Assembly (NCBI GenBank): GCA_947630115.1
Contig: CANRGG010000015.1
Location: 1-45,855, forward strand
Source: an uncultured Clostridia bacterium
Lineage (GTDB): Bacteria; Bacillota; Clostridia; Christensenellales; Borkfalkiaceae
Direction of reading: 5' to 3'
Length of the DNA stretch: 45,855 nucleotides
Made by a program: the position numbers and the translations under genes. The first letter of the stretch is position 1. The number at the start of each line of letters is the position of its first letter. Shown one piece after another: positions 1 to 45,855 of this stretch. A model generated the notes under the pieces. The model saw only the letters and a list, made by a program, of their open reading frames with translations, ran no database searches and was not told the origin of the DNA.

Positions 1-532
1 TATGATCGGTATAAAAATTCCCCGTCAGTTTGTAGAGGAGAAAGCTGTCGATCGTCCCCGCCAGAAGCCTTCCTTCGCGGAACAGTTCTTTTGCGCCGGG
101 CGTATTTTCGAGCAGCCATTTGATCTTGCTCGCCGAAAAATAGGCGTCCATCGGCAGCCCCGTCCGCGCGCGGATGAGCGCCTGCATGTCGGGCGGAACG
201 CTTTTGCAAAAGTCAGTCGTTCTTCTGCACTGCCAGCCGATCGCAGGAGACGCCGCGCACCCTGTTTTGCGGTCGATGAGCACGACCGTCTCGCGCTGGT
301 TTGCAATGCCGATCCCCGCGATCTCATTCTCGCCTGCCGCCGAAATGCAACGTTTAAGCGCTTCCGCACATTTTTCAAAGATCTCCTCCGCGTCCTGCTC
401 CACCCAGCCGCTTTGGGGAAAGAACTGCCCCACCTCGCTCTGCGCCGTAAACACAAACTGCCGTTTTTCGCAGTCATAGAGCATGGCGCGCACGCTGGTT
501 GTGCCCGCGTCGAGAGAAATCAGATACTTCAT
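1..532 (-). CDS. glpK: Glycerol kinase (FGGY family), N-terminal part, cut by window edge
   Basis: Only the first 177 codons are present; the frame runs off the left edge. The translation matches the N-terminal half of FGGY carbohydrate kinases and most closely glycerol kinase, which phosphorylates glycerol to sn-glycerol 3-phosphate with ATP in the cytoplasm. Visible marks are the phosphate-binding DAGTTS at residues 8-13, NQRET at 78-82 (Arg and Glu contact glycerol in the family), WQCRRT at 100-105, and the stretch from GLPMDAY to KIKW at about 125-139 that carries the substrate Tyr. The ATG is preceded by AAAGGAG at good spacing. It follows the DUF2207 gene by 29 bp on the same strand, so it may be co-transcribed with lemA. 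Family assignment is firm; glycerol specificity is likely, but the C-terminal half is not visible. Confidence 0.85.
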   Translation of the reverse strand, partial: MKYLISLDAGTTSVRAMLYDCEKRQFVFTAQSEVGQFFPQSGWVEQDAEEIFEKCAEALKRCISAAGENEIAGIGIANQRETVVLIDRKTGCAASPAIGWQCRRTTDFCKSVPPDMQALIRARTGLPMDAYFSASKIKWLLENTPGAKELFREGRLLAGTIDSFLLYKLTGNFYTDH

Positions 533-561
533 TTGCGTCTCCTTTCTGACTTTTTGAAGGC

Positions 562-2505
562 TCAGCAGCCCCTGCCACCTCCACCGCCGAAACCTCCGCC
601 TCCGAAGCCTCCGCCGAAACTGCCGCCGTGGAAACCCCCGCCCGAGGACGACGGGCGCGAGACGAAGGAGCGGACCATGTCCGCCGTCATGCTCCTGAAA
701 AGACTGTTCAAAAGAATGACGTCGAAAACATCCATCCGGAACGCGGCGCCCTCCGCATAGGCGGGCGGGGACATATCGAGCCCCTTGAATTTCTCCGTCC
801 AGGCGTCCGTCACGCCCAAGACCTGCGCATAAGGCAGAACATGGTAGTAGAGAGCGGGATCCTCTTTGAGCATGAACTCGATCTTATCCCGTTCCGTGAA
901 GAGGATGAATTGCTTGAAGCCGAGGATCTGCCCGAGTTTTTCGCTGTATGCGTTCGTCCGCGTAATGAACCGACCCGCGATCCCGCCCGCAAGAGACGAA
1001 AAGAGAACGCTGACAAAACCGGTCCAAAGCGTCGTGCCGGCGCAAGGGAACATCAGATAGAGGAGGGTCGGCAAAAGCCCGAGCAGCCCGAAGCCGACCG
1101 AGATCAAGGCGCACATCCCCTTTCCGAGCTTTTTTATGCGCTGCGCCGCGAGCAGATTCCCCGCCGCGGAGACAAAGACGGCGATCGCCGAGGCGGCAAA
1201 GCCGAGAAAATAGCGGTAGCCGAGGCCCACAAAGAGCAGATTGCAAAGGAAGATCAATCCCCCCGAGAGCAGGGCGCAGACGATCCCGAAAATAATGAGG
1301 AGCGCAAAGCTGCGCGTGCTGTAAAGCTGTCCCGCCGCGAGTTCCGCGCCCGCCTTTGCGGATTGCGCCGTCATGTAAAAGTGATTGTTGAGCTCGCTCA
1401 TGCGCACCGTCTCGCGGTTGAGAAAGAGCCCGTCGTAGAAGGTCCTGACGTATCCCGTTGTGCCCGCCGGCAGCGATTTTCCGGTCACGCGGAGGGCGGG
1501 ATCGTCCTCTTGGGTCAGATCAATCGTCAGGCAACCTTTGTCGGCAAGATAAAAGACAAGCGCGCCGAGGTCCTCGTTGTCCACCTTGTTGTCGATGAGT
1601 TTGCCCATGAGGAGCGGATCCATCCCCTCGGGCGGTTCGAGATTGACCGTAACGGTCATGAGCGGCTGGCGGCAAAAGATCAGTTTCACAAGCAGCGCCG
1701 CGCCGAAGAGCCCCGCGCCGAGCAGGAGCGCATAGAGAATGGAAAGATCGAAGTTCCCCTTCAAGACCCCGCTTTGGAATTGCAGATCGAGGGTGACCCC
1801 CTCTTCATAGCCGAGATCGCTCGCGGAAAGCAAAAAGGTGTTCCCGTCCCGCGTGAGGTTCACGCCGACCGCGTCCGTTTTGGAGGACTGTCTGCCCGAA
1901 TAGACGACATATTGCGAAAGCCCTTCCGGTACGTTCACCCGCGCGAAGAATTTTTTGATCGAAGTCTGCCAGCCGAAGCCCAGAACGTCGAGCGGAAGAT
2001 ATCCCTCCGCCCCCGCGGGCAGTTCCATCGAATAACTGATCGTATAAGTGCGCGTCAGTCCTTTGACGATCCCCTCCCCGCGAAGATAGAGGGAGAGGAA
2101 GGCGGAGTCGTCGCTTTGGATGTAGGGCGAAAAATCTTTGTTGCTGCATTCCGCCTTCAAATCGCGGTAGCGAACGCCCGAGTCGAGCGGAAAATCCCGG
2201 ATGATCCCGTGCGAGTCGTAGCCCGTAAAGGAGGCGGTGATGATCTCCCGGACTTCGACGGTGCGGTTTTCGGAAACGTTCATCTCCGTCTCATACGACT
2301 CGATCGTAAAATCGTAGGCGGAAAGGCTTTCTGCGGTCGAAACGCAGGCCCTCTCCCGCGGCGGAAGAGTGTCCTCCGTCTCCGTCTGCGCCGCAAGTGC
2401 ACGCTCTTTCGGGAACAGCAGTGCGCCGCCGAACAGTCCCGCAAGGCACAGGAAAACCGCCGCGGAAAGCGCCGCGGCAAGTTTGAAAGTTCTTCGTTTC
2501 ATCAT
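562..2505 (-). CDS. DUF2207 predicted membrane protein with Gly-rich C terminus
   Basis: A 647-residue membrane protein of the DUF2207 family; its molecular function is not established. It has an N-terminal signal/anchor segment (about residues 8-30), an extracytoplasmic beta-rich region resembling the DUF2207 domain (about 60-245), a membrane segment near 255-280, a soluble part, and a cluster of hydrophobic helices between about 400 and 510. The protein ends in a Ser-Gly-rich tail with many Gly-Gly-Phe units and a final Cys, typical of this family. The start is ATGATG at 2505-2500; the first ATG overlaps the lemA stop codon by one base (TGATG), which points to translational coupling. DUF2207 and LemA proteins are commonly paired in bacteria, and the overlap fits that. 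Confidence 0.88.
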   Translation of the reverse strand: MMKRRTFKLAAALSAAVFLCLAGLFGGALLFPKERALAAQTETEDTLPPRERACVSTAESLSAYDFTIESYETEMNVSENRTVEVREIITASFTGYDSHGIIRDFPLDSGVRYRDLKAECSNKDFSPYIQSDDSAFLSLYLRGEGIVKGLTRTYTISYSMELPAGAEGYLPLDVLGFGWQTSIKKFFARVNVPEGLSQYVVYSGRQSSKTDAVGVNLTRDGNTFLLSASDLGYEEGVTLDLQFQSGVLKGNFDLSILYALLLGAGLFGAALLVKLIFCRQPLMTVTVNLEPPEGMDPLLMGKLIDNKVDNEDLGALVFYLADKGCLTIDLTQEDDPALRVTGKSLPAGTTGYVRTFYDGLFLNRETVRMSELNNHFYMTAQSAKAGAELAAGQLYSTRSFALLIIFGIVCALLSGGLIFLCNLLFVGLGYRYFLGFAASAIAVFVSAAGNLLAAQRIKKLGKGMCALISVGFGLLGLLPTLLYLMFPCAGTTLWTGFVSVLFSSLAGGIAGRFITRTNAYSEKLGQILGFKQFILFTERDKIEFMLKEDPALYYHVLPYAQVLGVTDAWTEKFKGLDMSPPAYAEGAAFRMDVFDVILLNSLFRSMTADMVRSFVSRPSSSGGGFHGGSFGGGFGGGGFGGGGGRGC

Positions 2506-3098
2506 CAGAATTTGACTTGAGGCGCCCGGCGTTCTTCCTCGCTTTCGAGCTCGAAATACTTGCGCTTTTCCAGCCTCATCCGGCGCGCCACAAGATTGGA
2601 CGGGAACAGGTCGATCTTGGTATTGATCTCCTTGACCGTGCCGTTGTAATAGCGGCGAGCGGAGGCGATCTCCGTTTCGATCGCTTTGAGCTGGTTCTGA
2701 AGATCGAGGAAGTTGCTATTCGCTTTGAGGTCGGGATAGGCCTCGGTGAGCGCAAAGAGCGATTTGAGGGTGCCCGAAAGGACGTTCTCGGCCTCCATCT
2801 TCTGATCGCCCGTGGCGGTCATAGCGGCGTTTCTCGCCTTGATGACGGCCTCGAGCGTCCCGCTCTCGTGCTTGGCATAGCCTTTGACGGTCTCGACAAG
2901 ATTGGGAATGAGGTCATAGCGCTTTTTGAGCTGGACGTCCACCGTCGCCCATGCCTCTTCCACCAAATTTTTGAGCCGCTGCAAGCTGTTATAGCAGCTC
3001 AGATACCACGCGAGGAGCGCGATCAAGAGGATCACGACCACCGCGCCGACGACGATCCCGATGATCGCCCCCGTAGAGATCAACAGTAAATTTGTCAT
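2505..3098 (-). CDS. lemA: LemA family protein
   Basis: A 197-residue LemA-type protein: one N-terminal transmembrane helix (about residues 5-30) followed by a long helical domain. Family signatures are visible as NSLQRLKN then VEEAWATVDVQLKKRYDLIP (about 36-61) and the later ENVLSGTLKSLFAL. The family's role is not well defined; it is membrane-associated and often sits beside DUF2207-type proteins. The ATG at 3098 was chosen over an upstream in-frame start because AAGGAGA precedes it and a near-consensus promoter lies between the two. The next gene starts within the lemA stop codon, so the pair forms an operon. Confidence 0.92.
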   Translation of the reverse strand: MTNLLLISTGAIIGIVVGAVVVILLIALLAWYLSCYNSLQRLKNLVEEAWATVDVQLKKRYDLIPNLVETVKGYAKHESGTLEAVIKARNAAMTATGDQKMEAENVLSGTLKSLFALTEAYPDLKANSNFLDLQNQLKAIETEIASARRYYNGTVKEINTKIDLFPSNLVARRMRLEKRKYFELESEEERRAPQVKF

Positions 3099-3128
3099 AT
3101 TCTGTCTCCTTAACCCAATGATAATTCT

Positions 3129-3157
3129 ATTATAGCATGAACGCGCAAAAGTTTCAA
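3129..3157 (-). promoter_or_regulatory. Sigma-A promoter of lemA operon
   Basis: On the minus strand, TTGAAA (3157-3152) and TATAAT (3134-3129) are separated by exactly 17 bp. The -10 box lies 30 nt upstream of the lemA ATG, leaving a short leader with its Shine-Dalgarno site. Confidence 0.8.
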
Positions 3158-3288
3158 TCTCTGTGCGAAAAAATACCGAAAAATCTTTGTTCATCTACGG
3201 CTTTTGCTTGAAAATTCCGCTTTTTTGCCTCTTCTTGCGCCTTTTTGGGCAAAAATTCCCCAAGAATGTCGCGAAAATTCTCCGCTCT

Positions 3289-3319
3289 AAATAAAAAGAA
3301 AGCAAACCAAATGGTTTGC
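3289..3319 (-). terminator. Rho-independent terminator after the 50-aa gene
   Basis: GCAAACC / GGTTTGC stem at 3302-3319 with a 4-nt loop. On the minus strand it is followed by a T-rich tract (TTTCTTTTTATTT). It sits 26 nt after the stop of the small gene and before the lemA promoter. On the plus strand it is followed by TTTTTT nearby, so it could act in both directions. Confidence 0.75.
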
Positions 3320-3344
3320 CCTCTCTTTTTTCATCGGTCGTGTT

Positions 3345-3497
3345 TCAGTTGTCCCACTCGTAATGGCAATCGGAGATCTGCGTCGGCGGCATCGTTTCGC
3401 CTTCGCCGACATAGATCGTGTTGATGACCTTGCCATCCTTGTTGACAATTTTGTAAGAACCTGTTTTGGGACATGTGTCGCCGCAATTCAGTCTCAT
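3345..3497 (-). CDS. Small cysteine-containing protein, 50 aa, unknown function
   Basis: A 50-codon frame with a strong Shine-Dalgarno site (CGGAGGT, 6 nt before ATG) and a terminator just after its stop. The translation begins MRLNCGDTCPKTGSYKIVN, contains a CX3C pair and a third Cys in ISDCHYEWDN, and has a central beta-like stretch (VINTIYVGEGETMPP). No family can be named with certainty; the shape recalls short cytoplasmic YjzC-like proteins of Bacillota, but this is only an impression. It lies 57 bp downstream of uppP on the same strand and may be the last gene of that transcript. The three Cys and one His could bind a metal; that is inference. Confidence 0.7.
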   Translation of the reverse strand: MRLNCGDTCPKTGSYKIVNKDGKVINTIYVGEGETMPPTQISDCHYEWDN

Positions 3498-3554
3498 GAA
3501 ATTACCTCCGATGACCTTACTTTGCGCAAGGCGGCGGAAATTATGCGGCGTTTC

Positions 3555-4379
3555 TTAAAAAATTTTCAGAACGTCCAGCCAGATACAGCCGGCGGACAGC
3601 AGGACCAGATAGAGCGCGAACCATTTATAATCGGCGCGCTTGATAACTTTGAGCATGAGTTTGACGGCGAGAAAGCCGAAAACCGCGGCGGCGACGACCC
3701 CGAAGAGCATTCCGACAATCTCCGCGCCCGCGAGCGAAATCCCCCCGCCCGCCTCGGGGAAAATCGCCCCTTTCAGCTCCACTGCGGCGCTTCCCAAAAT
3801 AACGGGAATGCTCATGAGGAAGGAAAAGCGCGCCACGTCCTCCGTCTTTGCCCCGCTTACCGTGCCCGCGACGATCGTCGAGCCGCTGCGCGAGATCCCG
3901 GGAAAGAGCGCCACCGCCTGCATGAGTCCCATCGCGGAAGCGTGCCCCCAGCCGAGCGGACGGGAAGTTTTTCTCCGCCGCGCGACATATTCGCATAGAA
4001 GCAGCAACAGCGCCGTGACCGAAAAACAGATCGCGAGCATGGCGATCCCCCGATCCCCCGAAAAGAGCGCGTCGATTTTGTCATTGAACAGGAGCCCGAC
4101 GACCCCCGCGGGGATCGTAGCCACGATCAGCATGAGAAGGGTCTTGAACGGCTTTTTGAAGAGGGCGAGGATCTCCTTGCGGAAGATCCAGACGACGGGC
4201 AGGAGGGTCCCCAAATGCAGCATGACGTTCACAAACATCATGCCGGCGCCCTGAATGTCATAGCCGAGGGCCCGCTGCAAGAGCGACAAATGTCCGCTTG
4301 ACGAAACGGGCAGGAACTCCGTGAGTCCTTGCACCGTGCCAAGTAAAATTGATTTCCAGATTGCTTCCCAATATCCCAT
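3555..4379 (-). CDS. uppP: Undecaprenyl-diphosphatase UppP (BacA)
   Basis: A 274-residue polytopic membrane protein that dephosphorylates undecaprenyl diphosphate to recycle the lipid carrier for peptidoglycan and other wall polymers. The two hallmark motifs are present: the QGLTE...PVSSSGHL segment at residues 17-31 (Q17xxxE21, Ser triplet and His30), and PGISRSGST at 160-168 with the catalytic-site Arg164. Length is normal for the family. It starts 10 bp after the stop of the upstream PrsA-like lipoprotein gene and is probably co-transcribed with it from the promoter at 6588-6616. Confidence 0.96.
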   Translation of the reverse strand: MGYWEAIWKSILLGTVQGLTEFLPVSSSGHLSLLQRALGYDIQGAGMMFVNVMLHLGTLLPVVWIFRKEILALFKKPFKTLLMLIVATIPAGVVGLLFNDKIDALFSGDRGIAMLAICFSVTALLLLLCEYVARRRKTSRPLGWGHASAMGLMQAVALFPGISRSGSTIVAGTVSGAKTEDVARFSFLMSIPVILGSAAVELKGAIFPEAGGGISLAGAEIVGMLFGVVAAAVFGFLAVKLMLKVIKRADYKWFALYLVLLSAGCIWLDVLKIF

Positions 4380-4389
4380 CGATCATGCC

Positions 4390-6522
4390 TTATACTTCAT
4401 AACGGTCGGAATAGCGCTTCGTGTAGACCGTCACGCAAGTTTCGTTGTTATAGGTGTTGACGATTTTCTGCTGCATATCCTCCGAGTATTTGGAGAAGTT
4501 ATCCGCCTTGATCGCCTCGAAATACAAATTCGAGAACGTCCCCTCTTCAAAGCGCTGCGACCAATCGAAGGTGTACGGCTCGGTCGTATCCTTCCCGTAG
4601 GCGAAGGTGCAGTACATGATATGCCAGCCGTAGTCGGACGGCGCGATCGTGACCGATCCCGGGCCCATGCGCACGGCTTCCTGCGCCGCATACTCGAATT
4701 CCTTGACGAAGTCCGTCGTGTTCGGGGAGACCGCATAGCCGAGATAGCTGTTCAGTCCCGCCGTATCCGTATTGTATGCGAAGGAGAGCTCGTTGATGAT
4801 CGAAAAGGCGAGATTTTCCTTCGACCCCTTTTGGAAGATCTTATTCGGATCGAAATCGGCGAGCTGTTCGATCTTGCCCCGGTAATAGAGGAACTTCGAA
4901 TAATCCACCGTTTCGTCCGTCTCATAGATTTCGTCGAGGGAGAGATCGTAATACCGGTTGGAGGCATAGCCGCCCGTGAGGGTCAGCCCCTCGCTCGAAA
5001 GATAACCCGTCATCTCCTCAATAAAGTCGTCGATCGTGATCCGGTTGGGACGGAAGGAATACTCTTTTTCGTCCTCGTCCCCCTCTTTTTCCTTGATCGA
5101 GACGGTGCCGTTGTAGGCATATCTGCCGAGATAGTTTTTCAGTTCGTTATAATGCGCCTGTGCGGTGCCCTCTGCGGGAGAAGATTTCTTCAGATTGTTC
5201 TCGAAGAAGAGATATTTCGTGCTCTCCGTGCCGTACGCATGATCCTCTTCCGACGCTTCGAATGCATAATCCGCCTTGAACCATGCGCTGCGCTGGTCGA
5301 TCGCCGTGAGGCTCTGAAGGAGCGAAGCGCGTTTCAGGAATTTATTTCCCTTGGGATCGTCCATATCTGCGGGAGCGTCCTTGAGCTCGCGTGCCTGCGC
5401 CGCGCTGAACGGCAGCAGGATGTTGATGACATAGCCGTATCCCTCCGGCGCATAGAGCACGAAGTTGGAGTCGGACACGCCGTCGAGCGCGGTGTCGAGA
5501 TCCTCGGAATTCGCGACGGAGAAGCTCGCCTTCTGCACTTTCAGCGTCTTTTCGAGCTTTTCGGTCTTGATCCAATCCTCGGTGATGCCGCTTTCCGCGT
5601 TCGCCTCGAAGGCGTCGTTGAGTTTCTCGAGAAGTTCCGCCTCGTACATGTTCTTGCGTTCGAGCGAATAGTAGCTCAGCGCCGTCAGATCGCTCGTGTT
5701 CTCGCCCTTTCTGATGAGCCCGTAGGAGTCGAGCCCGGCGAGGAACGCTCGATAAGCCGCCTTGCGGGAAGCGGGCGTGGATTCGTCCTGCGCCTCGTAG
5801 GAACCGCAATCCGACAGGCTGTTCGAGCCCGTGTAGACCTTGTAGGCGGGATCGTAATAATCCTCGTTCTCCGCGTCGACCCCCGTGGGCGTCGTGCGGG
5901 AAGAGGAAGTCGAGGTCTCGTCCTCATGTTGATGGGTGTGGATCCCTTCGATCACTTCATGCTCGCGCGAATCGAGCGCCGAATTGACGGTGACTTTGAG
6001 CTCGTACTCGGCGTGCGCCTGTTCCTCCTCGCTGAGGAAATAAGCGATCGCGGCGATCTCGCGCTCGTCCCCTTCCTTGCCGGCGATCGCGGCGTTGAAA
6101 CCTTCCTTCGTATAGTTCACTTTGGTCTCGCCGCCCTCTTTGTCCTTGACCGTCGCACCGTTTTTGAGGAAGTAAGCGCGCGCATATTGGAGGTAGATCT
6201 GGCGGTTGACGAGATTATTTTTGATGAGATCGTATGCGGCTTCCGCCGTGTAGCCGTAGGACGAAACGTAAGTCGCGCCGTAGTCGGCATAGCCCGCGAC
6301 GAGCTCCCGCTTCAGAACGTCGGAACGGGTAATGACGTCGGCATATTCCGCAAACTCCCCGCCCGCCGCAAATTTGTCGCTCTTCGAGATATCGACCTCG
6401 GCGATGACCTGCGAAAGATCGCGCGAAGTATCCCTCGTCGTAAGGCTGCAGCCTGCAAGCGCTCCGCAGGCGACCACTCCCGCAAGCGTCATGGCGGCTA
6501 TTTTTGTCTTTTTGAATTTCAT
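4390..6522 (-). CDS. PrsA/SurA-like lipoprotein (putative peptidyl-prolyl isomerase), unusually large
   Basis: A 710-residue lipoprotein: signal peptide with lipobox LAGC (lipidated Cys25), then a long helical and acidic exported region. Near the C terminus SVTIAPSDYGWHIMY matches the end of parvulin-type (PPIC) rotamase domains, where the GWHI element is typical. Position just downstream of mfd is where Clostridia often carry a PrsA/SurA-like foldase. At more than twice the usual PrsA length it has extra segments, including a His/Ser-rich stretch (IHTHQHEDETSTSSS, near residue 195) and many Asp/Glu-rich loops. The parvulin core is divergent, so isomerase activity is not certain; a chaperone-only role is possible. 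Start ATG at 6522 has GGAGT upstream and its own promoter. Confidence 0.72.
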   Translation of the reverse strand: MKFKKTKIAAMTLAGVVACGALAGCSLTTRDTSRDLSQVIAEVDISKSDKFAAGGEFAEYADVITRSDVLKRELVAGYADYGATYVSSYGYTAEAAYDLIKNNLVNRQIYLQYARAYFLKNGATVKDKEGGETKVNYTKEGFNAAIAGKEGDEREIAAIAYFLSEEEQAHAEYELKVTVNSALDSREHEVIEGIHTHQHEDETSTSSSRTTPTGVDAENEDYYDPAYKVYTGSNSLSDCGSYEAQDESTPASRKAAYRAFLAGLDSYGLIRKGENTSDLTALSYYSLERKNMYEAELLEKLNDAFEANAESGITEDWIKTEKLEKTLKVQKASFSVANSEDLDTALDGVSDSNFVLYAPEGYGYVINILLPFSAAQARELKDAPADMDDPKGNKFLKRASLLQSLTAIDQRSAWFKADYAFEASEEDHAYGTESTKYLFFENNLKKSSPAEGTAQAHYNELKNYLGRYAYNGTVSIKEKEGDEDEKEYSFRPNRITIDDFIEEMTGYLSSEGLTLTGGYASNRYYDLSLDEIYETDETVDYSKFLYYRGKIEQLADFDPNKIFQKGSKENLAFSIINELSFAYNTDTAGLNSYLGYAVSPNTTDFVKEFEYAAQEAVRMGPGSVTIAPSDYGWHIMYCTFAYGKDTTEPYTFDWSQRFEEGTFSNLYFEAIKADNFSKYSEDMQQKIVNTYNNETCVTVYTKRYSDRYEV

Positions 6523-6587
6523 ACTTTACTCCGAACTGTATTCTTGGACCGAGGGACAGAAAACCCCCATAATCCAGCACTTTTACT

Positions 6588-6616
6588 ATTATAACGCATT
6601 TCTGCATTTTGCGCAA
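6588..6616 (-). promoter_or_regulatory. Promoter of the PrsA-like/uppP operon
   Basis: Minus strand TTGCGC (6616-6611), 17-bp spacer, TATAAT (6593-6588), 65 nt upstream of the lipoprotein ATG and just after the mfd stop. Confidence 0.7.
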
Positions 6617-6633
6617 ATATTTCGAGGTGAAAA

Positions 6634-9600
6634 TTAAGCGAAAGTTGACGCAAATTTCAAAAATTTCGTCATTTGGACCATCGTTCGGCCGCCGTCGCCC
6701 TTCGGAGCGAACCGCAGAACGGGCGCGCTCGTCATATCCAGCCGCACTTCGGCGCGGAATTTGTCCATCGCCGCCGCGAGCCTCTCGTCGGACAGGGCGG
6801 AAAGTTCTGCAAATTCGAACGCCCCGCCGCTCGCGCTGACGGAGATCTTCTTCACCCGGAATTTGGCGGCATAGCTCTTCATCACGGCGATGACGAGAAG
6901 ATTGAGCGTCTCGGGCGGGAGGGGGCCGTACGTCTCCTCCATCGAGAGGCAGACGCGCTTATAATCGTCCGCGTCCTTGATCTCGGCGATCTGTTTATAG
7001 CAGTCCATCCGCCCCGCGTTGGATTCGATATAGCTCTCCGGGATGAACGCCGTCGTCTTGACGTCGAGATCGACCGCCTCCTGTTTCACGCCCGTCAGTT
7101 CCTCTTTCAGGATCTTCGCATACAGCTCGTAGCCGACCTTGTCCATCTGGCCGTGCTGCTCGGCGCCGAGGACGTTCCCCGCGCCGCGGATTTCGAGATC
7201 GCGCATGGCGATCTTGAAGCCGGAGCCGAGCTCGGTGAATTGCATGAGCGCTTTGAGCCGTTCGGCGGCATTTTGCGACATCACCCGCTCGGGCTTGAAG
7301 GTGAAATAGGCATGCGCAAGGCGCGAGCTCCTGCCCACCCGTCCGCGGAGTTGATAGAGCTGCGAAACGCCCAGCCGGTCCGCGTCGATGACGACGAGGG
7401 TGTTCGCATTGGGAAGATCCACACCGTTCTCGATGATGGTCGTCGTGACGAGGACGTCGTATTCCCCGCGGTAAAAGCCGAGGACGCTCCGATCCATCGC
7501 CGCCTTGTCCATCCGCCCGTGGGCGAGGGTGATACGCGCCTCCGGCATGAGGTCCTGCATGCGTTTCGTGAAGGCATGGATGGTCTCCACGCGGTTGTAA
7601 AGCAGAAAGACCTGCCCGCCGCGAGCGATCTCGCGCATGCAGGCGTCGCGGATGAGGGAGTCGGTCTCCTCGGCGACGTAGGTCTGCACGGGAAGCCGCG
7701 CGCTCGGCGGGGTCTGAATGGTCGAAATATCCCGGATCCCCGAAAGGGAGAGATGAAGGGTGCGCGGGATGGGCGTCGCCGTCATCGTGAGGCAGTCGAC
7801 GTCCCGTTTGATATTCTTGATCTTCTCCTTGTGTTCGACGCCGAAGCGCTGTTCCTCGTCGAGGATCAGAAGTCCCAGATCGTGAAATTCGACGTCCTTC
7901 GAGAGCAGTCTGTGGGTGCCGATCATGAGGTCGATCTCCCCTTTTTTGAGCGCGGAAAGGATCTTTTCCTGCTCCTTTTCGGTGCGAAAGCGGTTGAGAC
8001 AGGCAACGCGCACGCCGAAATCCTTCATGCGCTCCGTCGCGGTGCGGAGATGCTGCTCCGAAAGGACGGTGCTCGGACACATTAGCGCCGCCTGCCGGCC
8101 CGCAAGAATGCAAAGATAGGCGGCGCGCAGGGCAACTTCGGTCTTGCCGAAGCCAACGTCGCCGCAGAGAAGGCGGTCCATGACCTTGTCCGAACACATG
8201 TCCGACAGGATCTCCGCGCAGGAAGCTGCCTGGTCGGGGGTATCCTCATAAGGGAAGGCCGCCTCGAACTCCTCCATCTCCTCGCGGTATTCGGGAAAGA
8301 CGAAGCCCTTGCGCTCCTGCCGCTCGGCGTAGAGCGCTTTGAGGTCGAAGGACATTTTTTTGAGCGAAGCGCGCACCCGCGCCTTGACGCGCTCGAACTC
8401 GCCCCCGCCGATCTTGGAGAGCGCGGGGCTGTCTCCCCCCATATATTTGGAGAGGATGTCCATCTGCTCGACCGGCACATAGAGGGTGTCGCCGTCCTTG
8501 TATTCGAGGGCGACATATTCCTTGGTCCCGTCCGTCGTCTCGATCTTCTTCGTGCCCGTGATCCTGCCGACGCCGTAAGTTTCGTGCACGGCATAGTCCC
8601 CGATCTCGGGCGCCAGAAACAGATCCCCGCGGCGCTTGCGGATCTTGCGCTCTTTGGGGGCCTTTAAGAACAGATCCCCCGTCCCGACGGCCGCGAGCTT
8701 GCATTCATGGAGCACAAAGCCCTTTTCAAGGGTCTGGGGAAGGACGGCGACGCCGTGAAAGACGTCGAGGGTGTCGGTGAGCGGCGAGGTAGAGACACCG
8801 TTTTCGTTGAGTTCCCGCCGAAGCTTTTCCGCCCGCTCCTCCCCGCCGCACCAGAGCATGACCCGGTATCCCGTCTTTTGCCAATTCCGAAGGTCGGTGA
8901 AGAGTTCGGGAAAAGAGTTGAGATAGCGCCGCGCGGGCGTGGAAGTGAAATTGCGCATCCGGAGCGGATTGAAAAAGAAGGTCTCCCCCATGAATGTCTG
9001 CAAGGCAAGACAGCGGAAGGAGGGAATGTTCGAGAGGAAATCCTCCTGCTGGACGTATTGGCGGAGCGAAAAGCGCATGACTTCGCCCCCCTCCGAAAGG
9101 GCGGAAAAGCGCTCGAAATGCTCCCGATACAGCCCGTCGAGGCGGTCGCGCAGCAGCTTGCACTCGTCAAAGACGAGCACCGCGTCCTCCGGGACGAGCG
9201 AAAAAAGGTCGCAGGAATTTTCAAGAAGAGGCAGCACAAAATCGGAGCGGTATCCGTTTGCGGCGAGCTCCCCGCAGATCGTTTTCATCCGGCCATACGC
9301 CTCGGAAGAGGACGCCGATTTCAATTCTTTTTCAAGGATCTTGCCGATCTCCTCCCCCTCGCCCGCTTCGGGGAAAGCGTCGGAAGCGGCGACGATCTTG
9401 ATCGTTTCGAGCTTGGGGAGCCGCTCGCCCGTCACTTCGTCATAAGGCTTGATCGCTTCGATCTCGTCGCCGAAAAAGTCGATTCGGACGGGATGTTCCG
9501 AGTTGATCGGGAAGATATCGAGGATGTCGCCGCGGAGAGCGAACGAGCCCTTGGATTCCACCTCGTATTCGCGCGTGTACCCCATCGCGACGAGCCGTTC

Positions 9601-10026
9601 GACGAGCGGGCGGAGCTCCGTCTCCCGTCCGACTTCGAGATCGACGCAGGCAAGACGGCGCGGAAAGAGCTGGATCGCGGCCTCCGCGTCAAGCACAAGG
9701 ATCTTCGCGCCGTTTTCCCACCGGTGAAGGGCGTTGAGACGGCGGAACAGCGCGTCTTTCGAGAGCGCCTTGCGGTAGGTGAGCACCTCGTCCTTGGCGG
9801 AGAGCAGGGCGACTTCTTTTCCCGAAAGCGCAAAAATCGCCTCCGCGGCACGTTTTGCGGAGAGCGCGTCCGCCGTAAAATAGACGACGGGTCTTGGAAT
9901 GAGCGAGGCAATGAGATATTTTTGAGCGTCCGAAACGCCGAATACGGCGGTCGGCAGCCCGCTTTCGAGATCCTGCCCCAGGAGCGGATATTCTCCGCCC
10001 AGATTTTCGAAGGAAAAGAAATTCAT
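6634..10026 (-). CDS. mfd: Transcription-repair coupling factor Mfd
   Basis: A 1130-residue protein, normal length for Mfd, which removes RNA polymerase stalled at DNA lesions and recruits UvrA for nucleotide excision repair. Order of parts: UvrB-homology region in the first ~330 residues, RNA-polymerase-interacting domain near 480-545, RecG-like DNA translocase at about 560-950 with Walker A GFGKT (K628) and DEEQ box (D723-Q726), TATPIPRTL motif, then the C-terminal TRCF domain. The ATG overlaps the pth stop by the ATGA arrangement, so the two are translationally coupled; pth-mfd-foldase is a familiar gene order in Bacillota. Confidence 0.97.
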   Translation of the reverse strand: MNFFSFENLGGEYPLLGQDLESGLPTAVFGVSDAQKYLIASLIPRPVVYFTADALSAKRAAEAIFALSGKEVALLSAKDEVLTYRKALSKDALFRRLNALHRWENGAKILVLDAEAAIQLFPRRLACVDLEVGRETELRPLVERLVAMGYTREYEVESKGSFALRGDILDIFPINSEHPVRIDFFGDEIEAIKPYDEVTGERLPKLETIKIVAASDAFPEAGEGEEIGKILEKELKSASSSEAYGRMKTICGELAANGYRSDFVLPLLENSCDLFSLVPEDAVLVFDECKLLRDRLDGLYREHFERFSALSEGGEVMRFSLRQYVQQEDFLSNIPSFRCLALQTFMGETFFFNPLRMRNFTSTPARRYLNSFPELFTDLRNWQKTGYRVMLWCGGEERAEKLRRELNENGVSTSPLTDTLDVFHGVAVLPQTLEKGFVLHECKLAAVGTGDLFLKAPKERKIRKRRGDLFLAPEIGDYAVHETYGVGRITGTKKIETTDGTKEYVALEYKDGDTLYVPVEQMDILSKYMGGDSPALSKIGGGEFERVKARVRASLKKMSFDLKALYAERQERKGFVFPEYREEMEEFEAAFPYEDTPDQAASCAEILSDMCSDKVMDRLLCGDVGFGKTEVALRAAYLCILAGRQAALMCPSTVLSEQHLRTATERMKDFGVRVACLNRFRTEKEQEKILSALKKGEIDLMIGTHRLLSKDVEFHDLGLLILDEEQRFGVEHKEKIKNIKRDVDCLTMTATPIPRTLHLSLSGIRDISTIQTPPSARLPVQTYVAEETDSLIRDACMREIARGGQVFLLYNRVETIHAFTKRMQDLMPEARITLAHGRMDKAAMDRSVLGFYRGEYDVLVTTTIIENGVDLPNANTLVVIDADRLGVSQLYQLRGRVGRSSRLAHAYFTFKPERVMSQNAAERLKALMQFTELGSGFKIAMRDLEIRGAGNVLGAEQHGQMDKVGYELYAKILKEELTGVKQEAVDLDVKTTAFIPESYIESNAGRMDCYKQIAEIKDADDYKRVCLSMEETYGPLPPETLNLLVIAVMKSYAAKFRVKKISVSASGGAFEFAELSALSDERLAAAMDKFRAEVRLDMTSAPVLRFAPKGDGGRTMVQMTKFLKFASTFA

Positions 10027-10586
10027 CCGTTGAACCGATTCATGACGAGATCGAATTTTTCGCCCTTGGCAAGGGCCAGCGCCGCCTCCGCCGCCCGCTT
10101 GCAGGCGCCCGAAAAGAGATCGTAATCCTCTTTCCGGACTTCGGAGAGCACATAGTCGAGGATGGGGATCCCGATCTCCGGATCCCGGATCCCGATCCGG
10201 ATCCGCGCAAATTCCGCAAAGCCGATCTCGGCGATGACCGACCGCATGCCGTTGTGGGTGCCGGCGCTCCCCGACGGACGGATCCTCAGATGTCCCTTTT
10301 CAAGATCGTAATCGTCGTATAAAACGACGAGCTCCGACGGGGCGACCTTGTATTTTGCGATCAGCTGCTTCACCGCCCTGCCCGAAGCGTTCATATAGGT
10401 GACGGGACGAGCGATCACGACCTTTTCGCCGCCGAAATATCCTTCCGCGACGCTCGCCTCGCACTCCTTTTTCTTGAATTTCACCCCCAAGAGCTCGGCG
10501 CAGTCGCCCGCCGCGACAAAGCCGAGATTGTGGAAGGTCTTTTCGTATTTTTTTTCGGGATTTCCGAGTCCCACGATCAGAAACAT
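10023..10586 (-). CDS. pth: Peptidyl-tRNA hydrolase
   Basis: A 187-residue Pth, which cleaves the ester bond of peptidyl-tRNA released from stalled ribosomes so the tRNA can be reused. Family residues are visible: GLGNPEKKYEKTFHN (N9, catalytic H19), the RPVTYMNASG segment, the YDDYDLEKG loop with the catalytic-site Asp, and GSAGTHNGMRS. The ATG is preceded by GAGAGGA. It lies downstream of prs but behind a hairpin terminator, so it may be transcribed by readthrough or from a weak local promoter not clearly seen. Its stop overlaps the mfd start. Confidence 0.96.
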   Translation of the reverse strand: MFLIVGLGNPEKKYEKTFHNLGFVAAGDCAELLGVKFKKKECEASVAEGYFGGEKVVIARPVTYMNASGRAVKQLIAKYKVAPSELVVLYDDYDLEKGHLRIRPSGSAGTHNGMRSVIAEIGFAEFARIRIGIRDPEIGIPILDYVLSEVRKEDYDLFSGACKRAAEAALALAKGEKFDLVMNRFNG

Positions 10587-10609
10587 GGCGTCCTCTCAAA
10601 ATGATTTCA

Positions 10610-10639
10610 AAATATGGAAAAGCCGCTTTCAAAGCGGCT
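10610..10639 (-). terminator. Hairpin terminator between prs and pth
   Basis: A near-perfect inverted repeat, AGCCGCTTT / AAAGCGGCT (10621-10639), directly after the prs stop and followed on the minus strand by TTTTCC and an AT-rich tract. It may attenuate rather than fully stop transcription into pth-mfd. Confidence 0.7.
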
Positions 10640-10644
10640 CTCGT

Positions 10645-11592
10645 TCAATCGTAGATCTTGCTCATCGGCTTGTCGAGATAGACGTTCTCGATCGCAGCCG
10701 CCCAGATGTCCGCCGTGGAAAGGATCTTGATCTTGGGCAGTTTCTTTTCCTCGGGCAAGAGGATGGTATCGAGCATGACGAGTTCGCTGATCGGCGATCT
10801 TTCGATCCGCTCGATCGCGGGTCCCGACAAGACCGCATGGGTGCAGCAGGCCCGGATGTCCTTGGCGCCCGCCTCTTTGAGCGCCTCCGCCCCCTGCGTG
10901 ATCGTACCGCCCGTGTCGATCATGTCGTCGACGAGCAGGCAGCTCTTGCCCTCGACGTCGCCGATGATGTTCATGACCTCCATGACGTTCGCCTTGGGAC
11001 GACGCTTGTCGATGATCGCGAGCGGGCAGCCGAGCCGCTCCGCAACTTTGCGCGAACGGGTGACCGAACCGACGTCGGGCGAAACGACGATAAAGTCGTC
11101 GCTCAGCTTGTCCGCATAATAATTATATAAGGTAGGGCCGCCCAGAAGATTGTCGACGGGAATGTTGAAAAAGCCCTGGATCTGCGCGGCGTGAAGGTCC
11201 ATCGTGAGGACCCGGTCCGCCCCCGCCGAAGTGAGCAGATCGGCGACGAGCTTTGCGGTGATCGGATCGCGCGAGCGGGCTTTGCGGTCCTGCCGCGCAT
11301 AGCCGAAATAGGGAATGACCGCGGTAACTCTCCCTGCCGAGGCGCGCTTGGCGGCGTCGATCATGATGAGAAGTTCCATCAGATTGTCGTTGACGGGCGC
11401 CGAAGTGGACTGGATGATGAAAAGATCCCGCCCGCGGACGGTCTCGGCGATGTGCACGCTCGTCTCCCCGTCGGAGAACTTGCTGACTTCCACCTCTCCG
11501 AGGGTGGTGTTGAGTTTTTTTGCGATCGCTTCCGAAAGCGGCCGGTTGGAATTGCCCGCAAAGAGCTTGATTTCGTTTCCGTGTGTGATCAT
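10645..11592 (-). CDS. prs: Ribose-phosphate pyrophosphokinase (PRPP synthetase)
   Basis: A 315-residue PRPP synthetase, making 5-phosphoribosyl-1-diphosphate from ribose 5-phosphate and ATP for purine, pyrimidine, His, Trp and NAD synthesis. Landmarks: [18 protein letters not shown], the [11 protein letters not shown] flexible-loop region, the metal-binding [11 protein letters not shown], and the PRPP-binding loop [12 protein letters not shown]. Start ATG is preceded by GAGGAAA and by a good promoter at 11622-11650. Confidence 0.97.
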
Positions 11593-11621
11593 GAAATTTC
11601 CTCTATCGTTTTGGCAATTCT

Positions 11622-11650
11622 ATTTTAGTCTTTCTTGCCGAAGAAGTCAA
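11622..11650 (-). promoter_or_regulatory. Promoter of prs
   Basis: Minus strand TTGACT (11650-11645), 17-bp spacer, TAAAAT (11627-11622), with the -10 box 29 nt from the prs start codon. Confidence 0.75.
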
Positions 11651-11759
11651 ACGTTTCTTGCAAAAAAACCAAATTGTAAAAATTTCATTTTTTTCATGTA
11701 AATTCTGCTCAAAGAAGCCTCTTTCCTTCAAATTTTCACACAATTTTTATTTTTGAATG

Positions 11760-11789
11760 TGGACAGGGCTATCCTTTTTATGATATAAT
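11760..11789 (+). promoter_or_regulatory. Promoter of the M4 peptidase pair
   Basis: TGGACA (11760-11765), 18-bp spacer, TATAAT (11784-11789) ahead of the first peptidase gene; a GGGGGG ribosome-binding stretch follows before the ATG at 11816. Confidence 0.65.
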
Positions 11790-11815
11790 TTTAATAGATT
11801 TACACAGGGGGGAAT

Positions 11816-13501
11816 ATGAAGAAACTTTTTTCTATGACCGTTGCGGCGGGCGCAGTCCTTTCGGCGGCCCTCGGGATCTCGCTCCTTCGCGAGGCGCCCC
11901 TTTCCGCTTCGGCGCAGGAGCAAGGCGAAATGGTCACGGTCACGCTGACAGGGCTCGAGGACAAGAAATATGAGCTCGACGTCTACCGCGATGAAACGGG
12001 AACGTACTATCTCGCCGATTATCTTCGCAACATCGTCGTCTGCGACGGCACTTCCATCAAAGATTGGTCGCAGTTCGACGGATATCTCAGAGTCTATACG
12101 AGCCGAACGGGCGATTTTCCCGACAAGACCGCGGTGACCCTCTTTTACAACTGCGTGCAGGTGTACGACGCCTATGCAAGCGGCGAAGTGGGCGTGAAAC
12201 TCAACGGGATCAACGACAAAACGGACAATGTTTTGAACAACGCCGAGGCAAACGGCGAAGTCACGGTGTATGCGATCGCCCATCTCAACGACAGCACCTA
12301 TCGCTATAACGCCGCGTTCTCCCCGCAGTGGAACACAAACCACACCGAGATCACCCACGGCTTCATGCTCGTCGGGGACGGAAACCCCGAGGGCGTCGAC
12401 CCCGAGGGAAACGCCTACTACCATTTCTACCAGCAGGCACGGGCGATCGACACGATCGGGCACGAATACCAGCACGGGATCACGCGGTATGTCTGGAAAT
12501 TCTCCGGCAAGCCGCTGGGAGACTTCGGCGCGATCAACGAGGCGGCCTCGGACATCTTCGGCATGCTCATTGAAAACGTCGAGGAGAACAAGAACGCTTC
12601 CTCCCCCGTCCCCTTGCGCGACGAATCCTGGGACAGCGGCACCAAGGCGACCTACGACGGCAAAGCGCTCTATTCCATGCGAAACCAGACGGGATCCTAC
12701 CGTTTCAGCCTCGACGAGCGGACCATCTGCACCCACGCGGGCGAACACGACACTTTCTGTGACAACGGCTATGTCCATTATAACAGCACCATCCTCTCGA
12801 GCGCGCAGTACGAGGCCTGGAAAAAGATGCCCGAAGCGTTCACCCGCCAAAAGATCGGCGCGCTCTGGTATGAGACCATCCATCACATCACCGAGTCCTC
12901 CACGCTCGAAGATTTCGGCAGGGAAATGATGCGCGCCGCCGAGACGATCGGTCTCGAGGAGGCCGCGCGGGAAACGCTGCGCAGCGTTTTGAACGAGAAG
13001 GGCTTCGGGATCTATCGAGTCACCTTCCGGGACGCGGAAGGAACTGTTTACGGAAGCGGATACGCACAAAAGGGCGGAAGCGTCCCGCTCCCCTCCGCGG
13101 TCCCTACCCGCGAGAGCACCGCGCAATTCGATTACACCTTCAAGAGCTGGAACGGGAGCGCCGAAAACATTACGGGCGACGTCACCGTCTATGCGGAATT
13201 CGAAGAGACGCTGCGGAAATATCCCGTCGGGTTCTATGTGGACGGCGCCCTTTGGCGGACGGAACAGCTCGAATACGGCTCGACCGCGCTGCCCGACCCG
13301 CCCGACGGATACGAGGGCTGGTATCTCGACGAGGAGACGACATCCTCCGCCGACGGCGTCCCCGTCACGGGAGAAACGAAACTTTTTGCAAAGGAAAAAA
13401 GCGATTGGGGACTGATCGTTGGGCTCTCGGTCGGCGGCGCCGCCGTGCTTGCGGTGGGCGCGGTGATCATCGTGATCGTCCTCAAAAAACGACGCGCTTG
13501 A
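11816..13501 (+). CDS. Thermolysin-like (M4) zinc metallopeptidase with InlB-type repeat and membrane anchor
   Basis: A 561-residue exported peptidase. The M4 site is complete: HEYQH at 216-220 binds zinc, E242 in GAINEAASDIFG is the third ligand, and DNGYVHYNS (H321) matches the thermolysin catalytic His. A signal peptide covers about residues 1-34. No FTP or PepSY propeptide of the usual kind is seen; only about 180 residues precede HEYQH, much less than in secreted thermolysins. After the catalytic part comes one Listeria/Bacteroides (InlB-B) repeat (FDYTFKSWNG...VTVYAEFEE, about 440-462) and a stalk, then a C-terminal membrane helix with a KKRRA stop-transfer end. Likely a surface-tethered protease. 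It is followed 73 bp downstream by a paralogue with the same design. Confidence 0.9.
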   Translation: MKKLFSMTVAAGAVLSAALGISLLREAPLSASAQEQGEMVTVTLTGLEDKKYELDVYRDETGTYYLADYLRNIVVCDGTSIKDWSQFDGYLRVYTSRTGDFPDKTAVTLFYNCVQVYDAYASGEVGVKLNGINDKTDNVLNNAEANGEVTVYAIAHLNDSTYRYNAAFSPQWNTNHTEITHGFMLVGDGNPEGVDPEGNAYYHFYQQARAIDTIGHEYQHGITRYVWKFSGKPLGDFGAINEAASDIFGMLIENVEENKNASSPVPLRDESWDSGTKATYDGKALYSMRNQTGSYRFSLDERTICTHAGEHDTFCDNGYVHYNSTILSSAQYEAWKKMPEAFTRQKIGALWYETIHHITESSTLEDFGREMMRAAETIGLEEAARETLRSVLNEKGFGIYRVTFRDAEGTVYGSGYAQKGGSVPLPSAVPTRESTAQFDYTFKSWNGSAENITGDVTVYAEFEETLRKYPVGFYVDGALWRTEQLEYGSTALPDPPDGYEGWYLDEETTSSADGVPVTGETKLFAKEKSDWGLIVGLSVGGAAVLAVGAVIIVIVLKKRRA

Positions 13502-13574
13502 ACGAAAAACAATTTCTCGGGGCTATCAATCGCCCGCACTCTGACACAGAAACCAATTTCGGGGGGAAATTCAT

Positions 13575-15464
13575 ATGACGGAACGCAAAAAAAGAAACGG
13601 ACTTTTCCTGTTGCTTTCGGCAGGGACGCTTGCCTTTGCGCTCGCAGGAGCCTGCTTTGCCCGTGCCGAAGGGGTGACCGCCTCCGCGGACGAGGCCGCG
13701 CCGGAGCCGGGACGGCTCGAACTCGAGCAGACCGACGCGCTCGGCAACCGCGTCGTCGTGCCGGTGGAATTCGACGGCGAGACCTATGCCCTCAAAGATC
13801 TCGTGCGCAACATTTTCGTCTGCAATGCGGCAAGCGCCAGGAGCTATCAGGATCTCACGCGCACCGACTTCCCCGTCTACACAAGCGAAACGGGCGTTTT
13901 CGATGACGGAATGGCGATCAGTATCTATGCGAACACGATCAAGGCGTACGATTTTTACAGCGCGCAGATGGTCGGCCGCGATTTCTACGGCGTGAACGGG
14001 CTGAACGACGGCGAGAAGAATCTCAGCCAGCGCAAGGAAGAGATCCCCCTCTATATTGACGTCCATTTCAACGCGGCGGGCATGCGCTTCAACGCAGCCT
14101 ATACCCCGCTCGAAGAGCTCCATGCGGCCCTCATGGTCGTCGGCGACGGCGGCGATAGCAATTCCCAATCCGATCTGTACATGCAGGGCACGGCTTGCGA
14201 CATCATCTCGCACGAATACCAGCACGGGATCACCCAGCACACCGCCAACCTCAACACCGGCGGCGATCCCGGTGCGATCAATGAGGCGATCTCGGACATC
14301 TTCGGCGCCCTCATCGAAGGGCATGACCCGAGCGAGGAGGATTTCTGGCTCATGGGCGAGGATTGTTCGGCGCGCGGCGTCGCCATGCGCTCGGTCAAAG
14401 ACCCCAAAAATTGCGGCACGAAGGGCGCGGAGACCCTTGACGACAAGGCGGTCTGCCAGCACCGGCGGCATAACAGCGGCTGCGACGACGGTTGGGTTCA
14501 CTACAACAGCACCATCATCTCCCACTTGCAATATACGGCCTACGAACAGTACCCCGAATTTTTCACGCGTGAGCGCATTGCCCGGCTTTGGTTCGAAACG
14601 CTCTGCCGGATCAAACCCGACGTGACCTTCCGCGACTTCGCCGTGGAATTCCGCGCGGCGGCAGTCTCTCTGCAATTCGAGGAAAAGGCGATGGACGCGA
14701 TTGATTACAGTCTTTATGTCAACGGGTTCCCGAGCACAGGGAAATTCCACAAAGTTTCCTTTATGAACGAGGATGGATCTTTGCTGACCAGCGAGGTTGT
14801 CAAGCATGGAGAGAGCGCCGTCGCACCCGCAAATCCCGTGAAAGCCGCCACCGAGGAATATCGCTACATCTTCGACGGCTGGGACAGTGCGTTTGATAAG
14901 GTCACGAGCGATCTTGTCGTCAAGCCGATCTTCCGCACCGAACTCCGCTATTATTCGGTAGAATTTCTGGACGCTGCGGGACAGATCTTTAAGCAGCAGG
15001 ACAACGTCAGCTATGCCGATCTCGACACCGTGAAGAGCACGGAAGATCTTACACCGCCCGAAAAGGAGAGCACGGCGCAATTCTATTATGAATTCGACCA
15101 TTGGGACGTCTCGGTGGACGAGGACAACGGAAAGGTCACGATCACGCCGCTCTACCGGGAAAAGACGCAGGTCTACACCGTCATCTATCAATACCGCGGC
15201 GAGGAGTACTACTCGGTCACCCGCCCGTACGGGACGCTCGAGCTCGTCGAGCTGCCCGAAGGGTGCCTTGGCTGGTACATGGACAAAGATTGCACCGTCG
15301 CCGCCTCGGGCAGAATGCTCGACCGGAATATGACGATCTACGGAAAGCCTGAACATGACTTTGCGCCGATCATCATCACCGTCTTTTGCGTCGGCGCGGC
15401 GGTCCTGTTGGGCGGCGGAGCCGCGGCGATCATCATCGTGAAGAAAAAACAGAAAAAACGTTGA
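13575..15464 (+). CDS. Second thermolysin-like (M4) metallopeptidase with two InlB-type repeats and membrane anchor
   Basis: A 629-residue paralogue of the preceding gene. Zinc site HEYQH at 213-217, third ligand E237 in GAINEAISDIFG, and catalytic-region VHYNST with H309. It has a signal peptide, a short divergent N-terminal region with the same DLVRNIFVCN-like block as its neighbour (there YLRNIVVCD), then InlB-B-type repeats after the catalytic domain (YIFDGWDSA... and YYEFDHWDVS...), and a terminal hydrophobic helix ending in a Lys/Arg-rich tail. GGGGGGAAATTCAT precedes the ATG, the same unusual purine-rich site as in gene one. Probably one operon from the promoter at 11760, ended by the terminator at 15477. 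Substrate is unknown; surface protein or peptide degradation is likely. Confidence 0.9.
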   Translation: MTERKKRNGLFLLLSAGTLAFALAGACFARAEGVTASADEAAPEPGRLELEQTDALGNRVVVPVEFDGETYALKDLVRNIFVCNAASARSYQDLTRTDFPVYTSETGVFDDGMAISIYANTIKAYDFYSAQMVGRDFYGVNGLNDGEKNLSQRKEEIPLYIDVHFNAAGMRFNAAYTPLEELHAALMVVGDGGDSNSQSDLYMQGTACDIISHEYQHGITQHTANLNTGGDPGAINEAISDIFGALIEGHDPSEEDFWLMGEDCSARGVAMRSVKDPKNCGTKGAETLDDKAVCQHRRHNSGCDDGWVHYNSTIISHLQYTAYEQYPEFFTRERIARLWFETLCRIKPDVTFRDFAVEFRAAAVSLQFEEKAMDAIDYSLYVNGFPSTGKFHKVSFMNEDGSLLTSEVVKHGESAVAPANPVKAATEEYRYIFDGWDSAFDKVTSDLVVKPIFRTELRYYSVEFLDAAGQIFKQQDNVSYADLDTVKSTEDLTPPEKESTAQFYYEFDHWDVSVDEDNGKVTITPLYREKTQVYTVIYQYRGEEYYSVTRPYGTLELVELPEGCLGWYMDKDCTVAASGRMLDRNMTIYGKPEHDFAPIIITVFCVGAAVLLGGGAAAIIIVKKKQKKR

Positions 15465-15476
15465 GTGGAAACTTTT

Positions 15477-15503
15477 GGGGAGAGCGTTTGCTCTCCCCTT
15501 TTT
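15477..15503 (+). terminator. Terminator of the M4 peptidase operon
   Basis: GGGGAGAGC / GCTCTCCCC stem of 9 bp with a GTTT loop (15477-15498), followed by TTTTTC. A classic Rho-independent terminator 13 nt after the stop codon. Confidence 0.93.
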
Positions 15504-15557
15504 CTTCCGAAGAAATTATTTTTTCGAAAAAAATTTCGGAATTTCGCCAAAGAATGC

Positions 15558-15586
15558 TTGACAGCAGAATGGATTTCGTGTAAAAT
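15558..15586 (+). promoter_or_regulatory. Promoter of tRNA-Val
   Basis: TTGACA (15558-15563), 17-bp spacer, TAAAAT (15581-15586), 19 nt before the mature tRNA 5' end. Confidence 0.85.
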
Positions 15587-15605
15587 ATATCTGTTAGCCT
15601 TGGAC

Positions 15606-15682
15606 GGGGGTTTAGCTCAGTTGGCTAGAGCGCATGCTTGACGTGCATGAGGTCACAGGTTCGAGCCCTGTAGTCCCCACCA
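15606..15682 (+). tRNA. tRNA-Val (GAC)
   Basis: A 77-nt cloverleaf with encoded CCA. Acceptor stem GGGGGTT pairs with AGTCCCC (two G-U pairs), D arm GCTC/GAGC, anticodon stem CATGC/GCATG around the loop TTGACGT, so the anticodon is GAC at 15640-15642 (Val, codon GUC/GUU), and T arm ACAGG TTCGAGC CCTGT. valS lies nearby on the other strand, probably by chance. Confidence 0.96.
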
Positions 15683-15760
15683 TAAACTCTGTATGTTGTG
15701 CCGTAACGCCGATATGTGGGGTTTATTTTTTTACCTTCTAAAAGTATATTTTCAGAACCG

Positions 15761-15800
15761 GCCCGCCGAGGCTTTGCCTCGGCGGGCTCCTATTTTTATC
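15761..15800 (+). terminator. Strong terminator downstream of tRNA-Val
   Basis: A perfect 12-bp GC-rich stem, GCCCGCCGAGGC / GCCTCGGCGGGC with TTT loop (15761-15787), followed by TCCTATTTTTATCC. It is the likely end of the tRNA-Val transcript. Confidence 0.8.
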
Positions 15801-16027
15801 CTTATTTGATTTTTTGTCATTGCATTGTTGCGGCCGAAAAGGCAACGTTTAAGCGTTCGAAGGCGCAGGTGTTCGCCCGTGCCGCCGGGACCGCATGGCG
15901 CCTCATCGCAGACGCGGAGCTGCCCTAAAACTTCCTCCTCTGCGACAGCACGCTCGAAACGAGAGGATTTTTACGATCGGCGACCGGCGCGGCAAATTTT
16001 CCTGCTCGGTTTGAAAACCAGACTTTG
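15796..16027. other. Intergenic stretch without a recognisable gene
   Basis: About 230 bp between the tRNA-Val terminator and the valS terminator. It has the base composition of coding DNA and short open frames in several phases, but no frame has a ribosome site or resembles a known protein. It may be a decayed gene fragment; I see no clear feature. Confidence 0.4.
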
Positions 16028-16051
16028 AAAAAACGCCGCCTTACGGCGGCG
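16027..16051 (-). terminator. Terminator of valS
   Basis: CGCCGCC / GGCGGCG stem (16034-16051) with a 4-nt loop, followed on the minus strand by TTTTTT, directly after the valS stop. Confidence 0.9.
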
Positions 16052-16056
16052 AATCG

Positions 16057-18678
16057 TCAAAGCTCTTTGAGCTGCTGCTCGATCTTTTTCTTCATGTCGA
16101 TATATTTTTCGAGTTTTGCCTTTTCGTCCTCAACGACCTTCTTGGGCGCCTTGGACATGAAATTCACATTCGCGAGTTTCCCGCCCGCGCGGGCGATCTC
16201 CCCCATCACGCGATCGAGTTCCTTGCTCAGCCGTTCGCGCTCGGCGTCGAGATCGACGAGTTCCCCGAGCGGCACGAACAGATGTCCGACTTCACAGACC
16301 TGCGAGACCGTCTTTTCGCTCAGTCTTGCGTCGGGCGCGAGGAAATCGAGCTCGCTGGCGCCCGCCAGCCGCAAAATGGAATTTTTGTTGAGGCTCAAAA
16401 GCCTTCTGTTTTCGGTGGCGACAAAGAGCCGCACCTTCTTGGCGGGCGGACAATTCACCGCGACCTTCATCGCCCGAACCGCCTTGATGAGTTCGATCAC
16501 TCCCTCGAACGCCTTCGCCTCTTTCTTATAGGAAAGACGGGAATCATAGCGGGGATAGTCCGCCGTGATGATCTTGCCGCGCTTTCCCGGAAGATAGCCG
16601 TACACCTCCTCCGTCACATAGGGAATGAACGGATGAAGAAGCTTGAGCGCATTTTCGAGGACGAAGAACAGAACGCAGAGCGCCGCGCGCTTGCGCTCGG
16701 GATCCTCCCCGTAGAGCGCGGGCTTGGAAAGCTCGATATACCAATCGCAAAAATCGCTCCAGACGAAATCGGTCAGCTTGTCCGCCGCAATGCCGAGATC
16801 GTACTTTTGCAGCGAAAGGGTGACGTCGCGGATGGTTGTCATGAGTCGGGAGATGATCCATCTGTCCGCAGGCTGCAGCTTGATCTCCTCGATCTTGGGC
16901 ACTTTTTCGCCCTTCGCGTTCATGAGGACGAAGCGCGAAGCGTTCCAGAGTTTGTTGATGAAGTTGCGCGCCGCCTCGACCTTTGCGTCGGTGAAGCGGG
17001 TGTCGTTCCCAGGCGCGATCCCTGTCATGAGCGAGAGCCGCAGCGAATCGGCGCCGTACTTTTCGATGACGTCGAGCGGATCGATCCCGTTGCCGAGAGA
17101 TTTGCTCATCTTTCTGCCCTGCTCGTCGCGCACGAGCCCGTGGATGAGCACGTCGCGGAAGGGAACTTTGCCCGTGTATTCGATCCCCGAGAACATCATG
17201 CGCATGACCCAAAAGGGAATGATGTCATAGCCCGTCACGAGGGCGTCCGTCGGGTAAAAATATTTGAAATCTTCGGTCTCCTCCGGCCAGCCCAGCGTCG
17301 AAAAGGGCCAGAGCGCCGAGGAAAACCAGGTGTCGAGGCAGTCCTCGTCCTGGGTGAGGTGGGTCCCGCCGCACTTGGGACAGACCGTCGGCGTTTCGCG
17401 GGCGCAGATCGTCTCGCCGCACTCGCAGTACCAGACGGGAATGCGGTGCCCCCACCAAAGCTGCCGCGAAATGCACCAATCGCGGATATTTTCCAGCCAA
17501 TTGAAGTAGATCTTCGCAAAGCGATCGGGCACGAAGCGGGTCTTGTTCTTGACGACCGCGTCGATCGCCGGCTTTGCGAGCGGCGCCATTTTGACAAACC
17601 ACTGCTTGGAGACGAGCGGCTCGATCGCGGAATGACATCTGTGGCAGTGCCCTACATTGTGGGCGTGCGGCTCGATCTTGTTCAAAAGCCCGAGCGATCT
17701 CATCTCTTCGACGACCGCCTTCCGCGCCTCATAGCGGTCGAGCCCCGCGAATTTCCCGCAAAGTTCGTTCATCGTGCCGTCGTCGTTCATCACGCGGAGG
17801 GACGGCAGATCGTGCCGCAGCCCCACTTCGAAGTCGTTGGGGTCATGCGCGGGGGTGATCTTCACCGCGCCGGTGCCGAATTCGGGATCGACATAGCCGT
17901 CCGCGACGATGGGAATGATCCTCCCCGTGATCGGCAGACAGATGTTTTTCCCGACGAATTTCCGATAGCGCTCATCTTCGGGGTTGACCGCGACCGCGGT
18001 ATCGCCGAGCATTGTCTCGGGACGGGTCGTGGCGATCGTAAGTTTTTCGTCGGAGCCCTCGATCGGATAATCGAAATACCAGAAAAAGCCGGCGTCCTCG
18101 GTGTGTTCCACTTCCTCGTCGGAGAGCGCCGTCTTGCAGGTCGGACACCAGTTGATGATCCGGCTGCCGCGGTAGATGAGCCCCTTCTGATAGAGCCGGA
18201 AAAACGCCTCTCGCACGGCGCGCGAGCAGCGCTCGTCCATCGTGAAGGCGAGCCGGTCCCAATCGCAGGAGGAGCCGAGCTTTTTGAGCTGCTCGACGAT
18301 CTTCCCGCCGTATTGTTCTTTCCAGGCGAAGGCGCGGCGCAGGAATTCTTCTCTGCCGAGCGATTCCTTCTTCACGCCCTCCTTCTGCATTTCCTCGGCG
18401 ATCTTATGCTCGGTCGCAAGCGAGGCGTGGTCGGTCCCGGGAAGCCAGAGGACAGAATAGCCCTGCATCCGTTTGAAACGGACGATGATGTCCTGCATGG
18501 TTTCGTCCATCGCATGTCCCATGTGCAGACGTCCCGTGATGTTGGGGGGCGGCATCATGACGGTAAAGGGCACTTTTTTCTTGTCCGCCGTAGCATGGAA
18601 GCACTTCCCCTCCATCCATTCGGCATAGATCCGCTCCTCGAACTCCTTGGGATTGTACGTCGTTTGCATTTCTTTCAT
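16057..18678 (-). CDS. valS: Valyl-tRNA synthetase
   Basis: An 873-residue class I synthetase that charges tRNA-Val, with an editing domain that clears mischarged Thr. Signatures: PPNITGRLHMGHA (HIGH motif) near residues 43-55, zinc-like CPTCKTALSDEEVEH in the editing/insertion region and CECGETICARETPTVCPKCG, KMSKSLGNGIDP (KMSKS motif), and a C-terminal coiled coil (DAERERLSKELDRVMGEI). ATG at 18678 follows GGTGAT; an alternative ATG three codons in lacks a better site. A perfect consensus promoter lies upstream. No T-box leader fits in the short 5' region. Confidence 0.97.
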   Translation of the reverse strand: MKEMQTTYNPKEFEERIYAEWMEGKCFHATADKKKVPFTVMMPPPNITGRLHMGHAMDETMQDIIVRFKRMQGYSVLWLPGTDHASLATEHKIAEEMQKEGVKKESLGREEFLRRAFAWKEQYGGKIVEQLKKLGSSCDWDRLAFTMDERCSRAVREAFFRLYQKGLIYRGSRIINWCPTCKTALSDEEVEHTEDAGFFWYFDYPIEGSDEKLTIATTRPETMLGDTAVAVNPEDERYRKFVGKNICLPITGRIIPIVADGYVDPEFGTGAVKITPAHDPNDFEVGLRHDLPSLRVMNDDGTMNELCGKFAGLDRYEARKAVVEEMRSLGLLNKIEPHAHNVGHCHRCHSAIEPLVSKQWFVKMAPLAKPAIDAVVKNKTRFVPDRFAKIYFNWLENIRDWCISRQLWWGHRIPVWYCECGETICARETPTVCPKCGGTHLTQDEDCLDTWFSSALWPFSTLGWPEETEDFKYFYPTDALVTGYDIIPFWVMRMMFSGIEYTGKVPFRDVLIHGLVRDEQGRKMSKSLGNGIDPLDVIEKYGADSLRLSLMTGIAPGNDTRFTDAKVEAARNFINKLWNASRFVLMNAKGEKVPKIEEIKLQPADRWIISRLMTTIRDVTLSLQKYDLGIAADKLTDFVWSDFCDWYIELSKPALYGEDPERKRAALCVLFFVLENALKLLHPFIPYVTEEVYGYLPGKRGKIITADYPRYDSRLSYKKEAKAFEGVIELIKAVRAMKVAVNCPPAKKVRLFVATENRRLLSLNKNSILRLAGASELDFLAPDARLSEKTVSQVCEVGHLFVPLGELVDLDAERERLSKELDRVMGEIARAGGKLANVNFMSKAPKKVVEDEKAKLEKYIDMKKKIEQQLKEL

Positions 18679-18684
18679 AGATCA

Positions 18685-18729
18685 CCCGAAAAAACAGTAT
18701 TACTTTCCTATTATAGACCTTTTTTCGGG
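18685..18729. repeat. Inverted repeat flanking the valS -10 region
   Basis: CCCGAAAAAA (18685-18694) and TTTTTTCGGG (18720-18729) form a perfect 10-bp inverted repeat with 25 bp between them. The repeat encloses the valS -10 box and start site. It may be an operator or a 5'-leader hairpin boundary, or a chance product of A/T runs. Confidence 0.5.
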
Positions 18730-18738
18730 CGTTGTCAA
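18710..18738 (-). promoter_or_regulatory. Consensus sigma-A promoter of valS
   Basis: Minus strand TTGACA (18738-18733), 17-bp spacer, TATAAT (18715-18710): a perfect consensus promoter. Confidence 0.9.
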
Positions 18739-18761
18739 TAAATCAGCCGACAACATAGAAT
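18732..18761 (+). promoter_or_regulatory. Possible divergent promoter of the ABC importer
   Basis: TTGTCA (18732-18737), 18 bp, TAGAAT (18756-18761), ahead of the lipoprotein ATG at 18791. Its -35 box overlaps the valS -35 box on the other strand. TATATT and TATAAC just downstream are alternative -10 boxes, so the exact promoter is uncertain. Confidence 0.45.
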
Positions 18762-18790
18762 ATATTATAACTAAAATTTCGGAGAATTGT

Positions 18791-19789
18791 ATGAAAAAAC
18801 TATTCGTCATTCTCGGGGCGCTCCTTTTTGCAGCGCTCCCCCTCTCCGCCTGCGGGGAGGAAAAATCCGAACTGACAACCCTGCGCATAAATGAAGTGAC
18901 GCACTCCGTTTTCTATGCGCCGATGTATCTCGCCGACTCCCTCGGCTATTTCGAGGAAGAAGGGATCAAGATCGAACTCACGAACGGCGGCGGCGCGGAC
19001 AAAGTGATGACCGCGGTTTTGTCGGGCGAAGCGGACATCGGTTTCTGCGGTCCCGAAGCGGCGCTCTATGTGCTCCTCGGCGGCTCGGCCGACGTTCCGA
19101 CCGTCTTTGGACAGCTCACCCAGCGGGACGGTTCCTTCCTCGTCTCCCGCAAGGAAGAGCCGGATTTCAAATGGGAAGATCTGAAAGGCAAGGAGATCCT
19201 CGCGGGGAGAAAGGGCGGTGTGCCCGCCATGACCTTCGAGTATATCCTCAAAGAACACGATCTGACCCCCTCGGACTATACGCTTAACTTCGACGTCGCG
19301 TTCAATCTGATGACGAGCGCCTTCGAGGGCGGCGTTGCCGACTACTGCACCATGTTTGAACCCGGCGCCTCCGAATACCAGGCGGCGGGCAAAGGCTATA
19401 TCGTCGCGTCCGTCGGCGAGGCGGGCGGCGTCATCCCGTACACCTCTTACATCGCAAAACGCTCCTGGCTCGATTCCCATGAGGACCTTGCCAAAGGATT
19501 CCTCCGCGCAATGCTCCGCGCCGTCAAGTACGCGCAGAACGGTTCGCCCGACGAGATCGCGGAAAAACTCTATGCCGCCTTCCCCTCCACATCGCTCGAC
19601 TCCCTTTCGACGAGCGTGAAGAGCTATCAGAAGATCGACTCCTGGCCGAGCGACATGGCGATGACGAAGGAGAGCTTCGAGCGGCTGCAAGACGTCATCG
19701 AAGAGGCGGGCGAACTGCCCTCCCGCGGCGATTTCGACCGTCTTGTCGACAACCGCTACGTCAAGGAAGTATACGCTTCGCTCAAATAA
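18791..19789 (+). CDS. ABC transporter substrate-binding lipoprotein, NMT1/THI5-like
   Basis: A 332-residue lipoprotein with lipobox LSAC (Cys21). The SVFYAPMYLADSLGYFEEEG motif near residues 38-57 and GEADIGFCGPEAAL are typical of the NMT1/THI5/SsuA group that binds nitrate, sulfonates, taurine or pyrimidine precursors of thiamine. Substrate cannot be told from the sequence; no TPP riboswitch or thiamine gene is nearby. The ATG at 18791 is preceded by GGAGAA and starts the signal peptide; longer upstream frames lie in promoter sequence. First gene of a three-gene importer (binding protein, ATPase, permease). Confidence 0.9.
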   Translation: MKKLFVILGALLFAALPLSACGEEKSELTTLRINEVTHSVFYAPMYLADSLGYFEEEGIKIELTNGGGADKVMTAVLSGEADIGFCGPEAALYVLLGGSADVPTVFGQLTQRDGSFLVSRKEEPDFKWEDLKGKEILAGRKGGVPAMTFEYILKEHDLTPSDYTLNFDVAFNLMTSAFEGGVADYCTMFEPGASEYQAAGKGYIVASVGEAGGVIPYTSYIAKRSWLDSHEDLAKGFLRAMLRAVKYAQNGSPDEIAEKLYAAFPSTSLDSLSTSVKSYQKIDSWPSDMAMTKESFERLQDVIEEAGELPSRGDFDRLVDNRYVKEVYASLK

Positions 19790-19834
19790 ATTCTTCTGCC
19801 GCGCCACAGAATCCGCGGACGCAAAGGAAGTACC

Positions 19835-20572
19835 ATGAAAGAAAAAATGCTGTCGTTTGACGACGTGAAACTCATCTACCATACCGTACGGGGGGAGGTC
19901 ACGGCGACGCAGAACCTCACCTTTACGGTGGACGAAGGGGAATTTGTCGCCATCATCGGACCCTCCGGCTGCGGAAAAAGCACCCTTTTATCCCTTGCGG
20001 CGGGGCTTCTGACCCCCTCCGAGGGCAAGGTGTTCTGCCGCGGGACGGTCGGATACATGCTCCAGCGCGACGAACTGTTCCCCTGGCGCACGATCGAAAA
20101 AAATCTGTACCTGCCGCTCGAAGTCAAAAAGCAGCTCTCGCCCGAAACCAAAGAGCGGGCGCGGGCGCTTGCGGAAAAATACGGGCTCAAAGAATTTCTG
20201 CAAAGCTATCCTTCGCAGCTCTCGGGCGGAATGCGGCAGCGGGCGGCGCTCATCCGCACCCTCGCCTCCGAGCCCGACGTGCTCCTTTTAGACGAGCCGT
20301 TCTCGGCGCTCGACTATCAGACCCGTCTCAACGTGACCCGGGACGTTTCGATGATCATCCGGAGCGAGGGCAAGACGGCGCTTCTCATCACGCACGACAT
20401 CTCCGAAGCGATCTCGCTCGCCGACCGCGTGATCGTCCTGACGAACAGACCCGCACGGGTGGCGCACGAACATCCGCTCGACTTTGACGGGGAGACCGAT
20501 CCCCTTCGCCGACGCGAAAACAAGCAGTTCTCCGCCTGGTTCGAACTGCTCTGGAAGGAGTTGAACGCATGA
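19835..20572 (+). CDS. ABC transporter ATP-binding protein (nitrate/sulfonate/taurine type)
   Basis: A 245-residue cytoplasmic ATPase powering import. Walker A GPSGCGKST at 42-50, Q-loop region in YMLQRDELFPW, signature LSGGMRQR from residue 129, Walker B LLLDEP (150-155) followed by FSALD, and switch His in LLITHDISEA. The ELFPW segment resembles SsuB/TauB/ThiZ-like ATPases. Its TGA overlaps the permease ATG (ATGA), so translation is coupled. AAGGAAGT precedes the start. Confidence 0.95.
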   Translation: MKEKMLSFDDVKLIYHTVRGEVTATQNLTFTVDEGEFVAIIGPSGCGKSTLLSLAAGLLTPSEGKVFCRGTVGYMLQRDELFPWRTIEKNLYLPLEVKKQLSPETKERARALAEKYGLKEFLQSYPSQLSGGMRQRAALIRTLASEPDVLLLDEPFSALDYQTRLNVTRDVSMIIRSEGKTALLITHDISEAISLADRVIVLTNRPARVAHEHPLDFDGETDPLRRRENKQFSAWFELLWKELNA

Positions 20573-21384
20573 AAAAAGATTTGAAAAACTACTCGAAAGA
20601 GCATTTGCTCTTTCTCAAAAAAAGAAAGATCAATCTCGCGATCGTCTGGGCGCTGCGGGTGGGTCTGCTCCTCTTTCTTCTCCTTTTCTGGGAGCTGTCC
20701 ACCCGCCTCGGCTGGGCCGATCCCTTTCTCACGAGCTCGCCCTCGCGCATCCTCAATACGATCGGCGCGCTCTATCAGGAGGGCACCCTGTTTTACCATA
20801 TCGGCGTGACCTTGCTCGAGACCGTCGCGGGCTTTCTCGTTGCGGTCGCCGCGGGCTGCCTCATCGCCCTCGCCTTCTGGTGGAGCGATCTCCTGCGCCG
20901 GGTGCTCGAACCGTACGTCGTGGTTCTGAACGCCCTGCCCAAGATCGCTCTCGGACCGCTCATCATCATCTGGTTCGGCACGGGAAGCAAGGCGATCGTG
21001 TTCATGACGATCGCCGTCGGGCTCATCGTCGTGATCATGCACATGCTCTCCGCCTTCCTCGAAACCGATCCGAACAAGATCCTTCTGCTCCGCTCCATGG
21101 GCGCGAGCAAACTGCAAATTTTACGAAAGCTCGTGATCCCTTCCTCGCTCTCCGCCTTTATTTCCATGCTGAAAGTGGCGGTCGGCATGGCGTGGATCGG
21201 CTCGATCATGGGCGAATACCTTGTCTCGCGCGCGGGGCTCGGATATCTGATCGTCTACGGCGGCCAGGTGTTCAAGCTCGATCTTGTGATGAGCGCGACC
21301 GTCATTTTGTGCGTGCTTGCGGCGGCGATGTACTTTCTTGTCGTGCTTCTTGAAAAGATCCTCGTAAAGAACACAGACAACTGA
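20569..21384 (+). CDS. ABC transporter permease (BPD inner-membrane component)
   Basis: A 271-residue permease with six or so membrane helices and the EAA-type coupling loop GASKLQILRKLVIPSSLSAF, followed by GMAWIGSIMGEYLVSRAGLG, typical of SsuC/TauC permeases. It forms the channel with the upstream ATPase and binding lipoprotein. The last 264 bp of the gene are overlapped antisense by the ykvI-like reading frame. Confidence 0.95.
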   Translation: MKKDLKNYSKEHLLFLKKRKINLAIVWALRVGLLLFLLLFWELSTRLGWADPFLTSSPSRILNTIGALYQEGTLFYHIGVTLLETVAGFLVAVAAGCLIALAFWWSDLLRRVLEPYVVVLNALPKIALGPLIIIWFGTGSKAIVFMTIAVGLIVVIMHMLSAFLETDPNKILLLRSMGASKLQILRKLVIPSSLSAFISMLKVAVGMAWIGSIMGEYLVSRAGLGYLIVYGGQVFKLDLVMSATVILCVLAAAMYFLVVLLEKILVKNTDN

Positions 21385-22290
21385 AAACGCAAGCCCTGCC
21401 GCCCCGACCGCGGGATAGAAAAACTTCACAATGCCCGAAAGTCCCACGCGGGACAGGGCAAACGCCGCAAGAAGAATGCCAGCTCTTGCGGCGTTCCTCT
21501 TCTTTTTGTTCCCGATCCCGGCGCAGATCTCGAGGAGCGGGTAGATCGCCGAGGCGAGCGACGTCAAAATCGCAAGCGCTGCGGCGACGAAAAAGACCAG
21601 GCTTTGCCGCATGGCATAGAGAAAGGGAAGCTCGGCAAAAATCGCCCCCGCCCCCTCCCGGCAGACGACGCCGAGCACGCAGATTGCCGAGATCGCCGCA
21701 ATGCCCGAGGCGAGCGCCGCCGAAAGCGCCGGCTTTTTCATGTCCCGCCCCGCGTCCATCAGAACGGGCGCGGCGAGCAGGGCGTTCATCCCGGCATACA
21801 CGATCCCGAGCGGGAACTTTCGCCCGGGCAGCGGATAGGAAAAGACAAGCCCTCCGCCGGAAGCGATAAAAATAAACAACAGAAGAACGGGAACGAGCAG
21901 CGAGTTGAGTGCGCCGATCCCCTTCATTCCCCTCTTGAGGAAGGCGAGCACCAGAAGGAGCCCGGCAAGCGAGAGAAGCGGCGAAAGGCGCGGCAAAAGC
22001 GCGTCAAGCCCGGCGAGCATTCCCGCGCAAGGGACGAAGGAGATCGCGGAAAGGGCGAGTTTGACCGCTCCCTTTCCCCGTCCGAACAGGGAGAGCGCGC
22101 CGTCGTATCCGCCGTGCCGTTTGCCGAGACGCAGAAAATTGAAGGTGAGCAAAAAGAAAACTGCAAAGGAAAAAAGAAGGGACGGAAGGAAATTTTCCGC
22201 GCCGAAAAAACGGACGAGCTCCGCGCCCGACAAAAAGCCCGCGCCGAGCGTCGTCCCCACGATAAACGCCGTTGCCCCGAAAACTCCCAT
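21121..22290 (-). CDS. YkvI-like polytopic membrane protein with antisense-derived C-terminal extension
   Basis: The first ~300 residues form a polytopic protein like the YkvI family (APC-like membrane proteins of unknown function): TAFIVGTTLGAGFLSGAEL at the N terminus resembles the transporter-like GTVVGAGFASG signature, and about ten hydrophobic helices follow. The last helix ends near residue 302, exactly where the convergent permease gene stops. The frame then continues for 87 residues as a highly charged His/Arg-rich tail antisense to the permease. Either the original stop was lost or the tail is real. The ATG at 22290 has only a weak AGAGAA before it; TAAAAT lies 7 nt upstream. Divergent from the giant PadR-type gene with operator-like palindromes between them. 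Confidence 0.75.
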   Translation of the reverse strand: MGVFGATAFIVGTTLGAGFLSGAELVRFFGAENFLPSLLFSFAVFFLLTFNFLRLGKRHGGYDGALSLFGRGKGAVKLALSAISFVPCAGMLAGLDALLPRLSPLLSLAGLLLVLAFLKRGMKGIGALNSLLVPVLLLFIFIASGGGLVFSYPLPGRKFPLGIVYAGMNALLAAPVLMDAGRDMKKPALSAALASGIAAISAICVLGVVCREGAGAIFAELPFLYAMRQSLVFFVAAALAILTSLASAIYPLLEICAGIGNKKKRNAARAGILLAAFALSRVGLSGIVKFFYPAVGAAGLAFSVVCVLYEDLFKKHDKKVHRRRKHAQNDGRAHHKIELEHLAAVDDQISEPRARDKVFAHDRADPRHADRHFQHGNKGGERGRDHELS

Positions 22291-22341
22291 TTCTCTGATT
22301 TTATGTCAAAAAAATCAAAAAAACCACTAAATATGGAAAAT

Positions 22342-22354
22342 TATGTCTGACATA
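22342..22354. promoter_or_regulatory. Palindrome TATGTC-T-GACATA, putative regulator site 1
   Basis: A perfect 6+1+6 palindrome between the divergent ykvI-like and PadR-type genes, 14 bp upstream of the padR -35 box. A second copy overlaps the padR start site. Such dyads fit a dimeric winged-helix regulator; binding is inferred. Confidence 0.6.
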
Positions 22355-22367
22355 GTACTTCATATCG

Positions 22368-22396
22368 TTGACAAAGGTTGTCGAATCCTGTATAAT
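22368..22396 (+). promoter_or_regulatory. Consensus promoter of the PadR-type gene
   Basis: TTGACA (22368-22373), 17-bp spacer, TATAAT (22391-22396): perfect consensus, with a TG immediately before the -10 box. The palindrome at 22397-22409 starts right after the -10 box and covers the expected start site. Confidence 0.92.
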
Positions 22397-22409
22397 TATG
22401 TCAGACATT
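22397..22409. promoter_or_regulatory. Palindrome ATGTC-A-GACAT, putative regulator site 2 (start-site operator)
   Basis: ATGTC-A-GACAT (22398-22408), flanked by further partial symmetry, lies between the -10 box and the AGGAGG ribosome site of the PadR-type gene. A bound repressor here would block its own transcription, suggesting autoregulation. Confidence 0.6.
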
Positions 22410-22424
22410 ATAAGGAGGTACTCT

Positions 22425-25400
22425 ATGAGCGACGATTTTTTCGGTGACTTTGACGATGACGACGAAGACGAAGAAGAAAACGTCCCTGCCGACGACGAAG
22501 ACGAAGAGACCGCCAACGACGGGGCGCCCTTGCAGGATGAGCCGCAGGAGCCCGCGGACGACGGGTCGGACGAAGCGCCCGAAAACTGCGCTTATGAGGA
22601 TATGAGCGACGAAGCGCCGATCCCCTCGGACGACGATCCCTTCGAGGACGAGTTCATGCTCAGCGGCAAAAAGTACAGACCCGTTAAAAACAGCGCTCCC
22701 CCGAGAGTTTTTGTCGAGCCCTTCTTCCCGGAAGAAAAGGAGGAGGACGACGACGAACAGGAGGCGCCCTTCGATCTTGCAAATTCCGCCGACGAACCCG
22801 CCGCGGATGAGACGGATGAGCCGGTCATCGACCGCGCGGAGATCTCCTCTGCTTCGCCCTTCGAGCCCTTCGAACGGGAGAGTGAAACGTCGTTCGAATT
22901 TTCGGAAGATCTGGTCGATCAAGAGCCTGAAGAGGCGGAAATCAAAGCGGACGAGCCCGAAAGCGAACCCGAAAAGATAACCGACGAGGCGGACATGCCC
23001 GAAAGCGAAGTCGAAGAAATAACCGACGAAGCGGACAAGCCCGAAAGTGAAGTCGAGGAGATAATCGCGGAAGCGGACAAGCCCGAAGAGACGCCCGCAT
23101 TCGCCCCCTATACTCGAGGCGATTGGAGCGATATCACCGAGGTCGATCCCAACGCGGAAATGCCGCTTTTCGAGGACGAAGAAACCCTTGAAGAGGAAAC
23201 GTTCGACCTTGCGGAAGAACTCTCCCCCGCCGCACAGGAAGAGACGGAAGACACGGCAGAAGCGGAAAAAATCGACCTTCCCGCGCCCGAGGAAACGACG
23301 CCCGAGGAAACGCTTTCTGCGCAGCCGGAAGCGGAACAAGAGGAATCTCCCGAAGCGGAACAGACGGAAGAATCGGGCGAAGAGACGGGCGAAAAGGACA
23401 AGGACGTCGATCATTCGGTCAGTTCCGACCTCATCCGCGGACACATCAACACGATCATTTTGCGCGCGCTCTACGACGGCGACAAGTACGGCTATGAGAT
23501 CATCGCCGAGATCGAGCGCAAGAGCCACGATCAATATACTTTGAAACAGCCTTCCCTTTACAGCGCCCTCAAGCGACTCGAAAAGGACGGGTACGTCACC
23601 TCTTATTGGGGCGGTTCGGTGAGCGGCGGCAGAAGAAAATATTTCTCCCTCACCGACCAGGGCAAGGAGATCTCCGAGCGCAACCAGTCGGAATGGGAAT
23701 ATTCGCGCACGGTCATCGACAGCCTCATTTCGGACAAGGATTTCGATTTCGGCTCCCCCGCCCCCGCCGCCGTCGATATGCGGGTGCTGAGAAAGAGCGT
23801 TTCGCGAGTGAAAAATTCGGGCGAAGAGGACGACGAAGAGTTCGACTATGAGGGCTATGACGGCGAATACGGCGAGCCCTTCGAGGATGAGGAGCCCGAA
23901 AGTTCTTCGCAGCATGAGAAAGCCGAAAGCTCTTTGGAAAGCGAGCGCGCGGCGCTCGAAGCGGAACGCGCCAAGCTCGAAGAGGCGATGAACGCCCGCG
24001 AGGAAATGCTCCGCATCCGCGAAGAAGCGGGCGCCCGCCGCGAGCAGGAGCTTTTGGAGCGCGAATTTGCCCTGCAAGCGGAACAAGAACGCCGCGAACA
24101 GGAAGCCGAAGAACAGCGGCTGTTCCTCGAATCGGAGGCGGAGCGGCTCCGCAACCTGGAGGAAGAGCAAAAGCGCGCCGAGGAAGAGGCAAAACAGCGG
24201 GCCGAAGAGGAAGAACGGCTCCGCGCCGAAGAAGAGCACGAGCGCGCCCTGGCCGAGGAGGCAAGACGCGCCGAGGAAACTCTCCGCGAGGAGGAATCCG
24301 CCCGTCTTACGGACGAAGAGGCGGAAAAAGAGCGTCTGGAAGAGGAAGAACGGCGCGCCGCGGCGGAAGAACAGGAAAAGCTCATCGCGGTGGCGGAAGA
24401 GGCCGCCCGCAAAGAAGAGCGCGAACGGGCGATCGCCGCTTTGATCGCACAGCGCGAAGAGGAAGAAAAACGCCGCGCCTTTGCCGCCGAGATCGCCATG
24501 GCACGCGCCGAGGAGACCGAACGGGTCCGCGCCGAAGAGAGCGCAAGGCTGCAAGCGGAAGAAGAGGCAAGACGGCAAGCCGAGGAGGAAGAACGGCTCC
24601 AAGCGGAAGAAGAGGCGAAACGCCAAGCCGAGGAAGAAGAACGGCTGCAGGCGGAAGAAGAGGCAAGACGCCAAGCCGAGGAAGAAGAGCGGCTGCAAGC
24701 GGAAGAAGAGGCGAAACGCCAAGCCGAGGAGGAAGAACGCCTCCGCGCCGAAGAAGAACATGAGCGCGCGCTTGCCGAAGAAGCAAAACGTGCCGAGGAA
24801 GAGCGGCTTCAAGCGGAAGCGGAAGACCTTCCGGAAGAGCCGGAGGAAATCGATGAGATCGACCGGGTTCGTTCCGTTGCGCAGGACGCGCAGAAGAGCG
24901 AGCAAAACGAGCGGATCGTGAGCATGGAGCCCTTCGCCAAGGAACGGGCGCAGATCGAAGAGCGGCACCGGCAGGAGATCGAGGAGATCAACCGCAGGCA
25001 CAACCGCGAGATGGAGAGAGCGATCAGCGAAGTCCGCGCGCAGGACGAAGAGATATTCCGCCGCCGCGAATTTGACCTTCTCGAAACGAATATGCGGCAC
25101 ATCGTCAACAATCTCGGCGGAGAGACGGCGCAGGAATATCAGGCGCCCGTCCAACAGCCCGCCGCGGATCCGGGCGAATTTTACGGCTCGGAGGGCGGAC
25201 AGGATTACCGTGCCTCTCTCAAACGGATCTATGTGACGGCGAAGCATGGCGGAGAGCCGCTCCCCGCGGAGGAAATGTCGCAGCCCTATTATGACAACTA
25301 TGCGCAGGTCCCTCCTCCCCCTGCCGCCGAACCGGTCCCCGAGACCCCGCCCATTTACCCGCCCTTCTCGCCCGCGCCGGCGCCCGCCCCTGCGGCGGAA

Positions 25401-25976
25401 AATGCCGAACCTTTCCGGACGGAGAAAAAGGAAAAGGCTCGCTCCGCCCGTTCGATCGACGGAATCGACTTCTACGATCTCGAAGAGCGCGCCAAGCAGG
25501 ACGGGATCGTCATCACGCTGGCGGGCGGAAGAAAGACGAAGGAACTCTCCGTGAAATCGGAAAGTCTGGTCAACAAGGGAAGAGCGCTTTTCTTGAGCGC
25601 GCTCATGGTGTTCCTGCTCTGCCTTGCAGAGGGAAGCCTCGCGCTCGGGCTGAGAGCCAAATTCCATCTGCCGATCTTCTACTCCTTCTTTATCTGGGGC
25701 GCGGGGCTCGCCCTGCTCCTTGTGACCGCCCTGCTCTTCATCAACCGATACGGAGAGAGAGCCCTGCGGCAGACGGGAAATCTGATCGTGAACGTCATCG
25801 TCACCTATGCGTTGATTGTGATCATCATTTTGATCTTCTCGCTCGCGACGCAGATCGACTTTACGAGTATCAACGATCTCATGACCTACATCATTTTCCC
25901 CGCGGTATTTTTCCTGAACATCATCGTATTCGGCGTGGCATACTACTTGCAGATCCGCCCGAATAACGAGGAATGA
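22425..25976 (+). CDS. Giant membrane-anchored PadR-type winged-helix regulator
   Basis: A 1183-residue protein. Residues 1-330 are low-complexity and strongly acidic. A clear PadR winged-helix domain lies at about 333-437: LIRGHINTIILRALYDGDKY, PSLYSALKRLEKDGYV, then the wing WGGSVSGGRRKYFSLTDQGK. Residues ~500-800 are a very long Glu/Arg/Ala-rich helix, including four 16-residue repeats (708-771); a second coiled-coil stretch spans ~826-902. After a Pro-rich linker the C terminus (from about 1050) has four hydrophobic segments, so the protein is probably tethered to the membrane with its DNA-binding domain in the cytoplasm. ATG at 22425 follows TAAGGAGGT and a consensus promoter. PadR proteins are normally ~110-200 residues and soluble, so this is highly unusual. 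Target genes and signal are unknown. Confidence 0.9.
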   Translation: MSDDFFGDFDDDDEDEEENVPADDEDEETANDGAPLQDEPQEPADDGSDEAPENCAYEDMSDEAPIPSDDDPFEDEFMLSGKKYRPVKNSAPPRVFVEPFFPEEKEEDDDEQEAPFDLANSADEPAADETDEPVIDRAEISSASPFEPFERESETSFEFSEDLVDQEPEEAEIKADEPESEPEKITDEADMPESEVEEITDEADKPESEVEEIIAEADKPEETPAFAPYTRGDWSDITEVDPNAEMPLFEDEETLEEETFDLAEELSPAAQEETEDTAEAEKIDLPAPEETTPEETLSAQPEAEQEESPEAEQTEESGEETGEKDKDVDHSVSSDLIRGHINTIILRALYDGDKYGYEIIAEIERKSHDQYTLKQPSLYSALKRLEKDGYVTSYWGGSVSGGRRKYFSLTDQGKEISERNQSEWEYSRTVIDSLISDKDFDFGSPAPAAVDMRVLRKSVSRVKNSGEEDDEEFDYEGYDGEYGEPFEDEEPESSSQHEKAESSLESERAALEAERAKLEEAMNAREEMLRIREEAGARREQELLEREFALQAEQERREQEAEEQRLFLESEAERLRNLEEEQKRAEEEAKQRAEEEERLRAEEEHERALAEEARRAEETLREEESARLTDEEAEKERLEEEERRAAAEEQEKLIAVAEEAARKEERERAIAALIAQREEEEKRRAFAAEIAMARAEETERVRAEESARLQAEEEARRQAEEEERLQAEEEAKRQAEEEERLQAEEEARRQAEEEERLQAEEEAKRQAEEEERLRAEEEHERALAEEAKRAEEERLQAEAEDLPEEPEEIDEIDRVRSVAQDAQKSEQNERIVSMEPFAKERAQIEERHRQEIEEINRRHNREMERAISEVRAQDEEIFRRREFDLLETNMRHIVNNLGGETAQEYQAPVQQPAADPGEFYGSEGGQDYRASLKRIYVTAKHGGEPLPAEEMSQPYYDNYAQVPPPPAAEPVPETPPIYPPFSPAPAPAPAAENAEPFRTEKKEKARSARSIDGIDFYDLEERAKQDGIVITLAGGRKTKELSVKSESLVNKGRALFLSALMVFLLCLAEGSLALGLRAKFHLPIFYSFFIWGAGLALLLVTALLFINRYGERALRQTGNLIVNVIVTYALIVIIILIFSLATQIDFTSINDLMTYIIFPAVFFLNIIVFGVAYYLQIRPNNEE
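24546..24737 (+). repeat. Four 48-bp tandem repeats in the PadR-type gene
   Basis: Four consecutive near-identical 48-bp units, each encoding the 16-residue pattern RLQAEEEA(R/K)RQAEEEE. They lie in the long charged helix and suggest recent expansion by slippage or unequal recombination; copy number may vary between strains. Confidence 0.9.
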
Positions 25977-26090
25977 CGGAAACGGCAGCATAACGGAAAC
26001 AAAAGAAGCGTATAAAAGAAAATTAAACGTCTGCCAGCTGAAAAAAGTTGCCTTTTGTCCGTCTACCAAGCGAAAATTATCCCTTTGTCG

Positions 26091-26140
26091 ACCGAAAAAG
26101 AAACGCCGCGCCCGACTTCGATCCGAAGTCGGGCGCGGCG
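26091..26140 (-). terminator. Very strong terminator after the ROK kinase
   Basis: A perfect 17-bp stem with a 3-nt loop, arms 26104-26120 and 26124-26140 (CGCCGCGCCCGACTTCG), followed on the minus strand by TTTCTTTTTC. It ends the mbl-rho-ROK operon. On the plus strand it could also limit readthrough from the PadR-type gene, though no T-run follows there. Confidence 0.93.
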
Positions 26141-26153
26141 TCAACGTTTGATT

Positions 26154-27116
26154 TCAATTTTGTCCATCTTTTCCGACCTTCTGACGCGCAAATTCCGCCG
26201 CACCCAAGATCCCCGCGTCGTTCCCAAGCTCTGCCGCAAGGATCTGAAGCGGCGCATATTCCGCTGCCGTCAGCCGCTCGTCCACATATTTCCGGAGCGG
26301 ACCGAGCAGCCGCTCCCCCTCCGCCGAAATTCCTCCGCCGAGCAGGACCGCCTGCGGCCGAAAGAGGCTTGCAAGGTTCAAGATCCCCTCCCCAAGCATG
26401 GAAATATACTGCTGAAAAACCTTTTCCGCGCCCGGGTCGCCCATGTCCAAGCCCTCAAAGAGCAAAAACCCGTCCGGCTTTCTCCCCGCCCGTAGCGCCT
26501 TCGACAGCGCGCCTTGGGGCTCTCTTCGCGCCGCCGAAACCGTGTCAGCAATAAGCGCGCGCGTTGATACGTAAGTTTCGAGACATCCCCGCCGGCCGCA
26601 GGAGCATTTTCTCCCGCCCGCGCGGATCACCGTGTGCCCAATCTCGCCGCCCGCGCCCTTGAATCCTTCGAAGAGCTTCCCGCCGAGGACTACGCCCCCG
26701 CCGACCCCCGTCCCGAGCGTCACGAGCACGCAGTCCGAAAAATGTCTTCCCGCGCCGTATGTCGCCTCGCCGAGCGCCGCCGCGTTCGCGTCGTTCAAAA
26801 TAAAGACGGGTTTTTTTGTAAGTTCGGAAAGCTCCTTTGAAAGCGGCACGTCTTTCCAGCCGAAATTCGTCCATGCGGCGACAACGCCCGCTCCGCTGTC
26901 CACAATCCCGGGCGCGCCGACGCCAATCGCCTCGATCGAATCGAACGGGATCCCGGCCGCCTCCGCCGCGCTCTCGGCAAGATGAGCGAGAGATGAGATC
27001 GTCTGTTTTGCAGGATCGGAAGAAGAGGTCGCAATGCGCACGACCTCTGTTTTCGTTCCCTTCTCCACGCAGGCGGCCTTTGCCGACATGCCGCCCAGAT
27101 CAATGCCGACGATCAT
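26154..27116 (-). CDS. ROK family sugar kinase (glucokinase-like)
   Basis: A 320-residue ROK kinase, probably phosphorylating glucose or a related hexose with ATP. Seen: N-terminal phosphate loop VGIDLGG, GVGAPGIVD, NDANAAALGE with the catalytic Asp, GTGVGGG, GGEIGHTVI, and the zinc motif C171-S-C173-GRRG-C178. Specificity between glucokinase and other ROK sugar kinases is not certain. ATG at 27116 is preceded by GGGGGAC; an in-frame TTG four codons upstream lacks a proper ribosome site. It begins 15 bp after rho and is the last gene before the strong terminator. Confidence 0.88.
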   Translation of the reverse strand: MIVGIDLGGMSAKAACVEKGTKTEVVRIATSSSDPAKQTISSLAHLAESAAEAAGIPFDSIEAIGVGAPGIVDSGAGVVAAWTNFGWKDVPLSKELSELTKKPVFILNDANAAALGEATYGAGRHFSDCVLVTLGTGVGGGVVLGGKLFEGFKGAGGEIGHTVIRAGGRKCSCGRRGCLETYVSTRALIADTVSAARREPQGALSKALRAGRKPDGFLLFEGLDMGDPGAEKVFQQYISMLGEGILNLASLFRPQAVLLGGGISAEGERLLGPLRKYVDERLTAAEYAPLQILAAELGNDAGILGAAEFARQKVGKDGQN

Positions 27117-27131
27117 CTTGTCCCCCAAGCC

Positions 27132-28631
27132 TTATTTGACCTTATAAACTTTCAGCCATTCGCCGAGTCTTGCGATAAATTCGGCGTTCGTCTCCGTCTT
27201 TTTGAGCATTTCCAGCACCCCTTCGGTGTTTTCGACCAGCCCGCGCTCGCGCAGTTTATAGACGGCGGAGAGTTCCTCCTTGCTCAAAAGAAGCTCCTCC
27301 TTCCGCGTTCCCGAGCGGCGGACGTCGATCGCGGGGAAGATCCTGCGTTCGGCAAGATCGCGCGACAAAAAGATATCCGCGTTGCCCGTGCCCTTAAATT
27401 CCTCATAGATCACGTCGTCCATGCGGCTGCCCGTGTCAACGAGCGCCGTCGCAAGAATGGTAATGCTCCCCTTTTCGAGGGTGTTCCGCGCCGCGCCGAA
27501 GAACCGTTTCGGCTCCGCGAGCGCCCCCGCTTCCAATCCGCCCGAGAGCGTCTTGCCCGTGCTCTCCGCGATGTAGTTATAGGCGCGCGTGAGTTTTGTG
27601 AGCGAGTCGAGCAGGATCACGACGTCCTGTCCCTGTTCCGCCATGCGCTTTGCGTGGGCGATCGTCAGCTCCGCCGCGCGGACATGATGATCGGCGCCCT
27701 CGTCGAACGTCGAATAGATGATCTCTGCAGTCGTGACCGTCGACTTGAAATCGGTCACCTCCTCGGGGCGTTCGTCGATGAGAAGAACGATGAGCCGGAT
27801 ATCGTTGTGCTCCTTCGAGATCGCGCGGGCGATATCCTTCAAAATCGTCGTCTTGCCCGCCTTGGGCGGCGCGATGATGAGGGCGCGCTGCCCCTTGCCG
27901 ACGGGAGCGAACAGGTCGAGAAGTCGCAGCGAAAGCGGCGAGCCCTTCCCCGAAAGTTCGATCTTTTCGCTCGGATAGCAGGCGGTCAGGCTGTCGAAAA
28001 AGGCGCGCTGTTCATAGCTCCCCGCGGGCAGCCCGTTGACGGAGCGGATCTCGTCGATCGCGGACGAGTCCTTGACGCGCGGCTTGACCGTGCAGGTGAT
28101 GAAATCCCCTTCGCGCAGCTTCCAATTATGGATCTGCGGCGCGGCGATGAACACGTCCTCGCCGTTGGTCGGCTGGCAGTTGCGCGCGCGGAGGAACCCG
28201 TAGCCGCTCGGCATGACTTCGAGAATGCCCGTGTGCAGCTCCTCATTGTAGAAATTGGGCACCGCTTCGGGCGAGGCAAGATCGTATCCTCTCACCTCCG
28301 TCTCCCCGCGGTCGTCCATAGGACGGTTTTCCATCTCACCGCGATCCCCCAGAACCGACTTGCGGATCTGTTCCAGTCTCGGCTGCACGGTGGGGTCGAG
28401 ATAGCTGAGTTTGACGGGCGCCCCCCGTCCCGAGCTGGGAATGGGCTTGGTCTTTCCCGTCAGCATATCGACGATCCCGTTGATGAGATGAGGCTTGTTG
28501 CCCATGCGGATGGCAGGCGAAACGCCGCGGACCCGCCCGAGCTGCCGAAGGGTCGTCAAGGGCAGCGTCTCCAAATAACTGCGGTAAACTTCTTCCAATT
28601 TGCTCTCCGTTTCGGATTTGTAATTTTCCAT
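27132..28631 (-). CDS. rho: Transcription termination factor Rho
   Basis: A 499-residue Rho hexameric RNA helicase. Order: N-terminal Rho_N helical part ([16 protein letters not shown]), a charged linker, cold-shock-like RNA-binding domain ([20 protein letters not shown]), and RecA-type ATPase with Walker A PPKAGKTT (K260), [15 protein letters not shown], and the Q/R-loop regions near [12 protein letters not shown] at 28631 overlaps the last base of the MBL gene stop (TGATG) and uses AAGGAGC inside that gene, indicating coupling; a longer upstream start would extend into the MBL coding sequence. Confidence 0.96.
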
Positions 28632-29305
28632 CAATGGCTCCTTTCCAAATAAAGTATTTTCAGACCTTTCCGATCCGCCCGCAGCAGATCTTTTTCGGCG
28701 CATTTTTGCTCAAAAAGTTCGGCGGCAAGGTCGATCTCCCCCTTCCTCTTTTCCACATTTTCAAACGATCTCAAAAAATCGTCAGGCGGCGCGATATCCA
28801 CTTTGAGTCCCTTCACGAAATAGTGCATGGGGATCACGATCCGAGCGCCCACCGCGTCCACGTACTTTTTCGCCTCCGCCGCGTCGATTGTGTAGTTCCC
28901 CCCGACGGGGATCAGTAGCACGTCCACCGGCCTCAGGCGACTGCAAAGCTCTTCGGAAAAGTTCTCGCCGAGATCACCGAGATGGCAAAGCCTGATCCCG
29001 CCGCTTTCAAGGAAAAAGACAAGCGTCTTGCCCCGCTTTTTCCCGCCGCATTCGTCATGAGCGCGCTCGATGGCACAGAGTTTCACGTCGCCGAGCGAAA
29101 ATTCCCCGGCGCGGTCGAAGATCTTGAAAGCCCCCTCGACTGCCGACGTGTTGCAATGATCATAATGGGCATGGCTGACGGTGACCCCATCCGCCCGAAC
29201 GCGCGGAAAAGAAAGCCCCACGTCGCCGAACGGGTCTGTAACGATCCGCACCCCTCCGTCCGAGACAAACAGGAAGGAAGAATGCCCCAAATAGCGTAAT
29301 ATCAT
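28631..29305 (-). CDS. MBL-fold metal-dependent hydrolase (UlaG/UPF0173-like)
   Basis: A 224-residue metallo-beta-lactamase-fold protein. The metal motif SHAHYDHCN (HxHxDH) is at about residues 44-52, with further ligands in CHLGDLGE and PMHYF. The arrangement resembles the short UPF0173/YtkL-type hydrolases; substrate unknown. CGGAGGT precedes the ATG. First gene of an operon with rho and a ROK kinase, from the promoter at 29382-29410. Confidence 0.88.
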   Translation of the reverse strand: MILRYLGHSSFLFVSDGGVRIVTDPFGDVGLSFPRVRADGVTVSHAHYDHCNTSAVEGAFKIFDRAGEFSLGDVKLCAIERAHDECGGKKRGKTLVFFLESGGIRLCHLGDLGENFSEELCSRLRPVDVLLIPVGGNYTIDAAEAKKYVDAVGARIVIPMHYFVKGLKVDIAPPDDFLRSFENVEKRKGEIDLAAELFEQKCAEKDLLRADRKGLKILYLERSH

Positions 29306-29381
29306 GATACCTCCGAAAATTCAAAAAACAATGCGTGTCTGAAAGAAAAAGAAAAATTGCACGATAACCTTTGCAACTACA

Positions 29382-29410
29382 ATTATACCGAAAAATCCGT
29401 CAAAAGTAAA
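29382..29410 (-). promoter_or_regulatory. Promoter of the mbl-rho-ROK operon
   Basis: Minus strand TTTACT (29410-29405), 17-bp spacer, TATAAT (29387-29382), about 76 nt before the MBL ATG. The palindromic 40-nt element lies 57 bp further upstream. Confidence 0.65.
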
Positions 29411-29467
29411 CCGCTTTCCCGTGAAATTTCTCAGAAACTTTTGCCCTTTTTTGCGGCAAATCTCCGA

Positions 29468-29507
29468 AAAAACAGGTATTATGTCAGACATAATACTATG
29501 CAAAACC
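29468..29507 (-). repeat. 40-nt palindromic element, copy A
   Basis: Core 29476-29496 is a perfect inverted repeat: arm GTATTATGTC, single centre A, complementary arm. Read on the minus strand it begins GGTTTTGCATAGTA and ends in TGTTTTT. Copy B at 37857-37896 (plus strand) matches at 34 of 40 positions by eye. The core ATGTC-N-GACAT is also in the padR control region. It begins at the stop codon of the ygjP-like gene, so it could act as a weak terminator or as a regulator site. Confidence 0.75.
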
Positions 29508-30139
29508 TATAAAAACCGCATGACGGGACTGGATTTGAGCATCTTCCGACGGATTTTCCAGTCGGGAAGGATGGATTCGACAACTTCCCAAAATTCTCCG
29601 TTATGGGAGAAGCAGACGGTGTGGGAAAGCTCATGGACGGCGACGTACTCGCAAAGCTCCTCTTGCAAAAAGGCGATGCGGAAGGAATAGGCGATCACGC
29701 GGTCGCTGCTGCAAGAGCCCCATCTCCCCCGCGCCGAGGAAATCCGAACCGACCGGTAGCGAAAGCCGTATTTTTTGGCGATCCGTTCGGTCAAGGCGGT
29801 CATCTTTTCGAGGGCGAGTTTTTTAAGAAGTTTTTTGAGCGCCTCTTCCCGCTCCCCGGACGGAAGATAGACCGTGTTTCCCGAAAAACCGCTCTTGCCC
29901 GTGCGGATGAGATACTGCTCGTCGAAGAGGATGAGGGGCGCGCCGTCCGAAAGATCGAGCTTTGGACTTGTGCGCGCCGCCGCGAGGCGTTTTTCGATCC
30001 AAGCGGCGTTTTGCTCCGCGAAAGCGAAGAGATAGCTCTCCGAAACGCCGAAGGGCGCGCGGATGACGATCTCCCCCTCGCCTGTGACGGAGAGCGACAC
30101 CGTCTTTCGGCTGCTTCTGATGATCTTCGGTCGTTGCAT
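29507..30139 (-). CDS. YgjP-like (SprT/M48-type) metallopeptidase domain protein
   Basis: A 210-residue protein of the YgjP/DUF45 family. Zinc motif HELSH at 169-173 with a third His at 179 in CFSHNGEFW; also GRWGSCSSDRVIAYSFRI, a family signature. Function of the family is not well defined; a cytoplasmic zinc peptidase is likely. The ATG at 30139 is chosen because a promoter -10 box (TATAAT) ends only 6 nt upstream and no Shine-Dalgarno site exists, suggesting a leaderless message. Longer frames upstream would cross this promoter and then read antisense to aroA. Confidence 0.87.
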   Translation of the reverse strand: MQRPKIIRSSRKTVSLSVTGEGEIVIRAPFGVSESYLFAFAEQNAAWIEKRLAAARTSPKLDLSDGAPLILFDEQYLIRTGKSGFSGNTVYLPSGEREEALKKLLKKLALEKMTALTERIAKKYGFRYRSVRISSARGRWGSCSSDRVIAYSFRIAFLQEELCEYVAVHELSHTVCFSHNGEFWEVVESILPDWKIRRKMLKSSPVMRFL

Positions 30140-30145
30140 GATCGA

Positions 30146-30174
30146 ATTATACCACATCGGCGAAAAAAAAGCAA
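30146..30174 (-). promoter_or_regulatory. Promoter abutting the ygjP-like start codon
   Basis: Minus strand TTGCTT (30174-30169), 17-bp spacer, TATAAT (30151-30146). The ATG begins 7 nt after the -10 box, so transcription should start at or within a base or two of the start codon. Confidence 0.8.
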
Positions 30175-30317
30175 GTCGCAGATCAATAAAAGGACGCCTC
30201 CGAAAAAGGCGACGGGAAAAGGCGGCATAAAATACATCGCAAAATCGACAAAAGGATGCCGCGCGGAAAAAGACGGCAGCAAAACAGGCGGCAAAGCGAA
30301 GAAAATTTCCGAATTTG

Positions 30318-30346
30318 TTGACGGTTTTTTCTCCGTCCGCTATAAT
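30318..30346 (+). promoter_or_regulatory. Promoter abutting the aroA start codon
   Basis: TTGACG (30318-30323), 17-bp spacer, TATAAT (30341-30346). Only 6 nt separate the -10 box from the ATG at 30353, giving a leaderless transcript if the usual start distance holds. Confidence 0.85.
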
Positions 30347-30352
30347 TGACCC

Positions 30353-31609
30353 ATGAACGATTCCTTGGACCTTGAAAATTATGTCGAGATCGAGCTTCCC
30401 GCCTCGAAGAGCGTCTTGAACCGCGCCCTCCTTCTGGCAGCGCTCAGAGAGGGCGATACCAAGCTCATCTGCGGCGGGCTCTGCGAGGACGTCTGCGCCA
30501 TGATCGGCTGTCTGCGGGCGCTCGGCATTTCGATCGAAGAAAAATGTGGCGCGCTTCTCGTTCGCGGCTGCGGCGGAAATTTCAAAAAGACCGCAACGCT
30601 CGACGTTCAAAGCGCCGGCACCGTCGCGCGGTTTCTGCCCCCCCTTCTGGCGGTGTTGGGCGGGGATTTCTTTTTTACCTCGTCCGAACAGATGAAAAAA
30701 CGGCCCATGGACGGGCTCCGCACCTTGGAAGCGGCGGGCGCGAAAATCGAATTCTCGGAAGAGGCAGGCCGCTTCCCCTTCCGGCTGCGCTCGGAGGGGC
30801 TCTCCCGGACGGAATGGGAGACGGACACCGAAACAAGCACTCAATTCGCAAGCGGGCTTTTGCTTGCCGCCTGTGCGATGAAACGCCCCTGCACCGTCCG
30901 TCTTTCGGGCAGCCGCAAAGGCTCTCCTTATCTCGGGCTGACCGAAGAACTTCTTCAAAAATTCGGCTTTGCCTGCAAGATGGAGAAAAATTTCGTCACC
31001 GTTTTGCCGCAAAGCGGGCGGTCGGCGGGCAAGATGGCGTTTTCCGTCGAGGCGGACGTCTCGGCGGCATGTTATTTTGGCGCGTTGGCGCTGCTCTGCC
31101 GCAAAAAAGTTTTTCTGCGTGGCGTGCGGTCCCAAACGCCGCAGGGCGATTTCGCCTTCCTCCGTCTTTTGGCGGCGCGCGGGCTCCTTCTGCATGAGAC
31201 GGCGGACGGGCTCTATGCGGACGGGAGCGGCTGCGTCTCCTTCCGCGGCTTTGAGGAGGATTTCGGCGATTTTTCCGACCAGGCGTTGACTGCCGCCGTT
31301 CTCGCCCCTTTTGCGGACAGCCCTTCCCGGCTCCAAAACATCGGGCACATCCGCTTCCAGGAGAGCGACCGGATCGGCTCGATCGTGCAAAATCTTTCCG
31401 CTCTCCAAGTTCCCGTTTCCTGTCGCGGCGACACGGTCGAGATCCATCCCGCGCCCGTAAGGTCCTGCACGCTCGCCACCTTCCGCGACCACCGCGCCGC
31501 CATGGCGTTTTCCGTCCTTGCAAAGCGGGCGGAGGGCGTCAGGATCGACGATACTCGCTGCGTTTTGAAAAGTTTTCCGGATTTTTTCAGGGAATTGAAC
31601 AAATTTTAA
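30353..31609 (+). CDS. aroA: 3-phosphoshikimate 1-carboxyvinyltransferase (EPSP synthase)
   Basis: A 418-residue EPSP synthase, joining shikimate 3-phosphate and phosphoenolpyruvate on the way to chorismate and aromatic amino acids. Seen: N-terminal substrate motif PASKSVLNRALLLAAL, SAGTVARFLPPLL, KKRPMDGLRTLEAAGA, TQFASGLLLA, and the C-terminal half with FSDQALTAAVLAPFAD and HIRFQESDRIGS, matching the family's D...A and ESDR elements. It stands alone, with no other shikimate genes in the window. No Shine-Dalgarno site; the promoter abuts the ATG. Its stop overlaps that of the convergent XRE gene by 2 bp. Confidence 0.94.
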   Translation: MNDSLDLENYVEIELPASKSVLNRALLLAALREGDTKLICGGLCEDVCAMIGCLRALGISIEEKCGALLVRGCGGNFKKTATLDVQSAGTVARFLPPLLAVLGGDFFFTSSEQMKKRPMDGLRTLEAAGAKIEFSEEAGRFPFRLRSEGLSRTEWETDTETSTQFASGLLLAACAMKRPCTVRLSGSRKGSPYLGLTEELLQKFGFACKMEKNFVTVLPQSGRSAGKMAFSVEADVSAACYFGALALLCRKKVFLRGVRSQTPQGDFAFLRLLAARGLLLHETADGLYADGSGCVSFRGFEEDFGDFSDQALTAAVLAPFADSPSRLQNIGHIRFQESDRIGSIVQNLSALQVPVSCRGDTVEIHPAPVRSCTLATFRDHRAAMAFSVLAKRAEGVRIDDTRCVLKSFPDFFRELNKF

Positions 31610-32553
31610 GCCGGTTCGGTCGATCTTTGCGTTCGCGAGAGCAAGGCGAAGGCGAGAAAATAGGCGAGCGCGCAGACCCCCGACAAAAGCAGGAAGAGAT
31701 AGAACACGATCATCGCTGATTCCCCGTCATAGACGGCGCAACCGACGATCCCAAGGACGAGCGCGGCCGCCGCAAGCAGCGAACTTGCGATCAGAAAGAC
31801 CCGATTGAGCTTCTTGATGGACGCATTTTCCGCAAGGGTCAATTTTTTTCGCGCAAGACGGCGGAAGAGGATCTCAAAGACGAGAAAGAACCAGATCCCC
31901 GCCGAGAGCCCACCCGCATATTTGACGAAAAAGCCATACGTTGTAATCGCGCCCTTGAGGTTCTTTCCGACGTCGATAAAGCAGGTGAAGCCCGCCGCGG
32001 CGAGAAACAGCAGCCCCCACCGCCAGCTCCGATAGAGCAGGGCGCGGCGATAGTTGTCCCCGACGGATTGAAAAATATGGACGAGCCCGCTGACCCAACC
32101 CGCGCAGAGGAACAGAAAAATGACGCCCGCCGCGGAATAGATCTTCGGCTCGAACAGGTCGATCTGCCGCAGAACGGCGAAAAATTCGGGCGAATTGCTC
32201 CCGTCCGCCGCGCGGAACAGCTCCCTTATGAATGTGAGTGCCACTTCCGAGGCGAGAATGAAACATGCGGGCAGGAAGGTGAGCGCGCAGAAAAAAATCG
32301 AAAGTCCCATAACGCTTTCCGTCTTTTGCGTGGACGTTTCCTCTTCCGCGACCCCCTTTTCGCCGTTCATGAGTTCTTCGACGCTCACGCCGAACAGCCG
32401 CGCCATTTTTTCGGCGAAATAGAGCTTCGGGACGTTCCAACCGCCCTCCCAACGCACGACAGAGAGCCGCGTCGCCCCGACTGCGTCCGCAAGTTCCTGC
32501 TGGGTCATCCCCTGCTCCCGCCTCAGCCGCTTGATGTTTTCAAAGTATTCCAT
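31606..32553 (-). CDS. XRE-family HTH regulator fused to a six-helix membrane domain
   Basis: A 315-residue protein with an N-terminal XRE helix-turn-helix (IKRLRREQGMTQQELADAVG, about residues 6-25, with the recognition helix near RLSVVRWEGG) followed from about residue 85 by six hydrophobic segments separated by short charged loops. It is probably a membrane-bound transcription regulator that senses a membrane or envelope signal; no target is evident. ATG at 32553 has GGAGG eight bases upstream and a promoter at 32573-32601; the longer upstream frame is rejected because it reads through that promoter. Convergent with aroA, overlapping stops. Confidence 0.85.
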   Translation of the reverse strand: MEYFENIKRLRREQGMTQQELADAVGATRLSVVRWEGGWNVPKLYFAEKMARLFGVSVEELMNGEKGVAEEETSTQKTESVMGLSIFFCALTFLPACFILASEVALTFIRELFRAADGSNSPEFFAVLRQIDLFEPKIYSAAGVIFLFLCAGWVSGLVHIFQSVGDNYRRALLYRSWRWGLLFLAAAGFTCFIDVGKNLKGAITTYGFFVKYAGGLSAGIWFFLVFEILFRRLARKKLTLAENASIKKLNRVFLIASSLLAAAALVLGIVGCAVYDGESAMIVFYLFLLLSGVCALAYFLAFALLSRTQRSTEPA

Positions 32554-32572
32554 TGGCTGACCTCCGCCCCCT

Positions 32573-32601
32573 ATCCTAATGCGCGCAGCTCTCGCTGTCA
32601 A
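32573..32601 (-). promoter_or_regulatory. Promoter of the XRE-membrane gene
   Basis: Minus strand TTGACA (32601-32596), 17-bp spacer, TAGGAT (32578-32573), 19 nt before the ATG with the Shine-Dalgarno site between. Confidence 0.75.
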
Positions 32602-32659
32602 GATACATTTGTGCAACATTTTGCTTCATTTTGGTTTTTTAGTGGATTTTTTCAAAAAT

Positions 32660-32706
32660 GTTATAATAAATAATGCGCCTCGCCTTTTTGAAAAAAGGCG
32701 AGGCGC
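32660..32706 (-). terminator. Terminator of the M50-scpAB-fucosidase operon
   Basis: A perfect 15-bp stem, GCGCCTCGCCTTTTT (32675-32689) with its complement at 32692-32706, followed on the minus strand by ATTATTTATTATAAC. It lies directly after the fucosidase stop. Confidence 0.82.
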
Positions 32707-32714
32707 GTCCGAAA

Positions 32715-33767
32715 TCAGTTTTGTTCTCTCTTCAAATACTCTCTTTGCACCGTTGCCAAGATCTCCACCGCCTCGACGGGAAGCCTGCCCAGCGGATCAG
32801 GTCCCACGTTCACCAGATAATTCACGCCGAGTTTTTCAAGTTTGAGACGGGTTTCCAGGATCTTTTCGGGACTCTTCCAGCCGGGATAGGCCGTCGTATA
32901 GCCCCAAGAGCCGTTGAGGGTGCAGGCGGACTCATACAGCCCGAACGGAGACTCCTTGAAGCCGTGGATATCGTTCGGATCAAAGGAGCCGACCTTGTCC
33001 GGGATCTCTTCGGGGATCTCGTTGTCGCCCAGCGAAACGAAGTCGTAACAGCCGTTTCCGAGACGGGAATTGACGAGACATCCCGGCTGCAACCGCTTGA
33101 CAAGGGCGTAGATCTCCTCGCTCTGCTCTTTTGTCGAATCGAGCGGCATGTCGAACCACACCGTGAAGATCGGCCCGTACCCCGTCATGAGCTCTTCGAT
33201 CTGCGGCAAAATCTTCTTGCGGAAGCAGATCTCGAAATTTTTTTCGCTTTTCTCGGGAAAATCCCAGGAATTTTCCCAGGTATCTCCCGCGGCTTCCGAC
33301 GGATCGGCGCCGAATCCCCCGCCGTGCTTTTCATGCCAATCAATGACCTGCGAATAGTAGATCCCGAATTTCAGCCCGTGTTTTTCGCAGGAATCGGCAA
33401 GCTCCTTCACGATATCCCGCCGGAAGGGCGAAGCGTCCACGACGTTGAAGTCGTCCGCCTTCGAATGAAAGAGCGCAAACCCCTCGTGATGTTTCGCCGT
33501 GACGACGAGATAGTTCATGCCGCAGTTCTTCGCAAACGCGCAGATCTCATCGGCGTTGAAATAGATCGGGTTAAAAACTTTTGCCAGCGTCTCCATTTCG
33601 GCGTTCGGGATCTTCATCGCGCATTGGGTCCATTCCGCATAGCGGGGCCCGCGCTTGCCGCGGTAGACGCCGCCCAAGAGCGAATACAGCCCGAAATGCA
33701 GCATGAGCCCGTATTTTGCCTGCCGGAACGCCTGGATATTCTGCTCTTTTTGCAAAGAAATCGCCAT
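32715..33767 (-). CDS. Alpha-L-fucosidase (GH29)
   Basis: A 350-residue GH29 enzyme that removes terminal alpha-L-fucose from glycans. Seen: N-terminal KYGLMLHFGLYSL and GPRYAEWTQC, NPIYFNADEICAFAKNCGMNYLVVTAKHHEGF, DFNVVD, GIYYSQ, and the nucleophile Asp206 in FTVWFDMPLD. No signal peptide is seen, so it probably acts inside the cell on imported fucosides. It lacks the C-terminal beta-sandwich domain of larger fucosidases. Start ATG follows GGGAG. It begins 15 bp after scpB and seems attached to the segregation operon, an unusual partner. Confidence 0.92.
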   Translation of the reverse strand: MAISLQKEQNIQAFRQAKYGLMLHFGLYSLLGGVYRGKRGPRYAEWTQCAMKIPNAEMETLAKVFNPIYFNADEICAFAKNCGMNYLVVTAKHHEGFALFHSKADDFNVVDASPFRRDIVKELADSCEKHGLKFGIYYSQVIDWHEKHGGGFGADPSEAAGDTWENSWDFPEKSEKNFEICFRKKILPQIEELMTGYGPIFTVWFDMPLDSTKEQSEEIYALVKRLQPGCLVNSRLGNGCYDFVSLGDNEIPEEIPDKVGSFDPNDIHGFKESPFGLYESACTLNGSWGYTTAYPGWKSPEKILETRLKLEKLGVNYLVNVGPDPLGRLPVEAVEILATVQREYLKREQN

Positions 33768-33782
33768 AGTTTGCTCCCGTCG

Positions 33783-34493
33783 TCAGCCGATCTTGACGAG
33801 ATCGCTCTCGTCGAGGCCGCGCAAAAAGTCGGGGATCTCGTAGCCGCAGACATGGTCGTCCCCGCCGGAGAGCCCCTCCTCGGCGCGGGAACCTTCCTGC
33901 CGCCCGCTTTCGCCGCCCGTCGCGTCCGGATCGACGTATTCTTCCCGCGCATAGAGATAGCTGTCCGTCTCCGTCCGCGCGATCGCCGCCATCAGCGTCT
34001 CGTAATCGGGAAGATCGGAGAGGGAATTGAGCTTGAACCGCTTCAAAAATTCGTCGGTCGTCGCATAGAGAATGGGACGGCCCACGGCGTCCTTCCTGCC
34101 GCAGGGATAGATGAGCTTGAGCTCCATGAGCGCATGGACCGCATAGTCGGAGTTGAGCCCGCGCAAAAGCTCGATCTCGGTCTTTGTGATGGGCTGCTTG
34201 TAGGCGACGATCGCCGCGCATTCCAGAATGGTGCGGGTGAGCTCCTTCTCGCGGATGGGATTGAGCACCGCCTCGACCTCCGCCTTATAGTCGGGATTGG
34301 AGGCGAGCTGTGCCTTGCCGTTGAACTGCAGCAGGCGGATCCCCCCCTCCGCGCCGTAGCGCGCCTCGAGCTCTTCGAGACTCTTTTTGATCTCCTTCGT
34401 CGTCACTTCGAGCTTTTCGGCGATATCCGAAAGCGCGACGCTCTTGCCCGAGGCGAACAGGATCGCCTCAATTATATTCGTCAATTTGTCCAA
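33783..34493 (-). CDS. scpB: Segregation and condensation protein B (TTG start)
   Basis: A 236-residue ScpB, which binds ScpA and SMC to organise and segregate the chromosome. Two winged-helix repeats are seen: the N-terminal IIEAILFASGKSVALSDIA, and the second around ILECAAIVAYKQPITKTEIELLRG with VGRPILYATTDEFLKRF. The C-terminal ~50 residues form an acidic, Gly-rich tail beyond the usual domain. The start is a TTG at 34493 preceded by GGGAGG; no ATG fits before the first helix. It overlaps the end of scpA by 26 bp. Confidence 0.94.
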   Translation of the reverse strand: MDKLTNIIEAILFASGKSVALSDIAEKLEVTTKEIKKSLEELEARYGAEGGIRLLQFNGKAQLASNPDYKAEVEAVLNPIREKELTRTILECAAIVAYKQPITKTEIELLRGLNSDYAVHALMELKLIYPCGRKDAVGRPILYATTDEFLKRFKLNSLSDLPDYETLMAAIARTETDSYLYAREEYVDPDATGGESGRQEGSRAEEGLSGGDDHVCGYEIPDFLRGLDESDLVKIG

Positions 34494-35265
34494 GATAGTC
34501 CTCCCCGTCGCGGTCGGGATTGAGCGTGATCGAAATCTCCCCGAACGCCTCCGTCTGCCTCACGCAGAGATACTGATATTTCAAAAGTTCCAAAAGCGCC
34601 TGAAAGGTCGTGACGATCTCGCTCTTGGAATAGCCGTGCGAAAACAGCTCGGTGAACCCCACTTGTTTGTTGCTCTCGAGGGTTTCGAGAATGGTCTGCA
34701 CCTTCTCGGCGACGGTAAATTCGTCGCGCGGGATCTCTCGCGTCTCGGTCTCGGAAAGTTCGCTCCCCCGCTTCATCATGAGCGCCGAAAACGCCGAAAC
34801 GAGCCCCTCGAGGGTCAGATTGTCGAGCGAAAAGACCGTCTTGGTCTCCCCGACGTTCTTGTCCGGCTCCTTGAAGAAATAGCCGATCGTCTCAAGCTCC
34901 TTGAGTTTTTTGGTCTCTTCCTTGATGAGACGGAACTCCTCGAGGGCGCGGATGAGCTCCGCCTTGTCCTCTTCGATCTCTTCGTCGAGCGCCGGATCCT
35001 CTTCGAGATTGGGCACGAGGCTCTGCGCCTTGATTTTGAGGATCGTCGCCGCGATGTTGAGATAGTCGCTCACTTTGTCGACGTCGAGATAGGGAAGCCC
35101 CTTCATGTAGTCGAGAAACTGCTCGGTGACCTTGGAGACGAAAACGTCCTCGATCCGGATCTCCTCCTTGTTGATGAGGAAGAGCAGCAGATCGAGCGGT
35201 CCCTCGAAGCCGTCGAGCACGGTCGTATAGTCGACGGTCGATTCGAAATTCTCGCGGTTTACCAT
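34468..35265 (-). CDS. scpA: Segregation and condensation protein A
   Basis: A 265-residue ScpA kleisin bridging the SMC heads together with ScpB. Seen: the N-terminal DGFEGPLDLLLFLINKEEI motif, VSDYLNIAATILKIKAQSLVP, and the C-terminal winged helix (VTTFQALLELLKYQYL...TEAFGEI). The ATG at 35265 has GGGGG 8 nt upstream; an in-frame TTG five codons earlier is less likely. The start overlaps the M50 peptidase end by 7 bp, so M50, scpA and scpB are tightly coupled. Confidence 0.95.
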   Translation of the reverse strand: MVNRENFESTVDYTTVLDGFEGPLDLLLFLINKEEIRIEDVFVSKVTEQFLDYMKGLPYLDVDKVSDYLNIAATILKIKAQSLVPNLEEDPALDEEIEEDKAELIRALEEFRLIKEETKKLKELETIGYFFKEPDKNVGETKTVFSLDNLTLEGLVSAFSALMMKRGSELSETETREIPRDEFTVAEKVQTILETLESNKQVGFTELFSHGYSKSEIVTTFQALLELLKYQYLCVRQTEAFGEISITLNPDRDGEDYLGQIDEYN

Positions 35266-35987
35266 AAAAGAAGCCCCCAAAGCTCCCCGACGGGCATTCC
35301 GAACGCAAGCCCCCAGACCGCCAAGATCGGGAAGCCGAGATATTTCGTCGCAAACTGCATGATCCAGCCCAGAATGTTGAAATAATCCATCTGCGAAATG
35401 CCCATCCGCACAAAGATATTGCAGATGAAGCTCTCGATGATCAGAAACAGCAAAATATAATAGCCGTATTGGCGGAGGAAGCGGTAGATCTTGCCGCGGC
35501 GGCGGTTCAAAGCGTCCACGAGGCGGAAGCCGTCCAGCGGATAGAACGGCAGCAGGTTAAAGACGCAGAACGACAGGCTGAACGAGTAGAGCGACAAAAA
35601 CAGATAGTACAGAAAATCGGTCACGAACGCGATCTGCGGCATAAAGTTTATGATCAAAAGCACGAAGGGATAGAACACAAACGCGCAGATATAGTTGACG
35701 ACGACCCCCGCACAGGCGGTGAGCCCCAGCCCCAGACGATATTTTTTGAAATTGTTCGGATTGATCGGAACCGGCTTTGCCCAGCCGAACCCCACGAGGG
35801 TAAAGCAGATGAGCCCGACGAGGTCGAAATGCCGGAGCGGGTTCAAAGAGAGCCTGCCGTTGAGTTTCGGCGTATAATCCCCGCAGCGGTAGGCAACGTA
35901 GGCATGGGCGAACTCATGGAGCGTCAGAACCACCACGACGGCGAAAAAACTAGCCAAAATTTCGATGAGATAGGAAAGATCGAACAT
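35259..35987 (-). CDS. Site-2-type membrane metallopeptidase (M50)
   Basis: A 242-residue integral membrane protease of the short M50B (YwhC/SpoIVFB-like) group. Zinc motif HEFAH at residues 24-28 lies in the first helix; the second element NLLPFYPLDGFRLV supplies the Asp ligand, and NGRLSLNPLRHFD is another family mark. About five or six membrane segments. Such short forms often sit upstream of scpAB in Bacillota; the substrate is unknown. The ATG at 35987 is chosen because a -10 box (TATAAT) ends 7 nt upstream and no Shine-Dalgarno site is present, suggesting a leaderless message; an earlier in-frame start reads through that promoter. Confidence 0.92.
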   Translation of the reverse strand: MFDLSYLIEILASFFAVVVVLTLHEFAHAYVAYRCGDYTPKLNGRLSLNPLRHFDLVGLICFTLVGFGWAKPVPINPNNFKKYRLGLGLTACAGVVVNYICAFVFYPFVLLIINFMPQIAFVTDFLYYLFLSLYSFSLSFCVFNLLPFYPLDGFRLVDALNRRRGKIYRFLRQYGYYILLFLIIESFICNIFVRMGISQMDYFNILGWIMQFATKYLGFPILAVWGLAFGMPVGELWGLLLW

Positions 35988-35994
35988 ACCCAAG

Positions 35995-36023
35995 ATTATA
36001 GCAAATTTTTTCCCGAAAAGCAA
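35995..36023 (-). promoter_or_regulatory. Promoter abutting the M50-scpAB start codon
   Basis: Minus strand TTGCTT (36023-36018), 17-bp spacer, TATAAT (36000-35995), 7 nt from the ATG. Confidence 0.8.
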
Positions 36024-36213
36024 CCGTTTGAAGGGAATGAAAGGAAAATATTCCACAATTTATGGGAATGGAGCGGAAAAATTTGTCAAGATATTGTAGA
36101 ACCTGTCCCTTTTTCCCGAAAATCTCGGCGCGGCGCGGAAGATCAGGCGCAATTCGAGAGAGTTTCAAAAGTTTCCGCATTCTGTCCGTCCCACTGCGCA
36201 TACTCTAAAAAAG

Positions 36214-36753
36214 ATGCGAAGAGCCGGGAAACTTTTTGAAATCGCCGCCGCAGCGCTTTTAACTGCGGTCCTTTTCGCCGTCTGTTACTTTTCCGTCCGC
36301 GCCCTCTCCTATCCCATGCCACACCGCGCGGTCGCGGAAGAGAGCGGGCTCGATACGGCGCTCGTCTACGCCGTGATGAAGGCGGAGAGCGGATTTAACG
36401 AGCGGGCGGAAAGCGAAGCGGGCGCCTTGGGGCTCATGCAGCTCATGCCCTCCACCGCGGAATTTCTCTGCAGGCAGAACAAGATCGAATTTTCGCGGGA
36501 ACGGCTCTTTGACGGAGCATACAATCTCCGGCTGGGATGCCTGTATCTGAAATATCTGCTCCGAAGATTTCGCGGCGAAAAAACGGCGCTTGCGGCTTAC
36601 AATGCAGGCGAGGGAACGGTCGCCCGATGGCTGACGGAGGCCAAATATTCCCCGGACGGGGCCACGCTGGAGGAGATCCCCTACCCCGAAACGGCGCGTT
36701 ACGTAAAAAAAGTGGAAAAATTTCGGAAAAATTATCGGTTTTTTTATCATTAA
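36214..36753 (+). CDS. Membrane-anchored lytic transglycosylase (SLT domain)
   Basis: A 179-residue protein with one N-terminal membrane helix (about residues 9-32) and an SLT lysozyme-like domain that cleaves peptidoglycan glycan strands. Catalytic Glu58 lies in VMKAESGFN; GALGLMQLMPSTAEFL and ALAAYNAGEGTVARWL are the other two family motifs. No clear Shine-Dalgarno site is seen before the ATG, which follows a run of A; the promoter was not identified with confidence. It is divergent from the M50 operon. Confidence 0.93.
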   Translation: MRRAGKLFEIAAAALLTAVLFAVCYFSVRALSYPMPHRAVAEESGLDTALVYAVMKAESGFNERAESEAGALGLMQLMPSTAEFLCRQNKIEFSRERLFDGAYNLRLGCLYLKYLLRRFRGEKTALAAYNAGEGTVARWLTEAKYSPDGATLEEIPYPETARYVKKVEKFRKNYRFFYH

Positions 36754-36756
36754 AAC

Positions 36757-36785
36757 TTGACAAGCTCCGGAAAAAGTTGTATATT
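36757..36785 (+). promoter_or_regulatory. Promoter of tRNA-Leu
   Basis: TTGACA (36757-36762), 17-bp spacer, TATATT (36780-36785), starting 4 bp after the transglycosylase stop and 33 nt before the mature tRNA. Confidence 0.83.
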
Positions 36786-36818
36786 AGAAAAGCTGTTGAG
36801 AAACGGCGCGAAAAAAAT

Positions 36819-36901
36819 GCGGTCGTGGCGGAATTGGCAGACGCGCAAGACTAAGGATCTTGTGGGCGACCATGCAGGTTCGATTCCTGTCGACCGCACC
36901 A
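36819..36901 (+). tRNA. tRNA-Leu (AAG)
   Basis: An 83-nt class II tRNA with encoded CCA. Acceptor GCGGTCG/CGACCGC, D stem GCG/CGC, anticodon stem CAAGA/TCTTG around the loop CTAAGGA, so the anticodon is AAG at 36853-36855 (Leu, CUU), a variable arm, and T arm GCAGG TTCGATT CCTGT. A34 is rare in bacteria and normally needs editing to inosine by TadA to read CUC and CUA as well. Confidence 0.93.
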
Positions 36902-36910
36902 AGTCAGTAT

Positions 36911-36960
36911 AATCCGAACCAAATGCTCGTAACGAGTGAATGGTTCGGATTTACTTTTTA
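36911..36960 (+). terminator. Terminator of tRNA-Leu
   Basis: AATCCGAACCA (36911-36921) pairs with TGGTTCGGATT (36941-36951); the loop holds an inner CTCG/CGAG stem. TACTTTTTATTT follows. Confidence 0.88.
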
Positions 36961-36981
36961 TTTATAAGTGCTTCCCGCTAC

Positions 36982-37009
36982 TTGCGTTTCTCCTGTTTTA
37001 TGGTATAAT
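36982..37009 (+). promoter_or_regulatory. Extended -10 promoter of the AT-rich lipoprotein gene, flanked by an inverted repeat
   Basis: TTGCGT (36982-36987), 16 bp, TATAAT (37004-37009) with an extended TGG just before it. An inverted repeat TCCTGTTT (36991-36998) / AAACAGGA (37019-37026) brackets the -10 box and could be an operator. Confidence 0.65.
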
Positions 37010-37087
37010 GAAAGTAACAAACAGGAATTTTACGGAGAAGTGAGAAAATTTCTGTTTTGAAACGTTATATAGATAGGAGGTGCTTTT

Positions 37088-37588
37088 ATGAAGAAATTAT
37101 CGAAGATTATATGCACATCGTTTTTAGTGGGTAGCATTATGGTGATTTTTGCGGCTTGTACAGATGATATTGTCGGCGATCCTTACAAAGATTACGTTGC
37201 GGCGGGGATACAAGCAAATGGAATTCCTCATGATACCGCAGAAGATTATGAGAAGATGATATCATTTACAGCGGAATTTACAGCGGAAAAAGCCAAGATT
37301 TTTACCGATTACGAAAGCTATGCAGCATATAATTTTCCGCTGAACTATACGGAAGGATTTTTTGAAAAAAACAACTTGCTGATTTTCTGGACACTTTCCT
37401 GTTCTTCCGATGGTATGCAATTCTATGATATTCTTTTATATGAAAATAAACTTTATCCATGCTATTCAAGGGTAAAAATTAACCCTGGGGATGCGGTAAC
37501 GGACGATATAATTTGTATGCCATATTATGTTGAATTGAATAAAAGCAATAGCTATCAGTTTGGTGAAGTGATTTATAAATTTAGATAA
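37088..37588 (+). CDS. Predicted lipoprotein of unknown function, AT-rich
   Basis: A 166-residue protein with a signal peptide and a lipobox-like FAAC (Cys24). The mature part is small and mixed alpha/beta with KIFTDYESYAAYNFPLNY, a FFEKNNLLIFWTLSCSS segment and a second Cys pair region; I cannot name a family. A strong site (TAGGAGGTGC) precedes the ATG. Base composition and codon use (many AT-ending codons) differ sharply by eye from the GC-rich neighbours, pointing to recent transfer. It stands alone between tRNA-Leu and the NHEJ genes. Confidence 0.75.
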   Translation: MKKLSKIICTSFLVGSIMVIFAACTDDIVGDPYKDYVAAGIQANGIPHDTAEDYEKMISFTAEFTAEKAKIFTDYESYAAYNFPLNYTEGFFEKNNLLIFWTLSCSSDGMQFYDILLYENKLYPCYSRVKINPGDAVTDDIICMPYYVELNKSNSYQFGEVIYKFR

Positions 37589-37600
37589 ATTCCCAATTTG

Positions 37601-37683
37601 CCGCACGGACAACGGGCATCTATACCATAGGTATAGCACTATACTTATTGCGCTCCGCTCCATAAGTTTCGTGTGCCCTGCGG
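37601..37683 (+). ncRNA. Possible structured non-coding RNA element downstream of the lipoprotein
   Basis: An 83-nt stretch that folds by hand into a multi-branched structure: outer helix CCGCA (37601-37605)/TGCGG (37679-37683) stacked on GGGCA (37614-37618)/TGCCC (37674-37678), enclosing hairpins CTATACC-ATA-GGTATAG (37620-37636) and ACTTAT...ATAAGT (37643-37667). The strand is inferred from the upstream gene. A weak CCAC/GTGG hairpin with TTTTTT follows at 37694-37712. It matches no RNA family I can name. Confidence 0.4.
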
Positions 37684-37800
37684 TGCTATTCGCCCACGCA
37701 AGGTGGTTTTTTATGAGGAATTCTGCGATTTCGCATTGTCAAAGAACGTTTTCATCTTTCTTGTATGCGACTCCTGGTGGCGACAAAAACCTATACAAAA

Positions 37801-37835
37801 AACAGACCGAAATGGGATTTTTCGGTCTGTTTTGA
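37801..37835. terminator. Hairpin terminator, probably bidirectional
   Basis: AACAGACCGAAA (37801-37812) pairs with TTTCGGTCTGTT (37820-37831); a 7-nt loop. TTTTGAATTTG follows on the plus strand and TTTTGTATAG on the minus strand, so it can serve both the lipoprotein and ku. Confidence 0.85.
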
Positions 37836-37856
37836 ATTTGAAATTTTGATTTTTGA

Positions 37857-37896
37857 GGTTTTGCATAGTAATATGCGTGACATAGTACTTGTTTTT
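37857..37896 (+). repeat. 40-nt palindromic element, copy B
   Basis: Plus-strand copy of the element at 29468-29507: the same GGTTTTGCATAGTA start, a degenerate core (ATATGCGTGACATAGTAC) and TGTTTTT end. It overlaps the first base of the ku stop codon region, as copy A abuts the ygjP-like stop codon, but in the opposite orientation to the gene. Confidence 0.7.
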
Positions 37897-38746
37897 ATGC
37901 CTCTTTTTTGGTTTTTGCGCTGCGAGGACGGGCTGCGCTCTTGTGCGCGGACGCGGCAGACGCGGCCTTTTTGCGCTTTATCGTCCCCTTTTCGGCGTTC
38001 TTCACGCTCGCTTTCAAGGCTTCCATGAGGTCGATGATCACCCCGGGCTTTTCGTCCTTGGGTGCGGTCACGGTCTTTCCCGCGATCTTGTCCGCGATGA
38101 GCGCTTTCAGTTTCTCCTGAAACTCATCCTTATATTTTTCGGGCGCAAAGGGCTCCTCCATGCTCTTGACGAGCTGCTTTGCGATCTCGAGTTCGCCCTC
38201 CGTCGCCTTGGGACGCTCGTAATCGACGGGGATCTCCTTGATGTCGCTCTGAAACAGAAGAGTCTGGATAAGCATGCCGTCCTCGCGCGGGATGATGACG
38301 AGCAATTTTTCTGAATTTCCGAACACCGTTTTGCCGAGCGCGGCGCGCCCCGTCTCCATCATCGCGCGGCGCAACAGCTCGAGTGCTTTCCCGCCCCCTT
38401 TTTGCGGCACGACGTAATAAGCCTTGTCATAGTAGACGGGACTGATCTCATCGAGGGCGGTGAAACACAGAATTGTGATCGTCCTGTCCTTCTCCGTCTT
38501 GATCTTTTCGATCTCCTCGTCGGTGATGACGACGTATTGGTCCTTCGCGTACTGAAAACCGCGCACGATGTCCTTTGGCTCGACCTCTTTTCCGCAGTGG
38601 GCGCAGACTTTTTTATAGCGGATCCGCGATTTGTCCGCCTTGTGAAGCTGGTTGAACGCGATGTCGCTGTCCTGCGTCGCGGTGTAGAGACTGACGGGGA
38701 TGTAGACGAGCCCGAACGAGATCGCCCCCTTCTGGATGACTGCCAT
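37895..38746 (-). CDS. ku: Ku homologue, non-homologous end joining
   Basis: A 283-residue bacterial Ku that binds DNA double-strand ends as a homodimer and recruits LigD. Seen: N-terminal KGAISFGLVYIPVSLYTAT, FNQLHKADKSRIRYKKVCAHCG with a Cys pair, VVITDEEIEKI, VYYDKAYYVVP, and KQLVKSMEEPFAPEKYKDEF. The C-terminal ~30 residues are a Lys/Ala/Ser-rich tail (IKRKKAASAASAHKSAAR), like the DNA-binding tails of other bacterial Ku proteins. GGAGGGAAG precedes the ATG. It is divergent from ligD with a 102-bp gap. Confidence 0.95.
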   Translation of the reverse strand: MAVIQKGAISFGLVYIPVSLYTATQDSDIAFNQLHKADKSRIRYKKVCAHCGKEVEPKDIVRGFQYAKDQYVVITDEEIEKIKTEKDRTITILCFTALDEISPVYYDKAYYVVPQKGGGKALELLRRAMMETGRAALGKTVFGNSEKLLVIIPREDGMLIQTLLFQSDIKEIPVDYERPKATEGELEIAKQLVKSMEEPFAPEKYKDEFQEKLKALIADKIAGKTVTAPKDEKPGVIIDLMEALKASVKNAEKGTIKRKKAASAASAHKSAARPRSAKTKKEA

Positions 38747-38833
38747 AAACTTCCCTCCGCTTAAAATCTGCCCGTTTTGAGGTCGCGATATTCCGGATCG
38801 GGAAAATTCGCCGATAAAATTCCGCCGATTTTC

Positions 38834-38848
38834 ATATCCTGTGGATAT
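38834..38848. promoter_or_regulatory. Palindrome at the ligD start codon
   Basis: ATATCC-TGT-GGATAT, a perfect 6+3+6 dyad ending directly at the ligD ATG (38849). No Shine-Dalgarno site is visible there, so it may be an operator or a translation-blocking hairpin. TAAAAT at 38815-38820 is a possible -10 box. Confidence 0.4.
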
Positions 38849-41449
38849 ATGGCAGAGGAAAAACTTGAAAAATACCGCGAAAAACGCGATTTTACAATCA
38901 CGCGTGAGCCGAAAGGCAGGCTTTCGCGCTCCAAAAAAGACAAACTTCGCTTTTCCGTCCAGCGGCATGTGGCGCGGGCGGATCATTTCGATCTGCGGCT
39001 CGAATACGGCGGGGTCGCTTTGAGCTGGGCGGTTCCGAAGGGGCCCTCCTATTCGACGGGCGACAAGCGGCTTGCCATGCGCGTCGAGGATCATCCCGTG
39101 GATTACATGGATTTCGAAGGCACGATCCCAAAGGGCGAATACGGCGGCGGGACGGTGATGCTCTGGGACGAAGGAGAGTGGATCCCCCGCTTTTCCCCCG
39201 AAAAAGGGCTCAAAGAGGGCTCGCTCAAATTTTTTCTGAGCGGAAAACGGCTCAAAGGGAATTGGGCGCTCGTGCGCATGGACGGAAAACGGGAGATGAG
39301 CGGCGAGCCGTGGCTGCTCATCAAGGAGCGCGACGAATTCGCAAAGAGCTCGGCGGGGATCTCCCGCTTCACCCGCGGCGTGCGCTCGGGCAAGAGCATG
39401 AAGGAGATCGCCGGCGAAAGCATGAAAAATCCCTTTGGAAAGGCCGAAGTCATGCTCGCGGAACCCTGCGCGGAACTTCCCAAGGAGAAGGGCTGGCTCT
39501 TCGAGCTCAAATATGACGGGCACCGCACCCTCGGGTACTGCGAAGGCGGGCGGGCGGCGCTGAAAACGCGGAACGGATACGACTGCACCGCCTCTTTCCC
39601 CGCGGCGGCAAGGGCGCTCGAAACGCTTTTCGGCGAACGGGCGGCGATTGTGGACGGGGAGATGGTCGTCGCAGGACAGGACGGGATCCCCGACTTTTCC
39701 GCCCTGCAAGCCCATCTCAAAGACCCGACAACGGGCGGGCTTTGCTACGTTTTGTTCGATCTTTTGTCGCTCGACGGGGAAGATCTTCGAAAAAAGCCCC
39801 TCAAAGAGCGCAAAGAACGGCTCAAAAAACTGCTTGAAAAGACGGAAGCGGGCGGGGTCCTTTCATACAGCGCGCACGCCGAAAGACTGACGGCGCGGCA
39901 GATCCGCGCGATCAAAGACCGCGGTATGGAGGGGATCGTCGCCAAGCGGGCGGATTCCCCCTACGTTTCAGGCAGAAACGGCGACTGGCAAAAGCTCAAA
40001 TTCCGCGGCGCGCGGGAGTTTGTCGTCGGCGGCTTTTCCCTTTCCGAAACGGGAGAGCTGCGCTCCCTGCTGGTCGGCTATTATGAAAACGGCAAACTCG
40101 TCTTTGCGGGCAAGGTCGGGACGGGATTCGGCGAGCGCGAGAAAAAGGAGCTCAAAGACGGGCTTTCGAGGCTCGCGCAAAAGATCGCGCCCTTTGCGAG
40201 CATTCCCCCGTCCTACTCGAAAAATGCCGTTTTTGTCCGGCCTGAGTGCCTCGCGCAAGTCGAATATGCCCAGATCACGCCGAACGGCCTTTTGCGGCAG
40301 GCGAGTTTCAAGGGGCTGCGCCGCGACAAGTCCCCTCTCGACGTTGGCAGCGAAATCCCCGCCACGCGCAAGAAAAGCATAGGGCTTTCCTCAGGAAGTA
40401 AGAAAAGTACGAGCAGCTCCCCGAGCGAAAAAAGCACAGAACGCGCCTCAACAAGTAAGAAAAGTACGAGTAGCTCCTCGAGCGAAAAAAGCACAGGCCG
40501 CGCTACGAAAAGCAAAAAAAATGCCGGACGCGCTGAAAAAAGCAAGAAAAATGCGGAGGGAGCGGAGGTATGCGGCGTTCTCATCACCCATCCCGAAAAG
40601 GTGATGTTCCCCGATCGCGGGCTCACGAAGCTGTCGCTTGCAAAGTACTATGCGGAGGCGGCGCCGCGAATGCTGCCCTTTTTGAAAGACAGGTTTTTGA
40701 GCCTTGTCTGCTGTCCTTCGGGGATCGAAGGCGAGCGGTTTTTTCGAAAACATCTGGAAGGTTCGTTCCGGGGGGTGGGCTTTGCGCCCGAAAACGAGGA
40801 GGAAGGCGCCGAAATCGGCGAAACGGAGGGCGGAACAGAGAACTTTTTCGTGAAAAATGAAAGCGGGATCCTCGCGCTCGTGCAGTACAATGCGGTCGAA
40901 TTTCACGTCCGCGCGGGAAAAAAATCGGCAAAAAGACCGGATACCATGGTGCTTGACCTCGATCCCGACGAGGGGCTCCCCCTTTCCAAGACGAGGCGGG
41001 GCGCAAGAGAGCTCAAAAAAATTCTGGAGGGACTCGGGCTCGTCTCCTTCCTCAAAACGAGCGGCGGCAAGGGGTATCATCTCGTCGTGCCCTTCGCAAA
41101 CGGCGGCAGCGCCGAAACTTTCCGCAGTTTTGCGAGGAACGTCGCCCTTCTCGCCGAGAAAACCTTTCCCGATCTTTTTACGGCGGAGATGTCCAAAAAG
41201 GCGCGCGGGGGGAAGATCTTTCTCGATTGGCAGCGGAACAGCCCCAAGGCGACGAGCGCCGCGCCATACAGCGTTCGCGCCCGCGAAGGTGCGCCCGTCT
41301 CCATGCCCATCTTTTGGGAGGAGCTTTCGAAGATCGCCCCGTCCGCGATCACGATTGAGAAGGCTCGAAAACGTCTTGCAATGCCCGACCCGTGGGCGGA
41401 TTTCTTCTCGGTCAAGAAAAACCAGCGGCTCGGCGCTGTCAAAAATTGA
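38849..41449 (+). CDS. ligD: ATP-dependent DNA ligase LigD (3'-phosphoesterase, ligase and polymerase)
   Basis: An 866-residue NHEJ enzyme with domain order PE-LIG-POL. The 3'-phosphoesterase part (about residues 33-150) keeps the metal/catalytic pattern H40, H46, D48, R50 and H82. The ligase core starts near 205, with adenylated Lys221 in LKYDGHR and VDGEMVV; its OB fold ends near 505. A Ser/Lys/Thr-rich linker with repeats (about 512-570) joins the polymerase, which opens with VLITHPEKVMFPD near 575 and holds the metal Asp pair D703/D705 in LDLDPD and KTSGGKGYHLVVPF. The order is that of Pseudomonas LigD, not the mycobacterial POL-PE-LIG. ATG at 38849 was preferred to an upstream in-frame TTG. 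Works with the divergent ku. Confidence 0.95.
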   Translation: MAEEKLEKYREKRDFTITREPKGRLSRSKKDKLRFSVQRHVARADHFDLRLEYGGVALSWAVPKGPSYSTGDKRLAMRVEDHPVDYMDFEGTIPKGEYGGGTVMLWDEGEWIPRFSPEKGLKEGSLKFFLSGKRLKGNWALVRMDGKREMSGEPWLLIKERDEFAKSSAGISRFTRGVRSGKSMKEIAGESMKNPFGKAEVMLAEPCAELPKEKGWLFELKYDGHRTLGYCEGGRAALKTRNGYDCTASFPAAARALETLFGERAAIVDGEMVVAGQDGIPDFSALQAHLKDPTTGGLCYVLFDLLSLDGEDLRKKPLKERKERLKKLLEKTEAGGVLSYSAHAERLTARQIRAIKDRGMEGIVAKRADSPYVSGRNGDWQKLKFRGAREFVVGGFSLSETGELRSLLVGYYENGKLVFAGKVGTGFGEREKKELKDGLSRLAQKIAPFASIPPSYSKNAVFVRPECLAQVEYAQITPNGLLRQASFKGLRRDKSPLDVGSEIPATRKKSIGLSSGSKKSTSSSPSEKSTERASTSKKSTSSSSSEKSTGRATKSKKNAGRAEKSKKNAEGAEVCGVLITHPEKVMFPDRGLTKLSLAKYYAEAAPRMLPFLKDRFLSLVCCPSGIEGERFFRKHLEGSFRGVGFAPENEEEGAEIGETEGGTENFFVKNESGILALVQYNAVEFHVRAGKKSAKRPDTMVLDLDPDEGLPLSKTRRGARELKKILEGLGLVSFLKTSGGKGYHLVVPFANGGSAETFRSFARNVALLAEKTFPDLFTAEMSKKARGGKIFLDWQRNSPKATSAAPYSVRAREGAPVSMPIFWEELSKIAPSAITIEKARKRLAMPDPWADFFSVKKNQRLGAVKN
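40391..40560 (+). repeat. Tandem repeats in the ligD linker
   Basis: Two near-identical 57-bp units (40391-40447 and 40448-40504, seven differences by eye) are followed by two ~30-bp units rich in AAAAAGC. They encode a Ser/Thr/Lys linker (SKKSTSSSPSEKS, then SKKNAGRAEKSKKNA) between ligase and polymerase domains. Confidence 0.85.
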
Positions 41450-41507
41450 AAAGCGCCGAAAAGCGGAAACCGGGTGCGTAGAAAAATAAGAACGGCAAAA
41501 AAATGCG

Positions 41508-41549
41508 CGGAAAATAAGAAACGCCGCCCGCGGCAAAGCCGCGGGCGGC
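41508..41549 (-). terminator. Terminator of the pyrG-dapL-malQ-mscL run
   Basis: A perfect 12-bp stem, GCCGCCCGCGGC / GCCGCGGGCGGC with AAA loop (41523-41549), followed on the minus strand by GTTTCTTATTTT, 17 nt after the mscL stop. Confidence 0.88.
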
Positions 41550-41566
41550 TGAAAAATCTTAACCGA

Positions 41567-42061
41567 TCAGTTTTTCTGCGACTTCAAAAGATCGCGGATC
41601 TCGGTCAAAAGCTCTTCCGTCGTGGGAGCGGGGGGAGCTGCGGGCTCGGGAGCGGGCTGAGCGGCTGCAGCTGCGGCAGCTTCTTCCGCGGCTTTCTTCG
41701 CCTTGGCGGCTTCCGCTCTCGCATGGACCCTGTTGACGGACCGCACGATGAGGAACAGCACGAGCGCCGTAAGCAGGAAGGTGATGATCGCGGAGATCAC
41801 GACGCCGAAGTCGAGCACGACCGCCTCAGCGATCACAGCACCCGCCGCGTCCACTTTCGCCTCGCGCAAAACGATCTGCAAGACGCCGAACCCGTTGTCG
41901 CCGACGCCGATCATCTGAAGAAGCGGGGTCAAAACGCCGTTCACAAGCGCGGTGATGATCGCCGTGAACGCGCCGCCAATAATGATACCGACCGCCATAT
42001 CGAGGACGTTGCCGCGCGCGATGAACTCCTTAAATTCTTTGAAGAACCCTTTTTTAGCCAT
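41567..42061 (-). CDS. mscL: Large-conductance mechanosensitive channel MscL
   Basis: A 164-residue MscL, a homopentameric channel that opens on membrane tension to release solutes in osmotic downshock. Seen: N-terminal [21 protein letters not shown], the TM1 [20 protein letters not shown], then a loop and TM2 ([23 protein letters not shown]), followed by the cytoplasmic helix. The tail has an Ala/Pro-rich insertion before [15 protein letters not shown], longer than in E. coli. AGGAGG before the ATG overlaps the malQ stop region; the genes are 4 bp apart. Confidence 0.96.
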
Positions 42062-42065
42062 TGTG

Positions 42066-43559
42066 TTACCTCCTGTATTTTTTTATCATTTTTTTCAATC
42101 TGCCGAGTGCGGCAGACGGAAGTCCCGAAAGTCGGAACCGCCAATTTCCCTCCCGGCTGCCCGGGTAGTTCATGCGGCAGGAATTGTCGAGCCCGAGAAC
42201 GTCCTGGATGGGAAAGACGGCGAGTTTTGCCTTGGAGCGGAGCGCCATCGCAAGAAAGGCGCGCGCAAATGTCTGCGGATTTTCACCGAGCGGCTCCGAA
42301 AGCCCCATCTCTTTCAGCTCTGCGGCGACGCGCGAGCGCAGTAGGATAAATTCCTCCGAGGAAAGCGACTTTACATAGCCCGCGACGGTGTCGTTGTCGT
42401 GCGTGCCCGTATAGCAGACGCAGTTTTCCCCGTACTTGTGCGGCAGGAAAGGATTTTCCGGATTGCCGTCGAAGGCGAAGAGCAACACCTTCATGCCGGG
42501 AAAGCCCGTTCTTTCCAGCAGCGCGCGGACGTTTTCGTCCGAAACGCCGAGATCCTCCGCGATGATCCTCTGTTTCTCCGCGAGAGAGAGCCGATCAAAC
42601 AGCTTGTCCTTGGGTCCTTCCCGCCAGCTCCCCTCCCGCGCCGTCTCCGCGTGTGCGGGGATCTCGAAATACCGGTCGAAGCCGCGGAAATGATCCAGCC
42701 GAACCAGATCGTACAGCTCGAGCGCATAGCGGATACGCGAAAGCCAATGCGCGAAATGCTCCCGCTCGTTTGCCGCCCAATCATAGACCGGATTGCCCCA
42801 AAGCTGACCCGAATCGGAGAAAAAGTCGGGCGGAACGCCGGCGACCTTCTCGGGATCGCGTCTCTCGTCGAGCAGGAAGAGTTCGGGATTTGCCCAAACG
42901 TCCGCACTGTCGCGGGCGACATAGAGCGGAAGATCGCCGATGATCTTCAAACCAAGTCCGTTGCAATACTCTTTGAGTTTCTTCCACTGGCGGTAAAATT
43001 CGAACTGCAAAAACTGCCAGAAGAGATACTCTTCGTGATGTTTTTCCTTCAATTCGGCGACCGTTTCGGGCTCGTGCCGTTTGAGCTTCTCCTCCCAATC
43101 GGGAAAGGAGCGGCCCGTCACGCTCTTCGCCGTCATGAAAAGGGCGTATTCCTCCTGTGTGCCGCTCTCGATGAAGGCGAGAAATTCCTCGCCGTCAAAA
43201 TGGAAGCGCGAAAACGCCGTGCGGAGGGTCGCATAGCGCTCCTCATAGAGCGCTCCGTAGTCCGCCGCCGTGCTCTTTTTGTACTTTTTCGCAAGGGCTT
43301 TGAGCTCCTTCCCCTTCAGAAGCCCCTCCGCTTTCAGCGCCTCGAGGTCGAGAAAGTAGGGATTGCCCGAACGGGAGGAGACGGATTGATAGGGCGAGTC
43401 GCCGTAGCCCGTCTGACAGAGCGGCAAGACCTGCCAAGCGTCCACGCCGCTCTTTTTGAGCAGTTTCGCAAAGCGATAGGCCTCCCTCCCGAGCCCGCCG
43501 ATCCCGTATTTTCCGGGCAACGACGAAATATGGCAAAGTACCCCCGTTCCTCGTTCCAT
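42066..43559 (-). CDS. malQ: 4-alpha-glucanotransferase (amylomaltase, GH77)
   Basis: A 497-residue GH77 enzyme that transfers alpha-1,4-glucan chains between maltodextrins in the cytoplasm. Seen: [20 protein letters not shown] at the N terminus, WQVLPL...[28 protein letters not shown], the nucleophile Asp in [10 protein letters not shown], the acid/base Glu in IIAEDLGV, and [10 protein letters not shown]. Length is typical. GAGGAGAG precedes the ATG. It sits between dapL and mscL in a closely spaced run. Confidence 0.96.
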
Positions 43560-43575
43560 ATTCTCTCCTCTCTTT

Positions 43576-44787
43576 TCATGATCTCAAAAGGGCCTCCAGC
43601 CTCGCGCACGCTTCGCGCGTGTCCTCATGCGAGCCGAACGACGTCAGCCGAAGATAGCCCTCCCCGCATCTTCCGAAGCCGCTTCCCGGCGTCGTGACGA
43701 CGTTCGCCTTCTCCAAAAGTTCGAGGAAAAAGGCGAAGCTGTCCTTCCCTTCCGGACATTTCAACCATATGTATGGGGAATTTTCCCCGCCCGTAAACCA
43801 AAGACCGAGTTTTTTCAGGCTCTTTGCGATGAGTTTCGCATTTTCCCGGTAATACTCCCGGCAAAGAGCGGTCTGCCGCTCCCCCTCCTCGCCGAACGCC
43901 GCGGCCGCCCCGCGCTGGGTGATATAGCTCACCCCGTTGAACTTGGTCGTCTGTCTGCGCCGAAAAAGACGATTTAATTCGGCCCCGTCCCGTTTCAGCT
44001 CCTCCGGAATGACCGTATAGCCGCAGCGTACCCCGGTAAAACCCGCCGTCTTGGAAAAGGAACAAATCTCGATCGCGCACTCCTTCGCGCCGTCAATCTC
44101 GAAAATGCTCCGCGGAAAGCGGGCGTCCTGCACGAACGCTTCATAGGCGGCGTCGAAGAGAAGGACGGCGCCCTGCTGCCGGGCATATTCCACCCAGACC
44201 TTGAGCTGCTCCCTTGAATATACCGCGCCCGTCGGATTGTTCGGCGAGCAGAGATAGATGAGATCGGCCCGCTTCTCCCGCTCCGGCAGGGGCAAAAAGC
44301 CGTTTTCCCGGACCGCGGGTAGAAATTCGACGCTCCTTCCGTCCATCAAGTTCGCGTCGAGATAGGCGGGATAGACGGGATCGGGCAGCAGCACCGTGTT
44401 GTCCGCCGAAAACAGATCGAGCAAATTCCCCAAATCGGATTTCGCCCCGTCCGAGACGAAGATCTCGCACTCTTTCAGGACATTGGGCCGCCCCGCAGCC
44501 AGAAAGATCTTGTCATAGTGCCGCATGATCGCCCGAAGCAGGAACTCATAGCCGTAGCAGCTCTGATCGGGCGCATAACCCTTGAACGTCTCGGCATTTG
44601 CCTGCTCTTCGGCTGCTTCCTTCATCGCCGAAACGACGGCGGGCGCCAGCGGAAGGGTGACGTCCCCGATCGAAAGTTTGATGAGACGCTTTTCGGGGTG
44701 CTCTTTTTGATATGCCGACGCGATCGCGCCGATCCTCGCAAACAGATAGCTTTCGTGTAAATCCAAAAAATTTGAATTTATCTTCAT
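43576..44787 (-). CDS. dapL: LL-diaminopimelate aminotransferase
   Basis: A 403-residue class I/II aminotransferase matching DapL, which converts tetrahydrodipicolinate directly to LL-diaminopimelate in one step, supplying lysine and wall cross-linking residues. Seen: NSNFLDLHESYLFARIGAIA, KLSIGDVTLPLAPAVVSAM, ETFKGYAPDQSCYGYEFLL, PDPVYPAYLD, SPNNPTGAVY, and the PLP Lys246 in SFSKTAGFTGVRCGYTVIP. Presence of this route is common in Clostridia. The ATG lies 15 bp after the pyrG stop; its Shine-Dalgarno site is weak, so translation may depend on the upstream gene. Confidence 0.94.
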   Translation of the reverse strand: MKINSNFLDLHESYLFARIGAIASAYQKEHPEKRLIKLSIGDVTLPLAPAVVSAMKEAAEEQANAETFKGYAPDQSCYGYEFLLRAIMRHYDKIFLAAGRPNVLKECEIFVSDGAKSDLGNLLDLFSADNTVLLPDPVYPAYLDANLMDGRSVEFLPAVRENGFLPLPEREKRADLIYLCSPNNPTGAVYSREQLKVWVEYARQQGAVLLFDAAYEAFVQDARFPRSIFEIDGAKECAIEICSFSKTAGFTGVRCGYTVIPEELKRDGAELNRLFRRRQTTKFNGVSYITQRGAAAAFGEEGERQTALCREYYRENAKLIAKSLKKLGLWFTGGENSPYIWLKCPEGKDSFAFFLELLEKANVVTTPGSGFGRCGEGYLRLTSFGSHEDTREACARLEALLRS

Positions 44788-44802
44788 GCCGAAAGAATGG
44801 AT

Positions 44803-45855
44803 TTACGATCTTTTCTCCTTATATTTCAAAGCGTGGCGCACGAACTCGCGGAAGAGCGGGTGCGCGCAGTTGGGACGGGATTTGAATTCGGGATGGAACT
44901 GGACGGCGATGAAAAAGTCGTTCTTGTCGTACTCGATCGCCTCGACGAGAGAGCCGTCGGGCGAAGTCCCGGCGATCTTCATGCCGTTTTTCTCGAATTC
45001 TTCCCGGTAGCTGTTGTTGAATTCGAAGCGGTGGCGGTGGCGTTCGGAAATTTCGTCGGTGCCGTACACCTCCCGCATTTTCTTGCCGACAATCTTGCAG
45101 GCATATGCCCCAAGCCTCATCGTGCCCCCCATCTTCACACCGTACTGGTCGGGCATGAGGTCGATGACGGAATGCGTCCCCTCGGGATAAAATTCGGAGG
45201 AATTGGCGTCCGCGATCCCCAGAACGTCCCGCGCGAACTCGATCGAGGCGATGTGCATGCCGAGGCAGAGCCCGAGATAGGGAACGTTGTGCTCGCGAGC
45301 ATATTTGCAGGCGAGGATCTTGCCCTCGATCCCGCGGTTGCCGAAGCCCCCGGGCACGAGAATGCCGTCGACGCTTTCGAAGAGCTTTTCAACGTTCTTC
45401 TTGGTGACCGTCTCCGAGTCGATCCATTCGATCTCCACCTTCGCGTCGCTCTCATAGCCGCCGTGGGCGAGTGCCTCCGCGACCGAAAGATAGGCGTCGT
45501 GGAGCTGCACATATTTTCCGCAGAGGGCGATCTTCACCGTCTTGCTCCGCGCATGGATTCGCCGCAGCATTTCCTCCCATTCGGAAAGGTCGATCTTATT
45601 CGGCTTCAAGTGCAGGATCTTGCAGACGGTGGTCGAAAGATTGCTCTTTTCGAGCATCATGGGCGCCTCGTAAAGCACGGGGACGGTGAGATTTTCGATA
45701 CAGCATTCGGGCGCGACGTTGCAGAACATGGCGATCTTTTCGCGGATCCCCTCCGGCATTGGCGCGTCCACTCTCGCCACGATGATGTCGGGCGAAATGC
45801 CCATGCCCTGCAATTCTTTGACGGAATGCTGGGTGGGTTTGCTCTTGAACTCGCA
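44803..45855 (-). CDS. pyrG: CTP synthase, C-terminal part, cut by window edge
   Basis: The last 350 codons of CTP synthase, which aminates UTP to CTP using glutamine. The frame enters at the right edge with KSKPTQHSVKELQGMGI, part of the amidoligase domain, continues through YEAPMMLEKSNLS and KIALCGKYVQLHDAYLSV, and then holds the glutamine amidotransferase domain with LVPGGFGNRG, the catalytic Cys in LGLCLGMH, and the His/Glu of AVQFHPEFKSRP. First gene of the pyrG-dapL-malQ-mscL run; its promoter is outside the window. Confidence 0.96.
   Translation of the reverse strand, partial: CEFKSKPTQHSVKELQGMGISPDIIVARVDAPMPEGIREKIAMFCNVAPECCIENLTVPVLYEAPMMLEKSNLSTTVCKILHLKPNKIDLSEWEEMLRRIHARSKTVKIALCGKYVQLHDAYLSVAEALAHGGYESDAKVEIEWIDSETVTKKNVEKLFESVDGILVPGGFGNRGIEGKILACKYAREHNVPYLGLCLGMHIASIEFARDVLGIADANSSEFYPEGTHSVIDLMPDQYGVKMGGTMRLGAYACKIVGKKMREVYGTDEISERHRHRFEFNNSYREEFEKNGMKIAGTSPDGSLVEAIEYDKNDFFIAVQFHPEFKSRPNCAHPLFREFVRHALKYKEKRS

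Follow-up and report, generated by a model that had tools for sequence, protein, structure and literature searches.

The 45,855-nt stretch of DNA analysed here (the window), from an uncultured Clostridia bacterium, encodes a PadR-family protein of 1183 amino acids with four predicted membrane helices, departing from the small stand-alone form that is typical of this family but does not strictly define it. What such a protein does is the question raised by this locus. An earlier note, made from the letters of this DNA, had suggested two possible roles, recruitment of target DNA to the membrane and reporting of membrane state. The protein seems to be something other than an ordinary regulator, and the reading that we prefer, with a probability of about 0.6, is that it serves as a membrane tether of the chromosome terminus.

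Architecture of the PadR protein and its homologues

The features of the locus are collected in Table 1. The ATG of the frame is located just 3' of an AAGGAGG motif. Pfam analysis confirmed the PadR domain recognised in the earlier note, with PF03551 matching residues 345–415 at 67.6 bits (cut-off 27, E = 9e-19), while the NCBIfam PadR model spans residues 338–435 with a score under its own cut-off. At E values up to 0.1, Pfam reports PadR alone, from a library that may be without RTP or MatP models, and neither Pfam nor NCBIfam reported an ATPase domain in the protein. The front part consists of 39% Asp/Glu, with a net charge of about -114 (computed on the 3'-cut version of the same gene). 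Hydropathy analysis placed the hydrophobic segments at residues 1048–1066, 1088–1106, 1120–1138, and 1153–1171, and AF2 modelled this region as helices with block pLDDT values of 85–96. The AF2 model of a 536-aa homologue comprises a winged helix, a single helix of 140 residues with pLDDT near 90, and four membrane helices that for the most part exceed 90. The winged-helix block of a homologue also gave a fold match to PadR. These results bear out the layout of a PadR head, a Glu/Arg rod, and four C-terminal hydrophobic segments. Both the acidic front and the rod contain tandem DNA repeats, and the length of both is therefore lineage-specific. We take a 1247-aa antisense ORF for the shadow of the GAG/GAA rod.

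Table 1. Features of the PadR gene and its surroundings in the window
Feature	Position	Strand	Basis
Gene, membrane-anchored PadR protein, 1183 aa	22425..25976	+	open frame, Pfam, hydropathy
Acidic variable front, residues 1-332	22425..23420	+	charge; short in most homologues
PadR winged-helix block, about residues 333-460	23421..23805	+	Pfam; fold of homologue
Glu/Arg-rich rod, about residues 505-875	23937..25049	+	sequence; long helix in homologue's model
Conserved membrane-proximal segment DGIDF.DLE.RA..DGI	25461..25562	+	homologue comparison
Four predicted transmembrane helices, residues 1048-1171	25566..25937	+	hydropathy; AF2
42-bp tandem repeat x 3.4	22945-23087	.	repeat search; within acidic front
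48-bp tandem repeat x 4.4	24547-24757	.	repeat search; part of rod
Palindrome TATGTCTGACATA, promoter copy of presumed binding site	22342..22354	.	exact match; 13 bp 5' of -35
-35 TTGACA of the gene's promoter	22368..22373	+	read from sequence
-10 TATAAT, 17-bp spacer	22391..22396	+	read from sequence
Second palindrome copy, one mismatch, directly 3' of -10	22397..22409	.	sequence match
Exact palindrome copy, 14 bp past called stop of YgjP-like gene	29480..29492	-	exact match

Loss of the membrane part among homologues, or a frameshift joining separate genes, had been named in the earlier note as findings that would speak against this layout. Open frames with four C-terminal segments were found in all 78 of the 3'-complete close homologues (80 loci, which may not all belong to one genus, two of them cut by contig ends). 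The presence of PadR in these 78 holds by construction, because PadR was the query, but the recurrence of the architecture rules out a frameshift-joined artefact. The PadR block was matched in 41/41 genus genomes searched (E <1e-75 in 40, and over 28 positions only in G002), with a mean column identity of 91% among 44 chosen sequences. The membrane part is likewise conserved in other genera of the order, with the architecture present in 59/59 long-frame homologues (fewer than four helices predicted in 8/59); these are long-frame picks among the matches listed, one to a few per genus, and L200 in this batch is a filler without a match. Outside the order, PadR relatives among the matches listed are encoded by frames no longer than 234 aa. 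The homologues with this architecture are about 430–1170 aa long, and those of 430–600 aa share the head and membrane part; the giant size pointed out in the earlier note is not what matters here. Judged from the sequences, the nearly invariant part is the head, and both the acidic front and the giant rod are variable additions.

A palindrome at the promoter and across the genome

The presumed binding site of the protein is a palindrome at its own promoter, where an ATGT/ACAT inverted repeat is found as in the PadR family, with a spacer of 3 rather than 8–10. The operator of stand-alone PadR repressors is given as ATGT-N8-10-ACAT in the portions of PMC3506622 used here, whereas the present site is ATGT-N3-ACAT within a longer TACTAT-N7-ATAGTA. 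In 52/80 homologous loci an exact palindrome is found no farther than 1200 bp upstream of the PadR domain, and TATGTCNGACATA is exact in 49/79 upstreams (0.0 in shuffles). At 18 other loci an exact palindrome occurs 4.4–6.9 kb downstream of PadR. It is probable that the PadR head binds this palindrome.

The core TATGTCWGACATA is present in 25 exact copies in the window genome (0 for the reversed control), and many of these share longer flanks. At least one exact copy was found in 39/41 genus genomes (range 0–34), against one control copy over all 41; G012, G549, and G108 have the protein and no exact copies. The copies occupy orthologous places across species, with diverged flanks, often at gene ends and sometimes in coding sequence. 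In the sister genus g18, an exact search for its promoter variant in seven genomes gave 0–2 occurrences each (6 in total, 4 before the PadR gene and 2 at other places), showing that the dispersal of copies is not a universal trait. Gene calls came from a simple codon-score caller, the tallies of non-promoter sites below count one promoter site (L332 of G001) as non-promoter, and copies at one orthologous place in several genomes are not independent, making P values nominal.

The placement of the copies bears on whether the protein is a one-component sensor that responds to membrane changes by letting go of its operators or relocating them, much as if a HAAS-PadR pair had been fused. The PadR domain, the palindrome beside the gene's own -35, and the position of 19/39 tandem sites (one of them the G001 promoter site) 20–51 bp 5' of the next start codon are consistent with this, and by our own reading of the site profile, a weak promoter, TTTGCA-N17-TARTAY, could be made up by the palindrome together with the extension described below. 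HAAS-PadR pairs also connect PadR to membrane proteins, as described in part of PMC11237479. However, the copies shun divergent regions (2/57 intergenic non-promoter sites, although such regions make up 24% of intergenic bases), 14/82 are within genes and 16/82 between convergent genes, and the 26 neighbour proteins scanned have mixed housekeeping functions and form no pathway. Within the HAAS scope of DUF1700/1129/1048, Pfam gave no consistent match, with DUF1129 in just 2/48 C-termini (best E 0.005), and no HAAS domain was found among the scanned window neighbours. A sensor would furthermore leave the dif linkage and terminus clustering reported below unexplained. Since site placement is not promoter-like and the scanned neighbours lack a regulon theme, a reporter of membrane state, as suggested in the earlier note, was not our first choice and appears quite improbable.

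Copies inside coding sequence were analysed further in dxs genes, fetched blind to the site and identified by Pfam. This set leaves out 5/41 genomes (G001, G003, G552, G553, and G555, of which G001 and G552 have the site). The palindrome occurs with at most one mismatch in 30/36 dxs genes and is lacking in 3/36. The Ile codon at the site is ATA in 32/32 genes with Ile there, compared with 5.4% elsewhere, indicating at the level of codons that selection on this copy acts on the DNA. This bears on a reading in which the copies are dispersed palindromic repeats, presumably of a REP/RPE-like class, that spread in the genus and resemble the promoter palindrome by chance, with PadR only regulating itself. 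Such repeats would agree with a copy number varying from 0 to 34, with the flanks common to many copies, and with in-frame copies inside genes; yet the same places in divergent species despite diverged flanks, together with the dxs codons, need a function, and gathering round dif is unexpected for repeats. We set neutral repeats aside because of the codon-level selection in dxs and regard this reading as highly improbable.

Clustering of the presumed sites at the terminus and linkage to a dif-like site and Xer

On contigs of G015, G142, and G056, chosen after copies were seen crowding there, there is a switch in GC skew as well as in gene strand. The genes converge on the skew switch and a dif-like site lies there, ruling out an origin in favour of a terminus. 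These contigs hold 6/7, 5/7, and 7/7 of the exact copies of their genomes, and the counts with at most one mismatch (10, 10, and 16) each beat all 119 letter rearrangements. The copies flank the terminus on all three contigs and point toward it in two. Each contig has one strong match to a dif-like 26-mer, probably dif itself, at 242, 227, and 338 bp from a palindrome copy, and on two of the three it adjoins an XerS-like recombinase. By orthology, 28/69 non-promoter sites (one of the 69 really being a promoter site) were placed on the terminus contigs of the two Gallimonas genomes, where at most 17% would be expected. The PadR contigs of other genomes have a small excess of copies (0/6 in G018).

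The gene itself is linked to this region. In other genera a dif-like site (at most 3 mismatches) occurs at 28/59 PadR loci, 5' of the PadR gene in 28/28 (at a median distance of about 1 kb and a maximum of 7 kb), and an Xer homologue at 40/59, so that in the DNA of ten families the gene is linked to both. XerS was the best NCBIfam match for 5/5 recombinases tested, all below the XerS cut-off. In the 80 close-homologue loci, neither a dif-like site nor an Xer homologue was found (0 for both), a dif-like site near the PadR gene was absent in g18 (0/6), f29 (0/3), f14 (0/2), and f20 (0/1), and other genera gave no clear enrichment of the palindrome near dif. Gene and presumed sites at the end-of-replication region lend independent support to the proposal that target DNA could be recruited to the membrane.

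Orientation of the sites

Analysis of the profile of 53 gene-oriented sites revealed that the palindrome is extended on its left side only, by TTTTGCATA. With a matrix trained on seven other genomes, the extension points to the skew terminus in 10/10 copies of G015 (one by a margin of just 0.1) and 9/10 of G142, whose lone exception also fits when dif is taken as the terminus. In seven more genomes, with replichores assigned by orthology and a consensus from a profile including those genomes, the 30/75 placeable sites comprise 24 toward, 1 away, and 5 ambiguous.

The orientation raises the alternative of a polar fork trap modelled on RTP, the replication terminator protein of Bacillus, whose sites face the terminus, pass incoming forks, and stop overshooting ones, with the anchor holding the paused fork. 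Sites of the RTP type flank and face the terminus, as do 19/20 copies on two contigs, a count partly confounded by gene direction, and 13/16 on the third; the same palindrome, as presumed site, occurs at the promoter and round the terminus, as an RTP-type terminator does. The order of parts, extension and then perfect palindrome, would fit permissive entry. PadR dimers bear a close resemblance to RTP, each RTP site consists of two half-sites that differ in strength, and rtp controls its own expression through a terminator located in its promoter, according to sections of PMC3506622 and PMC10331603. However, the polarity is confounded with transcription because most sites lie on co-oriented genes. 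The seven-genome sites that are not co-oriented gave 8 toward, 1 away, and 2 ambiguous, but the 8 include two PadR-promoter sites and a site next to dif that changes sides when dif is taken as the terminus, and four of the convergent cases all represent a single orthologous place (3 toward, 1 away). Those of G015 and G142 gave 4 toward (two of them promoter sites), 1 against, and 1 undecided. In G056 the overall bias rests on small margins, and its sole head-on copy points against. Up to 34 copies are also many for a fork trap, and we consider a trap as the main function rather unlikely.

DISCUSSION

The gene and its presumed sites lie at the end-of-replication region, and the protein therefore probably ties this region to the membrane before division. 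In the proposed terminus tether, PadR heads, probably paired via the dimer helix of PadR and the coiled coil of the rod, would recognise the RTAYTATGTCWGACATARTAY palindromes that cluster up to roughly 130 kb from dif. This rod would span the cytoplasm, and the predicted four-helix C-terminus would insert into the membrane and fix the complex there. The dif region and its XerS-like recombinase may thus be kept at the membrane, or where the septum will form, while replication finishes and dimers are resolved. The gene would set its own level via the promoter site, and the protein is perhaps also a polar fork barrier. A wider claim, of a new order-wide terminus system in which PadR near xerS-dif, with polar sites, acts as both a tether and a one-way fork gate under a constraint reaching even into dxs, is put forward tentatively, at somewhat less than even odds.

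Comparison with known systems reveals partial similarities. MatP of Enterobacteria, which is without membrane helices, recognises matS, sites with a 13-bp palindromic core that are found across the terminus region, and links the terminus to the division machinery. The present system is similar in its 13-bp palindromic core, spread over the terminus region on the three chosen contigs, and its proposed terminus-division link, but the fold is unrelated, the sites are one-sided, and the protein itself is predicted to be membrane-anchored. FtsK/SpoIIIE has four membrane helices, a long variable linker, and a winged helix reading polar sequences toward dif. Predicted membrane helices of that number, such a linker, and a winged helix that would likewise read polar sequences toward dif recur here; in contrast, no ATPase domain was found, the winged helix comes first and the membrane part last, and the winged helix is of the PadR family. 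RTP is small and soluble. The Bacillus subtilis RTP/Ter system resembles ours in its winged-helix dimer (probable here), sites in both replichores that face the terminus, and a site in its own promoter, whereas here the PadR domain is on a rod with four membrane helices, the site sequence is different, the sites are more numerous, and there is linkage to a dif-like site and an XerS-like recombinase. The gene is in the terminus region both here and, as stated in part of PMC7515245, for rtp; PadR proteins are without significant sequence homology to RTP in the portions of PMC3506622 used here. LmrR and other stand-alone PadR repressors have about 110–130 aa. HAAS-PadR systems pair a stand-alone PadR with a separate HAAS membrane protein (excerpts of PMC11237479); PadR is tied to a multi-membrane protein in both cases, but here in one fused chain.

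What is known of how bacteria hold and finish the end of their chromosome comes largely from a few model groups, and fork traps and MatP are, to our knowledge, described from few groups. If the tether is real, this widespread protein, encoded by one gene, anchored in the membrane, and associated with xerS-dif, would add an independent solution to those known and would connect the terminus to the membrane in a direct, physical way. The prediction is sharp, as it names the site, the protein, and the place. It would also mean that PadR repressors, structural look-alikes of RTP, can turn into chromosome-architecture proteins.

Architecture and distribution of the PadR membrane protein

PadR is the sole Pfam domain found in the 1183-residue protein (residues 345–415, 67.6 bits, cut-off 27), and hydropathy analysis placed four C-terminal segments between residues 1048 and 1171. 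The window genome (1.61 Mb; the window is contig 15 of 54) contains a single PF03551 match at E 0.001. The PadR block was searched against genome contigs and the best 80 of 352 loci (85–98% identity) were retained as close homologues, four of them on contigs named Candidatus Gallimonas. Nearly all of the named relatives come from metagenome assemblies, and most of the genomes analyzed are fragmented. The 3' end is complete in 78 of these 80 loci, all 78 of which encode four C-terminal hydrophobic segments, with C-termini that are all distinct. Across 44 chosen sequences, mean column identity reaches 91% for the PadR block, compared with 59% for the membrane part; the acidic front can be a few residues long or extend to about 360, with an equally variable linker. 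The PadR block was matched in all 41 genus genomes (the G002 match covers 28 positions and lies in an 84-aa frame). At the level of the order (248 genomes), the PadR profile found a match in 196 genomes and the genus-level membrane profile in 27. The distant set, 59 long-frame PadR matches of 432–970 aa fetched from other genera (one further region being filler), invariably combines an N-terminal PadR domain with C-terminal hydrophobic segments, numbering four or more in 51. Among the matches listed for 196 genomes of the class, all frames of at least 400 aa fall in this order, and the longest PadR frame outside it has 234 aa. The PadR-membrane fusion thus characterizes a large share of one order but not every member, because only short PadR frames are listed for some of its genomes (e.g., G055 and G078).

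Coordinates of the PadR gene, its promoter elements, and associated features (L numbers, fetched loci)
Feature	Position	Strand	Remark
PadR membrane protein gene	22425-25976	+	open frame, 1183 residues
-35 TTGACA of PadR gene	22368	+	read from sequence
-10 TATAAT of PadR gene	22391	+	17 bp spacing from -35
Dif-like site ATTCGYAAAANNNGTGTTTTGCGAAT	L418:3941-3966, L431:14380-14405, L439:19242-19267		also in 28 PadR loci, L142-L201
Ku (PF02735) and LigD (ligase plus primase-polymerase)	37895-41449	opposite strands	side by side; non-homologous end-joining pair

Linkage of the PadR gene to a predicted dif

Alignment of four genomes revealed one conserved inverted repeat, ATTCGYAAAANNNGTGTTTTGCGAAT, upstream of an XerS-like recombinase; its form is dif-like, and we refer to it as a predicted dif. 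The tyrosine recombinase at the skew switch in two Gallimonas genomes, G015 and G142, has 352–362 aa, and the top-scoring NCBIfam model for it is XerS, at a score under the curated cut-off. Without mismatch, ATTCGYAAAANNNGTGTTTTGCGAAT occurs once on each of three terminus contigs, the next place elsewhere having at least five mismatches, and dif-like copies lie mostly near the XerS-like recombinase. In streptococci and lactococci, XerS is linked to difSL at the terminus (PMC2731167). In the order studied here, ATTCGYAAAANNNGTGTTTTGCGAAT appears to serve as the site of dimer resolution.

The regions of the 59 distant PadR loci (up to 16 kb) were scanned for the dif-like site at no more than three mismatches. 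It was present in 28 loci from ten families, in all 28 upstream of the PadR gene at a median distance of about 1 kb (0.1–7.2 kb), and a Xer homologue was present in 40 of the 59. At one dif per 1.7 Mb, about 0.5 loci would be expected (P 6e-43). The site was not found near the PadR gene in sister genus g18 of family f1 (0/6), f29 (0/3), f14 (0/2), and f20 (0/1). As a control, the 80 close-homologue loci gave a best dif-like match with six mismatches and no Xer homologue; on two whole Gallimonas contigs, the dif-like site lies about 72 kb from the PadR-gene promoter copy of the palindrome. No other evidence here is as strong or as little selected as linkage to the predicted dif, which is independent of the palindrome and carries the case for most of the order.

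A palindrome at the promoter and through the genome

The exact palindrome TATGTCNGACATA occurs in 49 of 79 upstream regions of the PadR gene (0.0 in shuffles), and TATG-N5-CATA in 64 of these 79, against 0.48 expected; in upstream regions from other genera, the latter pattern was counted in 12 of 59, against 0.68 expected. In the window, TATGTCNGACATA is located 13 bp ahead of the -35, and 53 gene-oriented sites yielded the consensus (TTTTGCATA)RTAYTATGTCWGACATARTAY. We infer that this PadR protein probably binds the palindrome, from the conserved promoter place, the ATGT/ACAT character reported for PadR operators (PMC3506622), and the presence of just one PadR match in the window genome. That genome has 25 exact copies vs. 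0 for the pattern read backwards; across the genus, 39 of 41 genomes contain the palindrome (0–34 copies), and the backwards control occurs once in all 41 together. The exact copy is absent from a few Gallimonas genomes among those searched, and g18 genomes contain the exact promoter variant 0–2 times each. Dispersed copies were found in Gallimonas and were also traced in detail in a single genome from a different family, G056.

In some genomes, related palindromes cluster (L243, L246, L255, and L258), TATGTCTGACATA having TATGCGTGACATA- or TATGTCACGCATA-like neighbours, hinting at cooperative binding. In family f3 (L159 and L166; L157 is similar), ACTATTATA and TATAATAGT lie on either side of the PadR-gene -35 and replace the TATG palindrome; binding specificity has perhaps shifted there.

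Crowding of copies at the replication terminus

In G015:C7, G142:C2, and G056:C1, GC skew changes sign from plus to minus at a point where genes converge, which marks a replication terminus on these contigs. The terminus sample (G015:C7 and G142:C2 whole, 400 kb of G056:C1), chosen after crowding was seen, holds 6/7, 5/7, and 7/7 of the exact copies of G015, G142, and G056, respectively, the promoter copy being included for the first two. At no more than one mismatch, there are 10, 10, and 16 copies, numbers reached by none of 119 other letter arrangements. In G056, 15 of 16 copies are no more than 130 kb from the dif-like site (P 0.006 if uniform over 400 kb), and a copy starts 242, 227, and 338 bp from ATTCGYAAAANNNGTGTTTTGCGAAT in G015, G142, and G056. 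Of 69 non-promoter sites in seven other genomes, orthology places 28 on the two terminus contigs from Gallimonas (expected at most 17%). In other genomes, the contigs bearing the PadR gene are mostly short and show little or no excess.

Placement of and selection on the copies

The 82 exact copies placed in eight genus genomes comprise 46 co-oriented intergenic, 16 convergent, 14 intragenic, 2 divergent, and 4 contig-end copies, and 25 of 39 non-promoter tandem copies lie within 64 bp past a stop codon. The copies avoid promoters, because 24% of intergenic bases in the genus are divergent vs. 2 of 57 copies (P 3e-5); in the window genome, 0 of 19 lie in divergent regions (P 0.006). The same places recur across species with unlike flanks, by Pfam-assigned names inside dxs, miaA, and spoIIIAE, before thrS, between a nadD-like gene and rsfS, and others. 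A conserved copy at L273:3660, with the same place occupied in four other genomes, has a PRC-barrel gene on one side and, on the other, a gene whose DnaB_2 domain is termed 'replication initiation and membrane attachment'.

The dxs genes provide a clean test of selection because the site played no part in retrieving them (L341-L370 and L410-L415). Their cores are exact in 17, with one mismatch in 13, two in 3, and six or more in 3 (n=36), so 30 of 36 have at most one. The palindrome goes with the rare codons ATA and AGT: ATA encodes the core's Ile in 32/32 genes with Ile there vs. 5.4% of their other Ile codons (nominal P 2e-41, the species not being independent), and AGT the preceding Ser in 31/36 vs. 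6%. No other part of dxs reaches the same-residue third-base identity of the core stretch (0.81; mean 0.50, sd 0.07). These sequence comparisons show DNA-level selection within the dxs coding sequence and indicate that the dispersed copies are maintained by selection.

Polarity of the copies and proposed mechanism

Copy direction is set by the one-sided extension and was scored by a matrix trained on seven other genomes. Copies pointing toward the skew terminus number 10/10 in G015 (one narrowly, by 0.1), 9/10 in G142, and 13/16 in G056 (margins mostly small); the G142 exception and the G015 near-tie are the dif-adjacent copies, which share the same gene geometry and lack the extension. Of 30 sites placed in seven other genomes, 24 point toward the terminus, 1 away, and 5 are ambiguous. 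Transcription direction could explain part of this, since most genes there are transcribed in the direction of fork movement. Copies not co-oriented with genes gave 8 toward, 1 away, and 2 ambiguous in the seven genomes, and 4 toward, 1 against, and 1 undecided in G015 and G142 (G056, 1 against), both tallies including promoter and dif-adjacent copies and some representing one orthologous place. Polarity toward the terminus is therefore likely rather than proven.

Arrest of forks by the PadR protein would be a serious rival or a second function, because of its likeness to RTP, a winged-helix dimer with facing sites and autoregulation via a terminator site (PMC10331603 and PMC3506622). A sensor of the membrane would account for neither site placement nor dif linkage. 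A tether is the simplest account: PadR heads would sit on terminus sites, the rod would link them to the C-terminal anchor in the membrane, and the PadR gene may remain close to xerS-dif because of its role in the same step.
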